Part shown: positions 1 to 64,000 of the stretch, one piece after another | How the letters are laid out: every line of letters starts with the position of its first letter | Position numbering within the stretch: the first letter of the stretch is position 1 | Source of the DNA: Baekduia soli | Lineage (GTDB): Bacteria; Actinomycetota; Thermoleophilia; Solirubrobacterales; Solirubrobacteraceae | Direction: 5' to 3' | Assembly (NCBI RefSeq): GCF_007970665.1 | Contig: NZ_CP042430.1 | Location: 3,348,001 to 3,412,000 of the forward strand | DNA: 64,000 nucleotides | Notes under the pieces: model-generated | What the model was told of the DNA's origin: nothing | The model's database searches: none | Seen by the model: the letters and a program-made list of their open reading frames with translations, nothing else | Position numbers and translations under genes: made by a program

Positions 1-1
1 G

Positions 2-160
2 CCCGAGCGCTACGAGCGCGCGGCCGTGCGCTGGATCGGGCGCTTCTGCGTCGAGCGCGCGGTCACGCTGGAGGACGTCGACCACGCGCGGGTCGCGTTC
101 CAGATCATGCGTCGCGACCCCGAGCGGGCGCTGGGGATCCTGCAGACGCTCTGCGCGTGA
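2..160 (+). CDS. Unknown protein, C-terminal fragment
   Basis: Only the last 52 codons are in the window; the frame is open from base 2 and ends at TGA 158-160. The visible part is rich in Arg, Glu and Ala and looks helical, with no recognisable motif. Its start and function lie outside the window. The frame is preferred because third positions are almost all G or C. It runs towards a convergent small gene. Confidence 0.5.
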   Translation, partial: PERYERAAVRWIGRFCVERAVTLEDVDHARVAFQIMRRDPERALGILQTLCA

Positions 161-184
161 CGCCCGTGGCGCCGGCGCCGGCCG

Positions 185-400
185 TCAGTCCTCGAGCGCG
201 GCGAAGGCCCGGGCGCTGGCCTCCGAGGCGGTCCGCGCCGCCGAGCGCGACGCCGCGGCGGCGCGGCGCAGCCGACGGCGGTCCTCGGCCGGCGCCTGGG
301 GGATCAGCCCGGCCGTGGCCTCGCCGAGGGCGAGGTGGGCCCGGGAGAGGCGCTCGAGCTCTCGGGCGAGCTCGGCGAGGGGGTCGTCGGTGGCATCCAT
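185..400 (-). CDS. Small hypothetical protein, helical
   Basis: A 71-residue protein with acidic N-terminus (MDATDDPLAE) followed by a Leu/Arg/Ala-rich stretch that should form one or two long helices. No cysteine motif, signal peptide or membrane segment is seen and I do not recognise a family. The ATG at 398-400 was chosen over an upstream in-frame Met because the extra residues look like non-coding Gly/Arg-rich sequence. It lies just downstream of mscL on the same strand. Confidence 0.45.
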   Translation of the reverse strand: MDATDDPLAELARELERLSRAHLALGEATAGLIPQAPAEDRRRLRRAAAASRSAARTASEASARAFAALED

Positions 401-500
401 GCTGCCCCGAGTGTGGCGACGACCGGCGGGGCCCGCAAGGCCGCTGGACCTCAACGCGCGCGCCGTGCGGGCGTTGAGGTCCAGGCGGGCCGGGGCTCGG

Positions 501-911
501 TCAGGCGGTCGCCGCGGGGCCGACCTCGGCCGTGCAGAACGCGCAGCGGCGGGCCGCGACGGGGATGTCGGACAGGCACTCGGGGCACGAGCGCACCGGT
601 CCGACCTCCTTCTTGGGCATGAGGCGCTCGAGCAGCGCCGCGACGGGCTTGACCACGAAGAAGTACACGACCGCGGCGATGATGAGGAACGTGATCAGCG
701 CGTTGAGGAAGTCGCCGTACTTGAAGTGCGACTTGTTGATCGTGAACGACAGGTTGCTGAAGTCCGGCTTGCCGCCGATCGCCCCGATGATCGGGGTGAT
801 GATGTCGGCGACCAGCGCGGTCACGACGGCACCGAACGCGGCACCGATGACGACCGCCACGGCCAGGTCGACGAGGTTGCCACGCAGGATGAACTCCCGG
901 AAGCCCTTCAT
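501..911 (-). CDS. mscL: Large-conductance mechanosensitive channel MscL with C-terminal zinc ribbon
   Basis: This 136-residue membrane channel should open under membrane tension and release solutes during hypo-osmotic shock. The N-terminus (MKGFREFILRGN) and the first membrane helix, rich in Val/Ala/Gly (about residues 14-40), are classic MscL. A periplasmic loop follows, then a second helix (about 70-92). The C-terminal tail carries a pair of CxxC motifs (SCPECLSD and RCAFC) that would form a zinc ribbon in place of the usual simple helical bundle end. ATG 909-911 starts at the conserved MscL N-terminus. It is transcribed away from tRNA-Arg and is probably its own unit. The family call is very secure; the role of the zinc ribbon is unknown. 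Confidence 0.95.
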   Translation of the reverse strand: MKGFREFILRGNLVDLAVAVVIGAAFGAVVTALVADIITPIIGAIGGKPDFSNLSFTINKSHFKYGDFLNALITFLIIAAVVYFFVVKPVAALLERLMPKKEVGPVRSCPECLSDIPVAARRCAFCTAEVGPAATA

Positions 912-1036
912 GGATGCACCTCTCTGCGGATGGACGAGATGGGGCACGCCCCCCATGGCGTACCGGATCGGACTTCGGCGCGGGGCGGTGCGCTCCTGCC
1001 CTCGTGCGCGCCGGGCCGGCGAGGTGCTCGCGGCCA

Positions 1037-1109
1037 CGCGCCCGGCAGGATTCGAACCTGCGACCTTCCGCTCCGGAGGCGGACGCTCTATCCACTGAGC
1101 TACGGGCGC
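1037..1109 (-). tRNA. tRNA-Arg, anticodon CCG
   Basis: The minus strand folds into a cloverleaf. The acceptor arms GCGCCCG and CGGGCGC pair over 7 bp, the D-arm contains TAGCTCAGTGG, and the T-loop reads GGTTCGAATCC. The anticodon stem TCCGC/GCGGA encloses the loop CTCCGGA, giving anticodon CCG, which reads CGG arginine codons. No CCA is encoded at the 3' end, so it must be added by the CCA-adding enzyme. Confidence 0.95.
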
Positions 1110-1462
1110 CTGGAGCACATAGTACGGACCGGCGCCGGGGAGATCGCCGCGGCCGGGTCGCCCGGCCATCCGGGATCGCGGGGACCACTGAGCGATGAGC
1201 GCGGCATCGCGGGATGCCCGCGCGCGGGCTGCGGGGCGCCCGGGCCGAACGTCACCTCCCGGTACGTGCGCAGTCCAGCTCGAGCGCGGCCGACGTCTCC
1301 GCCCTGCCGCGCCCGGCGCGCGGCCCTGCGACATCCGGGGTCCGGCCGGCGTGACCGACCCTCCTGCGGCGCGATCCCGTGGGCGCGGATGCGGGTCATC
1401 GCCCCCCGAGCCGCCGGGCGGCGGGCGGGCGGGCACCCCGGCGCTAGGGTGGGGCCGTCTCC
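1110..1462. other. Gene-free stretch between tRNA-Arg and rnz
   Basis: No reading frame here has convincing coding character. It must contain the tRNA-Arg promoter (minus strand) and the start of the rnz transcript. A weak TAGGGT hexamer lies at 1445-1450, just before rnz, with no good -35 partner. A short GGGC-repeat tract precedes it. I see nothing else. Confidence 0.5.
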
Positions 1463-2434
1463 ATGGACCTCTCGCTGTTCTTCGCCGGCACCGCGGGCTC
1501 GGTGCCCACCGCCCGCCGCGGCCTGCCCGCGACGCTGGTCCGGTGCGGCTCGGACAAGCTGCTCATCGACTGCGGCGAGGGGACCCAGCGCCAGCTCGTG
1601 CGCAGCGTCGGGCTGCCGGAGATCACCGAGGTCCTGCTCACGCACCTGCACGTCGACCACTGGCTCGGCCTGCCGGGCATGCTCAAGTCCTTCGAGCTCC
1701 GCGACCGCACCACGCCGCTGACGGTCTACGGGCCGCCCGGCACGGTCGCGCTGATGGACGCGATGCGCCGCACCGTGTTCGGCCGGCTGCGCTACCGCTT
1801 CCGGGTCGTCGACCTCGAGCCCGACGCCATCGTCGAGTTCGGCGACTACGAGATCCACGCGCTGCGGGTGCGCCACCGCGGCGAGGCCTACGGCTACGCC
1901 CTGATCGAGCAGGACCGCCCCGGGCGCTTCGACGCCGCGCGGGCCGCCGAGCTCGGCGTGGCGCCGGGGCCCGACTTCGGACGCCTGCAGCGCGGCGAGG
2001 CCGTCGGCGCCGTCACGCCCGAGCAGGTCGTGGGGGAGGCCCGGCGCGGGCGCACCATCGTGTTCTCGGGCGACACCGCGCCGTGCGACATGGTCCGCGT
2101 CGCGGCGCACGGCGCCGACGTCCTGGTCCACGAGGCGACGTTCACCTCGCAGGAGCGCGAGCGCGCGCAGCAGACCGGGCACTCCACGGCGCGCCAGGCC
2201 GCCGAGCTGGCGGCCGAGGCCGGCGTCGGGCTGCTCGTGCTCACCCACATCTCCACGCGCTACGCGGGCGGGGAGATCCGCGACGAGGCCCGCAGCGTGT
2301 TCCCGCGCACCGAGGTGGCGCGGGACTTCGACCTCGTCGACGTGCCGTTCCCGGAGAAGGGCGATCCCGAGCTGCACCGCTGGGATCCGCGCCGCGCGCG
2401 GGTGCTCGCCGACGCCGGTCCCGGCGGCGCCTGA
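1463..2434 (+). CDS. rnz: Ribonuclease Z (tRNA 3' endonuclease), metallo-beta-lactamase fold
   Basis: This 323-residue enzyme probably removes 3' trailers from tRNA precursors, a needed step here because the tRNA in this window lacks an encoded CCA. The start matches RNase Z (MDLSLFFAGTAGSVPT). The zinc-binding signature THLHVDHW is at residues 60-67 (H61, H63, D65, H66). Later metal ligands are seen in the SGDT motif and in HEATFT and THIS towards the C-terminus. The length fits the short bacterial form. The alternative would be another MBL-fold hydrolase, but the N-terminal signature favours RNase Z. It stands alone, 89 bp before the pyr leader. Confidence 0.9.
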   Translation: MDLSLFFAGTAGSVPTARRGLPATLVRCGSDKLLIDCGEGTQRQLVRSVGLPEITEVLLTHLHVDHWLGLPGMLKSFELRDRTTPLTVYGPPGTVALMDAMRRTVFGRLRYRFRVVDLEPDAIVEFGDYEIHALRVRHRGEAYGYALIEQDRPGRFDAARAAELGVAPGPDFGRLQRGEAVGAVTPEQVVGEARRGRTIVFSGDTAPCDMVRVAAHGADVLVHEATFTSQERERAQQTGHSTARQAAELAAEAGVGLLVLTHISTRYAGGEIRDEARSVFPRTEVARDFDLVDVPFPEKGDPELHRWDPRRARVLADAGPGGA

Positions 2435-2470
2435 GCCCCGGTTCCGTCCGCGCGCCGCTGCTACGTTGTC

Positions 2471-2523
2471 GGGACACAACTCCTTTAACCCGGTCCCGTG
2501 AGGCCAGGAAGGACGGAAGGCAG
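2471..2523 (+). promoter_or_regulatory. PyrR-type RNA leader of the pyrimidine operon
   Basis: Just upstream of pyrR is a segment reading CTCCTTTAACCCGGTCCCG followed by TGAGGCCAGGAAGG. It resembles the conserved binding loop recognised by PyrR (consensus near UCCnGnGAGGCU). In actinobacteria this loop sits close to the ribosome-binding site and is thought to control translation or attenuation according to UMP/PRPP levels. A -10-like TACGTT lies at 2462-2467. The match was made by eye. Confidence 0.55.
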
Positions 2524-3081
2524 ATGGACCACGACAAGGTCGTCCTCGACGGGGACGACATGCGGCGCACCCTCGTGCGCATCGCCCACGAGATCGTGGA
2601 GCGCAACGACGGCGCCGGCGGCGCCGACCTGGCGATCGTGGGGATCCACCGCCGCGGCGCGATCCTCGCCCGGCGCATCCACGGCCTGCTCGTCGACCTG
2701 CTCGAGCACGACCTGCCGATCGGCGACCTCGACATCGCGTTCTACCGCGACGACGTCGGCCGGCGCGCGGAGCAGCCGACGGTGCACGCCTCCCACGTCG
2801 ACTTCCCGATCGACGGGCTCACCGTCGTGCTCGTCGACGACGTCCTGTTCACCGGCCGCACCGTGCGCAGCGCCATCGAGGCGCTGTTCGACTACGGCCG
2901 CCCGGCCCGCGTCCAGCTCGCGGTCCTCGCGGACCGCGGCCACCGCGAGCTGCCCATCCGCCCGGACTACGTCGGCAAGAACCTGCCGACCTCGCGCGCC
3001 GAGCGCGTCAACGTCCGCGTCGAGGAGCTCGACGACGTCGACGAGGTCCGCATCGCCGCGTTGACAGGAGTGACCGCATGA
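2524..3081 (+). CDS. pyrR: PyrR: pyr operon regulator / uracil phosphoribosyltransferase
   Basis: This 185-residue protein binds pyr mRNA in a UMP-dependent way and represses the operon; many homologues also convert uracil and PRPP to UMP. The PRPP-binding signature VVLVDDVLFTGRT is at about residues 101-113, and the type I phosphoribosyltransferase core runs through the whole protein. ATG 2524 follows a purine-rich GGAAGG site. Its stop overlaps the pyrB start (ATGA), so the two are translationally coupled. The leader upstream fits autoregulation. Length is typical. Confidence 0.95.
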   Translation: MDHDKVVLDGDDMRRTLVRIAHEIVERNDGAGGADLAIVGIHRRGAILARRIHGLLVDLLEHDLPIGDLDIAFYRDDVGRRAEQPTVHASHVDFPIDGLTVVLVDDVLFTGRTVRSAIEALFDYGRPARVQLAVLADRGHRELPIRPDYVGKNLPTSRAERVNVRVEELDDVDEVRIAALTGVTA

Positions 3082-4010
3082 AGCACCTGCTCTCCGTCGA
3101 GGACCTCGGCCGCGAGGACATCGAGCGCATCTGCGACCGCGCGGCCTCCTTCTCCGAGATGGCCGACCGCGAGATCAAGAAGGTCCCGGCCCTGCGCGGG
3201 CGGACCGTGCTGAACCTCTTCTACGAGGCCTCCACGCGCACCCGCTTCTCGTTCGAGCTGGCCGCCAAGCGCCTCAGCGCCGACGTCGTGAACTTCAGCG
3301 CGTCGGGCTCCAGCGTCGAGAAGGGCGAGTCGCTGAAGGACACCGTGCTCACGCTCGGCGCCCACAAGCCCGACGCCATCGTCATCCGCACGCCGTGGGC
3401 GGGCGCCGCCGAGCTCGTCTCGCGCTGGACGCCCGCGGCGATCGTCAACGCCGGCGACGGCAAGCACGAGCACCCGACCCAGGCCCTGCTCGACGTCCAC
3501 ACGCTGCGCGAGCGGCTCGGCTCGCTCGACGGCTCGCAGGTCTGGATCGTCGGCGACGTGCTGCACAGCCGCGTCGCGCGCTCCAACATCATCGCCTTCC
3601 AGAAGATGGGCGCGCACGTCACGCTCGCGGGGCCGCCGACGCTCATCCCGCGCGGCATCGAGGCCATGGGCTGCGAGGTCCGCTACACGCTCGACGACCT
3701 CGGCTCGGCCGACGTCGTCTACGCGCTGCGGATGCAGAACGAGCGCATGAGCGAGAGCTGGGTGCCGTCGCTGCGCGAGTACGCGCACTGGTACCAGGTC
3801 AACGGCCGCCGGCTCGGCCCCGCCCAGGTGCTCATGCACCCCGGCCCCGTCAACCGCGGCGTCGAGCTCAGCGCCGAGGTCGTCGACTCGCCCCAGGCGG
3901 TGATCACCGCCCAGGTCGCCGCCGGCGTCGTCGTGCGCATGGCGGTGCTCTACGAGGTGCTCGCCCACTCCGAGGCCCCCGCCCGCACCCCGGAAGGAGC
4001 GCCCGCATGA
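3078..4010 (+). CDS. pyrB: Aspartate carbamoyltransferase, catalytic chain
   Basis: This enzyme condenses carbamoyl phosphate and aspartate to N-carbamoyl-aspartate, the first committed step of UMP synthesis. At 310 residues it has the usual length. The carbamoyl-phosphate-binding motif STRTRFSFE is at about residues 52-60 and HPTQALLD lies near residue 133. No pyrI regulatory chain is seen, so it is probably a class B or C enzyme working with the downstream dihydroorotase. It overlaps pyrR and pyrC by 4 bp each. Confidence 0.96.
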   Translation: MKHLLSVEDLGREDIERICDRAASFSEMADREIKKVPALRGRTVLNLFYEASTRTRFSFELAAKRLSADVVNFSASGSSVEKGESLKDTVLTLGAHKPDAIVIRTPWAGAAELVSRWTPAAIVNAGDGKHEHPTQALLDVHTLRERLGSLDGSQVWIVGDVLHSRVARSNIIAFQKMGAHVTLAGPPTLIPRGIEAMGCEVRYTLDDLGSADVVYALRMQNERMSESWVPSLREYAHWYQVNGRRLGPAQVLMHPGPVNRGVELSAEVVDSPQAVITAQVAAGVVVRMAVLYEVLAHSEAPARTPEGAPA

Positions 4011-5362
4011 GCGCCGCCCCGCTGCTCGTCGCCGGCCCGGCGCCGGTCGCCGACCTGCTCATCCGCGAGGCGCACGTGCTCGACCCGCGCAGCGGCCTGG
4101 ACGAGGCGCGCGACGTCCTGGTCCGCGGCGGCGCGATCGCCGAGCTCGGGCCGCCCGGCACGCTCGAGGCGGCCGCCGATGCCGAGGTCGTCGAGGGCGC
4201 CGGGCGCCATCTGCTGCCCGCCTTCGTGGACCCCCACGTGCACCTGCGCGTCCCGGGCCAGGAGCACAAGGAGGACCTCGAGACGGGGACGCGCTCGGCG
4301 GCGGCGGGCGGCTTCTGCGCCGTGCTGGCCATGCCGAACACCGACCCGGTCGTGGACTCCGCGCCCATCCTGCGCTCGCTGCGCGACGCGGCGGCCCGCG
4401 ACGCCCGCATCCCCGTCGGCTTCATGCCCGCGATCACCCGCGGGCTGGCCGGCGCGGACATGACCGAGATGGCCGAGCTGCGCGCCGAGGGCGCCGCGGG
4501 CTTCACCGACGACGGCCGCCCCGTCGTCTCGGCCGGCATGCTGCGCAAGGCCCTGCAGTACCAGCGGCTGTGCGGCGGGGTCATCGCGCTGCACGAGGAG
4601 GACCCCACGCTCAGCGGCCGCGGCGCGATGCACGAGGGCGAGGTCAGCGCCCAGCTCGGCATCGCGGGCATCCCGTCGATCAGCGAGGCGACGATGATCG
4701 CCCGCGACGCGATGATCGCCGGGGAGGACCCGGCTCATCCCGGCCGCATCCACATCCAGCACCTCAGCGCGCGCGAGTCCGTCGAGGCGATCGCCGCCGC
4801 CAAGGCGCGCGGGGTGCACATCAGCTGCGAGGCCTCGCCGCACCACCTCTGCCTCACCCACGAGGCCGTGCGCACGCTCGACACGCGGATGAAGATGAAC
4901 CCGCCGCTGCGGACCGAGGACGACCGCCAGGCGCTCATCGAGGGCCTGCGCTCGGGCGTCATCGACTGCATCGCCACCGATCACGCGCCGCACGCGCGCG
5001 ACGAGAAGGAGGTGCCGTTCGAGCAGGCGCCCATGGGCACCACGGGCCTGGAGACCGCGTTCGCGGCGGTCTACACCGAGCTGGTGCGCCCCGGCGTGCT
5101 GACGCTCGAGCTGCTCGTGCGCCGGCTCTCCGACGGGGCGGCGCTGTTCGCCCTGCCGACGCCGCGCATCGCCCCGGGCGAGTCGGCCAACGTCACGCTG
5201 GTCGACCTCGACCGCCCCTGGGTGGTCGGCGACGGCGGCTACGCCTCGCGCTCGGCCAACTGCTGCTTCGACGGGCGCACGTTGCACGGGCGCGTGCTGC
5301 TGACCGTCGCGGCCGGCACGGTCGCGTTCCGCTCCCGCCAGGCCGAGGCGGTGGCCTCGTGA
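4007..5362 (+). CDS. pyrC: Dihydroorotase
   Basis: This 451-residue zinc amidohydrolase cyclises carbamoyl-aspartate to dihydroorotate. The metal-binding DPHVHLR motif is at residues 75-81, and the late TDHAPHARDEK motif, with its catalytic Asp, is near residue 324. The length and the GAGRHLLPAF preamble fit the class I type, which can associate with PyrB. ATG 4007 lies in the pyrB stop (ATGA), and the gene ends in a GTGA overlap with carA. Confidence 0.95.
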   Translation: MSAAPLLVAGPAPVADLLIREAHVLDPRSGLDEARDVLVRGGAIAELGPPGTLEAAADAEVVEGAGRHLLPAFVDPHVHLRVPGQEHKEDLETGTRSAAAGGFCAVLAMPNTDPVVDSAPILRSLRDAAARDARIPVGFMPAITRGLAGADMTEMAELRAEGAAGFTDDGRPVVSAGMLRKALQYQRLCGGVIALHEEDPTLSGRGAMHEGEVSAQLGIAGIPSISEATMIARDAMIAGEDPAHPGRIHIQHLSARESVEAIAAAKARGVHISCEASPHHLCLTHEAVRTLDTRMKMNPPLRTEDDRQALIEGLRSGVIDCIATDHAPHARDEKEVPFEQAPMGTTGLETAFAAVYTELVRPGVLTLELLVRRLSDGAALFALPTPRIAPGESANVTLVDLDRPWVVGDGGYASRSANCCFDGRTLHGRVLLTVAAGTVAFRSRQAEAVAS

Positions 5363-6498
5363 GCCGCCCGGGCGCCTACGTCCTGCTGGAGGACGGCGCG
5401 CGCTTCGACGGCGAGTCCTGCGCCGCGGCCGGCCACGCCGTCGGCGAGGTCGTCTTCACGACGGGCATGTCGGGCTACCAGGAGTCGCTGACCGACCCGA
5501 GCTTCGCCGGCCAGCTCGTCACGTTCACCTACCCGCACATCGGCAACTACGGCGTCTCGCAGGAGGCGATGGAGTCCGAGCGGATCTGGGCCCGCGCGGC
5601 GATCATGCGCGAGGCCGTCAACCGCGAGGACGCCCCGGGCGCCGAGCGCGGCTGGCTGGACTGGCTGACCGACTGCGGCGTGCCGGCCATCACCGGCGTC
5701 GACACCCGCGCGCTGGTGCGCCACATCCGCGACGCCGGCACGATGCGCGGCGGGATCTTCACCGACGACGTGCCCGAGTCGCGGGCGCGCGAGCTCGTCG
5801 TCGCCGAGCCGCCCATGGCCGGTCAGGACCTCGCACGGCTCGTCACGCCCGCGCAGGCCCACACCGTGGCGGCCGCCGGCGACCCGCGCGACCGCCTGCG
5901 GATCCACGCCATCGACACCGGCATCAAGGGCTCCATCGTGCGCAACCTGGTCCAGCGCGGCGCCGAGGTCACGCTGCACCCGTGCACGGTGACCAGCGAC
6001 GAGCTGCTGGCCACCGACGCCGACGCGTTCTTCCTGGCCAACGGCCCCGGCGACCCGGCGGCGCTGGGCTACGTCGTGCAGACGGTCCGCGAGCTCATCG
6101 GCAAGCGCCCCGTGTGGGGCATCTGCCTCGGCCACCAGCTGCTCTGCCAGGCCGTCGGGCTGGAGACCTACAAGCTGCCCTTCGGCCACCGCGGCGGCAA
6201 CCACCCCGTCAAGGACCTGCGCACCCAGCGCATCGAGATCACCTCCCAGAACCACGGCTTCGCCGTCCGGGCACCCGACGGAGGAGGCCGCGTGGAGGCC
6301 GACGAGCCCGTGCGCTGGCAGACCGACTTCGGGGAGGCCGCGCTGACCCACGTCAACCTCTACGACCGCACGGTCGAGGGCCTCGAGCTGCTCGAGGTCG
6401 AGAGCGCCACGGTGCAGTACCACCCCGAGGCGGGCCCCGGTCCCAACGACGCGCTCTACCAGTTCGACCGCTTCCTCGACGCCGTCAGGAGCGCCTGA
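5359..6498 (+). CDS. carA: Carbamoyl-phosphate synthase, small (glutaminase) subunit
   Basis: This 379-residue subunit hydrolyses glutamine and passes ammonia to CarB. The N-terminal CarA domain contains [10 protein letters not shown]. The C-terminal class I amidotransferase has its nucleophile in GICLGHQLL (Cys256) and the catalytic His in YHPEAGPGP. It starts at GTG 5359, overlapping the pyrC stop. The carB start lies 1 bp after its stop. Confidence 0.96.
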
Positions 6499-6499
6499 G

Positions 6500-9602
<3,103 letters not shown>

Positions 9603-9606
<4 letters not shown>

Positions 9607-10705
9607 TCTGGGAGCGCCTGTTCTCCGGCGTCCTGGTCCGCCTGGACGCCGAGACCGCCCACCGCCTGGGCTCCGCGGTCCTGGGCGTGGTGCTGGGCCC
9701 GGCCGTCGTGCGCGGCCTGGCCGCGCGCCGGCTGGCGCCCGCCGACCCGGCGCTGCGCGTCCGCGCCCTGGGCCTGGACCTGCCCAGCCCGCTCGGGCTG
9801 GCGGCCGGCGTCGACAAGGACGCCGCGCACCCCGACGCGCTCGGCGCGCTCGGCTTCGGCTTCGTCGAGATCGGGACGGTGACCGCCCAGCCCCAGCCCG
9901 GCAACCCGCGCCCGCGCATGTTCCGGCTGCCCGCCGACCGGGCGCTGGTCAACCGGATGGGGTTCAACAACGGCGGCGCCGCCGCGGCGGCCGCGCGGCT
10001 GCGGGCGCGGGAGACCCGGCCCGGCCGGCCGCGCGCGGTCGTGGGGGTCAACATCGGCCGGACGAAGACCGCCCGGGACGTGGGGGCCGACTACCGGGCC
10101 TCGGCCGCGGCGCTGGCCCCGGTGGCCGACTACCTCGTCCTCAACGTCAGCTCGCCCAACACGCCGGGGCTGCGCGACCTGCAGGCCGTCGAGCAGCTCG
10201 AGGCGCTCGTGGGGAGGTGCGCGCCGCGATGGCGTCGTCCGGGCGCACGGTGCCGCTGCTCGTCAAGATCGCGCCAGACCTGGCCGACGCCGACATCGAC
10301 GCCATCGCCGACCTGGCCCTGCGCACCGGGCTGGACGGGCTCATCGCGACGAACACGACGATCGCCCGCGACGGGCTGCGCAGCGCGCCCGAGGTCGTCG
10401 CCGGCGCCGGGGCCGGCGGCCTGTCCGGCGCCCCGCTGGCGGCCCGCTCGCTGGAGGTCCTGCGCCGGCTGCGGTGGCGCGTGGGGTCCGACGTCGTACT
10501 CGTCTCGGTGGGCGGCGTGCAGACCGCCGAGGACGTCGCGGAGCGCCTGCGCGCGGGGGCCACGCTGGTGCAGGCCTACACCGCGTTCGTCTACGGCGGG
10601 CCGCTCTGGCCGCGACGCGTCAACCGCGCCCTGGGACGCCTCGTCCGGGCCTCGGGGTTCGAGTCGGTCCGGGACCTGACGGCGAGCGCCCCGGCGGCCG
10701 GATAG
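9603..10705 (+). CDS. pyrD: Dihydroorotate dehydrogenase, class 2 (apparent one-base frameshift near 10211-10214)
   Basis: This FMN enzyme oxidises dihydroorotate to orotate; the class 2 form is membrane-associated and quinone-linked. The N-terminal amphipathic region ([21 protein letters not shown]) is read only if translation starts at CTG 9603, in a CTGA overlap with carB. The first GTG, at 9687, would remove it. Core motifs [17 protein letters not shown] and [12 protein letters not shown] are present. After LEALVG the frame breaks; the remainder ([22 protein letters not shown]... to VSVGGV and [13 protein letters not shown]) lies one frame away. Adding one G to the GGGG at 10211-10214 joins them into about 367 residues. 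Confidence 0.92.
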
Positions 10706-10928
10706 GACGTCCTGTCCACGCCGCCGGGGCCGCCCGGTGCGGCCCGCGCGCAGACGCTGCGCACCGCGGCCGGCGCGATTCCCGCAAACAGCGGCGAGAA
10801 CCCGGCGGCCGCTCGTGGGTGCGGCACATAACCACCACAAATTCCCTGCAAATGCTGCCGCGACCGTCAACCAGGGTGAAGAAGGGTGGACCTCAGGTCG
10901 AGGTCCAGCTGAATTGGTGCGCGGCGCC

Positions 10929-10956
10929 TTGCTGGCGACGGCGTCATGTGTAGTAT
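10929..10956 (+). promoter_or_regulatory. Probable sigma-70-type promoter of mihF
   Basis: TTGCTG (10929-10934) and TAGTAT (10951-10956) are separated by 16 bp, and the mihF ATG follows 11 bp after the -10. The transcript would therefore be nearly leaderless. The call is by eye. The 262-bp gap after pyrD that holds it has no other gene I can support. Confidence 0.45.
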
Positions 10957-10967
10957 CGGCGCCCCTG

Positions 10968-11309
10968 ATGTCGCCGGCCGCCAACTCGCCCACCAAGCAC
11001 ACGGCGGCACCCGAACGCAGCCTCAACCAGCGGATGGACGCCCTGCAGAAGGCGAACGTCATCCGCACGCGTCGCGCCCAGCTCAAGCGCGATCTGAAGG
11101 CCGGGCGGGTGTCGATCCACCAGCTGCTCCTCGAACCGCCGGAGTTCCTCGAGACCGCGAAGGTCTTCGACATGCTCCTGGCCGTCCCGAAGTACGGGCG
11201 GGTGAAGGCCAACAAGATCCTGCAGACCTGCCGGATCTCGCCCTCCAAGACCATCGGCGGCCTCTCGGACCGCCAGCGTGCCGAGCTCGTCGGCATGCTC
11301 CGCAAGTAA
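10968..11309 (+). CDS. mihF: Actinobacterial integration host factor (mIHF)
   Basis: This is a 113-residue nucleoid-associated DNA-binding protein. The core from MDALQKANVIRTRRAQLKRD through KYGRVKANKILQTCRIS to GLSDRQR is the mIHF domain, whose helix-two-turn-helix binds DNA non-specifically. A short Ala/Pro/Thr-rich N-terminal extension precedes it. The order mihF-gmk-rpoZ is a conserved actinobacterial arrangement. ATG 10968 fits the candidate promoter; a later Met at the core start is possible. Confidence 0.88.
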   Translation: MSPAANSPTKHTAAPERSLNQRMDALQKANVIRTRRAQLKRDLKAGRVSIHQLLLEPPEFLETAKVFDMLLAVPKYGRVKANKILQTCRISPSKTIGGLSDRQRAELVGMLRK

Positions 11310-11316
11310 CGCGCGC

Positions 11317-11910
11317 GTGGGCGCCGCGGCCCGTCCGCCGGCCGGGACCGCCCGCCCCGGGGTCTTCGTGATCACCGGCCCCTCGGGGGTCGGCAAGGGG
11401 ACGCTGATCCGCCTGCTGCGCGAGCGCGTGCCCGAGCTCGCGCTGAGCGTGTCGGCCACCACGCGCCAGGCGCGCCCCGGCGAGACCCAGGGCGAGCACT
11501 ACCACTTCCTCTCCGACGAGGAGTTCGCCCGCCACGTCGCCGCGGGCGACTTCGTGGAGTGGGCCGAGTACTCGGGCCGGCGCTACGGGACGCTGCGCGA
11601 GGAGCTGGAGCGCCACACCTCCGGCGGGCGCCCCGTCGTGCTGGAGATCGAGCTCCAGGGCGCGCGCCAGGTGCGCGAGACGCTGCCCGACGCCGTGCAG
11701 ATCTTCATCCGGCCGCCGACCGAGGACGCGCTGCGCGACCGCCTCATCGGCCGCGGCACCGACGACGCCGAGCAGATCGAGCGCCGCCTCGAGGTGGCCC
11801 AGGACGAGCTCGCCGCCGCGGGGGAGTTCCAGCACGTCGTCGTCAACGACCGCCTCGACGAGGCGGTCGACGCCTTGGCCGCGATCGTGCGGGGTACACT
11901 GGGCCCGTGA
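11317..11910 (+). CDS. gmk: Guanylate kinase
   Basis: This enzyme phosphorylates GMP or dGMP to the diphosphate using ATP. The P-loop GPSGVGKGT is at residues 21-29, and the GMP-binding Ser/Tyr/Glu region ([11 protein letters not shown]...YHF) follows. At 197 residues it is typical. GTG 11317 was chosen because it lies after the mihF stop and gives a short leader to the P-loop. The stop overlaps the rpoZ start (GTGA). Confidence 0.94.
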
Positions 11911-12133
11911 TCAGCCCCCGCATCGACAAGCTGCTCGTCCACGTGGACTCCAACTACGCGTCGGTCCTCGTCGCCGCCAAGCGCGCGCGGCAGATCAACT
12001 CGTACTACCACAACCTCGGCGAGGGCACGTTCGACGAGTTCCCCCGCCCATGGTCGAGACGATCAGCAAGAACTACCTGACGATCGCCCTCGAGGAGGTC
12101 GCCGCGGGCAAGATCAAGTACCAGTACCGCTAG
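11907..12133 (+). CDS. rpoZ: RNA polymerase omega subunit (apparent one-base frameshift near 12041-12045)
   Basis: This small subunit helps fold and assemble RNA polymerase beta'. The N-terminus ([36 protein letters not shown] split over codons 2-36) is clear. The frame then breaks after DEFP. The conserved remainder ([28 protein letters not shown], given here in outline) is in the next frame and ends at TAG 12131-12133. Adding one C to the CCCCC at 12041-12045 restores a 75-residue protein. As the gene is conserved, an assembly error is the simplest reading. GTG start overlaps the gmk stop. Confidence 0.9.
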
Positions 12134-12142
12134 GCCGTCGCG

Positions 12143-13417
12143 ATGGCGCGCCTCCTCCTCGGGGTCAGTGGGGGTATCGCCGCGTACAAGGCGCTCGAGC
12201 TCGTGCGCCTGGCCACCAAGGCCGGCCACGCGGTGCGCGCCGTGCAGACGCCGACGAGCGAGCGCTTCGTCGGCACCGCGTCGTTCGCCGCCCTCACGGG
12301 CGCGCCGGTGCTCACCAGCGAGTTCGAGCGCGACCCGGCGCGCGGCGCGTTCCCCGACCAGGCGCCGCCGTCGCACGACCCGGCCAGCCACCTGGAGCTC
12401 GTGCGCAACGCGGATGCCTACCTCATCGCGCCGGCGTCGGCCAACACGATCGCCAAGCTGGCCGGCGGACTGGCCGACAACCTGCTGACCAGCGCCGCGC
12501 TGGCCGCCCCCTGTCCCGTGCTCGTCGCCCCGGCGATGAACCACCACATGTGGGTGCACCCGGCCACCCGCGCCAACCTGCGCGTGCTGCGTGAGCGCGG
12601 CGTGACCGTGATCGAGCCCGGCGAGGGCGCGCTGGCCACCAAGGGCGAGTGGGGGATGGGGCGCCTGGCCGAGCCGGCCGAGCTGCTGGCCGCCGTGGAG
12701 GCCGTCGTCGCGCTGGGCCCGGCGCGCCCGCGCCCGTGGGACGGCCTGCGCGTGCTGGTCACCGCCGGCGGCACCCGCGAGCCGATCGACGCCGTGCGCT
12801 ACGTCGGCAACCGCTCCAGCGGCCGGATGGGCTTCGCGGTGGCCGAGGCCGCCGCGGCGCTGGGCGCCGAGGTCACGGTGATCGCCGCCAACGTCGCGCT
12901 GGCGCGCGCGTCGGGGATCCGCTACCTGGACGTGGAGACCGCGGCGCAGCTGGGGGAGGCGTGCGCGCGCGAGTTCGCGGCCTGCGACGTCCTGGTCATG
13001 GCCGCGGCGGTCGCCGACTTCCGCCCGTCGGCCGCCGTGGACGGCAAGCTCAAGAAGGACGGCCGCGACGAGCTGGCGCTCGTGCTCGAGCGCACGGAGG
13101 ACGTGCTCAGCGGGCTGGCGGCGGTGCGCCGCCCGGCGCAGACGCTCGTCGGGTTCGCCGCCGAGCACGGCGCGCCGGCGCTGGCCCACGGCCGCGACAA
13201 ACTCGAGCGCAAGGGACTGGATGCGGTGGTGGTCAACGACGTCTCACAGCCGGGCATCGGGTTCGACTCCCACGACAACGAGGTGACGATCGTCACCGCG
13301 GCGGGCGACGAGCACGTCCCCCGCGCCACGAAGGACGACGTCGCGCAGGCGATCCTCGCGACCGTCGACCGGCTCCGCGCCGCGGCCCCGGCCCGCGCGG
13401 CGGAGCGGGCGCGATGA
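12143..13417 (+). CDS. coaBC: Bifunctional CoaBC: phosphopantothenoylcysteine synthetase/decarboxylase
   Basis: This 424-residue enzyme couples cysteine to 4'-phosphopantothenate and decarboxylates the product, two steps in coenzyme A synthesis. The N-terminal HFCD flavoprotein domain has GVSGGIAAYKALE, PASANTIAKLA and PAMNHHMW. The C-terminal CoaB domain has TAGGTREPIDAVRYVGNRSSG and MAAAVADFRP. ATG 12143 follows rpoZ by 9 bp. It overlaps the MoxR start (ATGA). Confidence 0.94.
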   Translation: MARLLLGVSGGIAAYKALELVRLATKAGHAVRAVQTPTSERFVGTASFAALTGAPVLTSEFERDPARGAFPDQAPPSHDPASHLELVRNADAYLIAPASANTIAKLAGGLADNLLTSAALAAPCPVLVAPAMNHHMWVHPATRANLRVLRERGVTVIEPGEGALATKGEWGMGRLAEPAELLAAVEAVVALGPARPRPWDGLRVLVTAGGTREPIDAVRYVGNRSSGRMGFAVAEAAAALGAEVTVIAANVALARASGIRYLDVETAAQLGEACAREFAACDVLVMAAAVADFRPSAAVDGKLKKDGRDELALVLERTEDVLSGLAAVRRPAQTLVGFAAEHGAPALAHGRDKLERKGLDAVVVNDVSQPGIGFDSHDNEVTIVTAAGDEHVPRATKDDVAQAILATVDRLRAAAPARAAERAR

Positions 13418-14373
13418 GCGCCGACGAGCGCCTCGACGGCTCGGAGATCGCCCGTGCCGGGCTGCTGGCGCGGCGCATCGGCGAGGCCGTCCACGACGCG
13501 GTCGAGGTCCGGGCCGAGGTCCTGCAGGACCTCCTGGTCTGCATCCTGGCCGAGGGTCACGTGCTCATCGAGGACCTGCCCGGCGTCGGCAAGACGACGC
13601 TGGCCCGCGCGGTGGCGCGCGTCACCGACCTCGGCTTCGCACGCGTGCAGTGCACGGCCGACCTGCTGCCCGCCGACGTCGTGGGCACCAACATCTTCAA
13701 CCAGCGCGAGGACCGCTTCGAGTTCCGGCCCGGGCCGGTGTTCGCCAACGTCGTGCTCGTCGACGAGATCAACCGCGCCTCGCCCAAGACGCAGTCGGGC
13801 CTGCTGGAGTGCATGCAGGAGCGCCGCGTCACCGTCGACGTGCACTCCCACGAGCTCGCCCGGCCGTTCGTCGTGCTGGCCACGCAGAACCCGGTGGAGT
13901 TCGAGGGCACCTACCCGCTGCCCGAGGCCCAGGTCGACCGGTTCATGGCGCGCCTCTCGCTCGGCTACCCGACGCCCGCGGCCGAGGTCGACATGCTCCG
14001 CGACCACGAGGCGGGCGACCGCGTCGAGAGGATGGAGCCCGTCGCCACCGCCGCCGACGTGCTCGAGGCCATCGGCGTCGCCACGCGCGTCGTGGCGTCC
14101 GATCGGCTGCGCGGCTACATCGTCGCGCTCATCCAGCGCACCCGCGAGGACGCGCGCACCGAGCTGGGCGCCAGCCCGCGCGCCGGCCTCATGCTCCTGC
14201 GCGCCGCGAAGGCCCGCGCCGTCCTGCAGGGCCGCGACCACGTGCTGCCCGACGACGTCCAGGCGCTGGCCGGCGTCGTGCTGTCGCACCGCATCGTGCT
14301 CGCCCCCGAGGCCCTGGAGGCCACGGGCGAGCAGATCGTGGCCGACGCCCTGGCGGCGACACCGGCGCTGTAG
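13414..14373 (+). CDS. MoxR-family AAA+ ATPase
   Basis: A 319-residue AAA+ chaperone-like ATPase. Walker A DLPGVGKTT is at about residues 54-62, Walker B VVLVDEINRA near 113, and QNPVEFEGTYPLPEAQVDRF marks the MoxR family sensor 1 region. MoxR proteins next to DUF58 and transglutaminase genes are thought to help assemble or activate a membrane or secreted complex. Its start overlaps coaBC and it lies 7 bp before the DUF58 gene. Confidence 0.9.
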   Translation: MSADERLDGSEIARAGLLARRIGEAVHDAVEVRAEVLQDLLVCILAEGHVLIEDLPGVGKTTLARAVARVTDLGFARVQCTADLLPADVVGTNIFNQREDRFEFRPGPVFANVVLVDEINRASPKTQSGLLECMQERRVTVDVHSHELARPFVVLATQNPVEFEGTYPLPEAQVDRFMARLSLGYPTPAAEVDMLRDHEAGDRVERMEPVATAADVLEAIGVATRVVASDRLRGYIVALIQRTREDARTELGASPRAGLMLLRAAKARAVLQGRDHVLPDDVQALAGVVLSHRIVLAPEALEATGEQIVADALAATPAL

Positions 14374-14380
14374 GCCGGCC

Positions 14381-15486
14381 GTGCGCGAGACCACCCGCCC
14401 GCTGATCCGGACCGCCGCGCTCGGCGTGCTGCTGGTGGTCTGCGGCGGGCTGCTGGACGCCGAGCCGCTGTACGTCCCCGGCACGGCGTTCCTCCTGCTG
14501 GCCGCCGGTGCGGCCACGTGGGTGCTCGGCGGCTCGCGCGGCATCGAGGTCCGGCGCACCGTCGGGGTCCGCCGAGCCCTGGAGGACGACCCGGTGCCCG
14601 TCGAGGTCCACGTGAGCTCGGCGCGCCCGCTGCCCACGGGCGGGATCCTCGACGAGCTGCTGCCCGCGCCCGCGCCGTTGGCCGCCGGGCGCCGGGCGAC
14701 CCGCGTGCACATCGACGTGCGCTTCTCCCGCCGCGGGCGCAAGCTGCTGGCCCCGCCGCGCGTGGCCGTGCGCGACCCGTTCGGCCTCATGGTCCGCCTC
14801 GCGCGGACCGGAACCGGCACCGTGGACGAGGTGCTCGTCCTCCCGTGCGTCTCGCGCGTGCGCGTGCCCGGCGGCGACGGGGAGGCCTCCGGCTCCCTGC
14901 AGCTCGGGCGCCGCTCGTCGGTGGCGGCCGAGATCGAGCTCGACGGCCTGCGCCAGCACCGGCAGGGCACGCCCGCGTCGCGCATCTTCTGGCCCTCGCT
15001 GGCCAAGGGTGGAGAGCTGCTGGAGCGGCGCCTGCGCGCCGACAGCGACACGCGCCCGGTCGTCGTCCTCGATCCGCGCGGGGCCGAGACCGAGGACGAC
15101 CTCGACGCGGCGGTGCGCGCCGCGGCCTCGCTGGCCGTCCACCTCGCACACGCCGGCGGCTGCGCGCTGCTCATCCCCGGCGACCGGCGCCCGGCGATCC
15201 TCGAGCCCGCGCTCATCGGCTGGCCGCACCTGCACGTCCGCCTCGCGCTGGTCGACGGCGCCACCGCGCCGGCGCTGGCCGGCGTGTCGGCCCGGCGCGG
15301 GCCCGTGCTCTACGTCTCGGCCCGCCGGCTGAGCCGGCCGCCGCGGGCGCTGGCCCACGCCCCGGGCGGCGGGCGCGTGCTCATCGTCCCCGGCGCCCTG
15401 CCGTCCCGCCGCGCGCTGTTCGAGGTGGCGGGCTGCACCGGCTACGAGCTCTCCGAGGCCCATGGGCGCACCGGGCGGCTGCATGA
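14381..15486 (+). CDS. DUF58 domain protein (stop lost by probable one-base deletion near 15473)
   Basis: Two hydrophobic segments at about residues 5-45 (LGVLLVVCGGLL and FLLLAAGAATWVL) are followed by a cytoplasmic region with the DUF58 hallmark GLRQHRQGTPASRIFWP (about residues 190-206) and a vWA-like fold. The function is unknown; it is always found with MoxR ATPases. In the continuous frame there is no stop at the expected end and the ORF runs on into the transglutaminase gene. One extra G near the GGG at 15473-15475 would bring TGA 15484-15486 into frame and give an ATGA overlap with the next gene. The span 14381-15486 is 3n+2, as that predicts. Confidence 0.8.
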
Positions 15487-17764
15487 CCTCGATCCCGGCA
15501 CCCCCGCCGCGCGCCGCGGGCCTCGGCCTGCGCGCGCTGGGCACCGGCGCGGTCGTGCGCCTCGGCGCGCTGGCGGCGCTCTCGCTCTACGCGGCCGAGC
15601 ACTGGGCCACGATCGTCGAGCCCGCTGCGCGCGGCGACCTCTTCGGCCTGTTCGTGGTGGCGATCGCGTGCGGGCTGGCGGCGCGCGGGGTCGCCGCGCT
15701 GCCGTCGCGCGCCGTGCGCCTCGCGGCGGTCGCCGCGCTCGCGCTCGTGACGCTGGCGGCGATCCTGCTCGTCGGCAACGTGCCGCTGCGCCTGCTGCGG
15801 CCCGACCGCTGGGACACCCTGGCCTCGGGGATCGGCGGGGCGCTCGGTGCGATCCCCGCCCTCCGCGTGCCCTACACGGGCGTCGACCCCTGGCTGCACA
15901 TCGTCCTGCGCACCGGCGGCGGCCTGCTGCTGACCGCCGCCGCCTGCCTCGGACTGGCCCGGCGCCCGCGCACGTTCGCGGCCGCCGTCTGCCTCGGTGT
16001 CCTCTACACGGTGCCGATCATCGAGGCCGGCCCGCGGCACCCCTACCTCGACGGGGCCGTCTTCACCGTGCTGCTCGGCGTGCTGGTCCTCGGAGAGCGC
16101 CTCGGCCCCCGCGAGGCGCCGATGGCCGCCGGCCTCGGCGCCGCGGCCCTGGTCGCCGCGGTCCTCGTCGCGCCGCACCTGGACTCCCGCTCGCCCTGGG
16201 TGGACTACGAGGCGCTGGCCGAGTCGCTGCAGAGCGGCAAGACCACCACCTTCTCGTGGAACCAGCGCTACGGCCCGATCATGTGGACGCGCGACGGCCT
16301 GGAGATGGCCCGCATCCGGTCGCGGGGCAACCTGTACTTCAAGACCACGGCGCTGGAGCGCTTCGACGGCGTGGGATGGCGGCAGACCCGGGACGTGCTG
16401 GCCAACAGCGACGACACCGAGCTCGCCGTCCGCCACCCCGGCTGGTTCCAGACGATCCACGTCTCGATCAAGGGCCTGAAGTCGCGGCCCTTCATCGGGG
16501 CGGGCACGACGCTGCGCGTCGAGCGCTCCACCAAGCCGGTGCAGCCGGCCACCCCCGGGACCTTCGAGGCCTCGGGCACGCCGCTGCGCCGCGGCGACTC
16601 GTACGACGCCGCGGTGTACTACCCGCGGCCGAGCACCACCGAGATGCAGGTCGCGGGCACCGACTACCCCGTCATCGTGCTGCGCGACCTCACCGTCGGC
16701 CTGCCCGCCCAGGCGGGGCTGGGCCCACTGGACGTCGACTTCGCCGCCTGGGGCAGCGACGGCCTGACCACCGCACGGGCGGCCAACGGCTTCGACCGCA
16801 TCGACCCCGACCAGGTCCTGGCCGACTCGCCCTACGGCCGCACCTACGCCCTGGCCCGTCAGATCCGCGCCGCCTCGACCGACCCCTACGACTACGTGCG
16901 CAACGTCATCGCGCGCGTGCAGCGCGGGGCGCGCTACACCGAGAACCCGCCGGCGCCGGGCGACCTCGCGCCGCTGGACGCCTTCCTGTTCCGCGACCGC
17001 GCGGGCTACTGCCAGTACTTCGCGGGCGCGACGGCGCTGCTGCTGCGCATGGGCGGGGTGCCCGCCCGCATGGCGGCCGGCTTCTCGCCGGGCCTGCTGA
17101 CCTCGGGCGAGCACCGCCTCAGCGACCTCGACGCCCACGCCTGGGTCGAGGTCTACTTCCCGCGCCTGGGCTGGGTCACGTTCGACCCGACGCCGGGCGA
17201 CTCGCCGGCCCGCTCGCAGATCACCGACACGCAGCGCGCGGCCGAGTCCATCAAGAACGCCGCGCCCCAGGCCCAGCAGGGCAGCGACCGGCTGACCGAC
17301 CCCACCGCCGGCGGCGCGGCCGGGGTCGGCGCGCAGGACGGCGGCGGCTCTCCGCTCGCGCTCATCGCCGGCATCGTCGGCGGGTGGGCGTGGTGGCGGC
17401 CGGCGCGGCGGTCGCCCTGCGCCAGCGCTGGCGGCGGCGCAGCGCCGATCCCGACCTCGACGAGCTGCGCCTGGCGCTCGCGCGCACCGGCCGCGCGGCG
17501 ACGCCGTCGACGACGCTGGCCCGGCTCGAGCGGCTGCTGGGCGACAGCGAGGGCTCGCTGGGCTACCTGCGTGCGCTGCGCCTGGCGCGCTACGGCGGGA
17601 TCGCCGCGCCGCCGACGGCCGCGCAGCGCCGCGCGATGCGCCGCTCGCTCGTCGCGGGCCTGGGCCCCCGCGCCCGGATGGCCGCGCTGTGGACGTTCCC
17701 GCCGCGCCCGCGCGAGCTGTGGGATGTGCTGCGGGTGCGGCGCAGGCGCCCCTACACTGGCTGA
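15483..17764 (+). CDS. TgpA-like membrane transglutaminase (apparent one-base frameshift near 17382-17384)
   Basis: The N-terminal third has about five or six membrane helices. It is followed by an extracytoplasmic transglutaminase-like domain with catalytic Cys510 (GYCQYFAGA), His552 (DAHAWVEVYF) and Asp568 (VTFDPTPG). A C-terminal membrane helix (LALIAGIVGG onward) should follow, but the frame breaks there. The helix completion and an Arg-rich cytoplasmic tail (DELRLALARTGRAATPS... to RRRPYTG) are in another frame ending at TGA 17762-17764. Adding one G to the GGG at 17382-17384 joins them. An alternative upstream ATG at 15462 exists; 15483 fits the ATGA overlap. Substrate unknown. Confidence 0.82.
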
Positions 17765-17765
17765 G

Positions 17766-18134
17766 ATGACCGAGGCCGATGTGTACGACCTCTTCCGTCA
17801 GGGCACCGAGCTGCTCGAGCGCGGCGACCACCACGCGGCGACCGTCCCGCTGGGCCGCGCCCGCGAGCTGGCGCCGGACAAGGACTCCGTCCGCGAGGCC
17901 TACGGGCGGGCCCTGTTCGGGGCCCAGCGCTTCCGCGAGGCCGCCGAGGAGTTCGGCGCCGTCGCCGAGCACGCCCCGACCAACGACTATGCCTTGTTCT
18001 GCCTGGGCCGGGCGCTGCAGCAGCTCGGCCGCCACGCCGAGGCGCGCCATCCGCTGGCGCTGGCCTGCAACCTGCAGCCCCAGCGCGCCGACTACCGGCG
18101 CTACCGCGACCAGGCCCGCCGCCGGGCGGCCTGA
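17766..18134 (+). CDS. TPR repeat protein
   Basis: A 122-residue soluble protein made of about three tetratricopeptide repeats. Motifs such as LLERGDHHAATVPLGRARELAPD and YALFCLGRALQQLGRHAEA (each within one repeat) show the W/L-G-Y-A-F-A-P pattern. It probably acts as a protein-protein adaptor. ATG 17766 lies 1 bp after the transglutaminase stop, so it is likely co-translated with the MoxR/DUF58/transglutaminase cluster. The partner is unknown. Confidence 0.75.
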   Translation: MTEADVYDLFRQGTELLERGDHHAATVPLGRARELAPDKDSVREAYGRALFGAQRFREAAEEFGAVAEHAPTNDYALFCLGRALQQLGRHAEARHPLALACNLQPQRADYRRYRDQARRRAA

Positions 18135-18240
18135 GGGCTCCGTCGCGGCGCCCGCGGCGGGCCCCTCGCAACGCCCGCCGGGCGGCTCGCGGACGCCGTG
18201 CAGGACCCCTTCCAACGCGCGCCCGGGACGGGGCATGGTG

Positions 18241-18338
18241 CTATCCTCGCGACACAACTTCCGTGCCGGCGGACCGTCCGCCGGTGATGTACAGGGAGCG
18301 GGCGTGAGCCCGCTCTTTCATTTGAGAGGGGAGGGTTG
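18241..18338 (+). promoter_or_regulatory. Leader of the rimP-nusA-infB operon with two hairpins
   Basis: A -10-like TATCCT at 18242-18247 begins the region. The first hairpin is CCGGCGG/CCGCCGG (18266-18284). The second is GAGCGGGC-GTGA-GCCCGCTC (18296-18315), followed by TTTCATTT, so it looks like a weak intrinsic terminator. It lies 23 bp before the rimP start and just ahead of a GGGGAGGG ribosome site. NusA-containing operons are often autoregulated by leader attenuation, which would fit; this is inference. Confidence 0.5.
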
Positions 18339-18752
18339 ATGACCAGCATCCAGGACGAGATCGAGCGCAGGCTCGCCGAGCGCGAGCCCGACGTCGAGGT
18401 GCTGCTGGCCGAGCTCAAGGGCGACACCGTCGAGCTCTTCATCGACCACCCCGACGGCGTCACGCTCGAGCTGTGCGAGCGCGTCACGCGGGCGCTCCCC
18501 GAGCTGCTGGAGGAGCACGGGCTGACCGTGTCCTCGCCCGGCCTCGAACGTCCTCTGAGCAAGCCGGATCACTTCCGCCGGTTCATCGGCCGCCGGGCGC
18601 GGGTCCGCACCCGCGAGGCCCGCGACGGGCACCGGTCGTTCACCGGCGAGCTCGTCGGCGCCTCCGAGTCCGAGGTGACGATCGCCGCCGACAACGGCCT
18701 GGTCGCCATCCCGTACGACGCCATCGCCCGTTCGAACCTCGTCGAGTCCTAG
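18339..18752 (+). CDS. rimP: Ribosome maturation factor RimP
   Basis: A 137-residue factor needed for 30S subunit maturation. The N-terminal domain leads to the conserved VSSPGLERPLSKPDHFRRF motif (about residues 66-84), and a C-terminal SH3-like domain follows. ATG 18339 follows GGGGAGGG; a TTG one codon earlier is possible. It is first in the nusA-infB operon, as in most bacteria. Confidence 0.92.
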   Translation: MTSIQDEIERRLAEREPDVEVLLAELKGDTVELFIDHPDGVTLELCERVTRALPELLEEHGLTVSSPGLERPLSKPDHFRRFIGRRARVRTREARDGHRSFTGELVGASESEVTIAADNGLVAIPYDAIARSNLVES

Positions 18753-18768
18753 GAGCACGGAGCTACTC

Positions 18769-20387
<1,619 letters not shown>

Positions 20388-20391
<4 letters not shown>

Positions 20392-20654
20392 GCTCCGTAC
20401 CGCACCGGCGCTGCATCGGCTGCGGGACCGTACGTCCCAAGGCCGAGCTGCTGCGGCTGGTCGCGGCGGACCAGCGGGTCGTCGCGGACCCGTCGGCCAC
20501 CATGCCGGGCAGAGGTGCGTACGTCTGTGACCAGGCGTGCGCCCGTAGGGCGGTCCAGCGCCGCGCAGTGACCCGAGCCCTGAGGCGCAGGGTCGACATC
20601 CCGCAAGACTTCGTAGAATCAATAGGACTGCATGGCGAAAAAGCGCATCCATGA
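20388..20654 (+). CDS. ylxR: YlxR-family RNA-binding protein, no standard start codon
   Basis: An 88-residue protein of the YlxR/RnpM family, known as RNA-binding and implicated in RNase P regulation. RRCIGCGTVRPKAELLRLV and the GRGAYVC motif are diagnostic. No ATG, GTG or TTG occurs in frame before the CIGC motif. The best start is GTA 20388, in a GTAA overlap with nusA, where a GTGA overlap would be usual. Either a near-cognate codon is used or one base is wrong. It overlaps infB by 23 bp. Confidence 0.8.
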
Positions 20655-23600
20655 GATCGCCAAGGAGCAGGGCCTGTCCAGCAAGGACGTGCTCGACCAG
20701 CTCCAGGCCGCCGGACTCGACGTGAAGGCCGCTGCCTCCACGGTGGAGGAGAGCGACGCCCTGCGCGCGCTCGGCGGCGGCAACGGCTCCTCGGCCCCCC
20801 CGACGACCACGAAGGCGGCACCGGCCGCCGGCGCCGCCTCCAGCGCGCCGCCCGCCGGCCGCGGCCAGCCCGCCCGCCCGCCGCAGGGCCGGGGCGCTCC
20901 CGTGCGCCCGCCCGAGGGCCGTGGCGCCCCCGTGCGCCCGCCCGCCGGGCGCGGCCAGCCCGTGCGTCCCGGTCAGGCCCCCGCCGGCCGTGGCGGCCCC
21001 GTGCGGCCGCCCTCCCAGTCCTCAGGCTCGCGCGGCTCGGCCCCCACCGGCCGCGGCGCCCCCGTGCGCCCCGGCCAGGCGCCCGCGCGCGGCGGGTCCA
21101 CCGGCGGCCGCCAGCCGTCCTCGCCCCAGCCCGTCCGGCCCGTCCCGCGCCGGCCCGTGCTCGACGACCTGCCGGTCGACCCGCGCCGCCAGATGGGCCG
21201 CGGCGGCCCCGGGCAGGCACGACCGACCGGCCGCGCCGGCGCCTCGGCGCCGCCGCAGGAGCCCGTCGCCACCGAGCCGCCCGTCGTCGAGGCGGTCACG
21301 CCGCCGCCGGCCCCGCCCGCCGAGGCGCCGGCCGCCGCCGCGCCGGCCGCGCCCGCAGCTGCTCCCGAGGCCCCCGAGGTCGCGCAGCCGCCTGCTCCCG
21401 AGCAGCCGGCGCCGGCCGTCCCCGAGGCCGCGGCGCCCGCCGCGCCCGAGGCCGAAGCCGCCCCGGCCGCCGAAGTCCCCGAGGCCGAGGCCGCGGCGCC
21501 CGCCGCCGAGGTCCCTGCGGCCGAGGCGCCCGCCGCCGCGGCCACCCCGGCCGCGGCCGCCGCCACGCCCGCCGAGGCCAAGAAGCCGACGGGCAAGAAC
21601 GCCAAGCCCGACGGCCCGGTCCCGCACACCGAGCCGCCCAAGCCCGGCACGGGCCCCCGCATCATCTCGGTCCCCGAGCCGCCCAAGCGCCCCAAGCGCG
21701 ACGAGACCCAGTCGCAGCCCTCGGGCACCGGCGGCCGCGTCACGCGCTCCGGTCAGCGCGGAGAGGGCGGTCCCGGCGCCGGCAAGCGCCGCGTCGTCAT
21801 CGACTCCCAGGCCGCGCGCCGCGGCCCCGGCGGAGGCCCCGGCCCCGCCCCGCAGCGCCCGCCGCGTCGTCGTCGCCGGCGTCGCCGCACGCCGATGGAG
21901 GACACGCCGCAGATCCTGGCGGCCGATCAGCTCACGCGCACCGACACGATCCGGATCAACTCCGGCTCGACGGTCAAGGACGTCGCCGAGTACCTCGGCG
22001 TGCCCGTCCCCGACGTCATCAAGCAGCTCATGTCGATGGGCGTGCTGGCCACGCTCACCAAGACGCTGGCCGACGAGCAGATCGAGATCGTCGCCGAGGC
22101 CCTGGGCAAGAAGATGACGATCGTCCATCTCGGCGACGAGGCCGAGGAGGAGTTCGAGTACGACGACGCCGACGAGGATCTCGTCGAGCGTCCGCCGGTC
22201 GTCACGATCATGGGCCACGTCGACCACGGCAAGACGTCGCTGCTGGACGCCGTCCGCTCGACGGAGGTCGCCGCCGGCGAGGCCGGCGGGATCACCCAGC
22301 ACATCGGCGCCTACCAGGTCCACCACAACGGCAAGACGATCACGTTCCTGGACACACCGGGCCACCAGGCGTTCACCGCCATGCGTGCCCGCGGCGCCCG
22401 CGTGACCGACATCGCCGTGATCGTGGTCGCCGCCGACGACGGCGCGCGCCCGCAGACCGACGAGGCCATCGACCACGCCCACGCGGCCGACGTCCCGATC
22501 GTCGTCGCGGTCAACAAGATCGACAAGGAGGGGGCCGACCCGACGCGCGTGCGCACCGAGCTCACGCAGCGCGGCCTGCAGCCCTCGGAGTGGGGCGGCG
22601 AGACCGAGTACGTCGACGTGTCGGCCAAGACCCATCAGAACCTCGAGGAGCTCCTCGACACCCTGCTGGTCGTCGCCGAGCTCGAGGAGCTCGAGGCCAA
22701 CCCGAACGCCGAGGCCTCGGGCGTCGTCATCGAGTCCAAGCTGGACCCGGGCCGCGGCCCCGTCGTCACCGTCCTCATCCAGCGCGGCACGATGCGCATC
22801 GGCGACGCCCTCGTCGCCGGCGCCGAGCCGGGCCGCGTGCGGGCGATGATCGACTACCGCGGCGAGCGCGTGCAGCAGGCCGTCCCCGGCGACCCGGTCG
22901 AGGTCCTGGGCTTCGACGGCGTCCCCGACGCGGGCGAGGTCGTCCGCGTCGTGGCCAACGACCGCGAGGCGCGCCGCCTGGCACAGGAGCGCGAGACGCG
23001 CGAGAAGGCCGAGTCGCTGGCGCGCCGCGCCGGGCGCAAGGTGTCCTTCGAGGACGTCTTCCGCCGCTCGCGCGAGGACGAGCCCGCCGAGCTGGACCTC
23101 GTCATCAAGGGCGACGTCGCCGGCTCGGTCGAGGCGCTCGAGGACGAGGTCGCGCGGCTGCCCCAGGACGAGGTGCACGTCAACGTGCTGCACAGCGGCG
23201 TGGGCGGCATCAACGAGTCCGACGTCATGCTCGCCGCGGCCTCGGAGGCCGTCATCCTCGGCTTCAACGTGCGCCCGGTGGGCGACGCGCAGGCGCTCGC
23301 CGACCGCGAGGGCGTGGAGATCCGCCACTACTCGGTGATCTACGCGGCCCTGGACGACCTGCGGGCGGCCATGCAGGGCCTCCTGGCCCCCGAGCTGGTC
23401 GAGGAGACCGTCGGCACCGTGGAGGTCCGCCAGACCTTCCGCGCGTCGAAGATCGGCATCATCGCCGGCTCCTACGTCACCGACGGCGTCGTGCGGCGCG
23501 GGGCCAAGGTCCGCGTCATCCGCGACGGCACCGTCCTGGGCGAGACGACGGTGGACACGCTGCGGCGCTTCAACGACGACGCCCGCGAGGTCGCCGCCGG

Positions 23601-23706
23601 CTACGAGTGCGGCATCGTGCTGGCCAACTTCCAGGACATCCGCGAGGGCGACGTCCTCGAGGTCTTCGAGACCCGGCAGGTGGAGCGCGAGCTCCAGCCG
23701 TCCTAG
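20632..23706 (+). CDS. infB: Translation initiation factor IF-2
   Basis: This GTPase places initiator tRNA on the 30S subunit and promotes subunit joining. The N-terminal IF2-N domain starts [21 protein letters not shown] long Pro/Ala/Gly/Arg linker (about residues 50-420) has tandem GRGxPVRPP-type repeats and then Ala/Pro/Glu-rich sequence. The GTPase G1 motif GHVDHGKT begins at residue 528, followed by DTPGHQAF and NKID. Domains II-IV complete the 1024 residues. A TCGACA...TAGAAT pair at 20593-20619 may give an extra promoter, but its spacing is short. Confidence 0.97.
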
Positions 23707-23727
23707 GAACCGGCCCCGCCGAGTCCT

Positions 23728-24039
23728 GTGAGCGCCTACGTCGCGCTGCTCACGATCGAACTGCACTTCCCCGATGCGGGCTCCCTCAAGGCCAAGCGCA
23801 AGGAGCTCGCATCGGTGAAGGCGCTGCTGCACCAGCGCCACGGGATGGCGGTGGCCGAGGTCGACCACCAGGACCTGTGGCAGCGGGCGACGCTGGCCGG
23901 CGCGCTGGTCAGCGGATCGCTCGCGCGCCTGGAGGAGCGCTGCGACGCCGCCCAGCGGTTCCTGGACGCGCGGGTCCCCGACGGCGTTCGCATGAATCGT
24001 GTCGTGGCCTCGTACGCCGACGTGGAAGGTCTAGGATGA
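23728..24039 (+). CDS. ylxP: YlxP / DUF503 protein
   Basis: A 103-residue protein with the DUF503 pattern: an N-terminal beta strand (LLTIELHFPDAGSLKAKR), then VKALLHQRHGMAVAEVDHQDLWQRATL and a C-terminal helix. YlxP has been linked to ribosome biogenesis in firmicutes, always between infB and rbfA as here. It uses a GTG start, and its TGA overlaps the rbfA ATG. Confidence 0.88.
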   Translation: MSAYVALLTIELHFPDAGSLKAKRKELASVKALLHQRHGMAVAEVDHQDLWQRATLAGALVSGSLARLEERCDAAQRFLDARVPDGVRMNRVVASYADVEGLG

Positions 24040-24392
24040 GTGCCCGAGGAGCGCGGATGCGCCGCGTGGACGAAGCCGTCCGCGAGGTGCTCGGCGATGC
24101 CGTTGCCAAAGATCTCAAGGACCCACGGGTCGGATTCGTGACAGTCACCGAGGTGCGGACGAGCCCGGACCTGCGCCACGCGCGGGTCTACATCAGCGTC
24201 TTCGGCACCGACCAGGAGCGCGCCGACACGCTCGCCGGCCTGAGCTCGGCCCACGGCATCCTGCAGGCCCGCGTCGCCCGCGAGCTGCGGCTCAAGCGCA
24301 CGCCCACGCTCGAGTTCGCGCTCGATGACACCGCGCAGCGCGCCGCACGGCTGGAGGCGCTCATCGAGGAGGTCACCGAGGATGGCGCCTGA
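24036..24392 (+). CDS. rbfA: Ribosome-binding factor A
   Basis: A 118-residue KH-like protein needed for late 30S maturation and 16S rRNA processing. The motif LKDPRVGFVTVTEVRTSPDLRHARVYIS (split at residues 28-55) and RTPTLEFALDDT near the C-terminus are characteristic. The start is an ATGA overlap with ylxP, and the end overlaps the next gene by 11 bp. Confidence 0.93.
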   Translation: MSARGARMRRVDEAVREVLGDAVAKDLKDPRVGFVTVTEVRTSPDLRHARVYISVFGTDQERADTLAGLSSAHGILQARVARELRLKRTPTLEFALDDTAQRAARLEALIEEVTEDGA

Positions 24393-25392
24393 CGCCATGG
24401 CCGACGCCCGCGACCGGGTGCTCGAGGAGATCCGCGGCGCCGACCGCTTCTGCCTCGTGACCCATGAGCATCCCGACGGCGACGCGCTCGGCTCGCTCGT
24501 GGCGATGCACCGCGTCCTCACCGAGCTGGGCAAGGACTCGGTGATGCTCATGGCCGCCGATGAGTTCCCGCTGCCCTACGAGTACCGGTTCTTCGACCTC
24601 TCGGGGCTGTCGACCGTGCCGCCCGGCGACATCGTGGACCGCACGATCGTCTTCCTGGACTGCGGCAACATCGACCGCACCCCGCTGGGCATCGTCAAGG
24701 GCGACGACGTCCACATCCTCAACATCGACCACCACCACGACAACACGCGCTTCGGCACCGTCGACCTCGTCGACCCCGAGGCCTCCTGCACCGCGGAGAT
24801 CGTCTGGGACCTCATGCGCGCCCTCGGCGTGGAGCCCGACCAGGAGCTCGCCGAGGCGCTGTACGTCGGGCTGGTCACCGACACCGGCAAGTTCATGTAC
24901 GAGAACACGGGCCCGCGCGCCCACGTCATGGCGGCCGAGCTCATCGCCGCCGGCGTCGACACGCATGCGGTGTACCGCCGGCTGTACGAGGACATGCCGT
25001 TCCCCAAGCTGGAGCTGCTCGCCCGCGCCCTGCGCCGGGTGGAGCGCCACGACGGCGGCGCCCTGACCATGGGCCGCGTGACGCGCGAGGACTTCGATGC
25101 CACCGGCGCCGAGGACAGCTACACCGAGGGCATCATCGACCACCTGCGCACGGTCGAGGGGACGAAGGTCGCCGCGCTGGCCCGCGAGATCGCCAGCGAG
25201 AACGGGACGCCGGTCAAGAAGGTCTCCCTGCGCTCCACCGACGGCGAGGTCGACGTGTCGGCCATCGCCCGCGCGGGCGGCGGGGGAGGGCACCGGCAGG
25301 CGGCCGGGTTCTCCACCGTGCTCGGCGACGACGAGCTCGTCGCGTTCCTGCGCGAGCAGGTCGCGGCGCAGCTGGCGCCCGCCTCGACGTAG
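24382..25392 (+). CDS. DHH/DHHA1 phosphoesterase, NrnA-like (oligoribonuclease / pAp phosphatase)
   Basis: A 336-residue phosphoesterase of the NrnA type, which degrades short oligoribonucleotides and often 3',5'-bisphosphate adenosine. Metal motifs are THEHPDGDALGS, FLDCGN and the DHH triad in NIDHHHDN. The DHHA1 end has the Gly-rich GGGGGHRQAAGF. ATG 24382 overlaps rbfA; an ATG five codons later is also possible. It is found in this operon between rbfA and truB in many bacteria. Confidence 0.9.
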   Translation: MAPDAMADARDRVLEEIRGADRFCLVTHEHPDGDALGSLVAMHRVLTELGKDSVMLMAADEFPLPYEYRFFDLSGLSTVPPGDIVDRTIVFLDCGNIDRTPLGIVKGDDVHILNIDHHHDNTRFGTVDLVDPEASCTAEIVWDLMRALGVEPDQELAEALYVGLVTDTGKFMYENTGPRAHVMAAELIAAGVDTHAVYRRLYEDMPFPKLELLARALRRVERHDGGALTMGRVTREDFDATGAEDSYTEGIIDHLRTVEGTKVAALAREIASENGTPVKKVSLRSTDGEVDVSAIARAGGGGGHRQAAGFSTVLGDDELVAFLREQVAAQLAPAST

Positions 25393-25400
25393 GGACCCCG

Positions 25401-26210
25401 GTGGCCGACGACCACGACGGCGTCCTGCTCGTCGACAAGCCCGCGGGCCCGACCTCGCACGACGTCGTGGCCGGCGTCCGGCGCACGCTGCCCCGCGGCG
25501 TGCGCGTCGGCCACGCCGGGACCCTGGACCCGTTCGCGACGGGCCTGCTGCTCGTGCTGACCGGCCGCGCGACGCGCATCCAGCGCTTCCTGATGGACCA
25601 GCCCAAGGCGTACGACACGATCGCGCGGCTGGGGTGGACCTCGACGACCGGCGACCCCGAGGGCGAGCTCGTCGCGACGGGCCGGATCCCACCCGACCCG
25701 CCGCCGCTGCCCACCGGCGTGCTGCGCCAGCGGCCGCCGGCCTACAGCGCCGTCAAGGTCGGCGGGCGGCGCGCCTACTCGCTGGCGCGGGCCGGCGAGG
25801 CCGTCGAGCTGCCCGAGCGCGAGGTCCGCGTCGACCGCTTCGAGCAGCTCTGGCGCGAGGGCGACCGCGCGGGCTTCACCATCGCCTGCTCCTCGGGCAC
25901 CTACGTCCGCTCGCTCATCGCCGACCTCGGCGACGCCTACTGCCTGCAGCTGCGGCGCACGGCGATCGGCCCGTTCCACGTCCGCGACGCGGGAGGGCCG
26001 CCGCTGTCGCTCGGCGCGGCGCTGGCGGCGGTGCTGCCCACCGTCACCGGCGACGAGGAGACGGTCCGGCGCGCGGCCCACGGCCAGACCGTGGCGATCG
26101 CCGACCCACCGGCGACGGAGTTCGTCCTGATCGACGCGGCCGGCGACCCCGTGTGCATCGCCGAGGCGACGGACGGCGGCGCGAGGCCCCGCGTAGGCTT
26201 CCGCTCGTGA
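25401..26210 (+). CDS. truB: tRNA pseudouridine(55) synthase
   Basis: This enzyme isomerises U55 in the T-loop of tRNAs. The catalytic motif GHAGTLDPFATGLL is at residues 37-50 with catalytic Asp43. Further TruB motifs (PAYSAVKVGGRRAY and CSSGTYVRSLIADLG) are present. The protein has 269 residues. It starts at GTG 25401, and its stop overlaps the ribF GTG. Confidence 0.95.
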   Translation: MADDHDGVLLVDKPAGPTSHDVVAGVRRTLPRGVRVGHAGTLDPFATGLLLVLTGRATRIQRFLMDQPKAYDTIARLGWTSTTGDPEGELVATGRIPPDPPPLPTGVLRQRPPAYSAVKVGGRRAYSLARAGEAVELPEREVRVDRFEQLWREGDRAGFTIACSSGTYVRSLIADLGDAYCLQLRRTAIGPFHVRDAGGPPLSLGAALAAVLPTVTGDEETVRRAAHGQTVAIADPPATEFVLIDAAGDPVCIAEATDGGARPRVGFRS

Positions 26211-27091
26211 AGCTCACGTACCTGCCCGACGTGGAGCCGCACCCCCGCCGGGTGGCGGTCGGCACCTTCGACGGCGTCCACCGCGGCCACCGCGAGGTCA
26301 TCCGCGGGGCCGACGCCGTCATCACCTTCGAGCCCCACCCGCAGTCCGTCGTCGCGCCGGGCACCCAGCCCCGGCTGCTGACGAGCCTGGCACGCAAGGC
26401 CCAGCTCGTCGAGGGCCTCGGGGTCCGGGAGCTCGTCGTCGTCCCCTTCGACGCCGCCTTCGCGGCCCGCGACGCCCAGGACTTCATCGACCACGTGCTC
26501 GTCGAGAACGTGCAGGCCGAGCACGTCAGCGTGGGGGAGAACTTCCGGTTCGGCCACAAGGCCGGCGGCGACGCCGCGATGCTCGCCGCCGACACGCGCT
26601 TCGAGACGCGCGTCGTGCCGCTGCTGGAGGTCGACGGCGAGGTCGTCAGCTCGAGCCACATCCGCGGCCTGGTCGCCGGCGGCGCCGTGCAGTACGCCGG
26701 CGAGCTGCTCGGAGAGCCGTTCGCCGTCGAGGGCGACGTCGCCCACGGCGACAAGCGCGGCCGCGAGCTGGGCTTCCCGACCGCCAACCTCGTGCCGGCC
26801 GCCGGCTTCGTGCTGCCCGGCCACGGCGTCTACGCCTGCCGGGTGGCGCTGCCCGGCGGCGACGTGGTCGCCGCGGCCACCAACGTCGGGGTGCGCCCGC
26901 AGTTCGTCACCGGCCGGGGCGAGCTGATCGAGGCCTACCTCATCGACTGGAGCGGCGACCTGTACGGGCAGCCGGTCCGGGTCGACTTCCTGCGGCGGCT
27001 GCGCGGCGAGCGGCGCTTCGACAGCGTCGAGGCGCTCGTGGAGCAGATGGGCCGCGACGTCGACGAGGCCCGGACCCTCGCCGCAGGGTGA
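26207..27091 (+). CDS. ribF: Bifunctional riboflavin kinase / FAD synthetase
   Basis: This enzyme converts riboflavin to FMN and then FAD. The N-terminal FAD synthetase domain has [27 protein letters not shown] and SSSHIRGLV. The C-terminal riboflavin kinase domain has [16 protein letters not shown] and NVGVRPQF. The 294-residue length is slightly short but complete. It overlaps truB by 4 bp. Confidence 0.95.
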
Positions 27092-27116
27092 CCCCTGCTA
27101 CTCTCGATCGCCGCAC

Positions 27117-27389
27117 ATGAGCACGCTGACCGCTGAACGCAAGCAGGAGATCGTCGACAAGTTCGGGGACAACGCCGAGGACACCGGGAGCACCCGGGTC
27201 CAGGTGGCGTTGCTGACCGCACGGATCAACGATCTGACCGAGCATCTCCGCTCGCACAAGAAGGACCACCACAGCCGCCGGGGGCTGCTCATGCTGGTCG
27301 GCCAGCGCCGCCGGCTGCTGAACTACCTGGCCAAGAAGGACCTCGAGGGCTACCGCGCCCTCATCGCCGAGCTCGGCCTGCGCCGGTAA
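27117..27389 (+). CDS. rpsO: 30S ribosomal protein S15
   Basis: A 90-residue primary rRNA-binding protein of the small subunit platform. The pattern from [12 protein letters not shown] through [19 protein letters not shown] to [20 protein letters not shown] covers the whole S15 fold. A TACTCT hexamer at 27099-27104, 12 bp before the ATG, may be the -10 of its own promoter. The stop TAA overlaps the peroxiredoxin ATG. Confidence 0.97.
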
Positions 27390-27859
27390 TGGCGATCATC
27401 GCCCCGGGGACCAAGGTCCCCGACTTCGTCCTCAAGCGCGAGGACGGCAGCACGTTCACGCAGGACGACCTCAAGGGCGCGACGACCGTCCTGGTCTTCT
27501 ACCCCTTCGCCTTCAGCCCGGTCTGCACCGACCAGCTGCAGGTCTACGACGAGGCCGTGTCCGAGCTCGCCGCCCAGGGCGCGACGCTCTACGGCGTCTC
27601 CACCGACGCGTCGTGGTCGCAGGCCGCGTTCCGCGAGAAGCTCGGCGTCACGATCGAGCAGCTGTCGGACTTCGAGCCCAAGGGCGCGACGGCCCGGGCG
27701 TTCGGCGCCTACTTCGAGCCCGCGGGCATGACGAACCGCGCGCTGGTCATCGTGGGCCCCGACGGCGTGGTCATGTGGTCGCACCTGGCGGACTCGCCCG
27801 GAGATCTGCCCGGCGTCAACCTGATCTTCGACGCGCTCGCCGAGGCCCGGCCCGCCTGA
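27389..27859 (+). CDS. AhpC/TSA-family peroxiredoxin
   Basis: A 156-residue thiol peroxidase. The peroxidatic cysteine is Cys46 in YPFAFSPVCTDQL. GVSTDASWSQAAFREKLGV and TNRALVIVGPDGVV match the AhpE/Bcp-like group. No clear resolving cysteine is seen, so a 1-Cys mechanism with an external thiol is likely. The last codons lie in a 42-bp sequence that is repeated exactly just beyond the stop, where it could encode an alternative C-terminus ending AIVRR. ATG overlaps the rpsO stop. Confidence 0.9.
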   Translation: MAIIAPGTKVPDFVLKREDGSTFTQDDLKGATTVLVFYPFAFSPVCTDQLQVYDEAVSELAAQGATLYGVSTDASWSQAAFREKLGVTIEQLSDFEPKGATARAFGAYFEPAGMTNRALVIVGPDGVVMWSHLADSPGDLPGVNLIFDALAEARPA

Positions 27860-27920
27860 GCGCGGGCAGGATCTCCGCGAGATCTGCCCGGCGTCAACCT
27901 GATCTTCGACGCGCTCGCCG
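27801..27920 (+). repeat. 42-bp exact direct repeat at the peroxiredoxin 3' end
   Basis: Bases 27801-27842 and 27879-27920 are identical (beginning GAGATCTGCCCGGCG) and are offset by 78 bp. The first copy encodes DLPGVNLIFDALA of the peroxiredoxin. The second reads the same peptide, followed by AQGQAQRAIVRR and a stop. It is probably a small tandem duplication or the remnant of a recombination that swapped the gene's C-terminus. Confidence 0.9.
27863..27890. terminator. Hairpin after the peroxiredoxin stop
   Basis: CGGGCAG-G-ATCT and AGATCTGCCCG pair around a CCGCG loop, giving 11 bp with one bulged G, 3 bp after the stop. There is no T tract, so terminator function is uncertain. Its right arm is part of the second copy of the 42-bp repeat, so the hairpin arose with that duplication. 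Confidence 0.35.
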
Positions 27921-27954
27921 CCCAGGGCCAGGCCCAGCGCGCGATCGTCCGCCG

Positions 27955-28442
27955 CTAGGCCGCGTCCAGAACCCCCGACGCGCGCATCCGCTCCACCACG
28001 GTCTCGCGCCGGTAGTCGAAGATGGCGGCCACGTCGCGGTGCACGAACCCGCGCGCCGCGAGCTCGCCGAGCGGGCCGAATCCGATCGCGTAGCGCACGG
28101 TGTCGGTCATGCGCGTGGCGGGCGGGCCGGCGTCGGTGATCTCCTCGAAGTCGTGCGTGTGGTGCCACAGCGCGTAGGGGCCGCGCACCTGGGTGTCGAC
28201 GAAGCGGTGCGGCGGGTCCCACTCCTGGATGGACGTGAGCCAGTTGACGCCGATGCCGCGCAGCGTGAGGCGGTACTGGATCAGCGTCCCGACGCGCATC
28301 GGGATCTCGCCGGGGGTGATGACCTCGAAGCGCAGGATCGGCGGCGTGATCGCCTCGAGGTTGCGGGCGTCGGCGAAGAAGGGGAAGACGTCGGCCGGGG
28401 GGCGGGCAGGACCTGCTCGCGCTGCAGGGTGAAGGTGCGCAT
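27955..28442 (-). CDS. SRPBCC (START-like) ligand-binding family protein (apparent one-base frameshift near 28397-28402)
   Basis: About 162 residues of a polyketide cyclase/START-like fold; homologues bind lipids or small hydrophobic ligands. The N-terminus MRTFTLQREQVLPAP is in one frame. The rest (DVFPFFADARNLEAITPP... to DYRRETVVERMRA) is in the next. Adding one C (G on the plus strand) to the six-base run at 28397-28402 joins them. Its ATG overlaps, head to head, the ATG of the DsbA-like gene. The exact ligand is unknown. Confidence 0.8.
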
Positions 28443-28926
28443 GTGCACCGGGTACGGTCCCCGCACGCCCGTGGACGAACCCCGGACCCTCACCAGCGCG
28501 CCGCTGCCCGGCCTGCGCGACGACGACCACGTCCGCGGCACGGGCGAGCTCGTCGTCATGTACGGCGACTTCTCGTGCCCGCGCTGCGCGGTCGTGGCGC
28601 TCGAGCTGGCCCACGGCGGCGACCGCGTCGCCTTCCGGCACTTCGCGCTCAAGGCCCGCCATCCCCGCGCGGTCGCGCTGGCCCGGGCCGCCGAGGCCGC
28701 CGCCCTGCAGGACGCGTTCTGGGCCTTCCACGACGCCCTGTTCAGCGACCAGGGCCACATCGACGACCCCCACCTGTGGCAGCGCTGCGCGACGCTCGGG
28801 CTCGACGTCGCGCGCTTCGACGCCGACCGGCGCTCGGACGCCGTGGCCCGGCGCGTCGCACGCGACCTGCAGGAGGGCATGCGGGCCGGGGTGACGGCCA
28901 CACCGGCGCTGCTGCGACCCCGGTAG
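28441..28926 (+). CDS. DsbA-family thioredoxin-fold protein, short C-terminus
   Basis: A 161-residue thioredoxin-fold protein with a CPRC active site (Cys46, Cys49 in YGDFSCPRC) and a DsbA-type helical insert (FHDALFSDQGHIDDPHLW). The cis-Pro segment GVTATPALL is followed at once by RPR and the stop, so the last strand and helix usual in the family are missing. ATG 28441 has GAAGG upstream; GTG 28471 is an alternative. No signal peptide is seen, so it probably acts in the cytoplasm like other actinobacterial FrnE/DsbA-like proteins. Confidence 0.75.
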   Translation: MCTGYGPRTPVDEPRTLTSAPLPGLRDDDHVRGTGELVVMYGDFSCPRCAVVALELAHGGDRVAFRHFALKARHPRAVALARAAEAAALQDAFWAFHDALFSDQGHIDDPHLWQRCATLGLDVARFDADRRSDAVARRVARDLQEGMRAGVTATPALLRPR

Positions 28927-29011
28927 ACTCGGGGGACACGTTCGGATCGAGAGAACTTCGAAACACGCCGGCCCGCCGAGTCCGACGCGCGGGCCACAGG
29001 AAGGAACACAT

Positions 29012-31324
29012 ATGTCTGATGACGCCGTGACCCGCGTCGTTGTGGAGATCGCCGGTTCTGAGATCTCCTTCGAGACCGGGAAGATGGCCAAGCAGGCCTC
29101 CGGCGCCGTCGTCGTCCGCCAGGGCGACACCATGGTGCTCAACACCGCCACGATCGGCAACCTTCGTGACATCGACTTCCTGCCGCTGAGCGTGGACGTC
29201 GAGGAGCGGATGTACGCCGCGGGCAAGATCCCCGGCTCGTTCTTCAAGCGCGAGGGCCGCTCCGGCGAGAAGGGGACGCTGACCGCGCGGATGATCGACC
29301 GCCCGATCCGCCCGCTGTTCCCCAAGGGGTGGCGCTACGAGACGCAGATCGTCGCGATCCCGCTCTCCATCGACCACGTCCACCCGTACGACATCCTGGC
29401 CATGAACGGCGCGTCCGCGGCGCTCATGATCAGCCCCGTGCCGCTGCCCCACCCGGTCGGCGCGGTGCGCATCGGCAAGGTCGACGGCAACTTCGTGGTC
29501 AACCCCCAGGAGGAGGACCTCCTGGGCAACACCGACCTCGACCTCATCGTCGCCGGCACCGAAGAGGCCATCCTGATGGTCGAGGCCGGCGCCAACGTCG
29601 TCTCCGAGGCCGAGATCCTCGACGCGCTGGACATCGCCCACGACGCGATCAAGAAGCTGTGCGCCGCCCAGCACGAGCTGCGCGAGAAGGCCGGGAAGGA
29701 GAAGCTCGTCGTCGAGGTCCCGGGCGTCGACCCGGGCCTGCTCGGCGAGATCGAGGCCAGCCATGGCCACCAGCTGCGCGAGGCCACTCAGGTCTTCGAC
29801 AAGCTCGAGCGCCAGGACGCGACGAAGGCCGTCGAGGTCGCCGTCGTGCAGAAGTACTCCGGCGACCCCGCCGCCGACACCTACGCCGAGTACAGCGCCA
29901 AGGCCAAGGCCGCGTTCGCCAAGCTCGAGAAGCAGATCATCCGCGAGCGCATCGCCGTCGAGAAGAAGCGCCCCGACGGCCGCGGCGAGCGGGAGATCCG
30001 GCCGATCAGCATCGAGGTCTCCGTGGCGCCGCGCACCCACGGCTCCGCGCTGTTCACGCGCGGCCAGACGCAGGCCTTCAGCGTCGCCGCCCTGGGCACG
30101 CTGAAGGAGGAGATGCGCCTGGACACCCTGGGCCTGGAGACCAAGAAGTACTACTGGCACCACTACAACTTCCCGGCGTTCTCGGTCGGGGAGACCGGCT
30201 TCATGCGCGGCCCCAAGCGCCGTGACATCGGCCACGGCGCGCTCGCCGAGCGTGCGCTGGTCCCGGTGGTCCCGTCGATCGAGGACTTCCCGTACACCGT
30301 GCGCGTCGTCTCCGACATCTTCGAGTCCAACGGCTCGTCGTCGATGGCGTCGGTCTGCGGCTCGTCGCTGTCGCTCATGGACGCGGGCGTGCCGATCAAG
30401 GCGCCGGTCGCGGGCATCGCCATGGGCCTGATCAAGGAGGGCGACGCCTACACGGTGCTCACCGACATCGCCGGCGTCGAGGACCACCTCGGCGACATGG
30501 ACTTCAAGGTCGCCGGCACCGCCGAGGGCATCACCGCCCTGCAGATGGACATCAAGATCACCGGCGTGACGTTCGACATCCTCCGCGACGCGCTGGCCCA
30601 GGCCCGCGAGGCCCGGCTGGACATCCTGGGCCAGATGGACCAGGTCATCAACGCGCCGCGCGAGCAGCTGTCGGCCTACGCGCCGCGGATCATCACGGTG
30701 CAGATCGACCCGTCGAAGATCGGCCTGCTCATCGGCAAGGGCGGCGAGACCATCCGCGGCCTGTCGGAGGAGTTCGAGTCCCAGATCGACGTCAACGACG
30801 ACGGCCAGGTCCTCGTGTACTCCGCCAACGGCGAGCTCGGCGAGAAGCTGGCCGAGCGCATCCGGACGATGACCAAGGAGGTCGAGATCGGCGACGCCTT
30901 CAAGGGCAAGGTCGTCAAGACCACCACGTTCGGCGCGTTCGTCGAGCTGGCCAAGGGCACCGACGGCCTGCTGCACATCTCCAACGTGTCGCCGGGCAAC
31001 CGCGTCGGCACGGTCGAGGAGGTCCTCAACAAGGGCGACGAGATCGACGTCCGCGTCGTGGAGGTCGACCGCGAGCGCGGCCGCATCGGGCTGCGCCTGG
31101 CCGAGGACCCCGAGATCGCCGGCAAGTCCGTCGAGGAGCTCGCCACGGTGGGCGCCGGCGGCGGGGGCGGCGGCAACGGCGGCGGCCCGCGCCGTGACCG
31201 CGGGGGAGACCGCGGGGGCGGGCGGGGATCGGGTCCCGGGGACCGGGGCGGGGACCGTGGCGACCGCCCGCGCGGCTCCGGGCGCCCGCGTCACCGCGCC
31301 GACCGCGATCCCGAGCGGGACTAG
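29012..31324 (+). CDS. pnp: Polyribonucleotide nucleotidyltransferase (PNPase) with RGG-rich tail
   Basis: This 3'-5' phosphorolytic exoribonuclease takes part in mRNA decay. Two RNase PH domains flank a helical domain, then a KH domain ([16 protein letters not shown]) and an S1 domain ([21 protein letters not shown]). The last ~55 residues are Gly/Arg/Asp-rich with several RGG/RGD units, probably an RNA-binding disordered tail. A TAGACT hexamer at 28924-28929 could be the -10 of its promoter, giving a leader of about 80 nt. ATG 29012 follows AGGAA. Confidence 0.96.
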
Positions 31325-31330
31325 CACCGC

Positions 31331-32620
31331 TTGCACGAGGAGCATCGCCTCACCGAGCTGGACTCGGGCGTGCGGGTCGTCACGGAGCACATGGACTCCG
31401 TGCGATCCGCGGCCCTCGGGTTCTGGATCGGGACGGGCTCGGGCTACGAGGACGAGGAGCGCGCAGGCCTGTCGCACCTCCTCGAGCACATGCTGTTCCG
31501 CGGGACCGCCCGCTACGGCTCGCTGGAGATCGACCAGATCTTCGACGGGATGGGCGCCGAGATCAACGCGGGCACGGGCAAGGAGACCACGTCGGTCTAC
31601 AGCCGCGTGCTCGACGTCCACCTCGAGCGCGCGTTCGACGTCATGGCCGACATGGTCTGGCGCCCGAAGATCGCGTCCGACGACCTCGAGCAGGAGCGCG
31701 AGATCGTCCTCGAGGAGATCGCGATGTACGAGGACGACCCGCAGGACCGCGTCTTCGACGTGCTCGGCGAGGCCGTCTTCGGCACGCACCCCCTCGGGCG
31801 GGCGATCATCGGCCGTCGCGACGTCGTGGGCGGCACCCCGGCGGCCGACCTGCAGGCCTTCCACGCCGCGCGCTACGGCGCGAGCAACGTGGTCGTCGCC
31901 GCCGCCGGCTCGGTCGATCACGACCGCCTCGTCGAGCTCGTCGCGCGGTCGCTGGACGGGCCGCGCTCGGCGGGCACCGACGCCGAGCCGCCCGAGCCGC
32001 CGACCGCCGCGGTGGCGCGGCGGCGGTTCTTCGCCAAGGACACCGAGCAGTACCACGTCGCGCTCGGCGCCCCGGGCATCGCCCGCGACGACGAGCGGCG
32101 CTTCGCGCTGCGCGTGCTGGACGGCGTCCTGGGCGGCACGTCCTCGTCGCGGCTGTTCCAGGAGGTGCGTGAGAGGCGCGGCCTGGCCTACTCGGTGTAC
32201 TCGTTCACGTCGTCCTATGCGGGCGCGGGCCAGGTCGGCCTGTACCTCGGCACCCGGCCCGACAACGTCGCCACGGCGATGCGCGTCGTCGGCGACGAGC
32301 TCGCGCGCCTGCTGCAGGACGGCCTGACCGCCGACGAGCTGCAGCGCTCCCGCGAGAACGTCAAGGGCCGCGTCGTGCTGGCGCTGGAGTCGACGACCGC
32401 GCGGATGAACCGCCTCGGCTCCTCCGTGCTGGCCGACATGCCGCTGCTGACCGTCGACGACGTCGTCGAGCGCCTCGACGCCGTCACCCTGGATGACGTG
32501 GTCGCGCTGGCCCGCGAGCTCTACGCGCCCGAGCGCCTCAGCGCGGCGGGCATCGGCGCCGACGAGGGCCTCTACACGGCCGCCCTCGAGGCGGTCAGCC
32601 CGTCGCTGGCGACCGTATGA
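31331..32620 (+). CDS. M16-family zinc peptidase
   Basis: A 429-residue pitrilysin-type peptidase. The inverted zinc motif HLLEH is at residues 49-53, with the third zinc-ligand Glu likely in EREIVLEEIAMYEDDP. The second half carries the RERRGLAYSVYSF substrate-binding motif. The start is a TTG, 7 bp after pnp. This pnp-M16-dapB order is common in Gram-positive bacteria. The substrate is not known. Confidence 0.9.
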   Translation: MHEEHRLTELDSGVRVVTEHMDSVRSAALGFWIGTGSGYEDEERAGLSHLLEHMLFRGTARYGSLEIDQIFDGMGAEINAGTGKETTSVYSRVLDVHLERAFDVMADMVWRPKIASDDLEQEREIVLEEIAMYEDDPQDRVFDVLGEAVFGTHPLGRAIIGRRDVVGGTPAADLQAFHAARYGASNVVVAAAGSVDHDRLVELVARSLDGPRSAGTDAEPPEPPTAAVARRRFFAKDTEQYHVALGAPGIARDDERRFALRVLDGVLGGTSSSRLFQEVRERRGLAYSVYSFTSSYAGAGQVGLYLGTRPDNVATAMRVVGDELARLLQDGLTADELQRSRENVKGRVVLALESTTARMNRLGSSVLADMPLLTVDDVVERLDAVTLDDVVALARELYAPERLSAAGIGADEGLYTAALEAVSPSLATV

Positions 32621-33288
32621 CCGGCGGCGTGATCCGCGTCGGCGTCGCCGGCGCGGCGGGACGCGTCGGGCAGGCGATCTGCGCGGGCGTGGAGGCCGCG
32701 GGCGACCTGGTGCTGGCCGGCCGGGCCGACCCCGCGCTGGACACGCCGCTGGCGTCGATCCTCGGCGACTGCGACGTCGTCGTGGACTTCACGCGCCCCG
32801 ACACCGCGCTGGACAACGCGCTGGCCTGCGTGACCGCCGGCGTGCACGTCGTCATCGGCACGACGGGCTTCGACCCCGCGCCGCTGGCCGAGCGCCGCGG
32901 CCCCGGCAACGCGTTCCTGGCGCCGAACTTCGCGATCGGCGCCGTGCTCATGATGCGCTTCGCCGTCGAGGCCTCCCGCCACATGGCGCGCGCCGAGATC
33001 ATCGAGCTGCATCACGACGCCAAGCTCGACGCACCGTCGGGCACCGCCCGGCGCACCGCCGAGCTCATGGAGGGCGACGTGCCGATCCACTCCGTGCGCC
33101 TGCCCGGCCTGGTCGCCCACCAGGAGGTCATCCTGGGCGATGTCGGCCAGACGCTGACGATCCGCCACGACTCCACCGACCGCACCTCCTTCGTGCCCGG
33201 CGTCCTGCTGGCCGTGCGCCACGTCGCCCGCCAGGACGAGCCGCTGGTCGTCGGGCTCGAGCGGCTCCTCTTCCCCGACGCGGCGTGA
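32617..33288 (+). CDS. dapB: 4-hydroxy-tetrahydrodipicolinate reductase
   Basis: This enzyme reduces the DapA product with NAD(P)H in the diaminopimelate/lysine pathway. The Rossmann motif GVAGAAGRVGQAI is at residues 8-20, and the catalytic region ELHHDAKLDAPSGTA at about residues 129-143. At 223 residues it is compact but complete. It overlaps the peptidase (ATGA) and the next GNAT (GTGA). The partner dapA lies 4.3 kb downstream. Confidence 0.94.
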   Translation: MTGGVIRVGVAGAAGRVGQAICAGVEAAGDLVLAGRADPALDTPLASILGDCDVVVDFTRPDTALDNALACVTAGVHVVIGTTGFDPAPLAERRGPGNAFLAPNFAIGAVLMMRFAVEASRHMARAEIIELHHDAKLDAPSGTARRTAELMEGDVPIHSVRLPGLVAHQEVILGDVGQTLTIRHDSTDRTSFVPGVLLAVRHVARQDEPLVVGLERLLFPDAA

Positions 33289-33755
33289 TCCGCCCGGCCG
33301 CGCGCGCCGACGCCCGTGCCCTGGCCGAGCTCGAGGTGCGGGCGTGGCGCTGGGCCTACACCGACATCGTGGGCGAGCAGCACATGATCACCGTGGAGGA
33401 CCGCGAGCGGCGCTGGCGGACGGAGCCCCTCGGGGGCGCCGACGTCGCCGAGGTCGGCGGCCGGGTCGCCGGCGTCGTGCAGACCGGCCCGAGCCCGGCC
33501 GAGCCCGGCGTCGGCCTCCTGCACGGCCTCTACGTCGAGCCCGCCGCCCAGGGCGCGGGCCTGGGCGCCGCGCTGTACGACCACGCGATGCGGCGCCTGC
33601 ACGGCGGCGGCCTGCGCGAGGCCGTGCTGTGGGTCTTCTCCGGCAACGGCCACGCCCGGGGCTTCTACGAGCGCCGGGGCTGGGTCGCCGACGGCGCGAC
33701 GGGCGAGTGGAAGGGAGCGCCCGAGCTGCGCTATCGCCACAATCAGGCCCGATGA
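33285..33755 (+). CDS. GNAT N-acetyltransferase, first of a tandem pair
   Basis: A 156-residue acetyltransferase. The acetyl-CoA-binding motif A appears as LYVEPAAQGAGLGAALYDHAM, and the C-terminal ARGFYERRGWV motif is typical. The substrate is unknown. It starts with GTG in the dapB stop. It resembles its downstream neighbour (both begin IRPxAxxD and share the RAW segment), so the pair probably arose by duplication. Confidence 0.85.
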   Translation: MIRPAARADARALAELEVRAWRWAYTDIVGEQHMITVEDRERRWRTEPLGGADVAEVGGRVAGVVQTGPSPAEPGVGLLHGLYVEPAAQGAGLGAALYDHAMRRLHGGGLREAVLWVFSGNGHARGFYERRGWVADGATGEWKGAPELRYRHNQAR

Positions 33756-34201
33756 TGATCCGCCCGGTCGCCGCGTCGGACGTGCACGCCATCGCCGAGC
33801 TCCAGGTCCGCGCCTGGCGCGCGGAGTACGACGGCCACGTCGACGAGGCGCACATGCCCACGCTCGACGACCGCATCGGCCTGTGGAACGGCGTGCGCCC
33901 GGGCGAGGCGTGGCTCGCGGAGATCGAGGGCGAGCTGGCCGGGGTCGTCGGCGTCGCCGGCGGCGAGATCGGGATCCTGCACGTCGACCCCGACCGCCAC
34001 GGCGACGGGATCGACGACCGGCTGCTCACCCACGCCGAGGACGTCATGCGCGACGCGGGCCACACGACCGCCCTGCTGTGGACGTTCCGCGAGAACACCC
34101 GCCGGCGCGCGCTGTACGAGCGCCACGGCTGGGAGCCCGACGGCGTCGAGCAGGAGCTGCGGCCCGGCGTGTCGGAGATCCGCTACCGCCGGATGCTGTA
34201 G
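33752..34201 (+). CDS. GNAT N-acetyltransferase, second of a tandem pair
   Basis: A 149-residue acetyltransferase with the same layout as the previous gene: MIRPVAASDVHAIAELQVRAW at the start, motif A around LHVDPDRHGDGIDDRLL, and RRRALYERHGWEPDG at the end. Motif A is poorer than in the first copy (HGDGID in place of the Q/RxxGxG/A pattern), so coenzyme binding may be altered. It overlaps the first copy (ATGATGA). Confidence 0.8.
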   Translation: MMIRPVAASDVHAIAELQVRAWRAEYDGHVDEAHMPTLDDRIGLWNGVRPGEAWLAEIEGELAGVVGVAGGEIGILHVDPDRHGDGIDDRLLTHAEDVMRDAGHTTALLWTFRENTRRRALYERHGWEPDGVEQELRPGVSEIRYRRML

Positions 34202-34206
34202 GACGC

Positions 34207-34539
34207 GTGCTGGTCGCGGTCACCGACCACGCCGTGGAGCGCTATCGCCAGCGGGTGGCCGGGGCGCTGGACGCGCGCGCGGAGATCGTCCGGCGCGTGG
34301 CCGAGGCCGTCGAGGCGGGCCGCGTCAGCGACGAGCCGCCGCCCGGGGCCACGGGCGCCCGCGGGTCGGTCTACGTCGCCGACCGCGTCGACCGCTCCGT
34401 CGTCTACGTCTGCCGCCGCGACGGCGACGAGCTCGTCGTCGTCACGCTCTGGGAGCGCGAGGGCGGCGTCGCGCCCCCACGCGTGCCGCGCCGGTACACC
34501 GACGCGCTGCGCCGCGACGACCGCCGCCGCGACGGCTGA
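34207..34539 (+). CDS. Hypothetical protein, possible DUF4258-like fold
   Basis: A 110-residue protein with an N-terminal TDHAVERYRQRV segment and a beta-rich half (SVYVADRVDRSVVYVCRR, then LVVVTLWE). The layout recalls DUF4258/RelE-like small proteins, but I cannot assign it firmly and see no toxin partner. It uses a GTG start 5 bp after the GNAT and ends in an Arg/Asp-rich tail. Confidence 0.6.
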   Translation: MLVAVTDHAVERYRQRVAGALDARAEIVRRVAEAVEAGRVSDEPPPGATGARGSVYVADRVDRSVVYVCRRDGDELVVVTLWEREGGVAPPRVPRRYTDALRRDDRRRDG

Positions 34540-34571
34540 CCCGCGCCGCGGCGCACGCCGACGACCGGGCG

Positions 34572-34600
34572 TTGCGCATCGCGCGGGCGGGGAGTACGTT
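34572..34600 (+). promoter_or_regulatory. Probable sigma-70-type promoter of the UspA-like gene
   Basis: TTGCGC (34572-34577) and TACGTT (34595-34600) are separated by exactly 17 bp. A GGAGGAGC ribosome site follows at 34620-34627, ahead of ATG 34634. This is one of the clearer promoters in the window, though judged by eye. Confidence 0.5.
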
Positions 34601-34633
34601 CGCAGCCACCCTTTACCCCGGGAGGAGCTCCGC

Positions 34634-35029
34634 ATGTACCGCCTCAAGCTCCTCGTCGTGGCCAACCAGACGGTCGACTCCGACGAGCTCTATGACGCCC
34701 TGCGACAGCGGGCCGAGGGGGACCGGCTCGCGATCACCCTGCTGGTCCCGCAGGACGATCAGTCCGGGCTGTCGCACCGCGTCCGCCACGCCCTGGACCG
34801 CCTCCACGGCGCGGGCATCGACGCCGAGGCCATGCTCGGCGACGTCGACCCGGCGTGCGCCGTCATCGAGGCGTGGGATCCGCGCCGCTGGGACGAGGTC
34901 GTGGTGTGCACGCTGCCCACCGGGACCTCGCGCTGGCTGCGCATCGACCTGCCCCACCGGATCCAGCGCGCCATCGACGCGCCGGTGACCCACGTGGTCT
35001 GCCGCGCCGGCGACCGCGTCGGCGTCTGA
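34634..35029 (+). CDS. UspA-like / Rossmann-type small protein
   Basis: A 131-residue alpha/beta protein. The N-terminal strand YRLKLLVVANQTV, the middle VRHALDRLHGAGIDAEAMLGD, and LPTGTSRWLRIDLPHRIQRA with PVTHVVC at the end follow a universal stress protein-like plan. There is no clear ATP-binding GxxGxxxxxxxxGS motif, so nucleotide binding is doubtful. It appears to be a single transcription unit convergent with recD2. Confidence 0.7.
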   Translation: MYRLKLLVVANQTVDSDELYDALRQRAEGDRLAITLLVPQDDQSGLSHRVRHALDRLHGAGIDAEAMLGDVDPACAVIEAWDPRRWDEVVVCTLPTGTSRWLRIDLPHRIQRAIDAPVTHVVCRAGDRVGV

Positions 35030-35046
35030 GGCCGGCGGGCGGCGGC

Positions 35047-37155
35047 TCAGGCCAGCAGCCCGACGAGGCGCGTGTTGCGCCGCGATGCGTCGACGCGTGC
35101 CAGCGCCTGCTCCAGCGCGCCGTGCTCGGCCACCACGACACAGGCCGTCTGGCTGCGCGTCACGGCCGTGTAGAGCAGGTTGCGGGTGAGCATCGGCGCG
35201 TGGCCGCGGGCCAGCGCGATGACGATCGCCGGCGCCTGCGAGCCCTGCATCTTGTGGACCGAGCAGGCGTAGGCCAGGCGCAGCGTGCCGGTCTCGTTGC
35301 GGTCCAGCGTCAGGCGGCGGCCGTCGTCGCCGACCAGCGTCAGGGTGCCGCGTCCCGGATCGTCGTTGACGATGACGCCGATCTCGCCGTTGTAGAACGC
35401 GCGCTCGTGGTTGTTGCGCGTCTGCATGATGCGGTCGCCGAGGCGGAACGCGGTGCCCTTGACCGCCCGCCCGTCGGGGTTCAGCCGCTCGCGCAGTTCG
35501 GCGTTGAGCGCGTCGATGCCCACGGGGCCGCGGTGCATCGGCACGAGCACCTGGAGGTCGGCGACCGGGTCGAGGTCGTAGTGGGCCGGCAGCCGGCCGA
35601 CGGCCAGCGAGACGACCTCGTCGAAGACGGCCTGCGCGCTGTCGCGCTGCACGAGGAAGAAGTCGCGCAGGTCGTCGGGCTGCGCCCGCGTCGGCGGGGC
35701 CTCGCCGCGGTCGATGGCGTGGGCGGCGCGGATGATGAGCGAGCGCGCGGCCTGGCGGAAGACCTCGGTCAGCCGCGTGGACGGCGCGACGCCGGAGGCG
35801 ATGAGGTCCTCGAGCACGCGGCCGGGGCCGACGGGCGCCAGCTGGTCGACGTCGCCCACCAGCAGCACGTGGGTGCGGGGGCCCACCGCGTCCAGCAGCG
35901 CCGCGGCCAGGCGCACGTCGAGCATGGAGGCCTCGTCGACGACGAGCAGGTCGACGCCGGTGAGCGGGTCGCCGGCGTCGCGCAGGAAGCCCTCGCCGGG
36001 CGACCACTCCAGCAGCCGGTGGATCGTCGTCGCCTCGGCGCCCGTCGTCTCGCTCAGGCGCCGCGCGGCCTTGCCCGTCGGGGCGCACAGGCGCACCGTG
36101 CGCCGCTGGGCGCGCAGCAGGTCGACGAGCGCGCGCATCGTGGCCGTCTTGCCCGTCCCGGGCAGGCCGGTGAGGATGGACAGGCGGTGCTCGGCGGCGG
36201 CCTGCACGGCACGCCACTGCGTGGGGGTGGGCGGGTGCTCCTGGTCGGGATCGGGAACCTCGGGGACCTCGACGTCCAGCGTCGGCGGGGCCTGGGCCAG
36301 CTCGAGCACGCGTTCGGCGAGCCCGCGCTCGACCCGGTCCATCCGCGGCTCGATCACGCGGTCGCCGTCGAGGACCAGGCCGGCGTCGGGCAGGCGCGCG
36401 GTCACGACCGGCGCGGGCAGCTCGAGCAGCCGCGTGGCGCGGGCCAGGAGCTCCTCGCGCCCCAGGAAGCAGTGGCCGTCCTGCTCGGCGGCGCGCAGCG
36501 CGTGGTGCAGCCCCGCGTCGATGCGCCCGGGGTCGTCGGCCGGCGTCCCGAGAGCTCGGGCGACCGCGTCGGCGGTGGCGAAGCCGATGCCCTCGACACG
36601 GGCCAGCGCGTAGGGCTCGGACTCCAGCAACGCCAGGGCGCCGCCGCCCAGCGCCTTCATGACGCGCGCGGCGACGGCCTCGGGCACGCCGTGCTCGGAG
36701 AGCACGAGCCGCAGGGCGCGGCCCCCGGCCTGCTCCTGCCAGGAGGCGACGGCGGCGCGCAGCCGGGCGCGGCCGATCCCGGGGACCTCGCGCAGGCGCG
36801 CGCCCGGGTCGCGGTCGACGATCTCGAGCACCTGGTCGCCGTGGCGCTCGACGAGCCACTCGGCGCCGCGTGGTCCGACGTGCGTGACCGAGGCCAGCAG
36901 GGCGCGCAGAGCGTCGTCGCTGGCCGGCGGGCCGATCCGGGCGTGCTGGACGTGCAGCTGGCGCCCGAACCGCGGGTGGTCGCGCCAGGTCCCGTCAACC
37001 TCGACCGTGTCGCCCTCGTGGAGGTGCCCGATCGCCCCGGTGAGCACGAGCTCGGCCCCGTCGTCGCCCAGCGCCGCCAGCACCGCGAACCCGCCGTCGT
37101 CGGCCCGCCAGCGCACCGCGACGATCTCGGCGGCGAGGCTGGTGGGTTCCGGCAC
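35047..37155 (-). CDS. recD2: RecD2-type superfamily 1B DNA helicase
   Basis: A 702-residue 5'-3' DNA helicase that works without RecBC. The N-terminal OB-like domain is followed by helix-hairpin-helix units (VTHVGPRGAEWLV and EVPGIGRARLRAAV). The helicase core has Walker A GLPGTGKTA, Walker B LLVVDEASMLD and the late motif SVHKMQGSQAPAIVIALARG. It probably takes part in repair of stalled forks. ATG 37155 is divergent from the next gene with a short shared upstream region. Confidence 0.94.
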   Translation of the reverse strand: MPEPTSLAAEIVAVRWRADDGGFAVLAALGDDGAELVLTGAIGHLHEGDTVEVDGTWRDHPRFGRQLHVQHARIGPPASDDALRALLASVTHVGPRGAEWLVERHGDQVLEIVDRDPGARLREVPGIGRARLRAAVASWQEQAGGRALRLVLSEHGVPEAVAARVMKALGGGALALLESEPYALARVEGIGFATADAVARALGTPADDPGRIDAGLHHALRAAEQDGHCFLGREELLARATRLLELPAPVVTARLPDAGLVLDGDRVIEPRMDRVERGLAERVLELAQAPPTLDVEVPEVPDPDQEHPPTPTQWRAVQAAAEHRLSILTGLPGTGKTATMRALVDLLRAQRRTVRLCAPTGKAARRLSETTGAEATTIHRLLEWSPGEGFLRDAGDPLTGVDLLVVDEASMLDVRLAAALLDAVGPRTHVLLVGDVDQLAPVGPGRVLEDLIASGVAPSTRLTEVFRQAARSLIIRAAHAIDRGEAPPTRAQPDDLRDFFLVQRDSAQAVFDEVVSLAVGRLPAHYDLDPVADLQVLVPMHRGPVGIDALNAELRERLNPDGRAVKGTAFRLGDRIMQTRNNHERAFYNGEIGVIVNDDPGRGTLTLVGDDGRRLTLDRNETGTLRLAYACSVHKMQGSQAPAIVIALARGHAPMLTRNLLYTAVTRSQTACVVVAEHGALEQALARVDASRRNTRLVGLLA

Positions 37156-37205
37156 CCGTCGAGGGTACGCTTCGAAGCCGACTGAACGAGCGGAGGCGAC
37201 ACGCG

Positions 37206-37565
37206 ATGGGCTTCATGGACAAGGCGAAGAAGCTGGCCGAGCAGGCCCAGCAGGAGGCCAAGGACGGCACGCTCAAGCAGCGGGCCAAGGCGCTGGCCGA
37301 CCAGGCCCAGCAGAAGCTCGACGAGGTGCAGGGGCAGTTCAACGAGCGCCAGCACGGCGGCGCGGCGCCGGCTCCGCCCGCGCCGGCGACGCCGGCCGCC
37401 GACGCGGCGCCGGCGGCGGCGGCCGAGCCCGTGGCGCCCGAGACCGTCGACGCGGTGCGCGAGGCGTCCGAGGGCGCGGCGGACGCCCCGCCGGCCCCCG
37501 CCGACGTCGACCGCAGCGCCGACGCGCCCCCGCGGGTGACCGGCGGGGATCCCCTCGCCGGCTGA
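37206..37565 (+). CDS. Small hypothetical protein, helical head with Ala/Pro tail
   Basis: A 119-residue protein. The first 55 residues (MGFMDKAKKLAEQAQQEAKD...) form an amphipathic Lys/Gln/Ala-rich helix, similar to small actinobacterial proteins often labelled Rv0909-like antitoxins. The rest is Ala/Pro/Asp-rich and disordered. No toxin gene is adjacent, so I do not assign a function. It precedes dapA by 10 bp. Confidence 0.65.
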   Translation: MGFMDKAKKLAEQAQQEAKDGTLKQRAKALADQAQQKLDEVQGQFNERQHGGAAPAPPAPATPAADAAPAAAAEPVAPETVDAVREASEGAADAPPAPADVDRSADAPPRVTGGDPLAG

Positions 37566-37575
37566 TCCTGGGAGA

Positions 37576-38448
37576 ATGGGACCCGTGGCCGGCCTGGGCG
37601 CCATCATCACCGCGATCGTCACGCCGTTCGACGACGACCTCAACGTCGACGAGCAGGCGTTCGTCGACCTGCTGCACCACCTCGCGGCCCACGGGTCCGA
37701 CGGGTTCGTCGTCTGCGGGACGACGGGCGAGGCCTCGACGCTGACCGACGAGGAGCACCTGCGCGTCGTCGAGCTTGCCGTCCAGGAGCGCCCGCCGGGC
37801 GTCTCCATCTCGGCGGGCGCGGGCTCCAACGACACGCGCCACGCCGTGCACCTCACGGAGCGCGCGACCGAGCTGGGCGTCGACGCCGTGCTGAGCGTGA
37901 CCCCGTACTACAACAAGCCCAACCGCCGCGGGATCGTGCGCCACTACCAGGAGGTCGCGCGCGCGACCGACCGGCCGATCATTCTCTACAACATCCCGTC
38001 GCGCGTGGTCGTCGACGTGCCCAACGACCTGCTGGCCGAGCTGGCCCAGATCGAGCACGTCGAGTACGTCAAGCAGGCCAACAACGACAACCTGGCGCCG
38101 GTCGACGGCCTCGGGCTCTACGCCGGCAACGACGAGATCCTGCTGCGCACCCTCGAGCTCGGGGGCTGCGGCGGCATCTGCGTCGCATCCCACCTCGTGG
38201 GCGACGAGATGCGCCGCATGGTCGACGAGCCCGAGCGCCGGGCCGACATCGACGCTTCGCTGCGCGACGTCTACGCCGCGATGGGCGTCACCACCAACCC
38301 GATCCCGGTGAAGACCGCGCTGGAGCTGACAGGCCGCCCGGTGGGCGGTCTGCGCCTGCCGCTGGTCGAGGCCGACGAGGACGAGCGTGAGCAGATCCGC
38401 GTCGTCCTCGAGCGCCACGGCCTGCTGGCCTCTGCCGGGACGTCCTAG
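37576..38448 (+). CDS. dapA: 4-hydroxy-tetrahydrodipicolinate synthase
   Basis: This TIM-barrel enzyme condenses pyruvate and aspartate semialdehyde. GTTGEASTLTDEEH is the substrate-binding loop, YYNKPN carries the catalytic Tyr, and the Schiff-base Lys is in VEYVKQANNDN. The protein has 290 residues. ATG 37576 is used here; GTG 37585 three codons later is possible. It is followed by rnj after 6 bp, a pairing seen in many actinobacteria. Confidence 0.95.
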   Translation: MGPVAGLGAIITAIVTPFDDDLNVDEQAFVDLLHHLAAHGSDGFVVCGTTGEASTLTDEEHLRVVELAVQERPPGVSISAGAGSNDTRHAVHLTERATELGVDAVLSVTPYYNKPNRRGIVRHYQEVARATDRPIILYNIPSRVVVDVPNDLLAELAQIEHVEYVKQANNDNLAPVDGLGLYAGNDEILLRTLELGGCGGICVASHLVGDEMRRMVDEPERRADIDASLRDVYAAMGVTTNPIPVKTALELTGRPVGGLRLPLVEADEDEREQIRVVLERHGLLASAGTS

Positions 38449-38454
38449 GAGAGC

Positions 38455-40119
38455 ATGGCCAAGAGCAAGCTGCGAGTCCTCCCGCTGGGTGGACTGGGCG
38501 AGATCGGCAAGAACATGACCGTCGTCGAGTACGACGGCTCGATCGTCGTCGTCGACACCGGACTGCGGTTTCCCACCGCCGAGCAGGTGGGCATCGACCT
38601 CGTGCTGCCCGACTTCACGTACCTGCGCGAGCGGGCCGACGACATCGAGGGCATCGTCATCACCCACGGCCACGAGGACCACCTCGGCGCCCTGCCGTGG
38701 ATCCTGCGCGAGCTCGGCACCGACATCCCCGTCTACGGCGGCCCGCTGACGATGGCGATGGCGCGGTCCAAGCTCGACGAGCACCGCCTCAAGGACACCG
38801 ACCTGACCGACGTGCGGCCGGGGGAGACCCTCGAGCTCGGGGCGTTCGACATCGAGCTGATCCACCTGACCCACTCGATCCCGGACATGATGGCCGTGGC
38901 GCTGACGTGCGACGTCGGCACGATGCTCATCACCGGCGACTACAAGTTCGACCAGACGCCCGTCGACGGCAAGCCCGCCGACGTCAGCCGCCTGGCCGAG
39001 CTGGGGCGCGAGGGGCTGCTGCTGCTGTGCGGCGACTCCACGAACGCCGACCGGCCGGGCTTCTCGCCCAGCGAGTCGGTGGCCGGCCCCAACCTCGAGG
39101 CGGTCTTCGGCCGCTGCGAGGGCCGCATCGTGGTGACCTGCTTCGCGTCGAACATCCACCGGGTCCAGCAGGTCGTCGACGCGGCCAAGGTCCACGGGCG
39201 CCGGGTCGTCCTCGTCGGGCGCTCGATGCGCAAGAACATCAACATCGGGCGGATGCTCGGGCACATCGACGTCGAGGACGGGACGTTCGTGCAGCCGCGC
39301 GAGGCCCGCGACTTCCCCGACCACAAGCTCGTCATCGTCTCGACGGGCAGCCAGGGCGAGCCGCTGAGTGCCCTGCGCCGGATGGCCCACCGCGACCACC
39401 CGCAGGTCGAGCTGCACAAGGGCGACACCGTCGTGTTCGCCGCCACGTCGATCCCCGGCAACGAGCGGGCCGTCAACGACACGATCGACCGGCTCTACCA
39501 CATCGGCTGCGACGTCATCACGGCGCGCGACGCGCCGATCCACGCCTCCGGCCACGGCTACCAGGAGGAGATCAAGCTGATGCTCAACCTGACCCGGCCG
39601 AAGTACGTGATGCCGTTCCACGGCGACTACAAGCGCATCCACCTGCACGGCCAGCTGGCCGAGTCGGTGGGCGTGCCCGCCGAGAACGTGTTCAAGGGCG
39701 AGAACGGGCTTCCGCTGGAGCTCGACGGCGACGGGGCGGCGTTCGGCAGCCGGGAGCGCGCGGGGATGATCTACGTCGACGGCGTCGACATCGGCGATCC
39801 CACCGACGTCGCGCTGCGCGACCGCCGGATGCTCAGCGCCGACGGCATCTTCGTCGTCGTGGCCACGATCTCCGAGCAGGACGGCTCCTCGGTCGCCGAC
39901 CCGGAGATCATCTTCCGCGGCGTGCCCTACCCCGAGGACGCCGAGGGCCTGCTCGGCGACATCCGCGGGGCCATCACGCAGTCGCTGGAGAAGGCGGCCC
40001 GGGAGGAGATCCGCGAGGTCGACCTGCTCCAGCAGGTGCTGCACGACGACCTCGCCAAGTTCGTCTACGACCGCCTGCGCCGGCGGCCGATGGTGCTGCC
40101 GGTCGTCGTGGAGGTCTGA
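38455..40119 (+). CDS. rnj: Ribonuclease J
   Basis: A 554-residue metallo-beta-lactamase/beta-CASP nuclease with 5'-3' exo- and endonuclease activity. The zinc motif THGHEDHLGALPW is at about residues 69-81. The beta-CASP region has STNADRPG and CFASNIHRVQQV, and GSQGEPLSAL and HASGHGYQEEIK follow. With RNase Y and PNPase in the same window it would make up most of a decay machinery. Confidence 0.96.
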   Translation: MAKSKLRVLPLGGLGEIGKNMTVVEYDGSIVVVDTGLRFPTAEQVGIDLVLPDFTYLRERADDIEGIVITHGHEDHLGALPWILRELGTDIPVYGGPLTMAMARSKLDEHRLKDTDLTDVRPGETLELGAFDIELIHLTHSIPDMMAVALTCDVGTMLITGDYKFDQTPVDGKPADVSRLAELGREGLLLLCGDSTNADRPGFSPSESVAGPNLEAVFGRCEGRIVVTCFASNIHRVQQVVDAAKVHGRRVVLVGRSMRKNINIGRMLGHIDVEDGTFVQPREARDFPDHKLVIVSTGSQGEPLSALRRMAHRDHPQVELHKGDTVVFAATSIPGNERAVNDTIDRLYHIGCDVITARDAPIHASGHGYQEEIKLMLNLTRPKYVMPFHGDYKRIHLHGQLAESVGVPAENVFKGENGLPLELDGDGAAFGSRERAGMIYVDGVDIGDPTDVALRDRRMLSADGIFVVVATISEQDGSSVADPEIIFRGVPYPEDAEGLLGDIRGAITQSLEKAAREEIREVDLLQQVLHDDLAKFVYDRLRRRPMVLPVVVEV

Positions 40120-40126
40120 GGCCCGG

Positions 40127-40150
40127 GCCGGGCGACGCACGTCGCCCGGC
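40127..40150. terminator. Hairpin after rnj
   Basis: GCCGGGCGAC and GTCGCCCGGC form a perfect 10-bp stem with the loop GCAC, 7 bp after the rnj stop. No T tract follows, as is usual in very high-GC genomes. Its position in a convergent gap supports a terminator for rnj. Confidence 0.6.
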
Positions 40151-40198
40151 GGAGCCTCGGCGCGGGTCCGGCCCCCTGGGCCGGTAGCCGCCGAAGGA

Positions 40199-40217
40199 GC
40201 CGGCCCCCCGGGCCGGC
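40199..40217. terminator. Hairpin after dodecin
   Basis: GCCGGCCC and GGGCCGGC pair around a 3-base loop just 5 bp beyond the dodecin stop. With the rnj hairpin it separates two convergent genes. A related, shorter GGCC repeat lies between them. Confidence 0.5.
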
Positions 40218-40222
40218 GCTCC

Positions 40223-40438
40223 TCAGTCGCCCGTGTCGTACTTGAACGAGATGCTCAGGCGCACCCGGTAGCTCGTGATCTGGCCGTTCTCGATCGTCAC
40301 GTCCTCGCGCGTGACCTCGGCGACGCGCAGGTCGCGGACCGTGTTGGCCGCGGTGGCCACCGCGGTGCGCGCGGCCGCCTCCCACGACTCGCTGCTCGTG
40401 CCGATGACCTCGGTCACCCGGTAGACGCTGTCGGCCAT
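40223..40438 (-). CDS. Dodecin, flavin-storage protein
   Basis: A 71-residue protein with the dodecin pattern: VYRVTEVIGTSSESWEAAA at the start, the conserved RVAEVT strand, and ITSYRVRLSISFKY at the end. Dodecins form dodecameric shells that bind riboflavin, FMN or coenzyme A. GGAGG lies 5 bp upstream of ATG 40438 on the minus strand. Confidence 0.92.
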   Translation of the reverse strand: MADSVYRVTEVIGTSSESWEAAARTAVATAANTVRDLRVAEVTREDVTIENGQITSYRVRLSISFKYDTGD

Positions 40439-40523
40439 GGGGCCTCCTTCCTGGGGGTGTTCGGGACAGCTGGTATCAGCTGCCACGAGCCTCGCAGAAC
40501 CGGAGCCCCGTGACCAGGTGATG

Positions 40524-41993
40524 TCAGCGTGCGGCGCTGCCCGCCGGCCGGCGGACCGCGAGCGGGGCGACGGGGCCGTCGGGCGCCTCGCCCGACCGCG
40601 CCAGCGACGGGAGCGTGACGACGAAGCGCGCGCCGCCGGTGGGCGGGGACTCCAGCACGACGTCGCCGCCGTGCGTGCGGGCGACGGCGCGCACGATGGA
40701 CAGGCCGAGGCCGACGGAGCCGCCACGGTCGCCCTCGCCGCGCACGAAGCGTTCGAAGGCCGACTCGCGCAGCTCGGGCGGGATGCCGGGCCCGTCGTCG
40801 GAGACGGTGAGCGTGACGTGGTCGCCGTCGCGCCGCACGGCCGCGGTGACGAGCGTGCCGGGCGGCGTGTGCTGCACCGCGTTCTGCAGGAGGTTGAGCG
40901 CCATGCGGTGCAGCTCGTCGCGGGCGCCGTCGACCATCGCGGCGCCGCTGGTCTCCACGCCGAGGAGGTGGTCGACGGCCACGGGCTGCAGCTCGGCCGC
41001 CGCGTCGATGACGACGGCGGCCAGGTCGGTCGGCTCGTGGGGCACGTCGCGGTCGGCGTCGGCGCGGGCCAGCAGCAGCAGGTCGCCGACGAGCCGACGC
41101 ATCCGCTGCGTCGAGCGCAGGGCCGAGCGCGCCGCCTCGCCGCGCTCGCCCTCGAGCACCTCGCAGAGCAGCTCGAGGTTGGCCAGGACGCTCGTCAGCG
41201 GCGTGCGCAGCTCGTGGCTGGCGTCGGCGACGAACTGGCGCTGACGCACCAGCAGCGCCTCGGTCTCCGCGCGCGAGGACTCCAGCGCCTGGAGCATCTC
41301 GTCCAGCGTCTGGGCCAGGACGGCGACCTCGTCCTCGGTGCCGGGGATCGGAACGCGGCGGCTGGGGTCGCGGGTGGCGCCGATGTCGCGCGCGGTCTGG
41401 GTCAGGCGCGCGATGGGCGCCAGCGCGCGGCGCGACAGCATGAGCCCGAGCGCCAGCGCGATCCCGGAACCGCCGAGGACCCCGAGCAGCAGGAAGAGCC
41501 GGACGCGGCTCACCGTCGCCTCCACGTCGGAGATCTCGCGCGCGTACTGGACCGTGACGGGGATGGGCGGGAAGGTGGCGCCGCGCGGCGGGTTGACGAT
41601 CTTCAGCGTCGTGTTGCGGGTCTCGACGCGGTAGCCGTTGACCGTGTCGGTGCGGTTGACGGCGATGCCCGGCAGCCCGAAGTTCGGCGCGTGGCGCGTC
41701 TCGGCGATGATGGTGCCCGAGTCGGCCTTGAGCACCCGGATGACCGCGTGGTTGGGCGCCGCGTAGGTCGCGATGCTGTTGCCCACCACGATGTCGCCGC
41801 TGTCGTAGTCGAGCTGGAGCTGGTCGCGCAGGTCGTCGACGGCGGCGGCCATCTCATTGTTGAAGTCGCTGCGGATCCGCGACGCGGTGAGCTGCCCGAT
41901 GACCAGCGCGAACCCGCAGAGCACCAGGAACGTCAGCCCCCCGGTGAGGAGGGCCAGGCGCCAGCGGATCGAGAGCGAGTGCAGCAGCGGCAT
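40524..41993 (-). CDS. Sensor histidine kinase with HAMP domain
   Basis: A 489-residue membrane kinase. A first membrane helix (about residues 13-34) and a second (about 165-185) bracket an extracellular sensor of about 130 residues, followed by HAMP. The H-box is FVADASHELRTPLTS, the N-box NLLQNAVQH, then DDGPGIP (G1) and GSVGLGLSIV (G2). It overlaps the response regulator by one base. The stimulus is unknown; the layout resembles the actinobacterial MprB/TcrY type. Confidence 0.93.
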   Translation of the reverse strand: MPLLHSLSIRWRLALLTGGLTFLVLCGFALVIGQLTASRIRSDFNNEMAAAVDDLRDQLQLDYDSGDIVVGNSIATYAAPNHAVIRVLKADSGTIIAETRHAPNFGLPGIAVNRTDTVNGYRVETRNTTLKIVNPPRGATFPPIPVTVQYAREISDVEATVSRVRLFLLLGVLGGSGIALALGLMLSRRALAPIARLTQTARDIGATRDPSRRVPIPGTEDEVAVLAQTLDEMLQALESSRAETEALLVRQRQFVADASHELRTPLTSVLANLELLCEVLEGERGEAARSALRSTQRMRRLVGDLLLLARADADRDVPHEPTDLAAVVIDAAAELQPVAVDHLLGVETSGAAMVDGARDELHRMALNLLQNAVQHTPPGTLVTAAVRRDGDHVTLTVSDDGPGIPPELRESAFERFVRGEGDRGGSVGLGLSIVRAVARTHGGDVVLESPPTGGARFVVTLPSLARSGEAPDGPVAPLAVRRPAGSAAR

Positions 41994-42682
41994 CAGGCGC
42001 GCAGGACGTAGCCCGCACCTCGGATCGTATGCAGCAGGCGCGGCTCGCCGCCGGCCTCGAGCTTGCGCCGCAGGTTGGAGACGAAGACCTCGATCGTGTT
42101 CGTCGTGGCGAACGGGTCATAGCCCCAGACGTCCTCGAGCAGCCGCTGGCGCGGCACGACGATCCGCTCGTTGCGCATGAGGTACTCGAGCAGCTCGAAC
42201 TCGCGCTGGGTCAGCTCGACGGTGCGGTCCGCGCGCCGCACCTCGTGGGTGTCGGGGTTCAGCGAGAGGTCGGAGACCACGAGCGAGGCCGAGCCGCGCG
42301 GCGGCCGGCGGCGCAGCAGGGCGCGCAGGCGCGCGAGCAGCTCCTGGCGCTCGAACGGCTTGACGAGGTAGTCGTCGGCGCCGGCGTCCAGGCCCTCCAC
42401 GCGGGACTCCAGCGCGTCGCGCGCGGTGAGCATGAGGATCGGGACGTCGTCGCTCTCGCGCAGGCGGCGGGCGACCTCCATCCCGTCGATCTTGGGCAGC
42501 CCGAGGTCCAGGACCACGAGGTCGGGCACGAAGTCGCCCGCAGCGCCGAGCGCGGTCTCGCCGTCGGCCGCGATGCGGGTCTCATAGCCCTCCAGGCGCA
42601 GCGAGCGCTGCAGGACCTGCGCGATGTCGTCGTCGTCCTCGACGATGAGGACGCGTGCCTGCCGGTCGTGGCCGTCGATCAC
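41993..42682 (-). CDS. OmpR-family response regulator
   Basis: A 229-residue regulator. The receiver has the acidic pair VEDDDD, the phosphoacceptor Asp in DLVVLDLGLP, and the Lys in DYLVKPFERQELL. The C-terminal winged helix has ELTQREFELLEYLMRN and the wing VSNLRRKLEAGGEPRLLHTIRGAGYVLR (in outline). It is upstream of and co-transcribed with the kinase and divergent from ftsK. Confidence 0.94.
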   Translation of the reverse strand: MIDGHDRQARVLIVEDDDDIAQVLQRSLRLEGYETRIAADGETALGAAGDFVPDLVVLDLGLPKIDGMEVARRLRESDDVPILMLTARDALESRVEGLDAGADDYLVKPFERQELLARLRALLRRRPPRGSASLVVSDLSLNPDTHEVRRADRTVELTQREFELLEYLMRNERIVVPRQRLLEDVWGYDPFATTNTIEVFVSNLRRKLEAGGEPRLLHTIRGAGYVLRA

Positions 42683-42782
42683 CCCTCGATGGTAAGGCCA
42701 ACCCTCAACGCGAGGTCAAGGAGCGGGGCGCAGGGGAGGGGCAGGGACGCGCGTCGCGGCGTCGAAGGGGGTCCCCCGAACC

Positions 42783-45401
42783 ATGGCCGCCACCCGCACC
42801 TCATCGCCGCGCGGGCGCAAGCCCGCGCCCAAGTCCAAGACCGCCTCGCGACCGCCCGCCGCCAAGCGCAAGGCGCGTGCGCGCCGCTCCTCGGCGACCT
42901 GGGCGCCGCGGCTGCCGGTCATCGAGCAGCGCCACCTCGACCTCTTCGGCCTGGCGCTCGTGGCCTGCGGGGTCTTCCTCGTCTTCCCGCTCTACCTGCA
43001 CTGGGACGGCGGCCGTGCCGGCGACGGCGTCGTCAGCGCGCTCGCGCTCGCGGTGGGGGCGCTGCGCTACGTCGCCCCGCTCGGGCTCATCGCCGCGGGC
43101 GCGATCGTCGTCCTGCGGCCCGTGCTGCCCAGCGTGCGGCCGTTCCGCTCGGGCGGCGTCCTGCTCGTGCTCGCCCTGGCGCTGATGCTCGCCGCCGGGA
43201 CGCTGGGCCTCGGCCCGTCCGGCGTGCGTCACGGCTACTGGCACGAGGCCTTCCTGCGCGAGCGCGGCGGCTACCTCGGCGACCTGCTGCTCTACGTCAC
43301 CTCGGGGCTCATCGGCGCGATCGGCACGCACATCCTCGCGCTCTTCCTCTTCCTGGCCGGCGTGCTGCTGGTCACCGGCGCCTCGGTGGCCGGCCTCCTG
43401 AAGGCCACGGGCACCGGCGTGGCCGACACGACCCGCGTGCTGCGGGCGGCGCCGGAGCAGCTCGGGCTGCGCCGCCCGGCCGCCCCCGCCACGGCGGCCG
43501 GCAGCGCGATGACCCGGCGCCCGCGCGTCGAGGTCCCCGAGTCCGACGACGACGAGCTCGTCGTCAAGGCCACCCACGTCGAGGCGCCCGCGCTGGACGG
43601 CGAAGAGCGCTACCCGGACCTGTTCGGCCCGGGGCCGGAGGGCGACGAGCCCGACGAGGAGCCGCGGATCCGCCGCCGCACGCGACGCGAGCCCGAGGAC
43701 GCGCCGGATCCCGAGCCCACCGCGGAGGAGGCGGCGGCCGACGCGGCCGCGGCCGACGCGACGATCGAGGCGGCGCCCCTGCCCGCCGCCGACGAGGAGG
43801 CCGGACACGAGCCCCACCAGCTCGACCTGTCCGACGTCGCGCGCCGTGATGACGACGAGGACATCGAGTACGTCGTGCCGGACGCCCGCGTGCTCAAGCG
43901 CTCCACCGGCGACCAGATCCGCCCCGACACCAGCGGCAACGAGAAGGTCGCCGCGTCGCTCGTCGAGGCGCTGAGCCACTTCAACGTGGAGGCCAAGGTC
44001 GTCGGCACGGTCTCGGGCCCGCACATCACCCGCTACGAGCTGCGCCTGGCGCCCGGCGTCAAGATGAGCAAGGTCGCCCAGCTCAAGGACGACCTCGCCT
44101 ACGCGCTGGCGGCCACGGAGATCCGCATCCTGGCGCCCATCCCCGGCAAGACCGCCGTCGGCATCGAGGTCCCCAACCGCGACCGGCGCGTCGTGCACCT
44201 GGGCGACGTGTTCCACAAGCGGCCCAAGGACCACTCGCCGCTGACCGTCTGGCTCGGCAAGGACGTCTCGGGCAAGGCCATCGGGGCGGACCTGGCCAAG
44301 ATGCCGCACATCCTCGTCGCGGGCACGACCGGCGCGGGCAAGTCGGGCTGCATCAACGCCATGCTGAGCTCCATCCTGCTCAACGCCACGCCCGACGAGG
44401 CGCGGCTGGTCCTCGTCGACCCCAAGCAGGTCGAGCTCAACCACTACGAGGACGTCCCGCACCTCCTCACCCCGGTCATCACCAGCCCGCGCCAGGCGGC
44501 CAACGCCCTCCAGAACCTCGTGCGCGAGATGGAGTGGCGCTACGGGATCATGGCCATGAAGCGCACCCGCTCGCTCATCGAGCTCAACAAGGTGCGCGAG
44601 GAGGAGGGCGACAAGCCGCTGCCCTACATCCTCTGCGTCATCGACGAGCTCGCCGACCTCATGATGGTCGCGCCCGGCGACGTCGAGGACTCCATCATCC
44701 GCATCGCCCAGAAGGCGCGCGCGGTGGGCATCCACCTCGTGCTGGCCACCCAGAGCCCGCGCGTGGACGTCATCACGGGCATGATCAAGGCCAACGTGCC
44801 GTCCCGGATCGCCTTCGCGGTGAGCTCGCAGACCGACTCGCGCGTGATCCTGGACCAGAACGGCGCCGAGTCGCTGCTGGGCATGGGCGACATGCTGTTC
44901 TCGCCCGTCGGGTCCTCCAAGCTGCAGCGCATCCAGGGCGCCTACATCGACGAGGCCCAGATCTCGCAGATCACGCAGTTCTGGGCCCGCCAGGGCGAGC
45001 CCGACCTGCGCGCCGACCTGCTCGAGGAGGTCGAGGCGCCGGCCGCCGAGGGCGCGCGCGAGGACGGCGCCGGGATGGACCCCGACGAGGATCCGCTGCT
45101 CGCCGAGGCCATCGAGATGGTCGTGGAGATGGGCACCGCGTCGACGTCCATGCTCCAGCGCCGCATGCGCCTGGGCTACACGCGCGCGGGGCGCCTCATG
45201 GACATGCTCGAGCGCCGCAACGTCATCAGCGGCTACGAGGGCTCCAAGCCGCGCCAGGTGCTCATCACGGCCTCCGACCTGCCGCGCGTGCTCGCCGCGC
45301 TGGCCGAGCGCGGGGGCGACGGCGGCGCGGCCGCGGCGCCCGGCGGGCCGGCGGGCGCCGGCGCGACCGGCGACGACCTGCCCGACGGCGACCGGCCCTA
45401 G
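42783..45401 (+). CDS. ftsK: DNA translocase FtsK/SpoIIIE
   Basis: An 872-residue septal DNA pump that clears chromosomes during division. A basic N-terminus is followed by about four membrane helices (residues 50-215), an acidic/Ala-rich linker, and the motor with Walker [11 protein letters not shown] and Walker [13 protein letters not shown]. The C-terminal gamma winged helix ([20 protein letters not shown]) would read KOPS-type sequences. The length is typical of actinobacteria. Confidence 0.95.
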
Positions 45402-45431
45402 CCCCACCGCTCCCTAGACTGCGGCCCGCAC

Positions 45432-46256
45432 GTGCCGGAGATCGGGGCCACCCTGCGCGAGGCGCGCATGCGCGCCCGCATCGACATCTCGGAGATCGAA
45501 GCCGAGACGAAGATCCGTGCCAAGTACCTCCGGGCGCTGGAGAACGAGGAGTGGGGCCTGCTGCCCGGCCCGGCCTACGTCCGCAGCTTCCTGCGCACCT
45601 ACGCCGAGGCGCTGGACCTCGACGCCAAGCTCCTGCTCGAGGAGTACAAGCTCCGCCACGAGCGCCCGTCGGACCACGACCTCATGCCCATCGGACCGCC
45701 GCGGCACCGCGCCGGGCGCCAGGGCCGCAGGCGCGAGCCGCGCGGCATCCCGCGCTGGGTCATCGTCGGCGTCGTGCTCATCGCGCTGCTCGGGATCCTC
45801 TACGCGCTGGGCACGATGACCGGCGGCAGCGGGGACTCGACGGTCTCCACGCCGCTGGTCGACACGACCTCGACGACCGCGGTCCCGCGCCCGCGCACGA
45901 CCACGACGTCCTCGGCGGCCGCGCGCCGGCGGGCGGCGGAGACGCGCCGGCGCCGGGCGGCCGAGGCCAAGCTGGTCCGCCTGCAGATCGTGCCGACGGG
46001 GCCGGGCCCCGTCTTCGTCTGCCTGCAGGCCAAGGGCGCCGGGCTGCGGATCCCCGGGGTGTCGCTGCAGCAGGGCGCCACGAGCGGGACCTACCGCTCG
46101 TCGCAGTTCAAGCTGCGCCTGGGCAACGGCAACGCCCGGCTGCGGATCGACGGCAAGCTGCGTGGGGTGGCCCACGCCAGTCCCGTGGCCTACATCATCT
46201 CGAAGGGCTCGGTGAAGCGCGTGAACCCGTCCCAGACCCCGTCCTGCGTGCGATGA
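45432..46256 (+). CDS. RodZ-like membrane helix-turn-helix protein
   Basis: A 274-residue protein. The N-terminal cytoplasmic HTH_25 domain ([20 protein letters not shown], then [24 protein letters not shown]) is followed by a basic stretch and one membrane helix ([18 protein letters not shown]). A Thr/Ser-rich linker leads to a DUF4115 beta domain outside the membrane. RodZ proteins link cell-shape proteins to the envelope. GTG start, 30 bp after ftsK. Confidence 0.88.
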
Positions 46257-47557
46257 GCGCCCGCGCGGGCATCGTGGTCACCGGCACCGAGGTCCTCACG
46301 GGGCGCGTGGCCGACCGCAACGGCCCGTGGCTGGCCGAGCGGCTGCGCGAGCTGGGGGTCGACCTCGCCCACACCGTGATCGTCGGCGACCGCCCGTCCG
46401 ACGTGCGCGACGCGCTGGCCTGGCTGAGCGCAGCGGGGGTCGACCTCATCGTCACCAGCGGTGGGCTCGGCCCCACCGAGGACGACCTGACCGCGGCGGT
46501 CGTCGCCGAGTTCCAGGGGCGCCCGATGGCGCTCGACGAGGCGCTGGAGGGCCGGATCTGGAAGGTGCTCGAGGGTCTGCGGTCGCGCTGGCCCGACCTC
46601 GACGAGGAGGCCATCCGGCGCTCCAACCGCAAGCAGGCGCTCGTCCCCGACGGCGCGACCGTGCTCGAGCCGGTCGGCACCGCGCCCGGCCTGGTCGTCC
46701 CGCCCGCGCCCGGCGCGCGCGGCCCGTCCGTGCTCGTGCTGCCCGGCCCGCCTCGCGAGCTGCAGCCCATGTGGGCGACGGCGACCGGCACCGCAGCGTT
46801 CCGCGCGGCGATCGCCGACGCCACGGAGTACCGCCAGCACACCCTGCGCCTGTTCGGGATCCCCGAGTCCGAGATCGCCGAGACACTGCTGCGGGCACGC
46901 GCCGGCGGCGTCGACCTCGATGCGCTCGAGATCACGACCTGCCTGCGCCGCGGCGAGGTCGAGGTCGTCACGCGCTACGAGCCGCCGGCCCAGGCGACCT
47001 ACGAGGCCTTCGAGGCCGTCGTGCGCGAGCGCCACCCGACGACGCTGTTCTCCGACGACGGCAGCACCGTCGACGAGCAGGTCGCGGCACTGCTGCTGGC
47101 CGGCGGCCGGACCATCGCCACCGCCGAGTCGTGCACGGGCGGCCTGCTGGCCGGGCGGCTGACGGACCGCGCCGGGTCCTCGGCCTACGTGCTCGGCGGC
47201 CTGGTCGTCTACTCCAACGAGGCCAAGGCGATGCTGGCCGGCGTGGACCCCGCGCTCATCGAGCGCGTCGGCGCGGTCTCCATCGAGGTCGCCGAGGCGC
47301 TGGCCGAGGGCGCGATCGAGGCGCTGGACGCCGACGTCGGCGTCGGGATCACCGGGATCGCCGGGCCCGACGGCGGCACGCCGGACAAGCCGGTGGGCAC
47401 CGTGTGCTTCTCCGTCGCGCTGCGTGACGGCGACGCGCCGCCGCGGCGGATCACGCGGCGCGTGGTGCTGCCCGGCGGGCGCTTCGACGTGCGCGATCGC
47501 TCGACGACGATCGCGCTGCACCTCGTCCGCCGGCTCCTGCGGGGCGAGGCGGACTGA
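46253..47557 (+). CDS. cinA: CinA: competence/damage-inducible protein, NMN amidohydrolase
   Basis: A 434-residue protein. The N-terminal MoCF-like domain ([30 protein letters not shown]) is an ADP-ribose pyrophosphatase in homologues. The C-terminal CinA domain ([40 protein letters not shown]) deamidates NMN. The neighbourhood cinA-thpR-recA is conserved in actinobacteria. It overlaps the RodZ-like gene by 4 bp. Confidence 0.94.
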
Positions 47558-47561
47558 GGCG

Positions 47562-48113
47562 GTGAGCGCCCGGCTCTTCGTCGCCGTGGCGCTCGGCGGG
47601 GAGGACCGGGCCGCGCTGGCCGGCTGGGCCGCCGCGGCGGTCGGCGCCGACGCCGGGCTGCGGGTCGTCGGCGCGGCGCAGCTGCACCTGACCCTGGTGT
47701 TCCTGGGCCACCGGCGCCTGGACGAGGTCGCGGCGCTCGCCGAGCTGGTCGCCCTGCGGGAGGGCGCGCCGGCGCCGGCGCTGCGCACGGCGGGCGCGCT
47801 GTGGCTGCCGCCCCGGCGGCCCACCGTGCTGGCCGTGGCCGTGGAGGACCTGGGCGGCCGCCTGGAGGCGCTGTACGCCGGCGTGTGGGCCGACCTCGGG
47901 GCGCTGGGCCACGAGCCGCCACGGCGCGGCCTGCGCCCCCACGTGACCGTCGCGCGCGTGCGCCGCGGGTGGTCTGCGCCCGCGGCGCCGCCGCACGACC
48001 CGCCCGCGCGGGCGCTGCGGGCCGAGGGCCTGGAGCTCGTGCGGTCGCGGCTGGGCGGCGGGCCGGCGCGCTACGAGACGCTCTCTCGCGCCACGTTCGC
48101 GGCCGAATCGTGA
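47562..48113 (+). CDS. thpR: RNA 2',3'-cyclic phosphodiesterase (2H family)
   Basis: A 183-residue 2H phosphoesterase. The two catalytic HxT motifs are HLTLVFLG and HVTVARVR, with the N-terminal RLFVAVAL strand. It hydrolyses 2',3'-cyclic ends of RNA and was formerly called 2'-5' RNA ligase. GTG 47562 lies 4 bp after cinA. Confidence 0.9.
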   Translation: MSARLFVAVALGGEDRAALAGWAAAAVGADAGLRVVGAAQLHLTLVFLGHRRLDEVAALAELVALREGAPAPALRTAGALWLPPRRPTVLAVAVEDLGGRLEALYAGVWADLGALGHEPPRRGLRPHVTVARVRRGWSAPAAPPHDPPARALRAEGLELVRSRLGGGPARYETLSRATFAAES

Positions 48114-48137
48114 CCCGGCGTGCGCCGTGTGACACGC

Positions 48138-48149
48138 GAACGTCCGTAC
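48138..48149. promoter_or_regulatory. Possible LexA/SOS box of recA
   Basis: GAACGTCCGTAC differs at one position from the GAAC-N4-GTTC core of the Gram-positive SOS box. It lies 71 bp upstream of the recA ATG, in the gap where its promoter must be. The match is imperfect. Confidence 0.4.
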
Positions 48150-48219
48150 GGTCGCTTTCTGTCCGAGCCGACCCCCACACTGGCTCCACTTCCGCGCAGA
48201 GAGAGGTTGCACCCGAGCT

Positions 48220-49328
<1,109 letters not shown>

Positions 49329-49332
<4 letters not shown>

Positions 49333-49814
49333 CCACGGCCGAGCGCGCGATCGATCCGGAGGCCCGCCTCCAGCACGCGCTCGACCTGTCCTACCGCTAC
49401 CTCGGCTTCCGTGACCGCACGGTGGCCGAGGTGCGGCGCCACCTCGAGGCCAAGCGCGTCGAGCCGGACACGATCGACCGGGCCGTCGCGGAGTTGTCGG
49501 AGCTGGGCTACCTCGATGACGCCCGGTTCGCGCAGCGCTTCACGGAGGACCGGCGCACGCTGGACGTCTGGGGCAACGAGCGCATCGAGCGCAAGCTCCT
49601 GGGCGCCGGCGTCGCCCCAGAGCACGTGGCCGCGGCGCTCGGGTCCCGTACCGACGGCGGCGAGCTCGAGGCGGCGCTGACCGTGCTCAAGCGCCGCTTC
49701 CGCGTGGTCCCCGAGACCGATCGCGACCGCGACCGGGCGCTCGGGTTCCTCGTGCGCAAGGGCTACGAGCTCGAGATCGCCTATGACGCGATCCGCGCCT
49801 ACGGGCGGCCGTAG
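49329..49814 (+). CDS. recX: RecX, regulator of RecA
   Basis: A 161-residue helical protein that modulates RecA filaments. The repeated RecX units are visible ([55 protein letters not shown]). It starts at GTG 49329 in the recA stop. It is immediately followed by a GNAT gene whose GTG begins at the next base after the stop. Confidence 0.93.
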
Positions 49815-50345
49815 GTGCCCGGGGGCCTGGGCGTCGACCGCGTGGCCACCGCCCGGCTCGTGGGCCGGCGGCCGGAGGAGGGCGACGCGCGGGCCTACGT
49901 GCGGGTCTTCACCGACCCGCGCATCGACGAGGAGGCATGGCCGGCCGACCGCCGCACGGCCGACGGCGCCCGCGAGACGCTCGCCGCGTTCATCGCCCAC
50001 TGGGAGCGGTGGGGCTTCGGGCCGTGGACCGTGCTCGTGGGCTCCGAGCCCGTGGGCTGGACCGGGCTGCAGCACACCCGCGTCGACGGCCGCCCGGAGG
50101 TCGAGCTGCTCTGGTTCCTGGACGGCGATCTCTGGGGCCGGGGCTACGCGCCGGAGCTGGCGCGCGAGGCGGTCCGCGTCGCGTTCGAGGTGCTCGAGCT
50201 CGACGACGTCGTGGCGTTCACGACGCCCGCCAACACGCGCTCGCAGGCCGTCATGCGCCGCCTGGGCATGGCCCATGAGCGCGACATCGTGCATGGCGGC
50301 CTGCCGCACGTCCTGTTCCGGCTCACGCGGCCGGGCGCGGTCTAG
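49815..50345 (+). CDS. GNAT N-acetyltransferase, RimJ/RimL type
   Basis: A 176-residue acetyltransferase with a RimJ/RimL-like plan: TARLVGRRPEEGDARAY at the start, WGRGYAPELAREAVRVAFE as motif A, and TPANTRSQAVMRRLGMAHER near the end. The substrate could be a ribosomal protein N-terminus or a small molecule; the sequence does not say. It ends the recA-recX unit. Confidence 0.86.
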   Translation: MPGGLGVDRVATARLVGRRPEEGDARAYVRVFTDPRIDEEAWPADRRTADGARETLAAFIAHWERWGFGPWTVLVGSEPVGWTGLQHTRVDGRPEVELLWFLDGDLWGRGYAPELAREAVRVAFEVLELDDVVAFTTPANTRSQAVMRRLGMAHERDIVHGGLPHVLFRLTRPGAV

Positions 50346-50680
50346 ACCACCGCGCCGGGCGGATTGCACGCCCGAGGGCGCCGGTACTACGATCCCGCCA
50401 GCGAATCACCGGCCCTCCGGGGCGACCGAACCCAGATCGACCACCCGCGCTTCTTGACACCGCCAGCATCAGTGCAGACGCCTTCCACGACCGTCCGGGA
50501 CGCCCCGCGTGGCGGCTTCCCGGACCTGAGCACGACGCTCTAGCGCCCGCCTGAGACGGGCCGAGCCGGCCCGCCGCCCGACCCCGCCCACCCTCCCGGT
50601 GGACCGGTCCTTCGCTCCCCCGACCGCAGTACCGGAGACCAGCGCGTCGCTTCCATCGGCCGCTGGGGAGAGGACACCCA
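50346..50680 (+). promoter_or_regulatory. rny upstream region with probable promoter at 50364-50393
   Basis: TTGCAC (50364-50369) and TACGAT (50388-50393) are 18 bp apart and would start a leader of about 280 nt before rny. The leader has no reading frame with good coding character. A second perfect TTGACA at 50454-50459 lacks a good -10 partner. A GGGGAGAGGA site lies just before the rny ATG. A long leader on an RNase gene may allow self-regulation, as with other RNases; this is inference. Confidence 0.4.
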
Positions 50681-52144
50681 ATGGAAACCCTGATCGGCGC
50701 GGCCCTCATCGGCATCGCCATCGTGGTGGCCGCCGTCGTCTACGGACGCGCGCGGCCGGTGCCGGCGGTCGCCGGCTCCGGCCCCGTGGCGCCGCCGGAG
50801 CCCGTGGCCACGCTCACCGAGGACCCCGAGCTGCACCGCCGGGCCGCCGAGCTCGAGCGCAGCACCGAGCGCTCGCACGCCCTGGAGGCCCAGCTCGAGC
50901 GGCGCAGCGCGCTGCTGGACCGCCGGGAGGCCGACCTCGAGCGCCGCGACCAGCACCTGCGGGCGCGCGAGGCCGAGCTCGAGCAGCTGCGGGCCGACCG
51001 CGAGGAGGCGCTGGAGCGCATCGCCGGCCTCAGCGCCGGGCAGGCCAAGCAGGCGCTGCTCAAGGACGTCGAGGACGAGGCCCGCCACGAGTCCGCGCGC
51101 GTGCTGCGCCAGGTCGAGGAGGAGACCAAGCGCGACGCCGAGCGGCGCGTGCGCTCAATCCTCAGCGTGGCGATGCAGCGCCTGGCGGCGTCGCACGCGG
51201 CCGAGACGACGGTGTCGGTCGTCCAGCTGCCCAGCGACGACATGAAGGGTCGCATCATCGGCCGCGAGGGCCGCAACATCCGGGCGCTGGAGAACCTGAC
51301 CGGCGTCGACTTCATCATCGACGACACCCCGAACGCCGTGGTGCTCAGCGCGTTCGACGGCGTCCGGCGCGAGATCGCGCGCACGACCCTGGAGAAGCTC
51401 CTCCAGGACGGCCGCATCCACCCGGCGCGCATCGAGGAGACCTACTACCAGGCCAAGTCCGAGCTGGAGTCCCGCATGGTCGAGGCGGGGGAGGAGGCGA
51501 TCCTCCAGGCCGGCGTGCAGGGGCTGGACCCCGAGCTGGTCAGGATCCTCGGCCGCCTGAAGTTCCGCACGAGCTACGGCCAGAACGTCCTGGCGCACTC
51601 GATCGAGTGCGCGCACCTGGCAGCCCTCATGGCCTCCGAGCTCGGAGCGAGCACGAAGACCGCGCGCCGCGCGGCGCTGCTGCACGACATCGGCAAGGCC
51701 GTCTCGCACGAGATCGAGGGGCCGCACGCGCTGGTCGGAGGCGACCTGGCCCGCCGCCACGGCGAGGCCGAGGCCGTCGCCCACGCCATGGAGGCCCACC
51801 ACAACGAGGTCGAGCCCCAGACCGTCGAGGCCGTCATCGTGCAGGCCGCCGACGCGCTGTCGGGTGCCCGGCCCGGGGCACGCGGCGAATCCCTGGAGCA
51901 GTATGTCAAGCGCCTGCGCGACCTCGAGAAGCTCGCCTCCCGCCACGACGGCGTGGAGAAGGTGTACGCCATGCAGGCCGGCCGCGAGATCCGCGTGATC
52001 GTCGAGCCCGGCACGATCACCGACGACGCGGCCGTCGCGCTCTCGCACACCGTCGCGCGGGACATCGAGCGCGAGCTCGAGTACCCGGGCCAGATCAAGG
52101 TCACCGTGATCCGGGAGTCGAGGGCGGTCGATTATGCGAAGTGA
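50681..52144 (+). CDS. rny: Ribonuclease Y
   Basis: A 487-residue membrane-anchored endoribonuclease that starts mRNA decay. An N-terminal membrane helix (LIGAALIGIAIVVAAVV) is followed by a coiled coil (about residues 45-150, Glu/Arg/Leu-rich), the KH domain (MKGRIIGREGRNIRALE) and the HD domain with LLHDIGKAVSHE. Its presence here sets this organism apart from RNase E-based actinomycetes. miaB follows after 24 bp. Confidence 0.96.
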   Translation: METLIGAALIGIAIVVAAVVYGRARPVPAVAGSGPVAPPEPVATLTEDPELHRRAAELERSTERSHALEAQLERRSALLDRREADLERRDQHLRAREAELEQLRADREEALERIAGLSAGQAKQALLKDVEDEARHESARVLRQVEEETKRDAERRVRSILSVAMQRLAASHAAETTVSVVQLPSDDMKGRIIGREGRNIRALENLTGVDFIIDDTPNAVVLSAFDGVRREIARTTLEKLLQDGRIHPARIEETYYQAKSELESRMVEAGEEAILQAGVQGLDPELVRILGRLKFRTSYGQNVLAHSIECAHLAALMASELGASTKTARRAALLHDIGKAVSHEIEGPHALVGGDLARRHGEAEAVAHAMEAHHNEVEPQTVEAVIVQAADALSGARPGARGESLEQYVKRLRDLEKLASRHDGVEKVYAMQAGREIRVIVEPGTITDDAAVALSHTVARDIERELEYPGQIKVTVIRESRAVDYAK

Positions 52145-52168
52145 CCGCCCTCTACCCTGTGGGCGCCG

Positions 52169-53500
52169 ATGAGGAGCTACCACGTCACCACCTTCGGGTG
52201 CCAGATGAACGAGCACGACTCCGAGCGCATGAAGGGCATGCTCGAGTCCTTGGGCTACACGGAGACCGACGCCGTCGAGCGCGCCGGGCTCATCCTGTTC
52301 AACACGTGCTCGATCCGGGAGAAGGCCGACAGCCGCTTCGTCGCGCACCTCCGCCAGGCCGCGGCGCACAAGCGCCGCGACCCGGAGGTCGTCATCGGGG
52401 TCGGCGGCTGCTGGGCGCAGTCGGTCAAGGACGACGTCTTCCGCCAGTTCCCGTTCGTCGACGTCGCCTTCGGCCCGGGCCAGGTCCACAAACTGGCCGA
52501 GTTCCTGACGAGCGACTCGCTCACCGCGCAGGGCTTCTTCGAGTTCGAGGGCTTCACCGGCCACCTGCCGGCCAAGCGCGGGCGCGCGTTCCAGGCCTGG
52601 GTGCAGATCTCGGTCGGCTGCAACATGAAGTGCTCGTACTGCATCGTGCCGTCGACACGCGGGCGCGAGGTCGATCGCCCGCTGGACGAGCTGGTGGCCG
52701 AGGTCAGGGCCCAGGTCGCCGAGGGCGTGCGCGAGGTCACGCTGCTGGGCCAGAACGTCAACGCCTACGGACGCCACGTGAGGGACGGCGGCCCAGCGGC
52801 GTCGTTCGCCCGGCTGCTGGCCGAGCTGGACGCCATCGACGGCCTGGACCGCATCCGCTACACGAGCCCGCACCCGCAGGACATGAAGGAGGACGTGGTC
52901 GTCGCCCACGCGCGGCTGGCCTCCGTCTGCCCGCACATGCACCTGCCGCTGCAGTCGGGCTCCTCACGGATCCTGAAGGCCATGCGTCGCACCTACGACC
53001 GCGAGCGCTTCCTGGACCGCGTCGCGCTCATCCGCGAGCACAACCCCGACATCGCGCTGACCACCGACGTCATCGTCGGCTTCCCGGGGGAGACCGAGGC
53101 CGACTTCGAGGAGACCCTGGAGGTCTGCGAGGAGGTCGGCTTCGACGGGGCGTTCACCTTCATCTACTCGCCGCGCCGCGGGACCGAGGCCGCGGCGTTC
53201 GCCGAGGACTTCGTGCCCCACGAGGTCTGCGTGGCGCGCATGGACCGGCTCGTGGAGGTCGTCCAGCGCCGCGCCGCCGAGCAGGCCCGGCGGTTCGTGG
53301 GCCGCACGCTGGACGTGCTCGTGGAGGGCACGTCACGCACCGACCCCTCGCGCCTGCGCGGCCGCACGGGCCACAACAAGGTCGTCAACTTCGCCGGGCT
53401 GGCCGACCCCGGCGACCTCGTGCCGGTGCAGATCACGGGCGCGACGTCCCAGACGCTGACCGGCGAGATGTCGCTGCTGGCGCGCGCGGCCGCGGGCTGA
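52169..53500 (+). CDS. miaB: tRNA-2-methylthio-N6-dimethylallyladenosine synthase
   Basis: This 443-residue radical SAM methylthiotransferase modifies A37 of tRNAs. The N-terminal UPF0004 domain has TFGCQMNEHDSERM and two further cysteines (NTCSIRE, GGCWAQ) for the auxiliary cluster. The radical SAM cluster motif is CNMKCSYC, and a TRAM domain ends the protein. Start at ATG 52169. Confidence 0.96.
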   Translation: MRSYHVTTFGCQMNEHDSERMKGMLESLGYTETDAVERAGLILFNTCSIREKADSRFVAHLRQAAAHKRRDPEVVIGVGGCWAQSVKDDVFRQFPFVDVAFGPGQVHKLAEFLTSDSLTAQGFFEFEGFTGHLPAKRGRAFQAWVQISVGCNMKCSYCIVPSTRGREVDRPLDELVAEVRAQVAEGVREVTLLGQNVNAYGRHVRDGGPAASFARLLAELDAIDGLDRIRYTSPHPQDMKEDVVVAHARLASVCPHMHLPLQSGSSRILKAMRRTYDRERFLDRVALIREHNPDIALTTDVIVGFPGETEADFEETLEVCEEVGFDGAFTFIYSPRRGTEAAAFAEDFVPHEVCVARMDRLVEVVQRRAAEQARRFVGRTLDVLVEGTSRTDPSRLRGRTGHNKVVNFAGLADPGDLVPVQITGATSQTLTGEMSLLARAAAG

Positions 53501-53536
53501 CCACCGGCGCGGTCCGTCGTCCTCGCATGCGAACAT

Positions 53537-55636
53537 GTGTTCGTGCGCTGGGACAACCTGAAGATCGAGGCCGACGAGGGGACGCGGCTGCCGGGGTACC
53601 GCGACGGCGCGGTCGTTCGGCGCTTCGACGCGCCGGAGGCGCTCGACATGCGGTTCTACGAAGTGCGGGCCAAGAGCGCGCTCAACCGCGTGCCCGAGGC
53701 GTCGCGGATGCCGTTCCGCTGGACGATCAACCCGTATCGGGGCTGCAGCCATGCCTGCGTCTACTGCGTCCATCCCGACACGCCGGTGCTGATGGCCGAC
53801 GGGACGAACCGGGCCATCGGCCACCTGCGGCGCGGGGACGAGATCGTCGGCACCCGGGTGCAGGGGTCCGACCGGCGGTTCGTGCGCACGGTCGTGCTGG
53901 ACCGGTGGTCGACGGTGAAGCCGGCGCTCCGGCTCACGCTCGCCGACGGGACGGAGCTCGTGGCCAGCGGCGACCACCGGTTCCTCACCGACCGCGGCTG
54001 GAAGCACGTGACCGGGGCGACGGCGGGCACGGATCGGCGGCCGCACCTCACCCCGGGCGTCTCGCTGATGGGGTACGGCGCCCTGCCGGAGGGTCCGCTC
54101 AAGGACGAGGACTACCGCCGCGGCTACCTCTGCGGGATGGTGCGCGGCCACGGCTCCCTCGCCACGTACACATACACCTACCGCGGCCGAATGCCGGTGC
54201 TCCCCCGGTTCCGGCCCGGCCTGGCCGACGGGGAGGCGCTCGAGCGGGCCGAGCGCTACCTCGCGGGGGATCGCGTGAGCGCCCATCGCGCCGCGTTCGC
54301 GTCCCCGGGACGGCCGACGCGGCAGATCCGCACCGGGGCACCCGCCGGAGCCGAGCGCGTGCGCGAGCCGATCGCGTGGCCGAGGACGCCCAGCGCCGCA
54401 TGGCACAAGGGCTTCCTGGCCGGGGTCTTCGACGCCGAAGGGTCCTGGAGCGGTGGCGTCCTGCGCATCGCCAACGCGGATCCGGCCATGCTCGACACCA
54501 CGCTGCTGGCGCTCCGGCGCTTCGGGTTCGGCGCGGTGATGGGGCCGGCCGGCTCCAGCGGGTGCCGCACGGTGCGGGTCCGCGGCGGGCTCGTCCAGCA
54601 CCTGCGGTTCTTCGCGCTCACCGACCCGGCGATCACCCGCAAGCGCAGTCTCGCGGGCATGGCGGTCACGACCGACGCGGACCTGCGGGTCGTGTCGATC
54701 GAGCCGCTGCCCGGTGCGATGCGCCTGTGCGACATCACGACCGGCACGGGGGACTTCATCGCCGGCGGCGTCGTCTCGCACAACTGCTTCGCCCGCCCGA
54801 CCCACACCTACCTCGACTTCGACGCCGGGCGCGACTTCGAGCGCGAGATCGTCGTCAAGGTCAACGCGCCCGAGGTCCTGCGCGCGGAGCTGCGGCGACC
54901 GTCGTGGAAGGGCGAGCACGTCGCGATGGGGACGAACACCGACCCCTACCAGTGGGTCGAGGGGCGTTACCAGCTCATGCCCGGGATCTGGGAGGCGCTG
55001 CGCGATGCTCGCAACCCGTGCTCCGTGCTGACGAAGTCGCCGCTGCTGCTGCGCGACCTGCCCCTCCTGCGCGAGCTCGCCGCGGTGACCGACATCAGCG
55101 CCAACCTCAGCATCCCGACGATGGAGGAGAAGGCCTGGCGCGCGACCGAGCCGCACACGCCCCACCCGCGCGCGCGGATGGAGGCCGTCGCCGAGCTCAA
55201 CCGGGCCGGCATCCCCACCGGGATCCTCGTCGCGCCGCTCATGCCGGGCATCAACGACGACCCGCGCCAGGTGCAGGCCATCCTCGAGGCCGCGGCCGAC
55301 GCCGGGGCGACGAGCATCGGCGGGATCGGGCTGCACCTGCGCGGCGAGGTGCGTGGCGTGTTCATGGAGTGGCTGGCCGCCCGGCGGCCCGACCTCGTGG
55401 AGTACTACCAAGCGCTCTACGCCCGGGGCGCTTACCTGCCCAGGGCCGAGCGCGACCGTCTCAGCCGCCTGCTGTCCGCCGCCCGCACCCGGCCCATGGC
55501 GCCGTTCCGGCGAGACCCCGCCGACGCCTGGCCCGTCGACCGCGCCGCGCGTGCGTCGCCGGCCGACCCGTTCCGCGGTCCGCGGCCGCGAGCGGCACCC
55601 GCCCCGCCGGCGGCGGTGCAGGAGGCGCTGTTCTGA
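53537..55636 (+). CDS. Rv2578c-family radical SAM protein, interrupted by an intein
   Basis: The 699-residue precursor contains a host protein of about 359 residues. The N-extein has KSALNRVPEASRMPFRWTINPYRGC and the first two cluster cysteines (Cys70, Cys74). The C-extein continues CFARPTHTYLDFD, then GTNTDPYQWVE and LTKSPLLLRDLPLL. The family (SplB/Rv2578c-like) is of unknown function. The CX3CX2C site CSHACVYC is complete in the host protein only when the C-extein cysteine joins. GTG 53537 is used; GTG 53543 is equally good. Confidence 0.93.
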   Translation: MFVRWDNLKIEADEGTRLPGYRDGAVVRRFDAPEALDMRFYEVRAKSALNRVPEASRMPFRWTINPYRGCSHACVYCVHPDTPVLMADGTNRAIGHLRRGDEIVGTRVQGSDRRFVRTVVLDRWSTVKPALRLTLADGTELVASGDHRFLTDRGWKHVTGATAGTDRRPHLTPGVSLMGYGALPEGPLKDEDYRRGYLCGMVRGHGSLATYTYTYRGRMPVLPRFRPGLADGEALERAERYLAGDRVSAHRAAFASPGRPTRQIRTGAPAGAERVREPIAWPRTPSAAWHKGFLAGVFDAEGSWSGGVLRIANADPAMLDTTLLALRRFGFGAVMGPAGSSGCRTVRVRGGLVQHLRFFALTDPAITRKRSLAGMAVTTDADLRVVSIEPLPGAMRLCDITTGTGDFIAGGVVSHNCFARPTHTYLDFDAGRDFEREIVVKVNAPEVLRAELRRPSWKGEHVAMGTNTDPYQWVEGRYQLMPGIWEALRDARNPCSVLTKSPLLLRDLPLLRELAAVTDISANLSIPTMEEKAWRATEPHTPHPRARMEAVAELNRAGIPTGILVAPLMPGINDDPRQVQAILEAAADAGATSIGGIGLHLRGEVRGVFMEWLAARRPDLVEYYQALYARGAYLPRAERDRLSRLLSAARTRPMAPFRRDPADAWPVDRAARASPADPFRGPRPRAAPAPPAAVQEALF
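53765..54784 (+). mobile_element. Intein with LAGLIDADG endonuclease domain (340 residues)
   Basis: The intein runs from Cys1 (codon 53765, CVHPDTPVLMADG, block A) to the terminal His-Asn (VVSHN, block G) before Cys+1 at 54785. Block B is ASGDHRFLT with its conserved His, and block F is CDITTGTGDFIAGG. A homing endonuclease lies between. The second LAGLIDADG helix FLAGVFDAEG is intact (Asp299, Glu301). The first, YLCGMVRGHG, has His205 where an acid is expected, so DNA cleavage may be weakened. All splicing residues are present. Confidence 0.93.
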
Positions 55637-55681
55637 ACTAGCCCGCGTGGTTACTGGCTCTGATGGCCCGTGGGGAAGCGA

Positions 55682-55864
55682 ATGGGGAAGTACGAAAGCG
55701 ACAGACCGCAGGACCTCGGTCCCACGAGCCGGCTCTGTGGCCTGTGCGATCGGCTGCTGGCGATGGACCCGCTCAACCCCGGATGGGAGATCGTCCAGCA
55801 CCGCGACGGCCTCGTCTGGGCGTGCCCGGACTGCTCGCGACGGCTCGCCACCTGGGGCTGGTGA
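55682..55864 (+). CDS. Zinc-ribbon microprotein
   Basis: A 60-residue protein with two CxxC pairs (RLCGLCDRL and WACPDCSRRL) spaced by about 26 residues, likely one zinc ribbon. ATG 55682 follows GGGGAAG at good spacing; an in-frame ATG four codons earlier is less well placed. It follows the radical SAM gene by 45 bp. Function unknown; such ribbons often bind DNA, RNA or a protein partner. Confidence 0.65.
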   Translation: MGKYESDRPQDLGPTSRLCGLCDRLLAMDPLNPGWEIVQHRDGLVWACPDCSRRLATWGW

Positions 55865-55939
55865 AGCTCCTGGGCCTCCGACCGTGAGGCAGCCGGGGGG
55901 TGTGTCCCTGTCGTCGCGAATAGACGAGGGGTAAGGCTG

Positions 55940-56710
55940 CTAGGCGATCGAGAAGCCTCCGTCGACCACTACGACCTGGCCGGTCATGTAGCCGGCCGCG
56001 GGCGAGGCGAGCCAGACGACCACGGCCGCAAGCTCCCGCGCGTCGCCCATGCGCCCGCTTGGTATGCGCGACAGGAGCGAGTTCAGGTAGTCATCGCGAA
56101 GTTGGTCGGTCATGTCCGAGACGAAGTAGCCGGGCGCAATGGCGTTGACCCGAATGCCTCGTCGCCCGGTCCACTGCTGGGCTAGATCGCGGGTCAGGCC
56201 GTTGATGGCTGCCTTGCTTGCCGTGTAGGCCGCGACCGGCTGAGTGGCCGTGATGAGGCTTAGGACGCTTGAGATGTTGATGATCGATGCGCCGGGACTC
56301 ATGACCCGCGCGGCTTCTTGGGCCATCCAGTAGGCGCCGAACAGGTTGACTTCCAAGACGCGGCGAAAGTCGTCCTCAGCCTCCCGCAGAGCTGGCACCG
56401 CGGTTGCGATGCCAGCGTTGTTGATCAAGATGTCGATGGTCCCAAAGCGATCTACGGCGGCCTGCGCCGCGCTGGCGCATGCTGCGGGGTCGCCTACGTC
56501 GGTCTGCACGACGACTGCCCGCCGACCGAGACGCTCGACGTGGGCCTGCGTCTGCCGCAGGCCCTCCAATCGGCGTGCGGTCAGCACGAGGTCGGCGCCG
56601 GCCTCGGCTAGCCCGACGGCGATCGCCACGCCGAGGCCGGACGAAGCCCCGGTCACGATCGCCACCTTGCCATCGAGCCGAAACAGTTCCAGAACAGACG
56701 TGGGTGTCAT
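55940..56710 (-). CDS. Short-chain dehydrogenase/reductase
   Basis: A 256-residue classical SDR. The cofactor motif TGASSGLG, NNAG, catalytic Ser (INISSV) and YTASK are all present, and the end (AGYMTGQVVVVDGGFSIA) is typical of 3-oxoacyl-ACP reductase or gluconate dehydrogenase-like SDRs. The substrate cannot be told. Codon use is less GC-biased at third positions than in the genes before it, so it may be recently acquired or belong to the flank of the integrated element. Confidence 0.9.
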   Translation of the reverse strand: MTPTSVLELFRLDGKVAIVTGASSGLGVAIAVGLAEAGADLVLTARRLEGLRQTQAHVERLGRRAVVVQTDVGDPAACASAAQAAVDRFGTIDILINNAGIATAVPALREAEDDFRRVLEVNLFGAYWMAQEAARVMSPGASIINISSVLSLITATQPVAAYTASKAAINGLTRDLAQQWTGRRGIRVNAIAPGYFVSDMTDQLRDDYLNSLLSRIPSGRMGDARELAAVVVWLASPAAGYMTGQVVVVDGGFSIA

Positions 56711-56914
56711 GTGCGCACTATGTTTCAGATCGCAGGCTTACATGGAGGGTCGCGCGGGGCCGAGGAAAGGACGCGCCAGCCTAAGACAGCGGCCGAATGG
56801 CCCGTCGCTCCGGAGCTAGAACGGCTGCCGCCCGCTTTTACTTTGGACGAAAGCAGCGACGCGGCCACCGCGCTTCTGCTTTCCATGGAAGGAGGCCCTC
56901 GAACGCGGTCGCCG

Positions 56915-58059
56915 TCACGACACGGCGGCGCGTGTGAGGTATCGCTCGAGCAGCTCGGCAGCCTCGGTCTCGTTTCCGGGCATGAGGTGGCCGTATCGGT
57001 CGTACGTGATCGTGATGGAACTGTGGCCCATGTAATCGCAGAGGGCCTTGGCGTTGACGCCCGCGGCGATCATCAGCGAGGCATATGTGTGCCTGCAGTC
57101 GTGCGGCGCGACGCGCGTGAGCTTGGCGGCCTTCCACGCGTGGTCGCTGGCCTCTTGGATGCGCGGTGGCGTCCATGGCTCGAGGCCGTCGGGGCGAGCG
57201 AAGACGAGAGGGGTGCCGGGTGGCTGGCTGAGTCTGTGAGCTGCGAGGTGCTCGCGGAGCTGGGGGGAAGGGGAACACGTCGGCTGTGGCGATTCTTGGT
57301 CTCTTGGAGGCCCTCGTGCGGGTCCCACGACGCGAGAACGTCGATCGTGCCGGCCTGGAGGTCGATCGCGTTCCAGCGCAGCGCGAGCAGTTCGCCGCGG
57401 CGCAGGCCGGTGTAGAAGGCGGTCGCCCAGAAGGCTCGGTGTCGGGCGGGCGCGGCGTTGAGCAGTGTCGTGATCTCGACGGGGTGGGCGACGCGCTCGC
57501 GTCGGCCGCGGATGGCGGCCATTTTGAGCCCGGCGGTGGGGAGGACTTCGATCTCGCTGCGCTGGAGCGCTCGTGCGTAGACGGCTTGGAGCGCGGCGAT
57601 CGTGCCTCGGATGGTCGATGGAGCGTGCCCGGCGACAGTAAGGCGGTCGATGAGGTCTTGGAGGTCGAGCCGGCGGATGGCGTGGAACGGCTTGTCGCCG
57701 AGGTCGTCGAGCACGCGCAGCCTCAGAGCGCGTTCGTACGAGGTGATCGCGGCGGGCTTGTACCGGTCGCCGCCGCGTGTCGTGACGATGCCTGCTCGGG
57801 CCTCCTGAAGCCATCGCACGCACGCCTCGGCCAACGTGACTCGCTCGACCACGACGGCCCGGTCGCCGAGGCTCAGGGCGCGGTAGGCGTCGCGCCGCCA
57901 GTTCCGGGCCGCGGCCTGGGTTGAGAAGCTCTTGGTCGTCTTACGGCCGGTGGCCTTATCGAAGACGACGGCCCGGTAGGCCGGGGTGCACGTGCACCCC
58001 GAACCGTTCGTCTTGACCTTGCAGCCCGCGCGGTGGCGGACCTCGATCCCGGCGGCCAT
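56915..58059 (-). CDS. Tyrosine site-specific integrase (apparent one-base frameshift near 57262-57267)
   Basis: About 381 residues when repaired. An N-terminal Cys-containing arm (CTCTPAYRAVV) and SAM-like core-binding domain (TLAEACVRWLQEARAG) lead to the catalytic domain: Arg in TGLRRGELLALRW, then HDCRHTYAS, MGHSS, and the nucleophile in TYDRYGHLMPG. The frame breaks after RRVPLP; the rest is in the next frame. Adding one base to the six-G run at 57262-57267 joins both halves with no other change. It is probably intact in the cell. Confidence 0.87.
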
Positions 58060-58118
58060 CAGGCATTTCCTCCGTGGTTGAGTTCCCTGGTGGTCAGCCG
58101 TTTCTTAGGATTCGTGGC

Positions 58119-58319
58119 GTGTTGACCGACCCTTGCCCCGTCGCCGGCTGCACGGCGCGCGTTCGGCCCTACCCCGACGATGAGGCTTGGCAGCCCGGCT
58201 TTGACGGGTCCGAGCGCGTCCAGCGCTGGAACTGCGAACACGGCCATCCGATCATCCGTGGCGCCGACGGCCAATGGGCCGTGCTTGAGCGCCGTCCTGA
58301 CCGGCTCACCGGCCGCTAA
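58119..58319 (+). CDS. Small Cys/His protein of the element
   Basis: A 66-residue protein starting at GTG 58119 (MLTDPCPVAGC). It has CPVAGC and later NCEHGHPI, which could bind one zinc ion, and several Trp. It is preferred over the opposite-strand frame (58059-58532) because it is richer in Trp/Cys/His and has stronger third-position G+C. However, that opposite frame has TGATG junctions with both neighbours, so the choice is not certain. Divergent from the integrase. Confidence 0.45.
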   Translation: MLTDPCPVAGCTARVRPYPDDEAWQPGFDGSERVQRWNCEHGHPIIRGADGQWAVLERRPDRLTGR

Positions 58320-58531
58320 TCCGAGCCCGTGAGCGTTTCGCCAAGGGCCCCCAGCATCAGTGCTCGTCCTGATGAGTTCATTAGATTGCCCGGCGGAGTC
58401 GCCGCGCCCCCGATCGTCGGCGGCTTCGGCGAAGGGAGCGTCCCGGGCACTGACCGCCCGGGACGCCTCTGCCGCGTTAGCTTCGAGCGGCGCGAGCCGA
58501 GGCACCCCCACCGTATGCCCCACGGCGGCCA

Positions 58532-58741
58532 TCAGCCGACCTCCATTCGGTCCCTCGGCGGAAGGCCAGCGGCGTGGCGGACGGGCCGCTCGACGCGGAC
58601 CAGCGCCGCGGACACGTCGAAGCTCACGTCGGTCGCGAGACTCTCATCGGCAGCACGGGCCAGGCGCTCCCATGCCTCGATGTCTCGCGCGAACGGCGAC
58701 GCGTAGTCGTCGTCGTCCCAGTTAGGGTCAGCGGTGTCCAT
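58532..58741 (-). CDS. Small acidic hypothetical protein
   Basis: A 69-residue protein with a strongly acidic start (MDTADPNWDDDDYASPFARD) and one predicted helix (IEAWERLARAADESLA). ATG 58741 has AGGAG about 10 bp upstream on the minus strand. Acidic microproteins of mobile elements sometimes mimic DNA, but nothing here proves it. Its stop is next to the start of an open frame running to the integrase. Confidence 0.5.
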   Translation of the reverse strand: MDTADPNWDDDDYASPFARDIEAWERLARAADESLATDVSFDVSAALVRVERPVRHAAGLPPRDRMEVG

Positions 58742-58902
58742 GGAGTTACAGCTCCTGTGGGCCATGGCCCCGGGCGTCTAGGCGTCGCGGGGCCGATTTA
58801 GTTGTGGCGCGACCGTACGCCTTCGGCACTGGGCTTTCAATAGCGCCGAGGTCGTGCGCTACGGCCGGCCAGCTTCGCAGCGTCGCGTCTCGGCCGCCAG
58901 GG

Positions 58903-59055
58903 TCATTGCTGGGGGACTGTCCAGCCTGGGCGGGGCGCAGGACCGACGAAGGGCACGAGCTCACCGTTGCAACGCATGCATGGACGGGAGTCCTCGACGG
59001 CCTTGTTGGTGATCCACTTGGTGCCGCATGTGGTGCAGACGAGTCGGCGGTCCAT
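58903..59055 (-). CDS. Zinc-ribbon microprotein (50 residues)
   Basis: A short frame with two CxxC pairs: LVCTTCGTKWITNK and SRPCMRCNGEL, separated by 15 residues, which should form a rubredoxin-like zinc ribbon. Start ATG 59055, stop 58903-58905. It begins 4 bp after the stop of another Cys-containing small gene. The regular spacing of the four cysteines makes chance unlikely. Confidence 0.6.
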   Translation of the reverse strand: MDRRLVCTTCGTKWITNKAVEDSRPCMRCNGELVPFVGPAPRPGWTVPQQ

Positions 59056-59059
59056 CGAT

Positions 59060-59233
59060 TCACCGTCTCAGACGCTTCTCCATGCGGCATCCGTAGCCCG
59101 CCACGCGGCGGCTGCGGAGCAGACGCACGTTCCAGGTGTTGTCCGCACAGAAACGGCAGATCCGCACGAGCGGCTTGGCGGCCCTCGGATACGGCGATGT
59201 TGCGGTCAGGAAGCGAGGGCCGTGTCGTGACAT
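59060..59233 (-). CDS. Small Cys-containing basic protein
   Basis: A 57-residue basic protein (MSRHGPRFLTATSPYPRAAK) with CRFC, a later GYGC, and an Arg/Lys-rich tail (MEKRLRR). A GAGG site lies just upstream of ATG 59233. It is immediately upstream of the zinc-ribbon microprotein, so the two are probably co-translated. Function unknown, perhaps nucleic-acid binding. Confidence 0.45.
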   Translation of the reverse strand: MSRHGPRFLTATSPYPRAAKPLVRICRFCADNTWNVRLLRSRRVAGYGCRMEKRLRR

Positions 59234-59566
59234 CTGCCTCGCTTCTGATCGGTTCTCTGGGCTCTCGCCCATATCCCGCGAGAGCGGCAGACAGAGGCTC
59301 GCTGGCGCCGTCGGCCCCGCGAGGGGCCGGCGGACCTGCGAAGGCCAGCGCGGACGGGCGCTCTGTCAGCGGCCCCAGGTAGCGTCCGACGCGAGCGAAC
59401 CCTCGGGACGGTCTCGTGGTCGGGGTGTTGCCAATGGGCAACACGCCTCCGACCGTGAGCGAGTTGCATAGGGCGCTCGCCAACGGTCGCGGGCCGCTGC
59501 CCTTCTCTGTCGGTTCGCAGCGGTCCGCGACTCGCTCGTCGCAACGGCGGTCTGGCGGTCGCGCGG
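59234..59566. other. Stretch without a gene I can assign
   Basis: A minus-strand frame begins with ATG 59570, overlapping the stop of the gene upstream (ATGA), and stays open to 58746. It would cover both Cys-rich microproteins in another frame and has weak coding character after about 59300. It may encode an N-terminal part of a real protein (MTARPPDRRCDERVADRC...) disrupted later, or be chance. No other feature is seen here. Confidence 0.3.
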
Positions 59567-59872
59567 TCATAGTGCGCCCTCGTTGTCCGCGGCCTCTAGG
59601 ACACCTCCGACGGTGACCAGCAAGTCAAGGCAGTCGATCGCCCTACCGGACTCACCCTCGGCGGCCAGTGCCTGGCAGATCTCTTGCCATGCCGCCGCGC
59701 GTTCTGCCGGCTCGCTGTAAGCACCCGCAATAAGAAGGCTGCGAAGCTCGTCGTGCTCGTCGAGGCCCATGACGACAGCAGCGACGCGACGAAGATCATG
59801 GTGGCGCGCGCCCGGGATCTGGCGGGCCAGCACCGCCAGCCGGCGCTGTCCGTCAGCCGTCAAGACGCGCAC
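59567..59872 (-). CDS. Hypothetical protein of the element
   Basis: A 101-residue helical protein starting at GTG 59872 (MRVLTADGQRRLAVLARQIPGARHHDLRRV). The middle segment (DEHDELRSLLIAGAYSEPAERAAAWQEI) and acidic C-terminus look globular. It overlaps the ribbon-helix-helix gene by 20 bp, so it is coupled to it. No known family recognised. Confidence 0.55.
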   Translation of the reverse strand: MRVLTADGQRRLAVLARQIPGARHHDLRRVAAVVMGLDEHDELRSLLIAGAYSEPAERAAAWQEICQALAAEGESGRAIDCLDLLVTVGGVLEAADNEGAL

Positions 59873-60152
59873 CGAACTCCCGCTCGAACTCGAGATCCTC
59901 CGAGGACCGGCGCCCCTCGCGCTCCAACAACATCCGAACCGCCGCCATGTTCCCCGCCCGAGCACGCTCCGCCGTGATCTGCAACAACTCACGCGTCCCC
60001 GGAACCTCCTCGCCGGGCAGCAGCGCCGCATCGGTCACCAACGCCTGCAAACACACCGACCGAGACACTCCACGCGCCTCCGCCAGCGCATCGAGGCGGT
60101 CGACCAGCGCCGACGACAACCGGACCGACACCTTGACGCCCGGATCACTCAT
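59853..60152 (-). CDS. Ribbon-helix-helix (CopG/Arc-like) regulator
   Basis: A 99-residue protein. The N-terminus SDPGVKVSVRLSSALVDRLDALAEARGVSRSV (in outline, residues 2-33) is a ribbon-helix-helix DNA-binding domain. A helical tail with TRELLQITAERARAGNMAAV follows. It is a likely repressor of its own operon, and direct repeats in the 207-bp gap upstream could be its operator. It may also help plasmid-like partition. Confidence 0.75.
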   Translation of the reverse strand: MSDPGVKVSVRLSSALVDRLDALAEARGVSRSVCLQALVTDAALLPGEEVPGTRELLQITAERARAGNMAAVRMLLEREGRRSSEDLEFEREFGARLDG

Positions 60153-60201
60153 CGCCGCACCGTCTGTCCGACAACTTCCCCGCGAAATCTGTTCCGCGAC
60201 G

Positions 60202-60296
60202 AACTGGCGCGGTGTGGCTGCGCGTTGCCGCTGGAGATTGGGAGGCCCCCCGGCGGCCTTCGCCGGCGCGGGGAGAGAAATCTAAACTGGCGCGGT
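60202..60296. repeat. Pair of 12-bp direct repeats AACTGGCGCGGT
   Basis: Identical copies lie at 60202-60213 and 60285-60296 in the non-coding gap (60153-60359) upstream of the ribbon-helix-helix gene. A one-mismatch copy (AATTGGCGCGGT) lies in a coding region at 62167-62178. They may be operators or part of an origin. The gap also has the CCGGCGGCC/GCCGGCG inverted repeat near 60250. Confidence 0.45.
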
Positions 60297-60359
60297 TCGT
60301 AGGGGCTGTCACGTCAGCGATGCGCTTGGCCCCCTGTGTGAGTAGGGCATGGTTGGTGG

Positions 60360-60668
60360 TCACTGGGCGCCGCCTCGCTGGTCGAATGTCACGGCGCCGC
60401 GCACGGCGAGCTCCGGGAAGTCCGCCACCTCAAGCCAGAAGCTGAGCCTGGCGACGCCGTCGACCAGCTCGACGTCGATCAGGCGAACCTTCCATTTATT
60501 GATCCGGAGCAGGCTGTCAAGAACGGGCTGGGTGTCGGCGTCGCTGAGCGGCTCGCCTCGAAGCCCGGGCGCAGCGAGACACAGAAGCCTGGACTTGGCC
60601 TCGAGCGCCGAATCGCGCGAGAGTTCGTCGGCCCAATTCGGATTGGATTCGATGATCTCGAAGTTCAT
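60360..60668 (-). CDS. Hypothetical protein of the element
   Basis: A 102-residue protein (MNFEIIESNPNWADELSRDS) with a beta-rich C-terminal half (KWKVRLIDVELVDGVARLSF, EVADFPELAV). Its ATG overlaps the stop of a tiny frame upstream (ATGA). Family not recognised. It is the last gene of the long overlapping train before the repeat-bearing gap. Confidence 0.65.
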   Translation of the reverse strand: MNFEIIESNPNWADELSRDSALEAKSRLLCLAAPGLRGEPLSDADTQPVLDSLLRINKWKVRLIDVELVDGVARLSFWLEVADFPELAVRGAVTFDQRGGAQ

Positions 60669-60805
60669 CGGCTGGCCCGCCAGTGCGCGGTGGTCAGCGT
60701 CAGCGTTGTGGCACTGCTGGTGCTGGCGCTGCTGCTGGTGCCGGTGAGCGGCCGGATGACGGCCATGGAGGCTCTGCTGGTGGAGGTGCCAGTTGAGATG
60801 TGCAT
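60665..60805 (-). CDS. Tiny Ser/Thr-rich protein (46 residues)
   Basis: The frame begins at the base after the stop of the upstream gene (TAG-ATG) and ends in an ATGA overlap with the next gene. That is what supports it. The product (MHISTGTSTSRASMAVIRPL) is almost half Ser and Thr. It may be a true peptide or simply a coupling ORF that carries ribosomes to the next start. Confidence 0.4.
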   Translation of the reverse strand: MHISTGTSTSRASMAVIRPLTGTSSSASTSSATTLTLTTAHWRASR

Positions 60806-61435
60806 CTAGTTGCTCCTGGTGGCGGCGGCGCGGGCGGCGTCGCGGATGTCGGGGTCGGGATCGTCGTACGGCGCGATCGAGATGGTCTGGGGCACGTTGC
60901 TCGGTAGTGGGCGTGGCGGGTCGGCGAGCGCAATGCGGGTGTCGCGGATCGCCTGGTCGAGCCCCTCGCCGCTCGGCACGGCGCGGACGTCCCAGCCGGC
61001 GGCGCGCACCAAGGCTTCGACCCGGTGCCCAACTGCGTGCCAGTGCACCCGCGCGGCCTCGAGCTGGTCGACGAGGTCGACGATTGCGTCTGTGGCAGCG
61101 CTGGCCTCGGGCTCGATCTCGGCCAGTAGTCCGCCGACGTGCTCCGCGACCCAACCGTCCCGTGCAGCCTGGGCGCGGTTGGCGGCTCGCTCGGCACCGA
61201 GGATGCGCTGCTCCCATGGCTCGCCGGCGACCGCCTGGGCCTTGGACATGGCTTTGGTCAGCTTCGCCGCCATGGTCTCGTCGCCGGTGGCGAATGCCTC
61301 GGTGAGCTCTTCGGTGAGTCTGGCTGCGTCGCTATGTGCGGAGGCGGCGGCGGCCTGGGTCTCGCGGGTCCGGGCTCGTGCTTCGGCGATGGCCTGATCG
61401 AGCACGGCGAGCTCGTCATGCAGCGCGCCGCTCAT
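60806..61435 (-). CDS. Coiled-coil hypothetical protein of the element
   Basis: A 209-residue protein. Residues 1-130 are Ala/Glu/Arg-rich and should form long coiled coils (ELAVLDQAIAEARARTRETQ); a short globular part follows (HWHAVGHRVEALVRAAGWDVRAV) and a Pro/Asp-rich tail ends it. ATGA overlap with the gene upstream. It resembles small scaffold-like phage proteins only in general shape. Confidence 0.65.
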   Translation of the reverse strand: MSGALHDELAVLDQAIAEARARTRETQAAAASAHSDAARLTEELTEAFATGDETMAAKLTKAMSKAQAVAGEPWEQRILGAERAANRAQAARDGWVAEHVGGLLAEIEPEASAATDAIVDLVDQLEAARVHWHAVGHRVEALVRAAGWDVRAVPSGEGLDQAIRDTRIALADPPRPLPSNVPQTISIAPYDDPDPDIRDAARAAATRSN

Positions 61436-61689
61436 GCCGCGTCCCCTTCAGTCAGACCGCCGGCGTCATACCAGGGCGCGGTGGTCTGCTCTCGAAGCTG
61501 TCGGAGCAGCGCCTCGCCCTGGGCCCGCTGAGCCTGCTCGGGCGTGCGCGCCTCGGGCTCGGTGTTCTGAGCCTGGGGCGTGGGGGCGTCCATGCCGTTG
61601 AGGGCGCGGAGCAGCTGCGCGGCGTCGGTGTGGCCGGCGGCCTCAAGCACACGAATGCGCGCGTCGTCGGGGTTGTTGGGGTCAGTCAT
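61432..61689 (-). CDS. Hypothetical protein of the element
   Basis: An 85-residue protein (MTDPNNPDDARIRVLEAAGHTDAAQLLRAL...) with a helical first half and a Gln/Ala/Glu-rich second half. GGAGGT lies 6 bp upstream of ATG 61689 on the minus strand. Overlaps both neighbours. No family recognised. Confidence 0.65.
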   Translation of the reverse strand: MTDPNNPDDARIRVLEAAGHTDAAQLLRALNGMDAPTPQAQNTEPEARTPEQAQRAQGEALLRQLREQTTAPWYDAGGLTEGDAA

Positions 61690-61843
61690 CGTGTACCTCC
61701 GTTGGGGATGGTGTGGCAGTGTTGGAGCCGCACAGAGCGCGCTCTTCGAGCAGGTGCAGGACCACGGTCTGCAGTCCTGGGGCGGCCGCCGCGGCGGGCT
61801 CGTCGGGCTCGTCGTCATCGGAGAAGTACGCGTGCTGTGTCAT
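61682..61843 (-). CDS. Small acidic hypothetical protein (53 residues)
   Basis: A 53-residue frame (MTQHAYFSDDDEPDEPAAAA, then a helix LQTVVLHLLEERALCG). AGGAGG lies 6 bp upstream of ATG 61843. The ATG overlaps the HTH gene stop (ATGA), and its own stop overlaps the next start by 8 bp. The junctions and strong ribosome site support it. Confidence 0.55.
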   Translation of the reverse strand: MTQHAYFSDDDEPDEPAAAAAPGLQTVVLHLLEERALCGSNTATPSPTEVHDD

Positions 61844-62064
61844 GCGGCCCTCCTGAGGTCGTCGGTGATCGCCGAGGCGTTGGTGTCCAACCAGTTGGCG
61901 AGGCCGGTGACGCTGTAGACGACGACGCCCCCGACGCGGGCCGTGGGCACGTGGGGACGCACGTGGATGTCGAAGACCTCAACGGAGACCCCCAGGGCGG
62001 CGGCGGCTTCGGCTCGGCGAAGAGCGAGCGCGGGCACCGGGACGTCGATCTGGCGTCGGCCCAT
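61840..62064 (-). CDS. Helix-turn-helix protein, excisionase-like
   Basis: A 74-residue protein. LRRAEAAAALGVSVEVFDIHVRPHV with RVGGVVVYSVTGLANWLD follows the winged MerR/HTH_17 pattern of excisionases and similar small DNA-binding proteins. It could be the excisionase partner of the integrase or a regulator. The start is a TAATG overlap with the gene upstream. Confidence 0.7.
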   Translation of the reverse strand: MGRRQIDVPVPALALRRAEAAAALGVSVEVFDIHVRPHVPTARVGGVVVYSVTGLANWLDTNASAITDDLRRAA

Positions 62065-62567
62065 TAGGCGGCTTCCTCGTCGAGCTGCTCGAGCGCGTTG
62101 TCGGCCTGGCCCTGCTCGATGCCGTGGCACTTGGCGCAACGCATGACGCCGCCGGCGTTCTGGTTGAATTGGCGCGGTCCGACGCAGCCGCAGATCTGGT
62201 GGCCGTCGCCGAGGAGGTCACGCACCCGGCCTAGGGTGATCGGGTGCTGATCGGGCCGCCCGACCTTGGGCGTGGCGTTGGTCTTAGCGCCCGTGCCGGT
62301 CCTGGCGATAGCGGCGGCGAGCTGTGCGGGTCCGGGCCGGTACTCGGCCTGGCCGGTCTCGGCGAGGGCGGCGAGGGCGGCGGTGACCATGACGGGGTCG
62401 TGGCCGCCAAGAACACGGGCATAGGCCAGGGCGTGATCTGAGGTGAGCTTGCGTGGCCAGAACGCGGCGAGGTCAGCGAAAAACGCGTGCCAGCCCAGCG
62501 CGTCGATCGTGTGCCAGTCGCTGGCGTGCACGGCCTTGACGAGCTGGTCGCGACGATCGACGCTCAT
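62064..62567 (-). CDS. Hypothetical protein with C-terminal zinc finger
   Basis: A 167-residue protein. The helical N-terminus (HTIDALGWHAFFADLAAFWPRKL, then RVLGGHDPVMVTAALAALAETG) resembles small replication-accessory proteins of actinophages. The C-terminus has four cysteines (QICGCVG and MRCAKCHG) for one zinc ion. Assignment to a replication role is inference from this shape and from the HTH gene upstream. Confidence 0.65.
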   Translation of the reverse strand: MSVDRRDQLVKAVHASDWHTIDALGWHAFFADLAAFWPRKLTSDHALAYARVLGGHDPVMVTAALAALAETGQAEYRPGPAQLAAAIARTGTGAKTNATPKVGRPDQHPITLGRVRDLLGDGHQICGCVGPRQFNQNAGGVMRCAKCHGIEQGQADNALEQLDEEAA

Positions 62568-63052
62568 GCCGCCTGCTCCTGGTCGTTGTCTTCTGAGATG
62601 AACTCGCCATCATCAGCGCGACCGGGAGGCCCGAAGGCGCTCACGTGCGTGCGTGCTGGGTTGGGTGTTTGGTTAATGCTTTTGGTTAGGGGGGCGTTTC
62701 GACCACTCCCCTTACTGCCATTTCGACCACTCCCCTTACGCCCTGCCGACCACGGTGGCGAATCGCCCACCGTGGCGTTTTGACCACTGGTCAAGGCGAT
62801 CGTGTAGACGCGGGTGCGGTACCGCTCGTCGATCGGGCCCGGCACGATCGCGCCCCGGCGGACCAGGCTCGCGAGGGTGCGCTTGACCGAGCGGACGTTC
62901 TTGACGTTGGCGCGCCGGGCGAGCTCGGTCGGGCCGACGCAGATGCCGGTGCCGTCTGCGTGCGCGGCCTCGGCGAGGATGAGCAGCAGCAGCCGGTCGG
63001 CCCCGGTCGTCGGGCTCTCGGCGAGCACCCACTGGATCGCGGCGATGCTCAT
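62564..63052 (-). CDS. Helix-turn-helix protein (HTH_36-like), possible replication initiator
   Basis: A 162-residue protein. IQWVLAESPTTGADRLLLLI followed by GPTELARRANVKNVRSVKRTL and LVRRGAIVPG is the winged helix used by phage and plasmid replication-initiation proteins. A Ser/Gly/Lys/Asn-rich linker follows. It may start element replication together with the zinc-finger gene downstream. Confidence 0.65.
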   Translation of the reverse strand: MSIAAIQWVLAESPTTGADRLLLLILAEAAHADGTGICVGPTELARRANVKNVRSVKRTLASLVRRGAIVPGPIDERYRTRVYTIALTSGQNATVGDSPPWSAGRKGSGRNGSKGSGRNAPLTKSINQTPNPARTHVSAFGPPGRADDGEFISEDNDQEQAA

Positions 63053-63291
63053 GCGCGTGCCGCCTCGTGCTCGTCGCGGTCGACGAGTCGCAGGCCCAAG
63101 ACGCCGTTGGGCAGGATGGCCTTGACCACGCGGCCTTCGATCAGAGCCATCTCGACGGCCAGCGCCGCATAGCGCCGCCCGCGGTCCTGCTCGATGGCGT
63201 GGATGACCGCGGTGCGGGGTGCGGTGCCTCCAACGCGTGCGAGGACTCGCGCGACGCGGACGGACGCGGTGATGTACGGCGAGGTGCTCAT
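63049..63291 (-). CDS. Small hypothetical protein, winged-helix-like
   Basis: An 80-residue protein (TASVRVARVLARVGGTAPRTAVIHAIEQD), then RYAALAVEMALIEGRVVKA, a pattern consistent with a small winged helix. ATGA overlaps at both ends. Function unknown. Confidence 0.6.
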   Translation of the reverse strand: MSTSPYITASVRVARVLARVGGTAPRTAVIHAIEQDRGRRYAALAVEMALIEGRVVKAILPNGVLGLRLVDRDEHEAARA

Positions 63292-63782
63292 GCGAGCACC
63301 TCGAGGTCAATGGAGTGCCGGCTACCGCCGCCGGCTAGACCTGGCTCGCCTGGCTCGCTCGAGCCGTCGTCACGGCTCGTGGCCTTGCGACGACAACGCG
63401 TCCCAGCGGGACGGCCTGCGCCGCGAGTGCGAGCGCCGCAACGGCGAGCGGTCGGGATGTTCAGCGAGGTCGCGGTGGGCGTGTTGGGCGCCGTCATGCG
63501 CGTCTTGTGCACCCGGCCGTCCAAGCCGGTGTAGGACGCGATCACCTCGCCGGAAGCACCGAGCACGGCGCGCACCGCACGCATGTTGAGCTGATCCGCC
63601 AGCGTCTGACCGGGGGGCACGTAAACAGCGCGAACCATGGCGGCCTGATCGGGGTCGTGGCGGTCGAGGTGCCGCATGTACATGCGGATCTCGATCGCTT
63701 CTCGGAGCCGCCTGACGACTCTTGGCTTGCCGGTGTCGGTGAGGTCGTAGCGACCTCTCGGGTCAGTAAACTGCGTGTTCAT
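63288..63782 (-). CDS. Hypothetical protein of the element
   Basis: A 164-residue protein. The N-terminal half (LTDTGKPRVVRRLREAIEIRMYMRHL) is globular and MRAVRAVLGASGEVIASYTG follows. The C-terminal part is Arg/Gly/Ser-rich with a CGARTRGAGRPAGTRC segment, like a degraded version of the RCGARTRxGxPC motif of actinophage small proteins. ATG 63782 was chosen over an upstream Met because it gives the better N-terminus. Confidence 0.55.
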   Translation of the reverse strand: MNTQFTDPRGRYDLTDTGKPRVVRRLREAIEIRMYMRHLDRHDPDQAAMVRAVYVPPGQTLADQLNMRAVRAVLGASGEVIASYTGLDGRVHKTRMTAPNTPTATSLNIPTARRCGARTRGAGRPAGTRCRRKATSRDDGSSEPGEPGLAGGGSRHSIDLEVLA

Positions 63783-63999
63783 TGCGGGGCACCATCCCGT
63801 ATGTAGTGACACCAGACGCCGGCCCGGGCGTCTGGTTGTCGTTTGACGCCAGGTAAAACTTCAGGGCGCGCAGAATCTCTTTGCTTGTGGACCGGTCGGC
63901 TGCGCGGGCACGCGACCGGATCTCTTCAGCAAGCGGCCGTGGCACGCATGCTGACAAGGTGGCGTCGCACACCATCGGTTCGGTGTCAGCAGCGGGCAT
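63763..63999 (-). CDS. Ribbon-helix-helix DNA-binding protein
   Basis: A 78-residue protein with an RHH core (VPRPLAEEIRSRARAADRSTSKEILRAL, in outline, residues 20-46). A later in-frame Met (residue 9) is also possible, and because the window ends one base upstream, an earlier start cannot be excluded. It overlaps the next gene by 20 bp, as the other RHH gene of this element does with its neighbour. Confidence 0.65.
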   Translation of the reverse strand: MPAADTEPMVCDATLSACVPRPLAEEIRSRARAADRSTSKEILRALKFYLASNDNQTPGPASGVTTYGMVPRNEHAVY

Positions 64000-64000
64000 G

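What the first reader, a model, noticed from the sequence alone, without database searches (positions are those of the whole stretch)
53765..54784. Intein sits on the third cysteine of the radical SAM Fe-S motif
The cluster site reads CSHACVY-C. Before splicing, the third position is occupied by the intein's own Cys1. After splicing, the C-extein Cys+1 takes its place, so the final [4Fe-4S] site is rebuilt by the splicing reaction. An intein here can hold the enzyme inactive, and Fe-S, zinc or oxidation at these cysteines could in turn control splicing. Such inteins are known in the family, but the coupling of splicing and cluster formation is worth study.
Basis: partly seen in the sequence, partly recalled or inferred. 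Interest (0 to 1): 0.7.

Follow-up and report, generated by a model that had tools for sequence, protein, structure and literature searches.

The report
Intein splitting an iron-sulfur enzyme motif
A self-splicing protein insert sits exactly on the third cysteine of an enzyme's iron-sulfur site, so the enzyme should work only after the insert removes itself; the arrangement is already known, but it recurs in unrelated enzymes, and two sister species carry a likely programmed reading-frame shift at the same spot instead.

Summary
ORF 53537-55636 is an Rv2578c-family radical SAM protein, and a 340-aa class 1 intein occupies 53765-54784 between GCSHACVY and CFARPTH. Cys1 completes CxxxCxxC before splicing and Cys+1 does so afterwards. 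NCBI already curates this arrangement (NF038136). Among 98 related genomes every insert found (148-448 aa) lies at the same codon, and 55 genes are empty there. Sizes, decayed endonucleases, patchy presence and one supported cross-family intein pairing mark a mobile element in decay. Control of splicing by redox or Fe-S is untested here. Precedent exists: the Pyrococcus MoaA intein is blocked by a Cys-3/Cys1 disulfide, and the same pair is present here. Mini-inteins contain no cysteine except Cys1, so any thiol or metal switch must use Cys1 and extein cysteines. Related inteins sit on the third cysteine of PA0069-family, phage SPL-like and SPASM proteins; phage B12-type proteins carry inteins on the second or third. 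Unexpectedly, two intein-free congeners carry a +1 frameshift, CTT-TTA-Y, at this motif. TTA is 1 in 100,675 codons and no tRNA-Leu(UAA) was found in one of them; the downstream frame looks selected. This is probably programmed frameshifting.

The parts
53537..53764 (+). N-extein of the radical SAM protein (76 aa, GTG start), ending GCSHACVY; holds cluster Cys1 (C70 = C-7) and Cys2 (C74 = C-3)
53744..53746 (+). C70, first cysteine of CxxxCxxC (position -7)
   Evidence: sequence; invariant in 40 precursors
53756..53758 (+). C74, second cysteine (position -3), the redox-trap partner in the MoaA precedent
   Evidence: sequence; invariant in 40 precursors
53765..54784 (+). intein, 340 aa, Cys1 to Asn
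53765..53767 (+). Cys1 of the intein; third cysteine of the motif before splicing
   Evidence: sequence; invariant column C77
53966..53977 (+). block B SGDH (Ser in place of the usual Thr; catalytic His147)
   Evidence: SGDH or SADH/SGEH in nearly all family inteins
54122..54157 (+). first LAGLIDADG-type motif GYLCGMVRGHGS; the catalytic-position Asp of RGDG is His here
   Evidence: alignment
54413..54442 (+). second LAGLIDADG-type motif FLAGVFDAEG, acid retained
54719..54784 (+). blocks F and G, MRLCDITTGTGDFIAGGVVSHN
54785..54787 (+). Cys+1 (C417), third cluster cysteine after splicing
   Evidence: sequence; invariant column C417
54785..55636 (+). C-extein, rest of the radical SAM domain, with stop codon
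   Evidence: PF04055 match; exteins align with spore photoproduct lyase

Best explanation
A mobile class 1 intein of the Rv2578c-radical SAM lineage sits in its homing site, the codon of the third cluster cysteine. Inferred steps: Cys1 attacks the Tyr-1 peptide bond, Cys+1 (the future third cluster ligand) takes over the acyl chain, Asn cyclises, and the ligated protein reads GCSHACVY-CFARPTH, so the [4Fe-4S] site is only complete after splicing. Its position is best explained by homing into the most conserved coding DNA of the gene and by the need for a Cys+1 nucleophile. Because Cys-3 and Cys1 form a CxxC pair, splicing is expected to be slowed by a disulfide or a bound metal, as in the MoaA intein; here this is more likely a chemical by-product than a selected switch.
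For: Exact boundaries and splicing blocks. Predicted HINT fold closest to Ssp DnaB mini-intein (Z 21, 1.5-1.7 A), with an I-DmoI-like endonuclease domain and exteins that align with spore photoproduct lyase across the insert (Z 16). Only one insertion codon in all relatives; 33 complete inserts of 148-448 aa, 4 partial, 55 empty. Mini-inteins without endonuclease keep all splicing blocks. The endonuclease of the window intein lost one catalytic Asp (RGHG). Patchy presence: at least 21 changes on the extein tree. Intein tree crosses host families (L047 with L318, support 95/82). Invariant C70, H72, C74, Cys1, H415, N416, Cys+1 in 40 precursors. The cluster loop (69-74, 418-421) has pLDDT under 50 in the precursor model but not in the intein-free homologue.
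Against: Splicing itself is not shown. A few bad tips (for example a block B His lost in one annotation-like sequence, L075) show that some copies may be decaying. The trees are partly unresolved and the extein tree is a quick one. The pLDDT contrast is weak evidence.
Confidence: 0.85

Rival explanations
1. The intein is kept as a true regulator: oxidation (C-3/Cys1 disulfide) or metal or Fe-S binding at C-7/C-3/Cys1 blocks splicing, and the enzyme is released only when the cell is reducing or iron-replete.
For: Same Cys-3/Cys1 geometry as the P. abyssi MoaA redox trap (PMC10663303, PMC3922620); the redox-trap structure 3nzm is among the structural matches. His at -5 is invariant, as in Mtu SufB where His-5 affects splicing (PMC8891592). 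Several lineages keep a splicing-competent-looking mini-intein after losing the endonuclease. Inteins recur on rSAM cluster cysteines.
Against: C-7, C-3 and His-5 are conserved because the enzyme needs them, with or without intein, so their presence is no evidence of a switch. Mini-inteins have no cysteine of their own. Presence is patchy within genera, so closely related bacteria do without it. Mini-inteins also persist simply because loss must be precise.
Confidence: 0.13
2. The intein is splicing-dead and the gene is a pseudogene in this genome.
For: The window intein has lost one endonuclease Asp and has non-consensus Ser in block B.
Against: Block B Ser is shared by the whole family; all splicing residues and the full extein are intact; no internal stop; extein identity to relatives is high.
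Confidence: 0.05

Closest known systems
NCBIfam NF038136 rSAM_Rv_intein (intein-containing Rv2578c family radical SAM protein)
   Same: same host family, same insertion codon, full-length hit of 701.6 bits over the 700-bit cut-off
   Different: nothing essential; the window copy has a damaged first LAGLIDADG motif
Pyrococcus abyssi MoaA intein (redox-responsive; literature)
   Same: intein in a radical SAM enzyme; a Cys at -3 of the N-extein pairs with Cys1 (PMC3922620, PMC10663303)
   Different: archaeal MoaA, not an Rv2578c protein; I did not have its sequence, so identity of the exact motif position rests on the reviews and on family knowledge
Phage radical SAM inteins at the third cysteine (L124, L125, L127, L132, L136, L139)
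   Same: 28-41% identical over the full length of the intein, same cysteine
   Different: hosts are other COG1533-like or SPASM proteins of phages
NCBIfam NF045703 rSAM_Tes_intein
   Same: another curated intein-bearing radical SAM family (listed)
   Different: only a weak hit of a phage protein; site not examined here

Membership tests
class 1 intein | Cys/Ser/Thr at 1, block B His, penultimate His and terminal Asn, Cys/Ser/Thr at +1 | tested here: met
   C77, SGDH147, H415-N416, C417
class 1 intein | HINT fold | tested here: met
   model aligns with Ssp DnaB mini-intein 6frg/1mi8, Z 21
class 1 intein | self-splicing activity | not testable with these tools
   needs expression
NF038136 intein-containing Rv2578c family | score over the curated 700-bit cut-off | tested here: met
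   701.6 bits, 9e-211
Rv2578c radical SAM (NF038135) | score over the 430-bit cut-off | tested here: inconclusive
   410 bits with the intein in place; no relative in the order, intein-free ones included, passed it either
radical SAM superfamily | CxxxCxxC and partial TIM barrel | tested here: met
   motif in sequence; PF04055 over cut-off; exteins and intein-free homologue match spore photoproduct lyase
active LAGLIDADG homing endonuclease | both catalytic acids | tested here: not met
   RGHG in motif 1 where active-looking relatives have RGDG; DAEG kept in motif 2
redox- or metal-controlled intein | splicing changes with redox or metal | not testable with these tools
   only the candidate residues C-3 and Cys1 can be shown

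The most novel reading that the evidence does not exclude
The third-cysteine codon of this enzyme is a recurrent post-transcriptional gate: protein splicing in some species of the genus and a programmed +1 frameshift at a UUA codon lacking its cognate tRNA in two sister species, both making completion of the Fe-S motif depend on a conditional step.
Probability: 0.2. Interest if true: 0.75.

Novelty: new member of a known kind. Interest (0 to 1): 0.42.

Why it matters
It gives a simple test of whether inteins on metal-site cysteines sense redox or iron: Cys1, C-3 and C+1 are the only conserved thiols, and natural mini-inteins of about 150 aa with Cys1 as their sole cysteine make clean reporters. 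The recurrence on rSAM cluster cysteines in several families shows the MoaA case is not a one-off. The +1 frameshift in two congeners, if confirmed, would be a new chromosomal case of recoding at a codon without its tRNA.

Tried and rejected
Third cysteine as the exclusive target: a control pattern for the second cysteine found phage B12-binding rSAM proteins with inteins there (L286, L289, L295, L296, L308), so I do not claim exclusivity. Unbiased sample of phage inteins: 0 of 80 were at a radical SAM motif, so these sites are a minority. Patterns that recover third-Cys inteins are conditioned on the site and say nothing about frequency. Intein-internal redox switch: rejected for the family, since mini-inteins hold only Cys1; Cys322 in block F is shared by a few relatives only. 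First tRNA-Leu pattern searches had a gap bound that missed even the known tRNA-Leu(CAA); corrected. Virus Rctr197k 'radical SAM protein-like' hit: its exteins look like a helicase, not rSAM; the label probably comes from the intein.

Full report
OBSERVATION. The 699-codon ORF 53537-55636 follows recA, recX, rny and miaB in the order of the window. It encodes a radical SAM protein interrupted by 340 codons, 53765-54784. The N-extein ends ...NPYRGCSHACVY, the insert begins CVHPDTPVLMADG and ends GDFIAGGVVSHN, and the C-extein begins CFARPTHTYLDFD. The ORF passes NF038136 (701.6 bits, cut-off 700) and the insert passes TIGR01445.

STRUCTURE. The predicted precursor (40 natural homologues in the alignment, mean pLDDT 78.9, pTM 0.54) has a HINT domain closest to the Ssp DnaB mini-intein (Z 21.2, 1.5 A over 134 residues, model 75-418) and an I-DmoI-like endonuclease domain. 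Its exteins, on both sides of the insert, align with spore photoproduct lyase (Z 16.2, model 2-659, 269 residues). An intein-free homologue predicted alone gives the same closest fold, spore photoproduct lyase. In the precursor model the cluster loop (69-74) and 418-421 have pLDDT below 50; the intein-free model has no such drop there. This is weak support for the loop not forming before splicing.

FAMILY SURVEY. NF038135 was searched in 151 related genomes: 98 had a match. The loci were read at the motif. 33 have a complete insert, always between [YF] and the third Cys; 4 more are cut by contig ends or N runs; 55 are empty; 2 carry a +1 frameshift (below). No insert was found anywhere else in these genes. 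Insert sizes run 148-156, 210, 261, 307-314, 340-352 and 448 aa. The short ones lack the endonuclease but keep Cys1, SGDH, the YDITTGTGDFIANGVVSHN end and Cys+1. In a phylum-wide sample of 296 genomes, intein-bearing copies again sit at the same codon and are scattered over many families; four of them are in PA0069-family hosts in f20, two of which scored over that family's own cut-off. The extein tree needs at least 21 gains or losses, and the intein tree joins copies from different host families. This is the signature of homing, decay and loss.

CYSTEINES. In 40 precursors C70, H72, C74, Cys1 and Cys+1 are invariant. Mini-inteins have no other cysteine. Hence a thiol or metal switch, if any, must use C-7, C-3, Cys1 and Cys+1. 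The precursor itself offers a complete CxxxCxxC through Cys1, so cluster or metal binding before splicing would tie up the splicing nucleophile; this is inference. In P. abyssi MoaA a Cys-3/Cys1 disulfide blocks splicing under oxidation (PMC10663303, PMC3922620), and His-5, present here as H72, affects splicing in Mtu SufB (PMC8891592). All of these extein residues are needed by the enzyme anyway, so their conservation is not evidence for regulation.

RECURRENCE. A viral-contig pattern for CxxxCxY-C1xxGDT found inteins on the third Cys of several phage proteins: SPL-like L119 (131-aa mini-intein), L124, L125/L127/L136, L132, SPASM-type L139/L142 and B12-type L144; a wider third-Cys pattern added the B12-type L309. 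Six of these inteins are 29-41% identical to the window intein over its full length. The control for the second Cys found B12-binding rSAM proteins with HNH-bearing inteins there (L286, L289, L295, L296, L308). So cluster cysteines as a class are hit, the third more often in the families close to this one. An unbiased sample of 80 phage inteins had none in rSAM motifs. Insertion into active-centre motifs is a general habit of inteins (PMC5050341).

FRAMESHIFT IN CONGENERS. Genomes G002 (a Solirubrobacterales groundwater MAG, contig JACRMD010000174.1) and G005 belong to the genus of the window. Both have the syntenic gene without intein. Both read TGY-CTT-TTA-Y-TGC-TTY: one extra base between the second Cys and Tyr, with both flanking frames otherwise intact to the end of the gene. 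In 400 kb of G005, TTA is 1 of 100,675 codons and CTT 0.21%. Of 43 tRNAs found in G005 the leucine anticodons are CAG, CAA, TAG and GAG, with no TAA. A tRNA pattern finds tRNA-Leu(UAA) in G000, G001, G004 and G008 but not in G005 or G006; G002 is an incomplete draft. CUU_U is the conserved release factor 2 shift site (PMC5009743). Between G002 and G005 the downstream frame has pN 0.12 and pS 0.30, and the gene-wide peak of rare codons lies at the shift site in both. A third +1 case, AAA-TTA-C, is in Actinomadura rudentiformis (L111), and only these were found in the genome-contig scan; in the order's 232 genomes only G002 and G005. I read this as probable programmed +1 frameshifting (about 0.6). 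The alternatives are an ancestral disabling indel with residual constraint, or for Actinomadura a sequencing error. Any link to the intein at the same place is speculative: the altered site may also resist homing.

VERDICT. The finding is real and well described. It is a new member of a curated family with a known precedent for the proposed redox coupling. The coupling itself is open and testable. The congeners' frameshift is the most surprising thing seen.

Noticed in passing
L098 about 875-890 (G005:C1:685678-685689) and L096 (G002:C64:10507-10518, minus strand): Intein-free congeners carry a +1 frameshift CTT-TTA-Y between cluster Cys2 and Cys3, with TTA almost absent from the G005 sample and no tRNA-Leu(UAA) found in G005: probable programmed frameshifting.
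   Followed up: yes
L111 5259-5303: Actinomadura rudentiformis has an independent +1 shift (AAA-TTA-C) at the same codon of the same family; error or recoding not decided.
   Followed up: partly
L286, L289, L295, L296, L308: Phage B12-binding radical SAM proteins with inteins on the second cluster cysteine; those scanned (L289, L295, L308) carry an HNH domain instead of LAGLIDADG.
   Followed up: partly
L116 2501-3505 (NZ_CP129127.1): Unannotated Streptomyces plasmid ORF with an intein starting at the last Cys of GCDRVSKGCDNC, a Gp37/Gp68-like motif.
   Followed up: no
L115 1292-4561 (KX853510.1): Virus Rctr197k gene labelled radical SAM-like has helicase-like exteins; the label probably comes from the intein.
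   Followed up: no
window 57073-58059 (-) to 63052: Tyrosine integrase and small genes with one weak HTH match downstream of an SDR gene: possible remnant of an integrated element.
   Followed up: no
L100 (G017): 448-aa intein whose extra length is a low-complexity stretch after block B.
   Followed up: no
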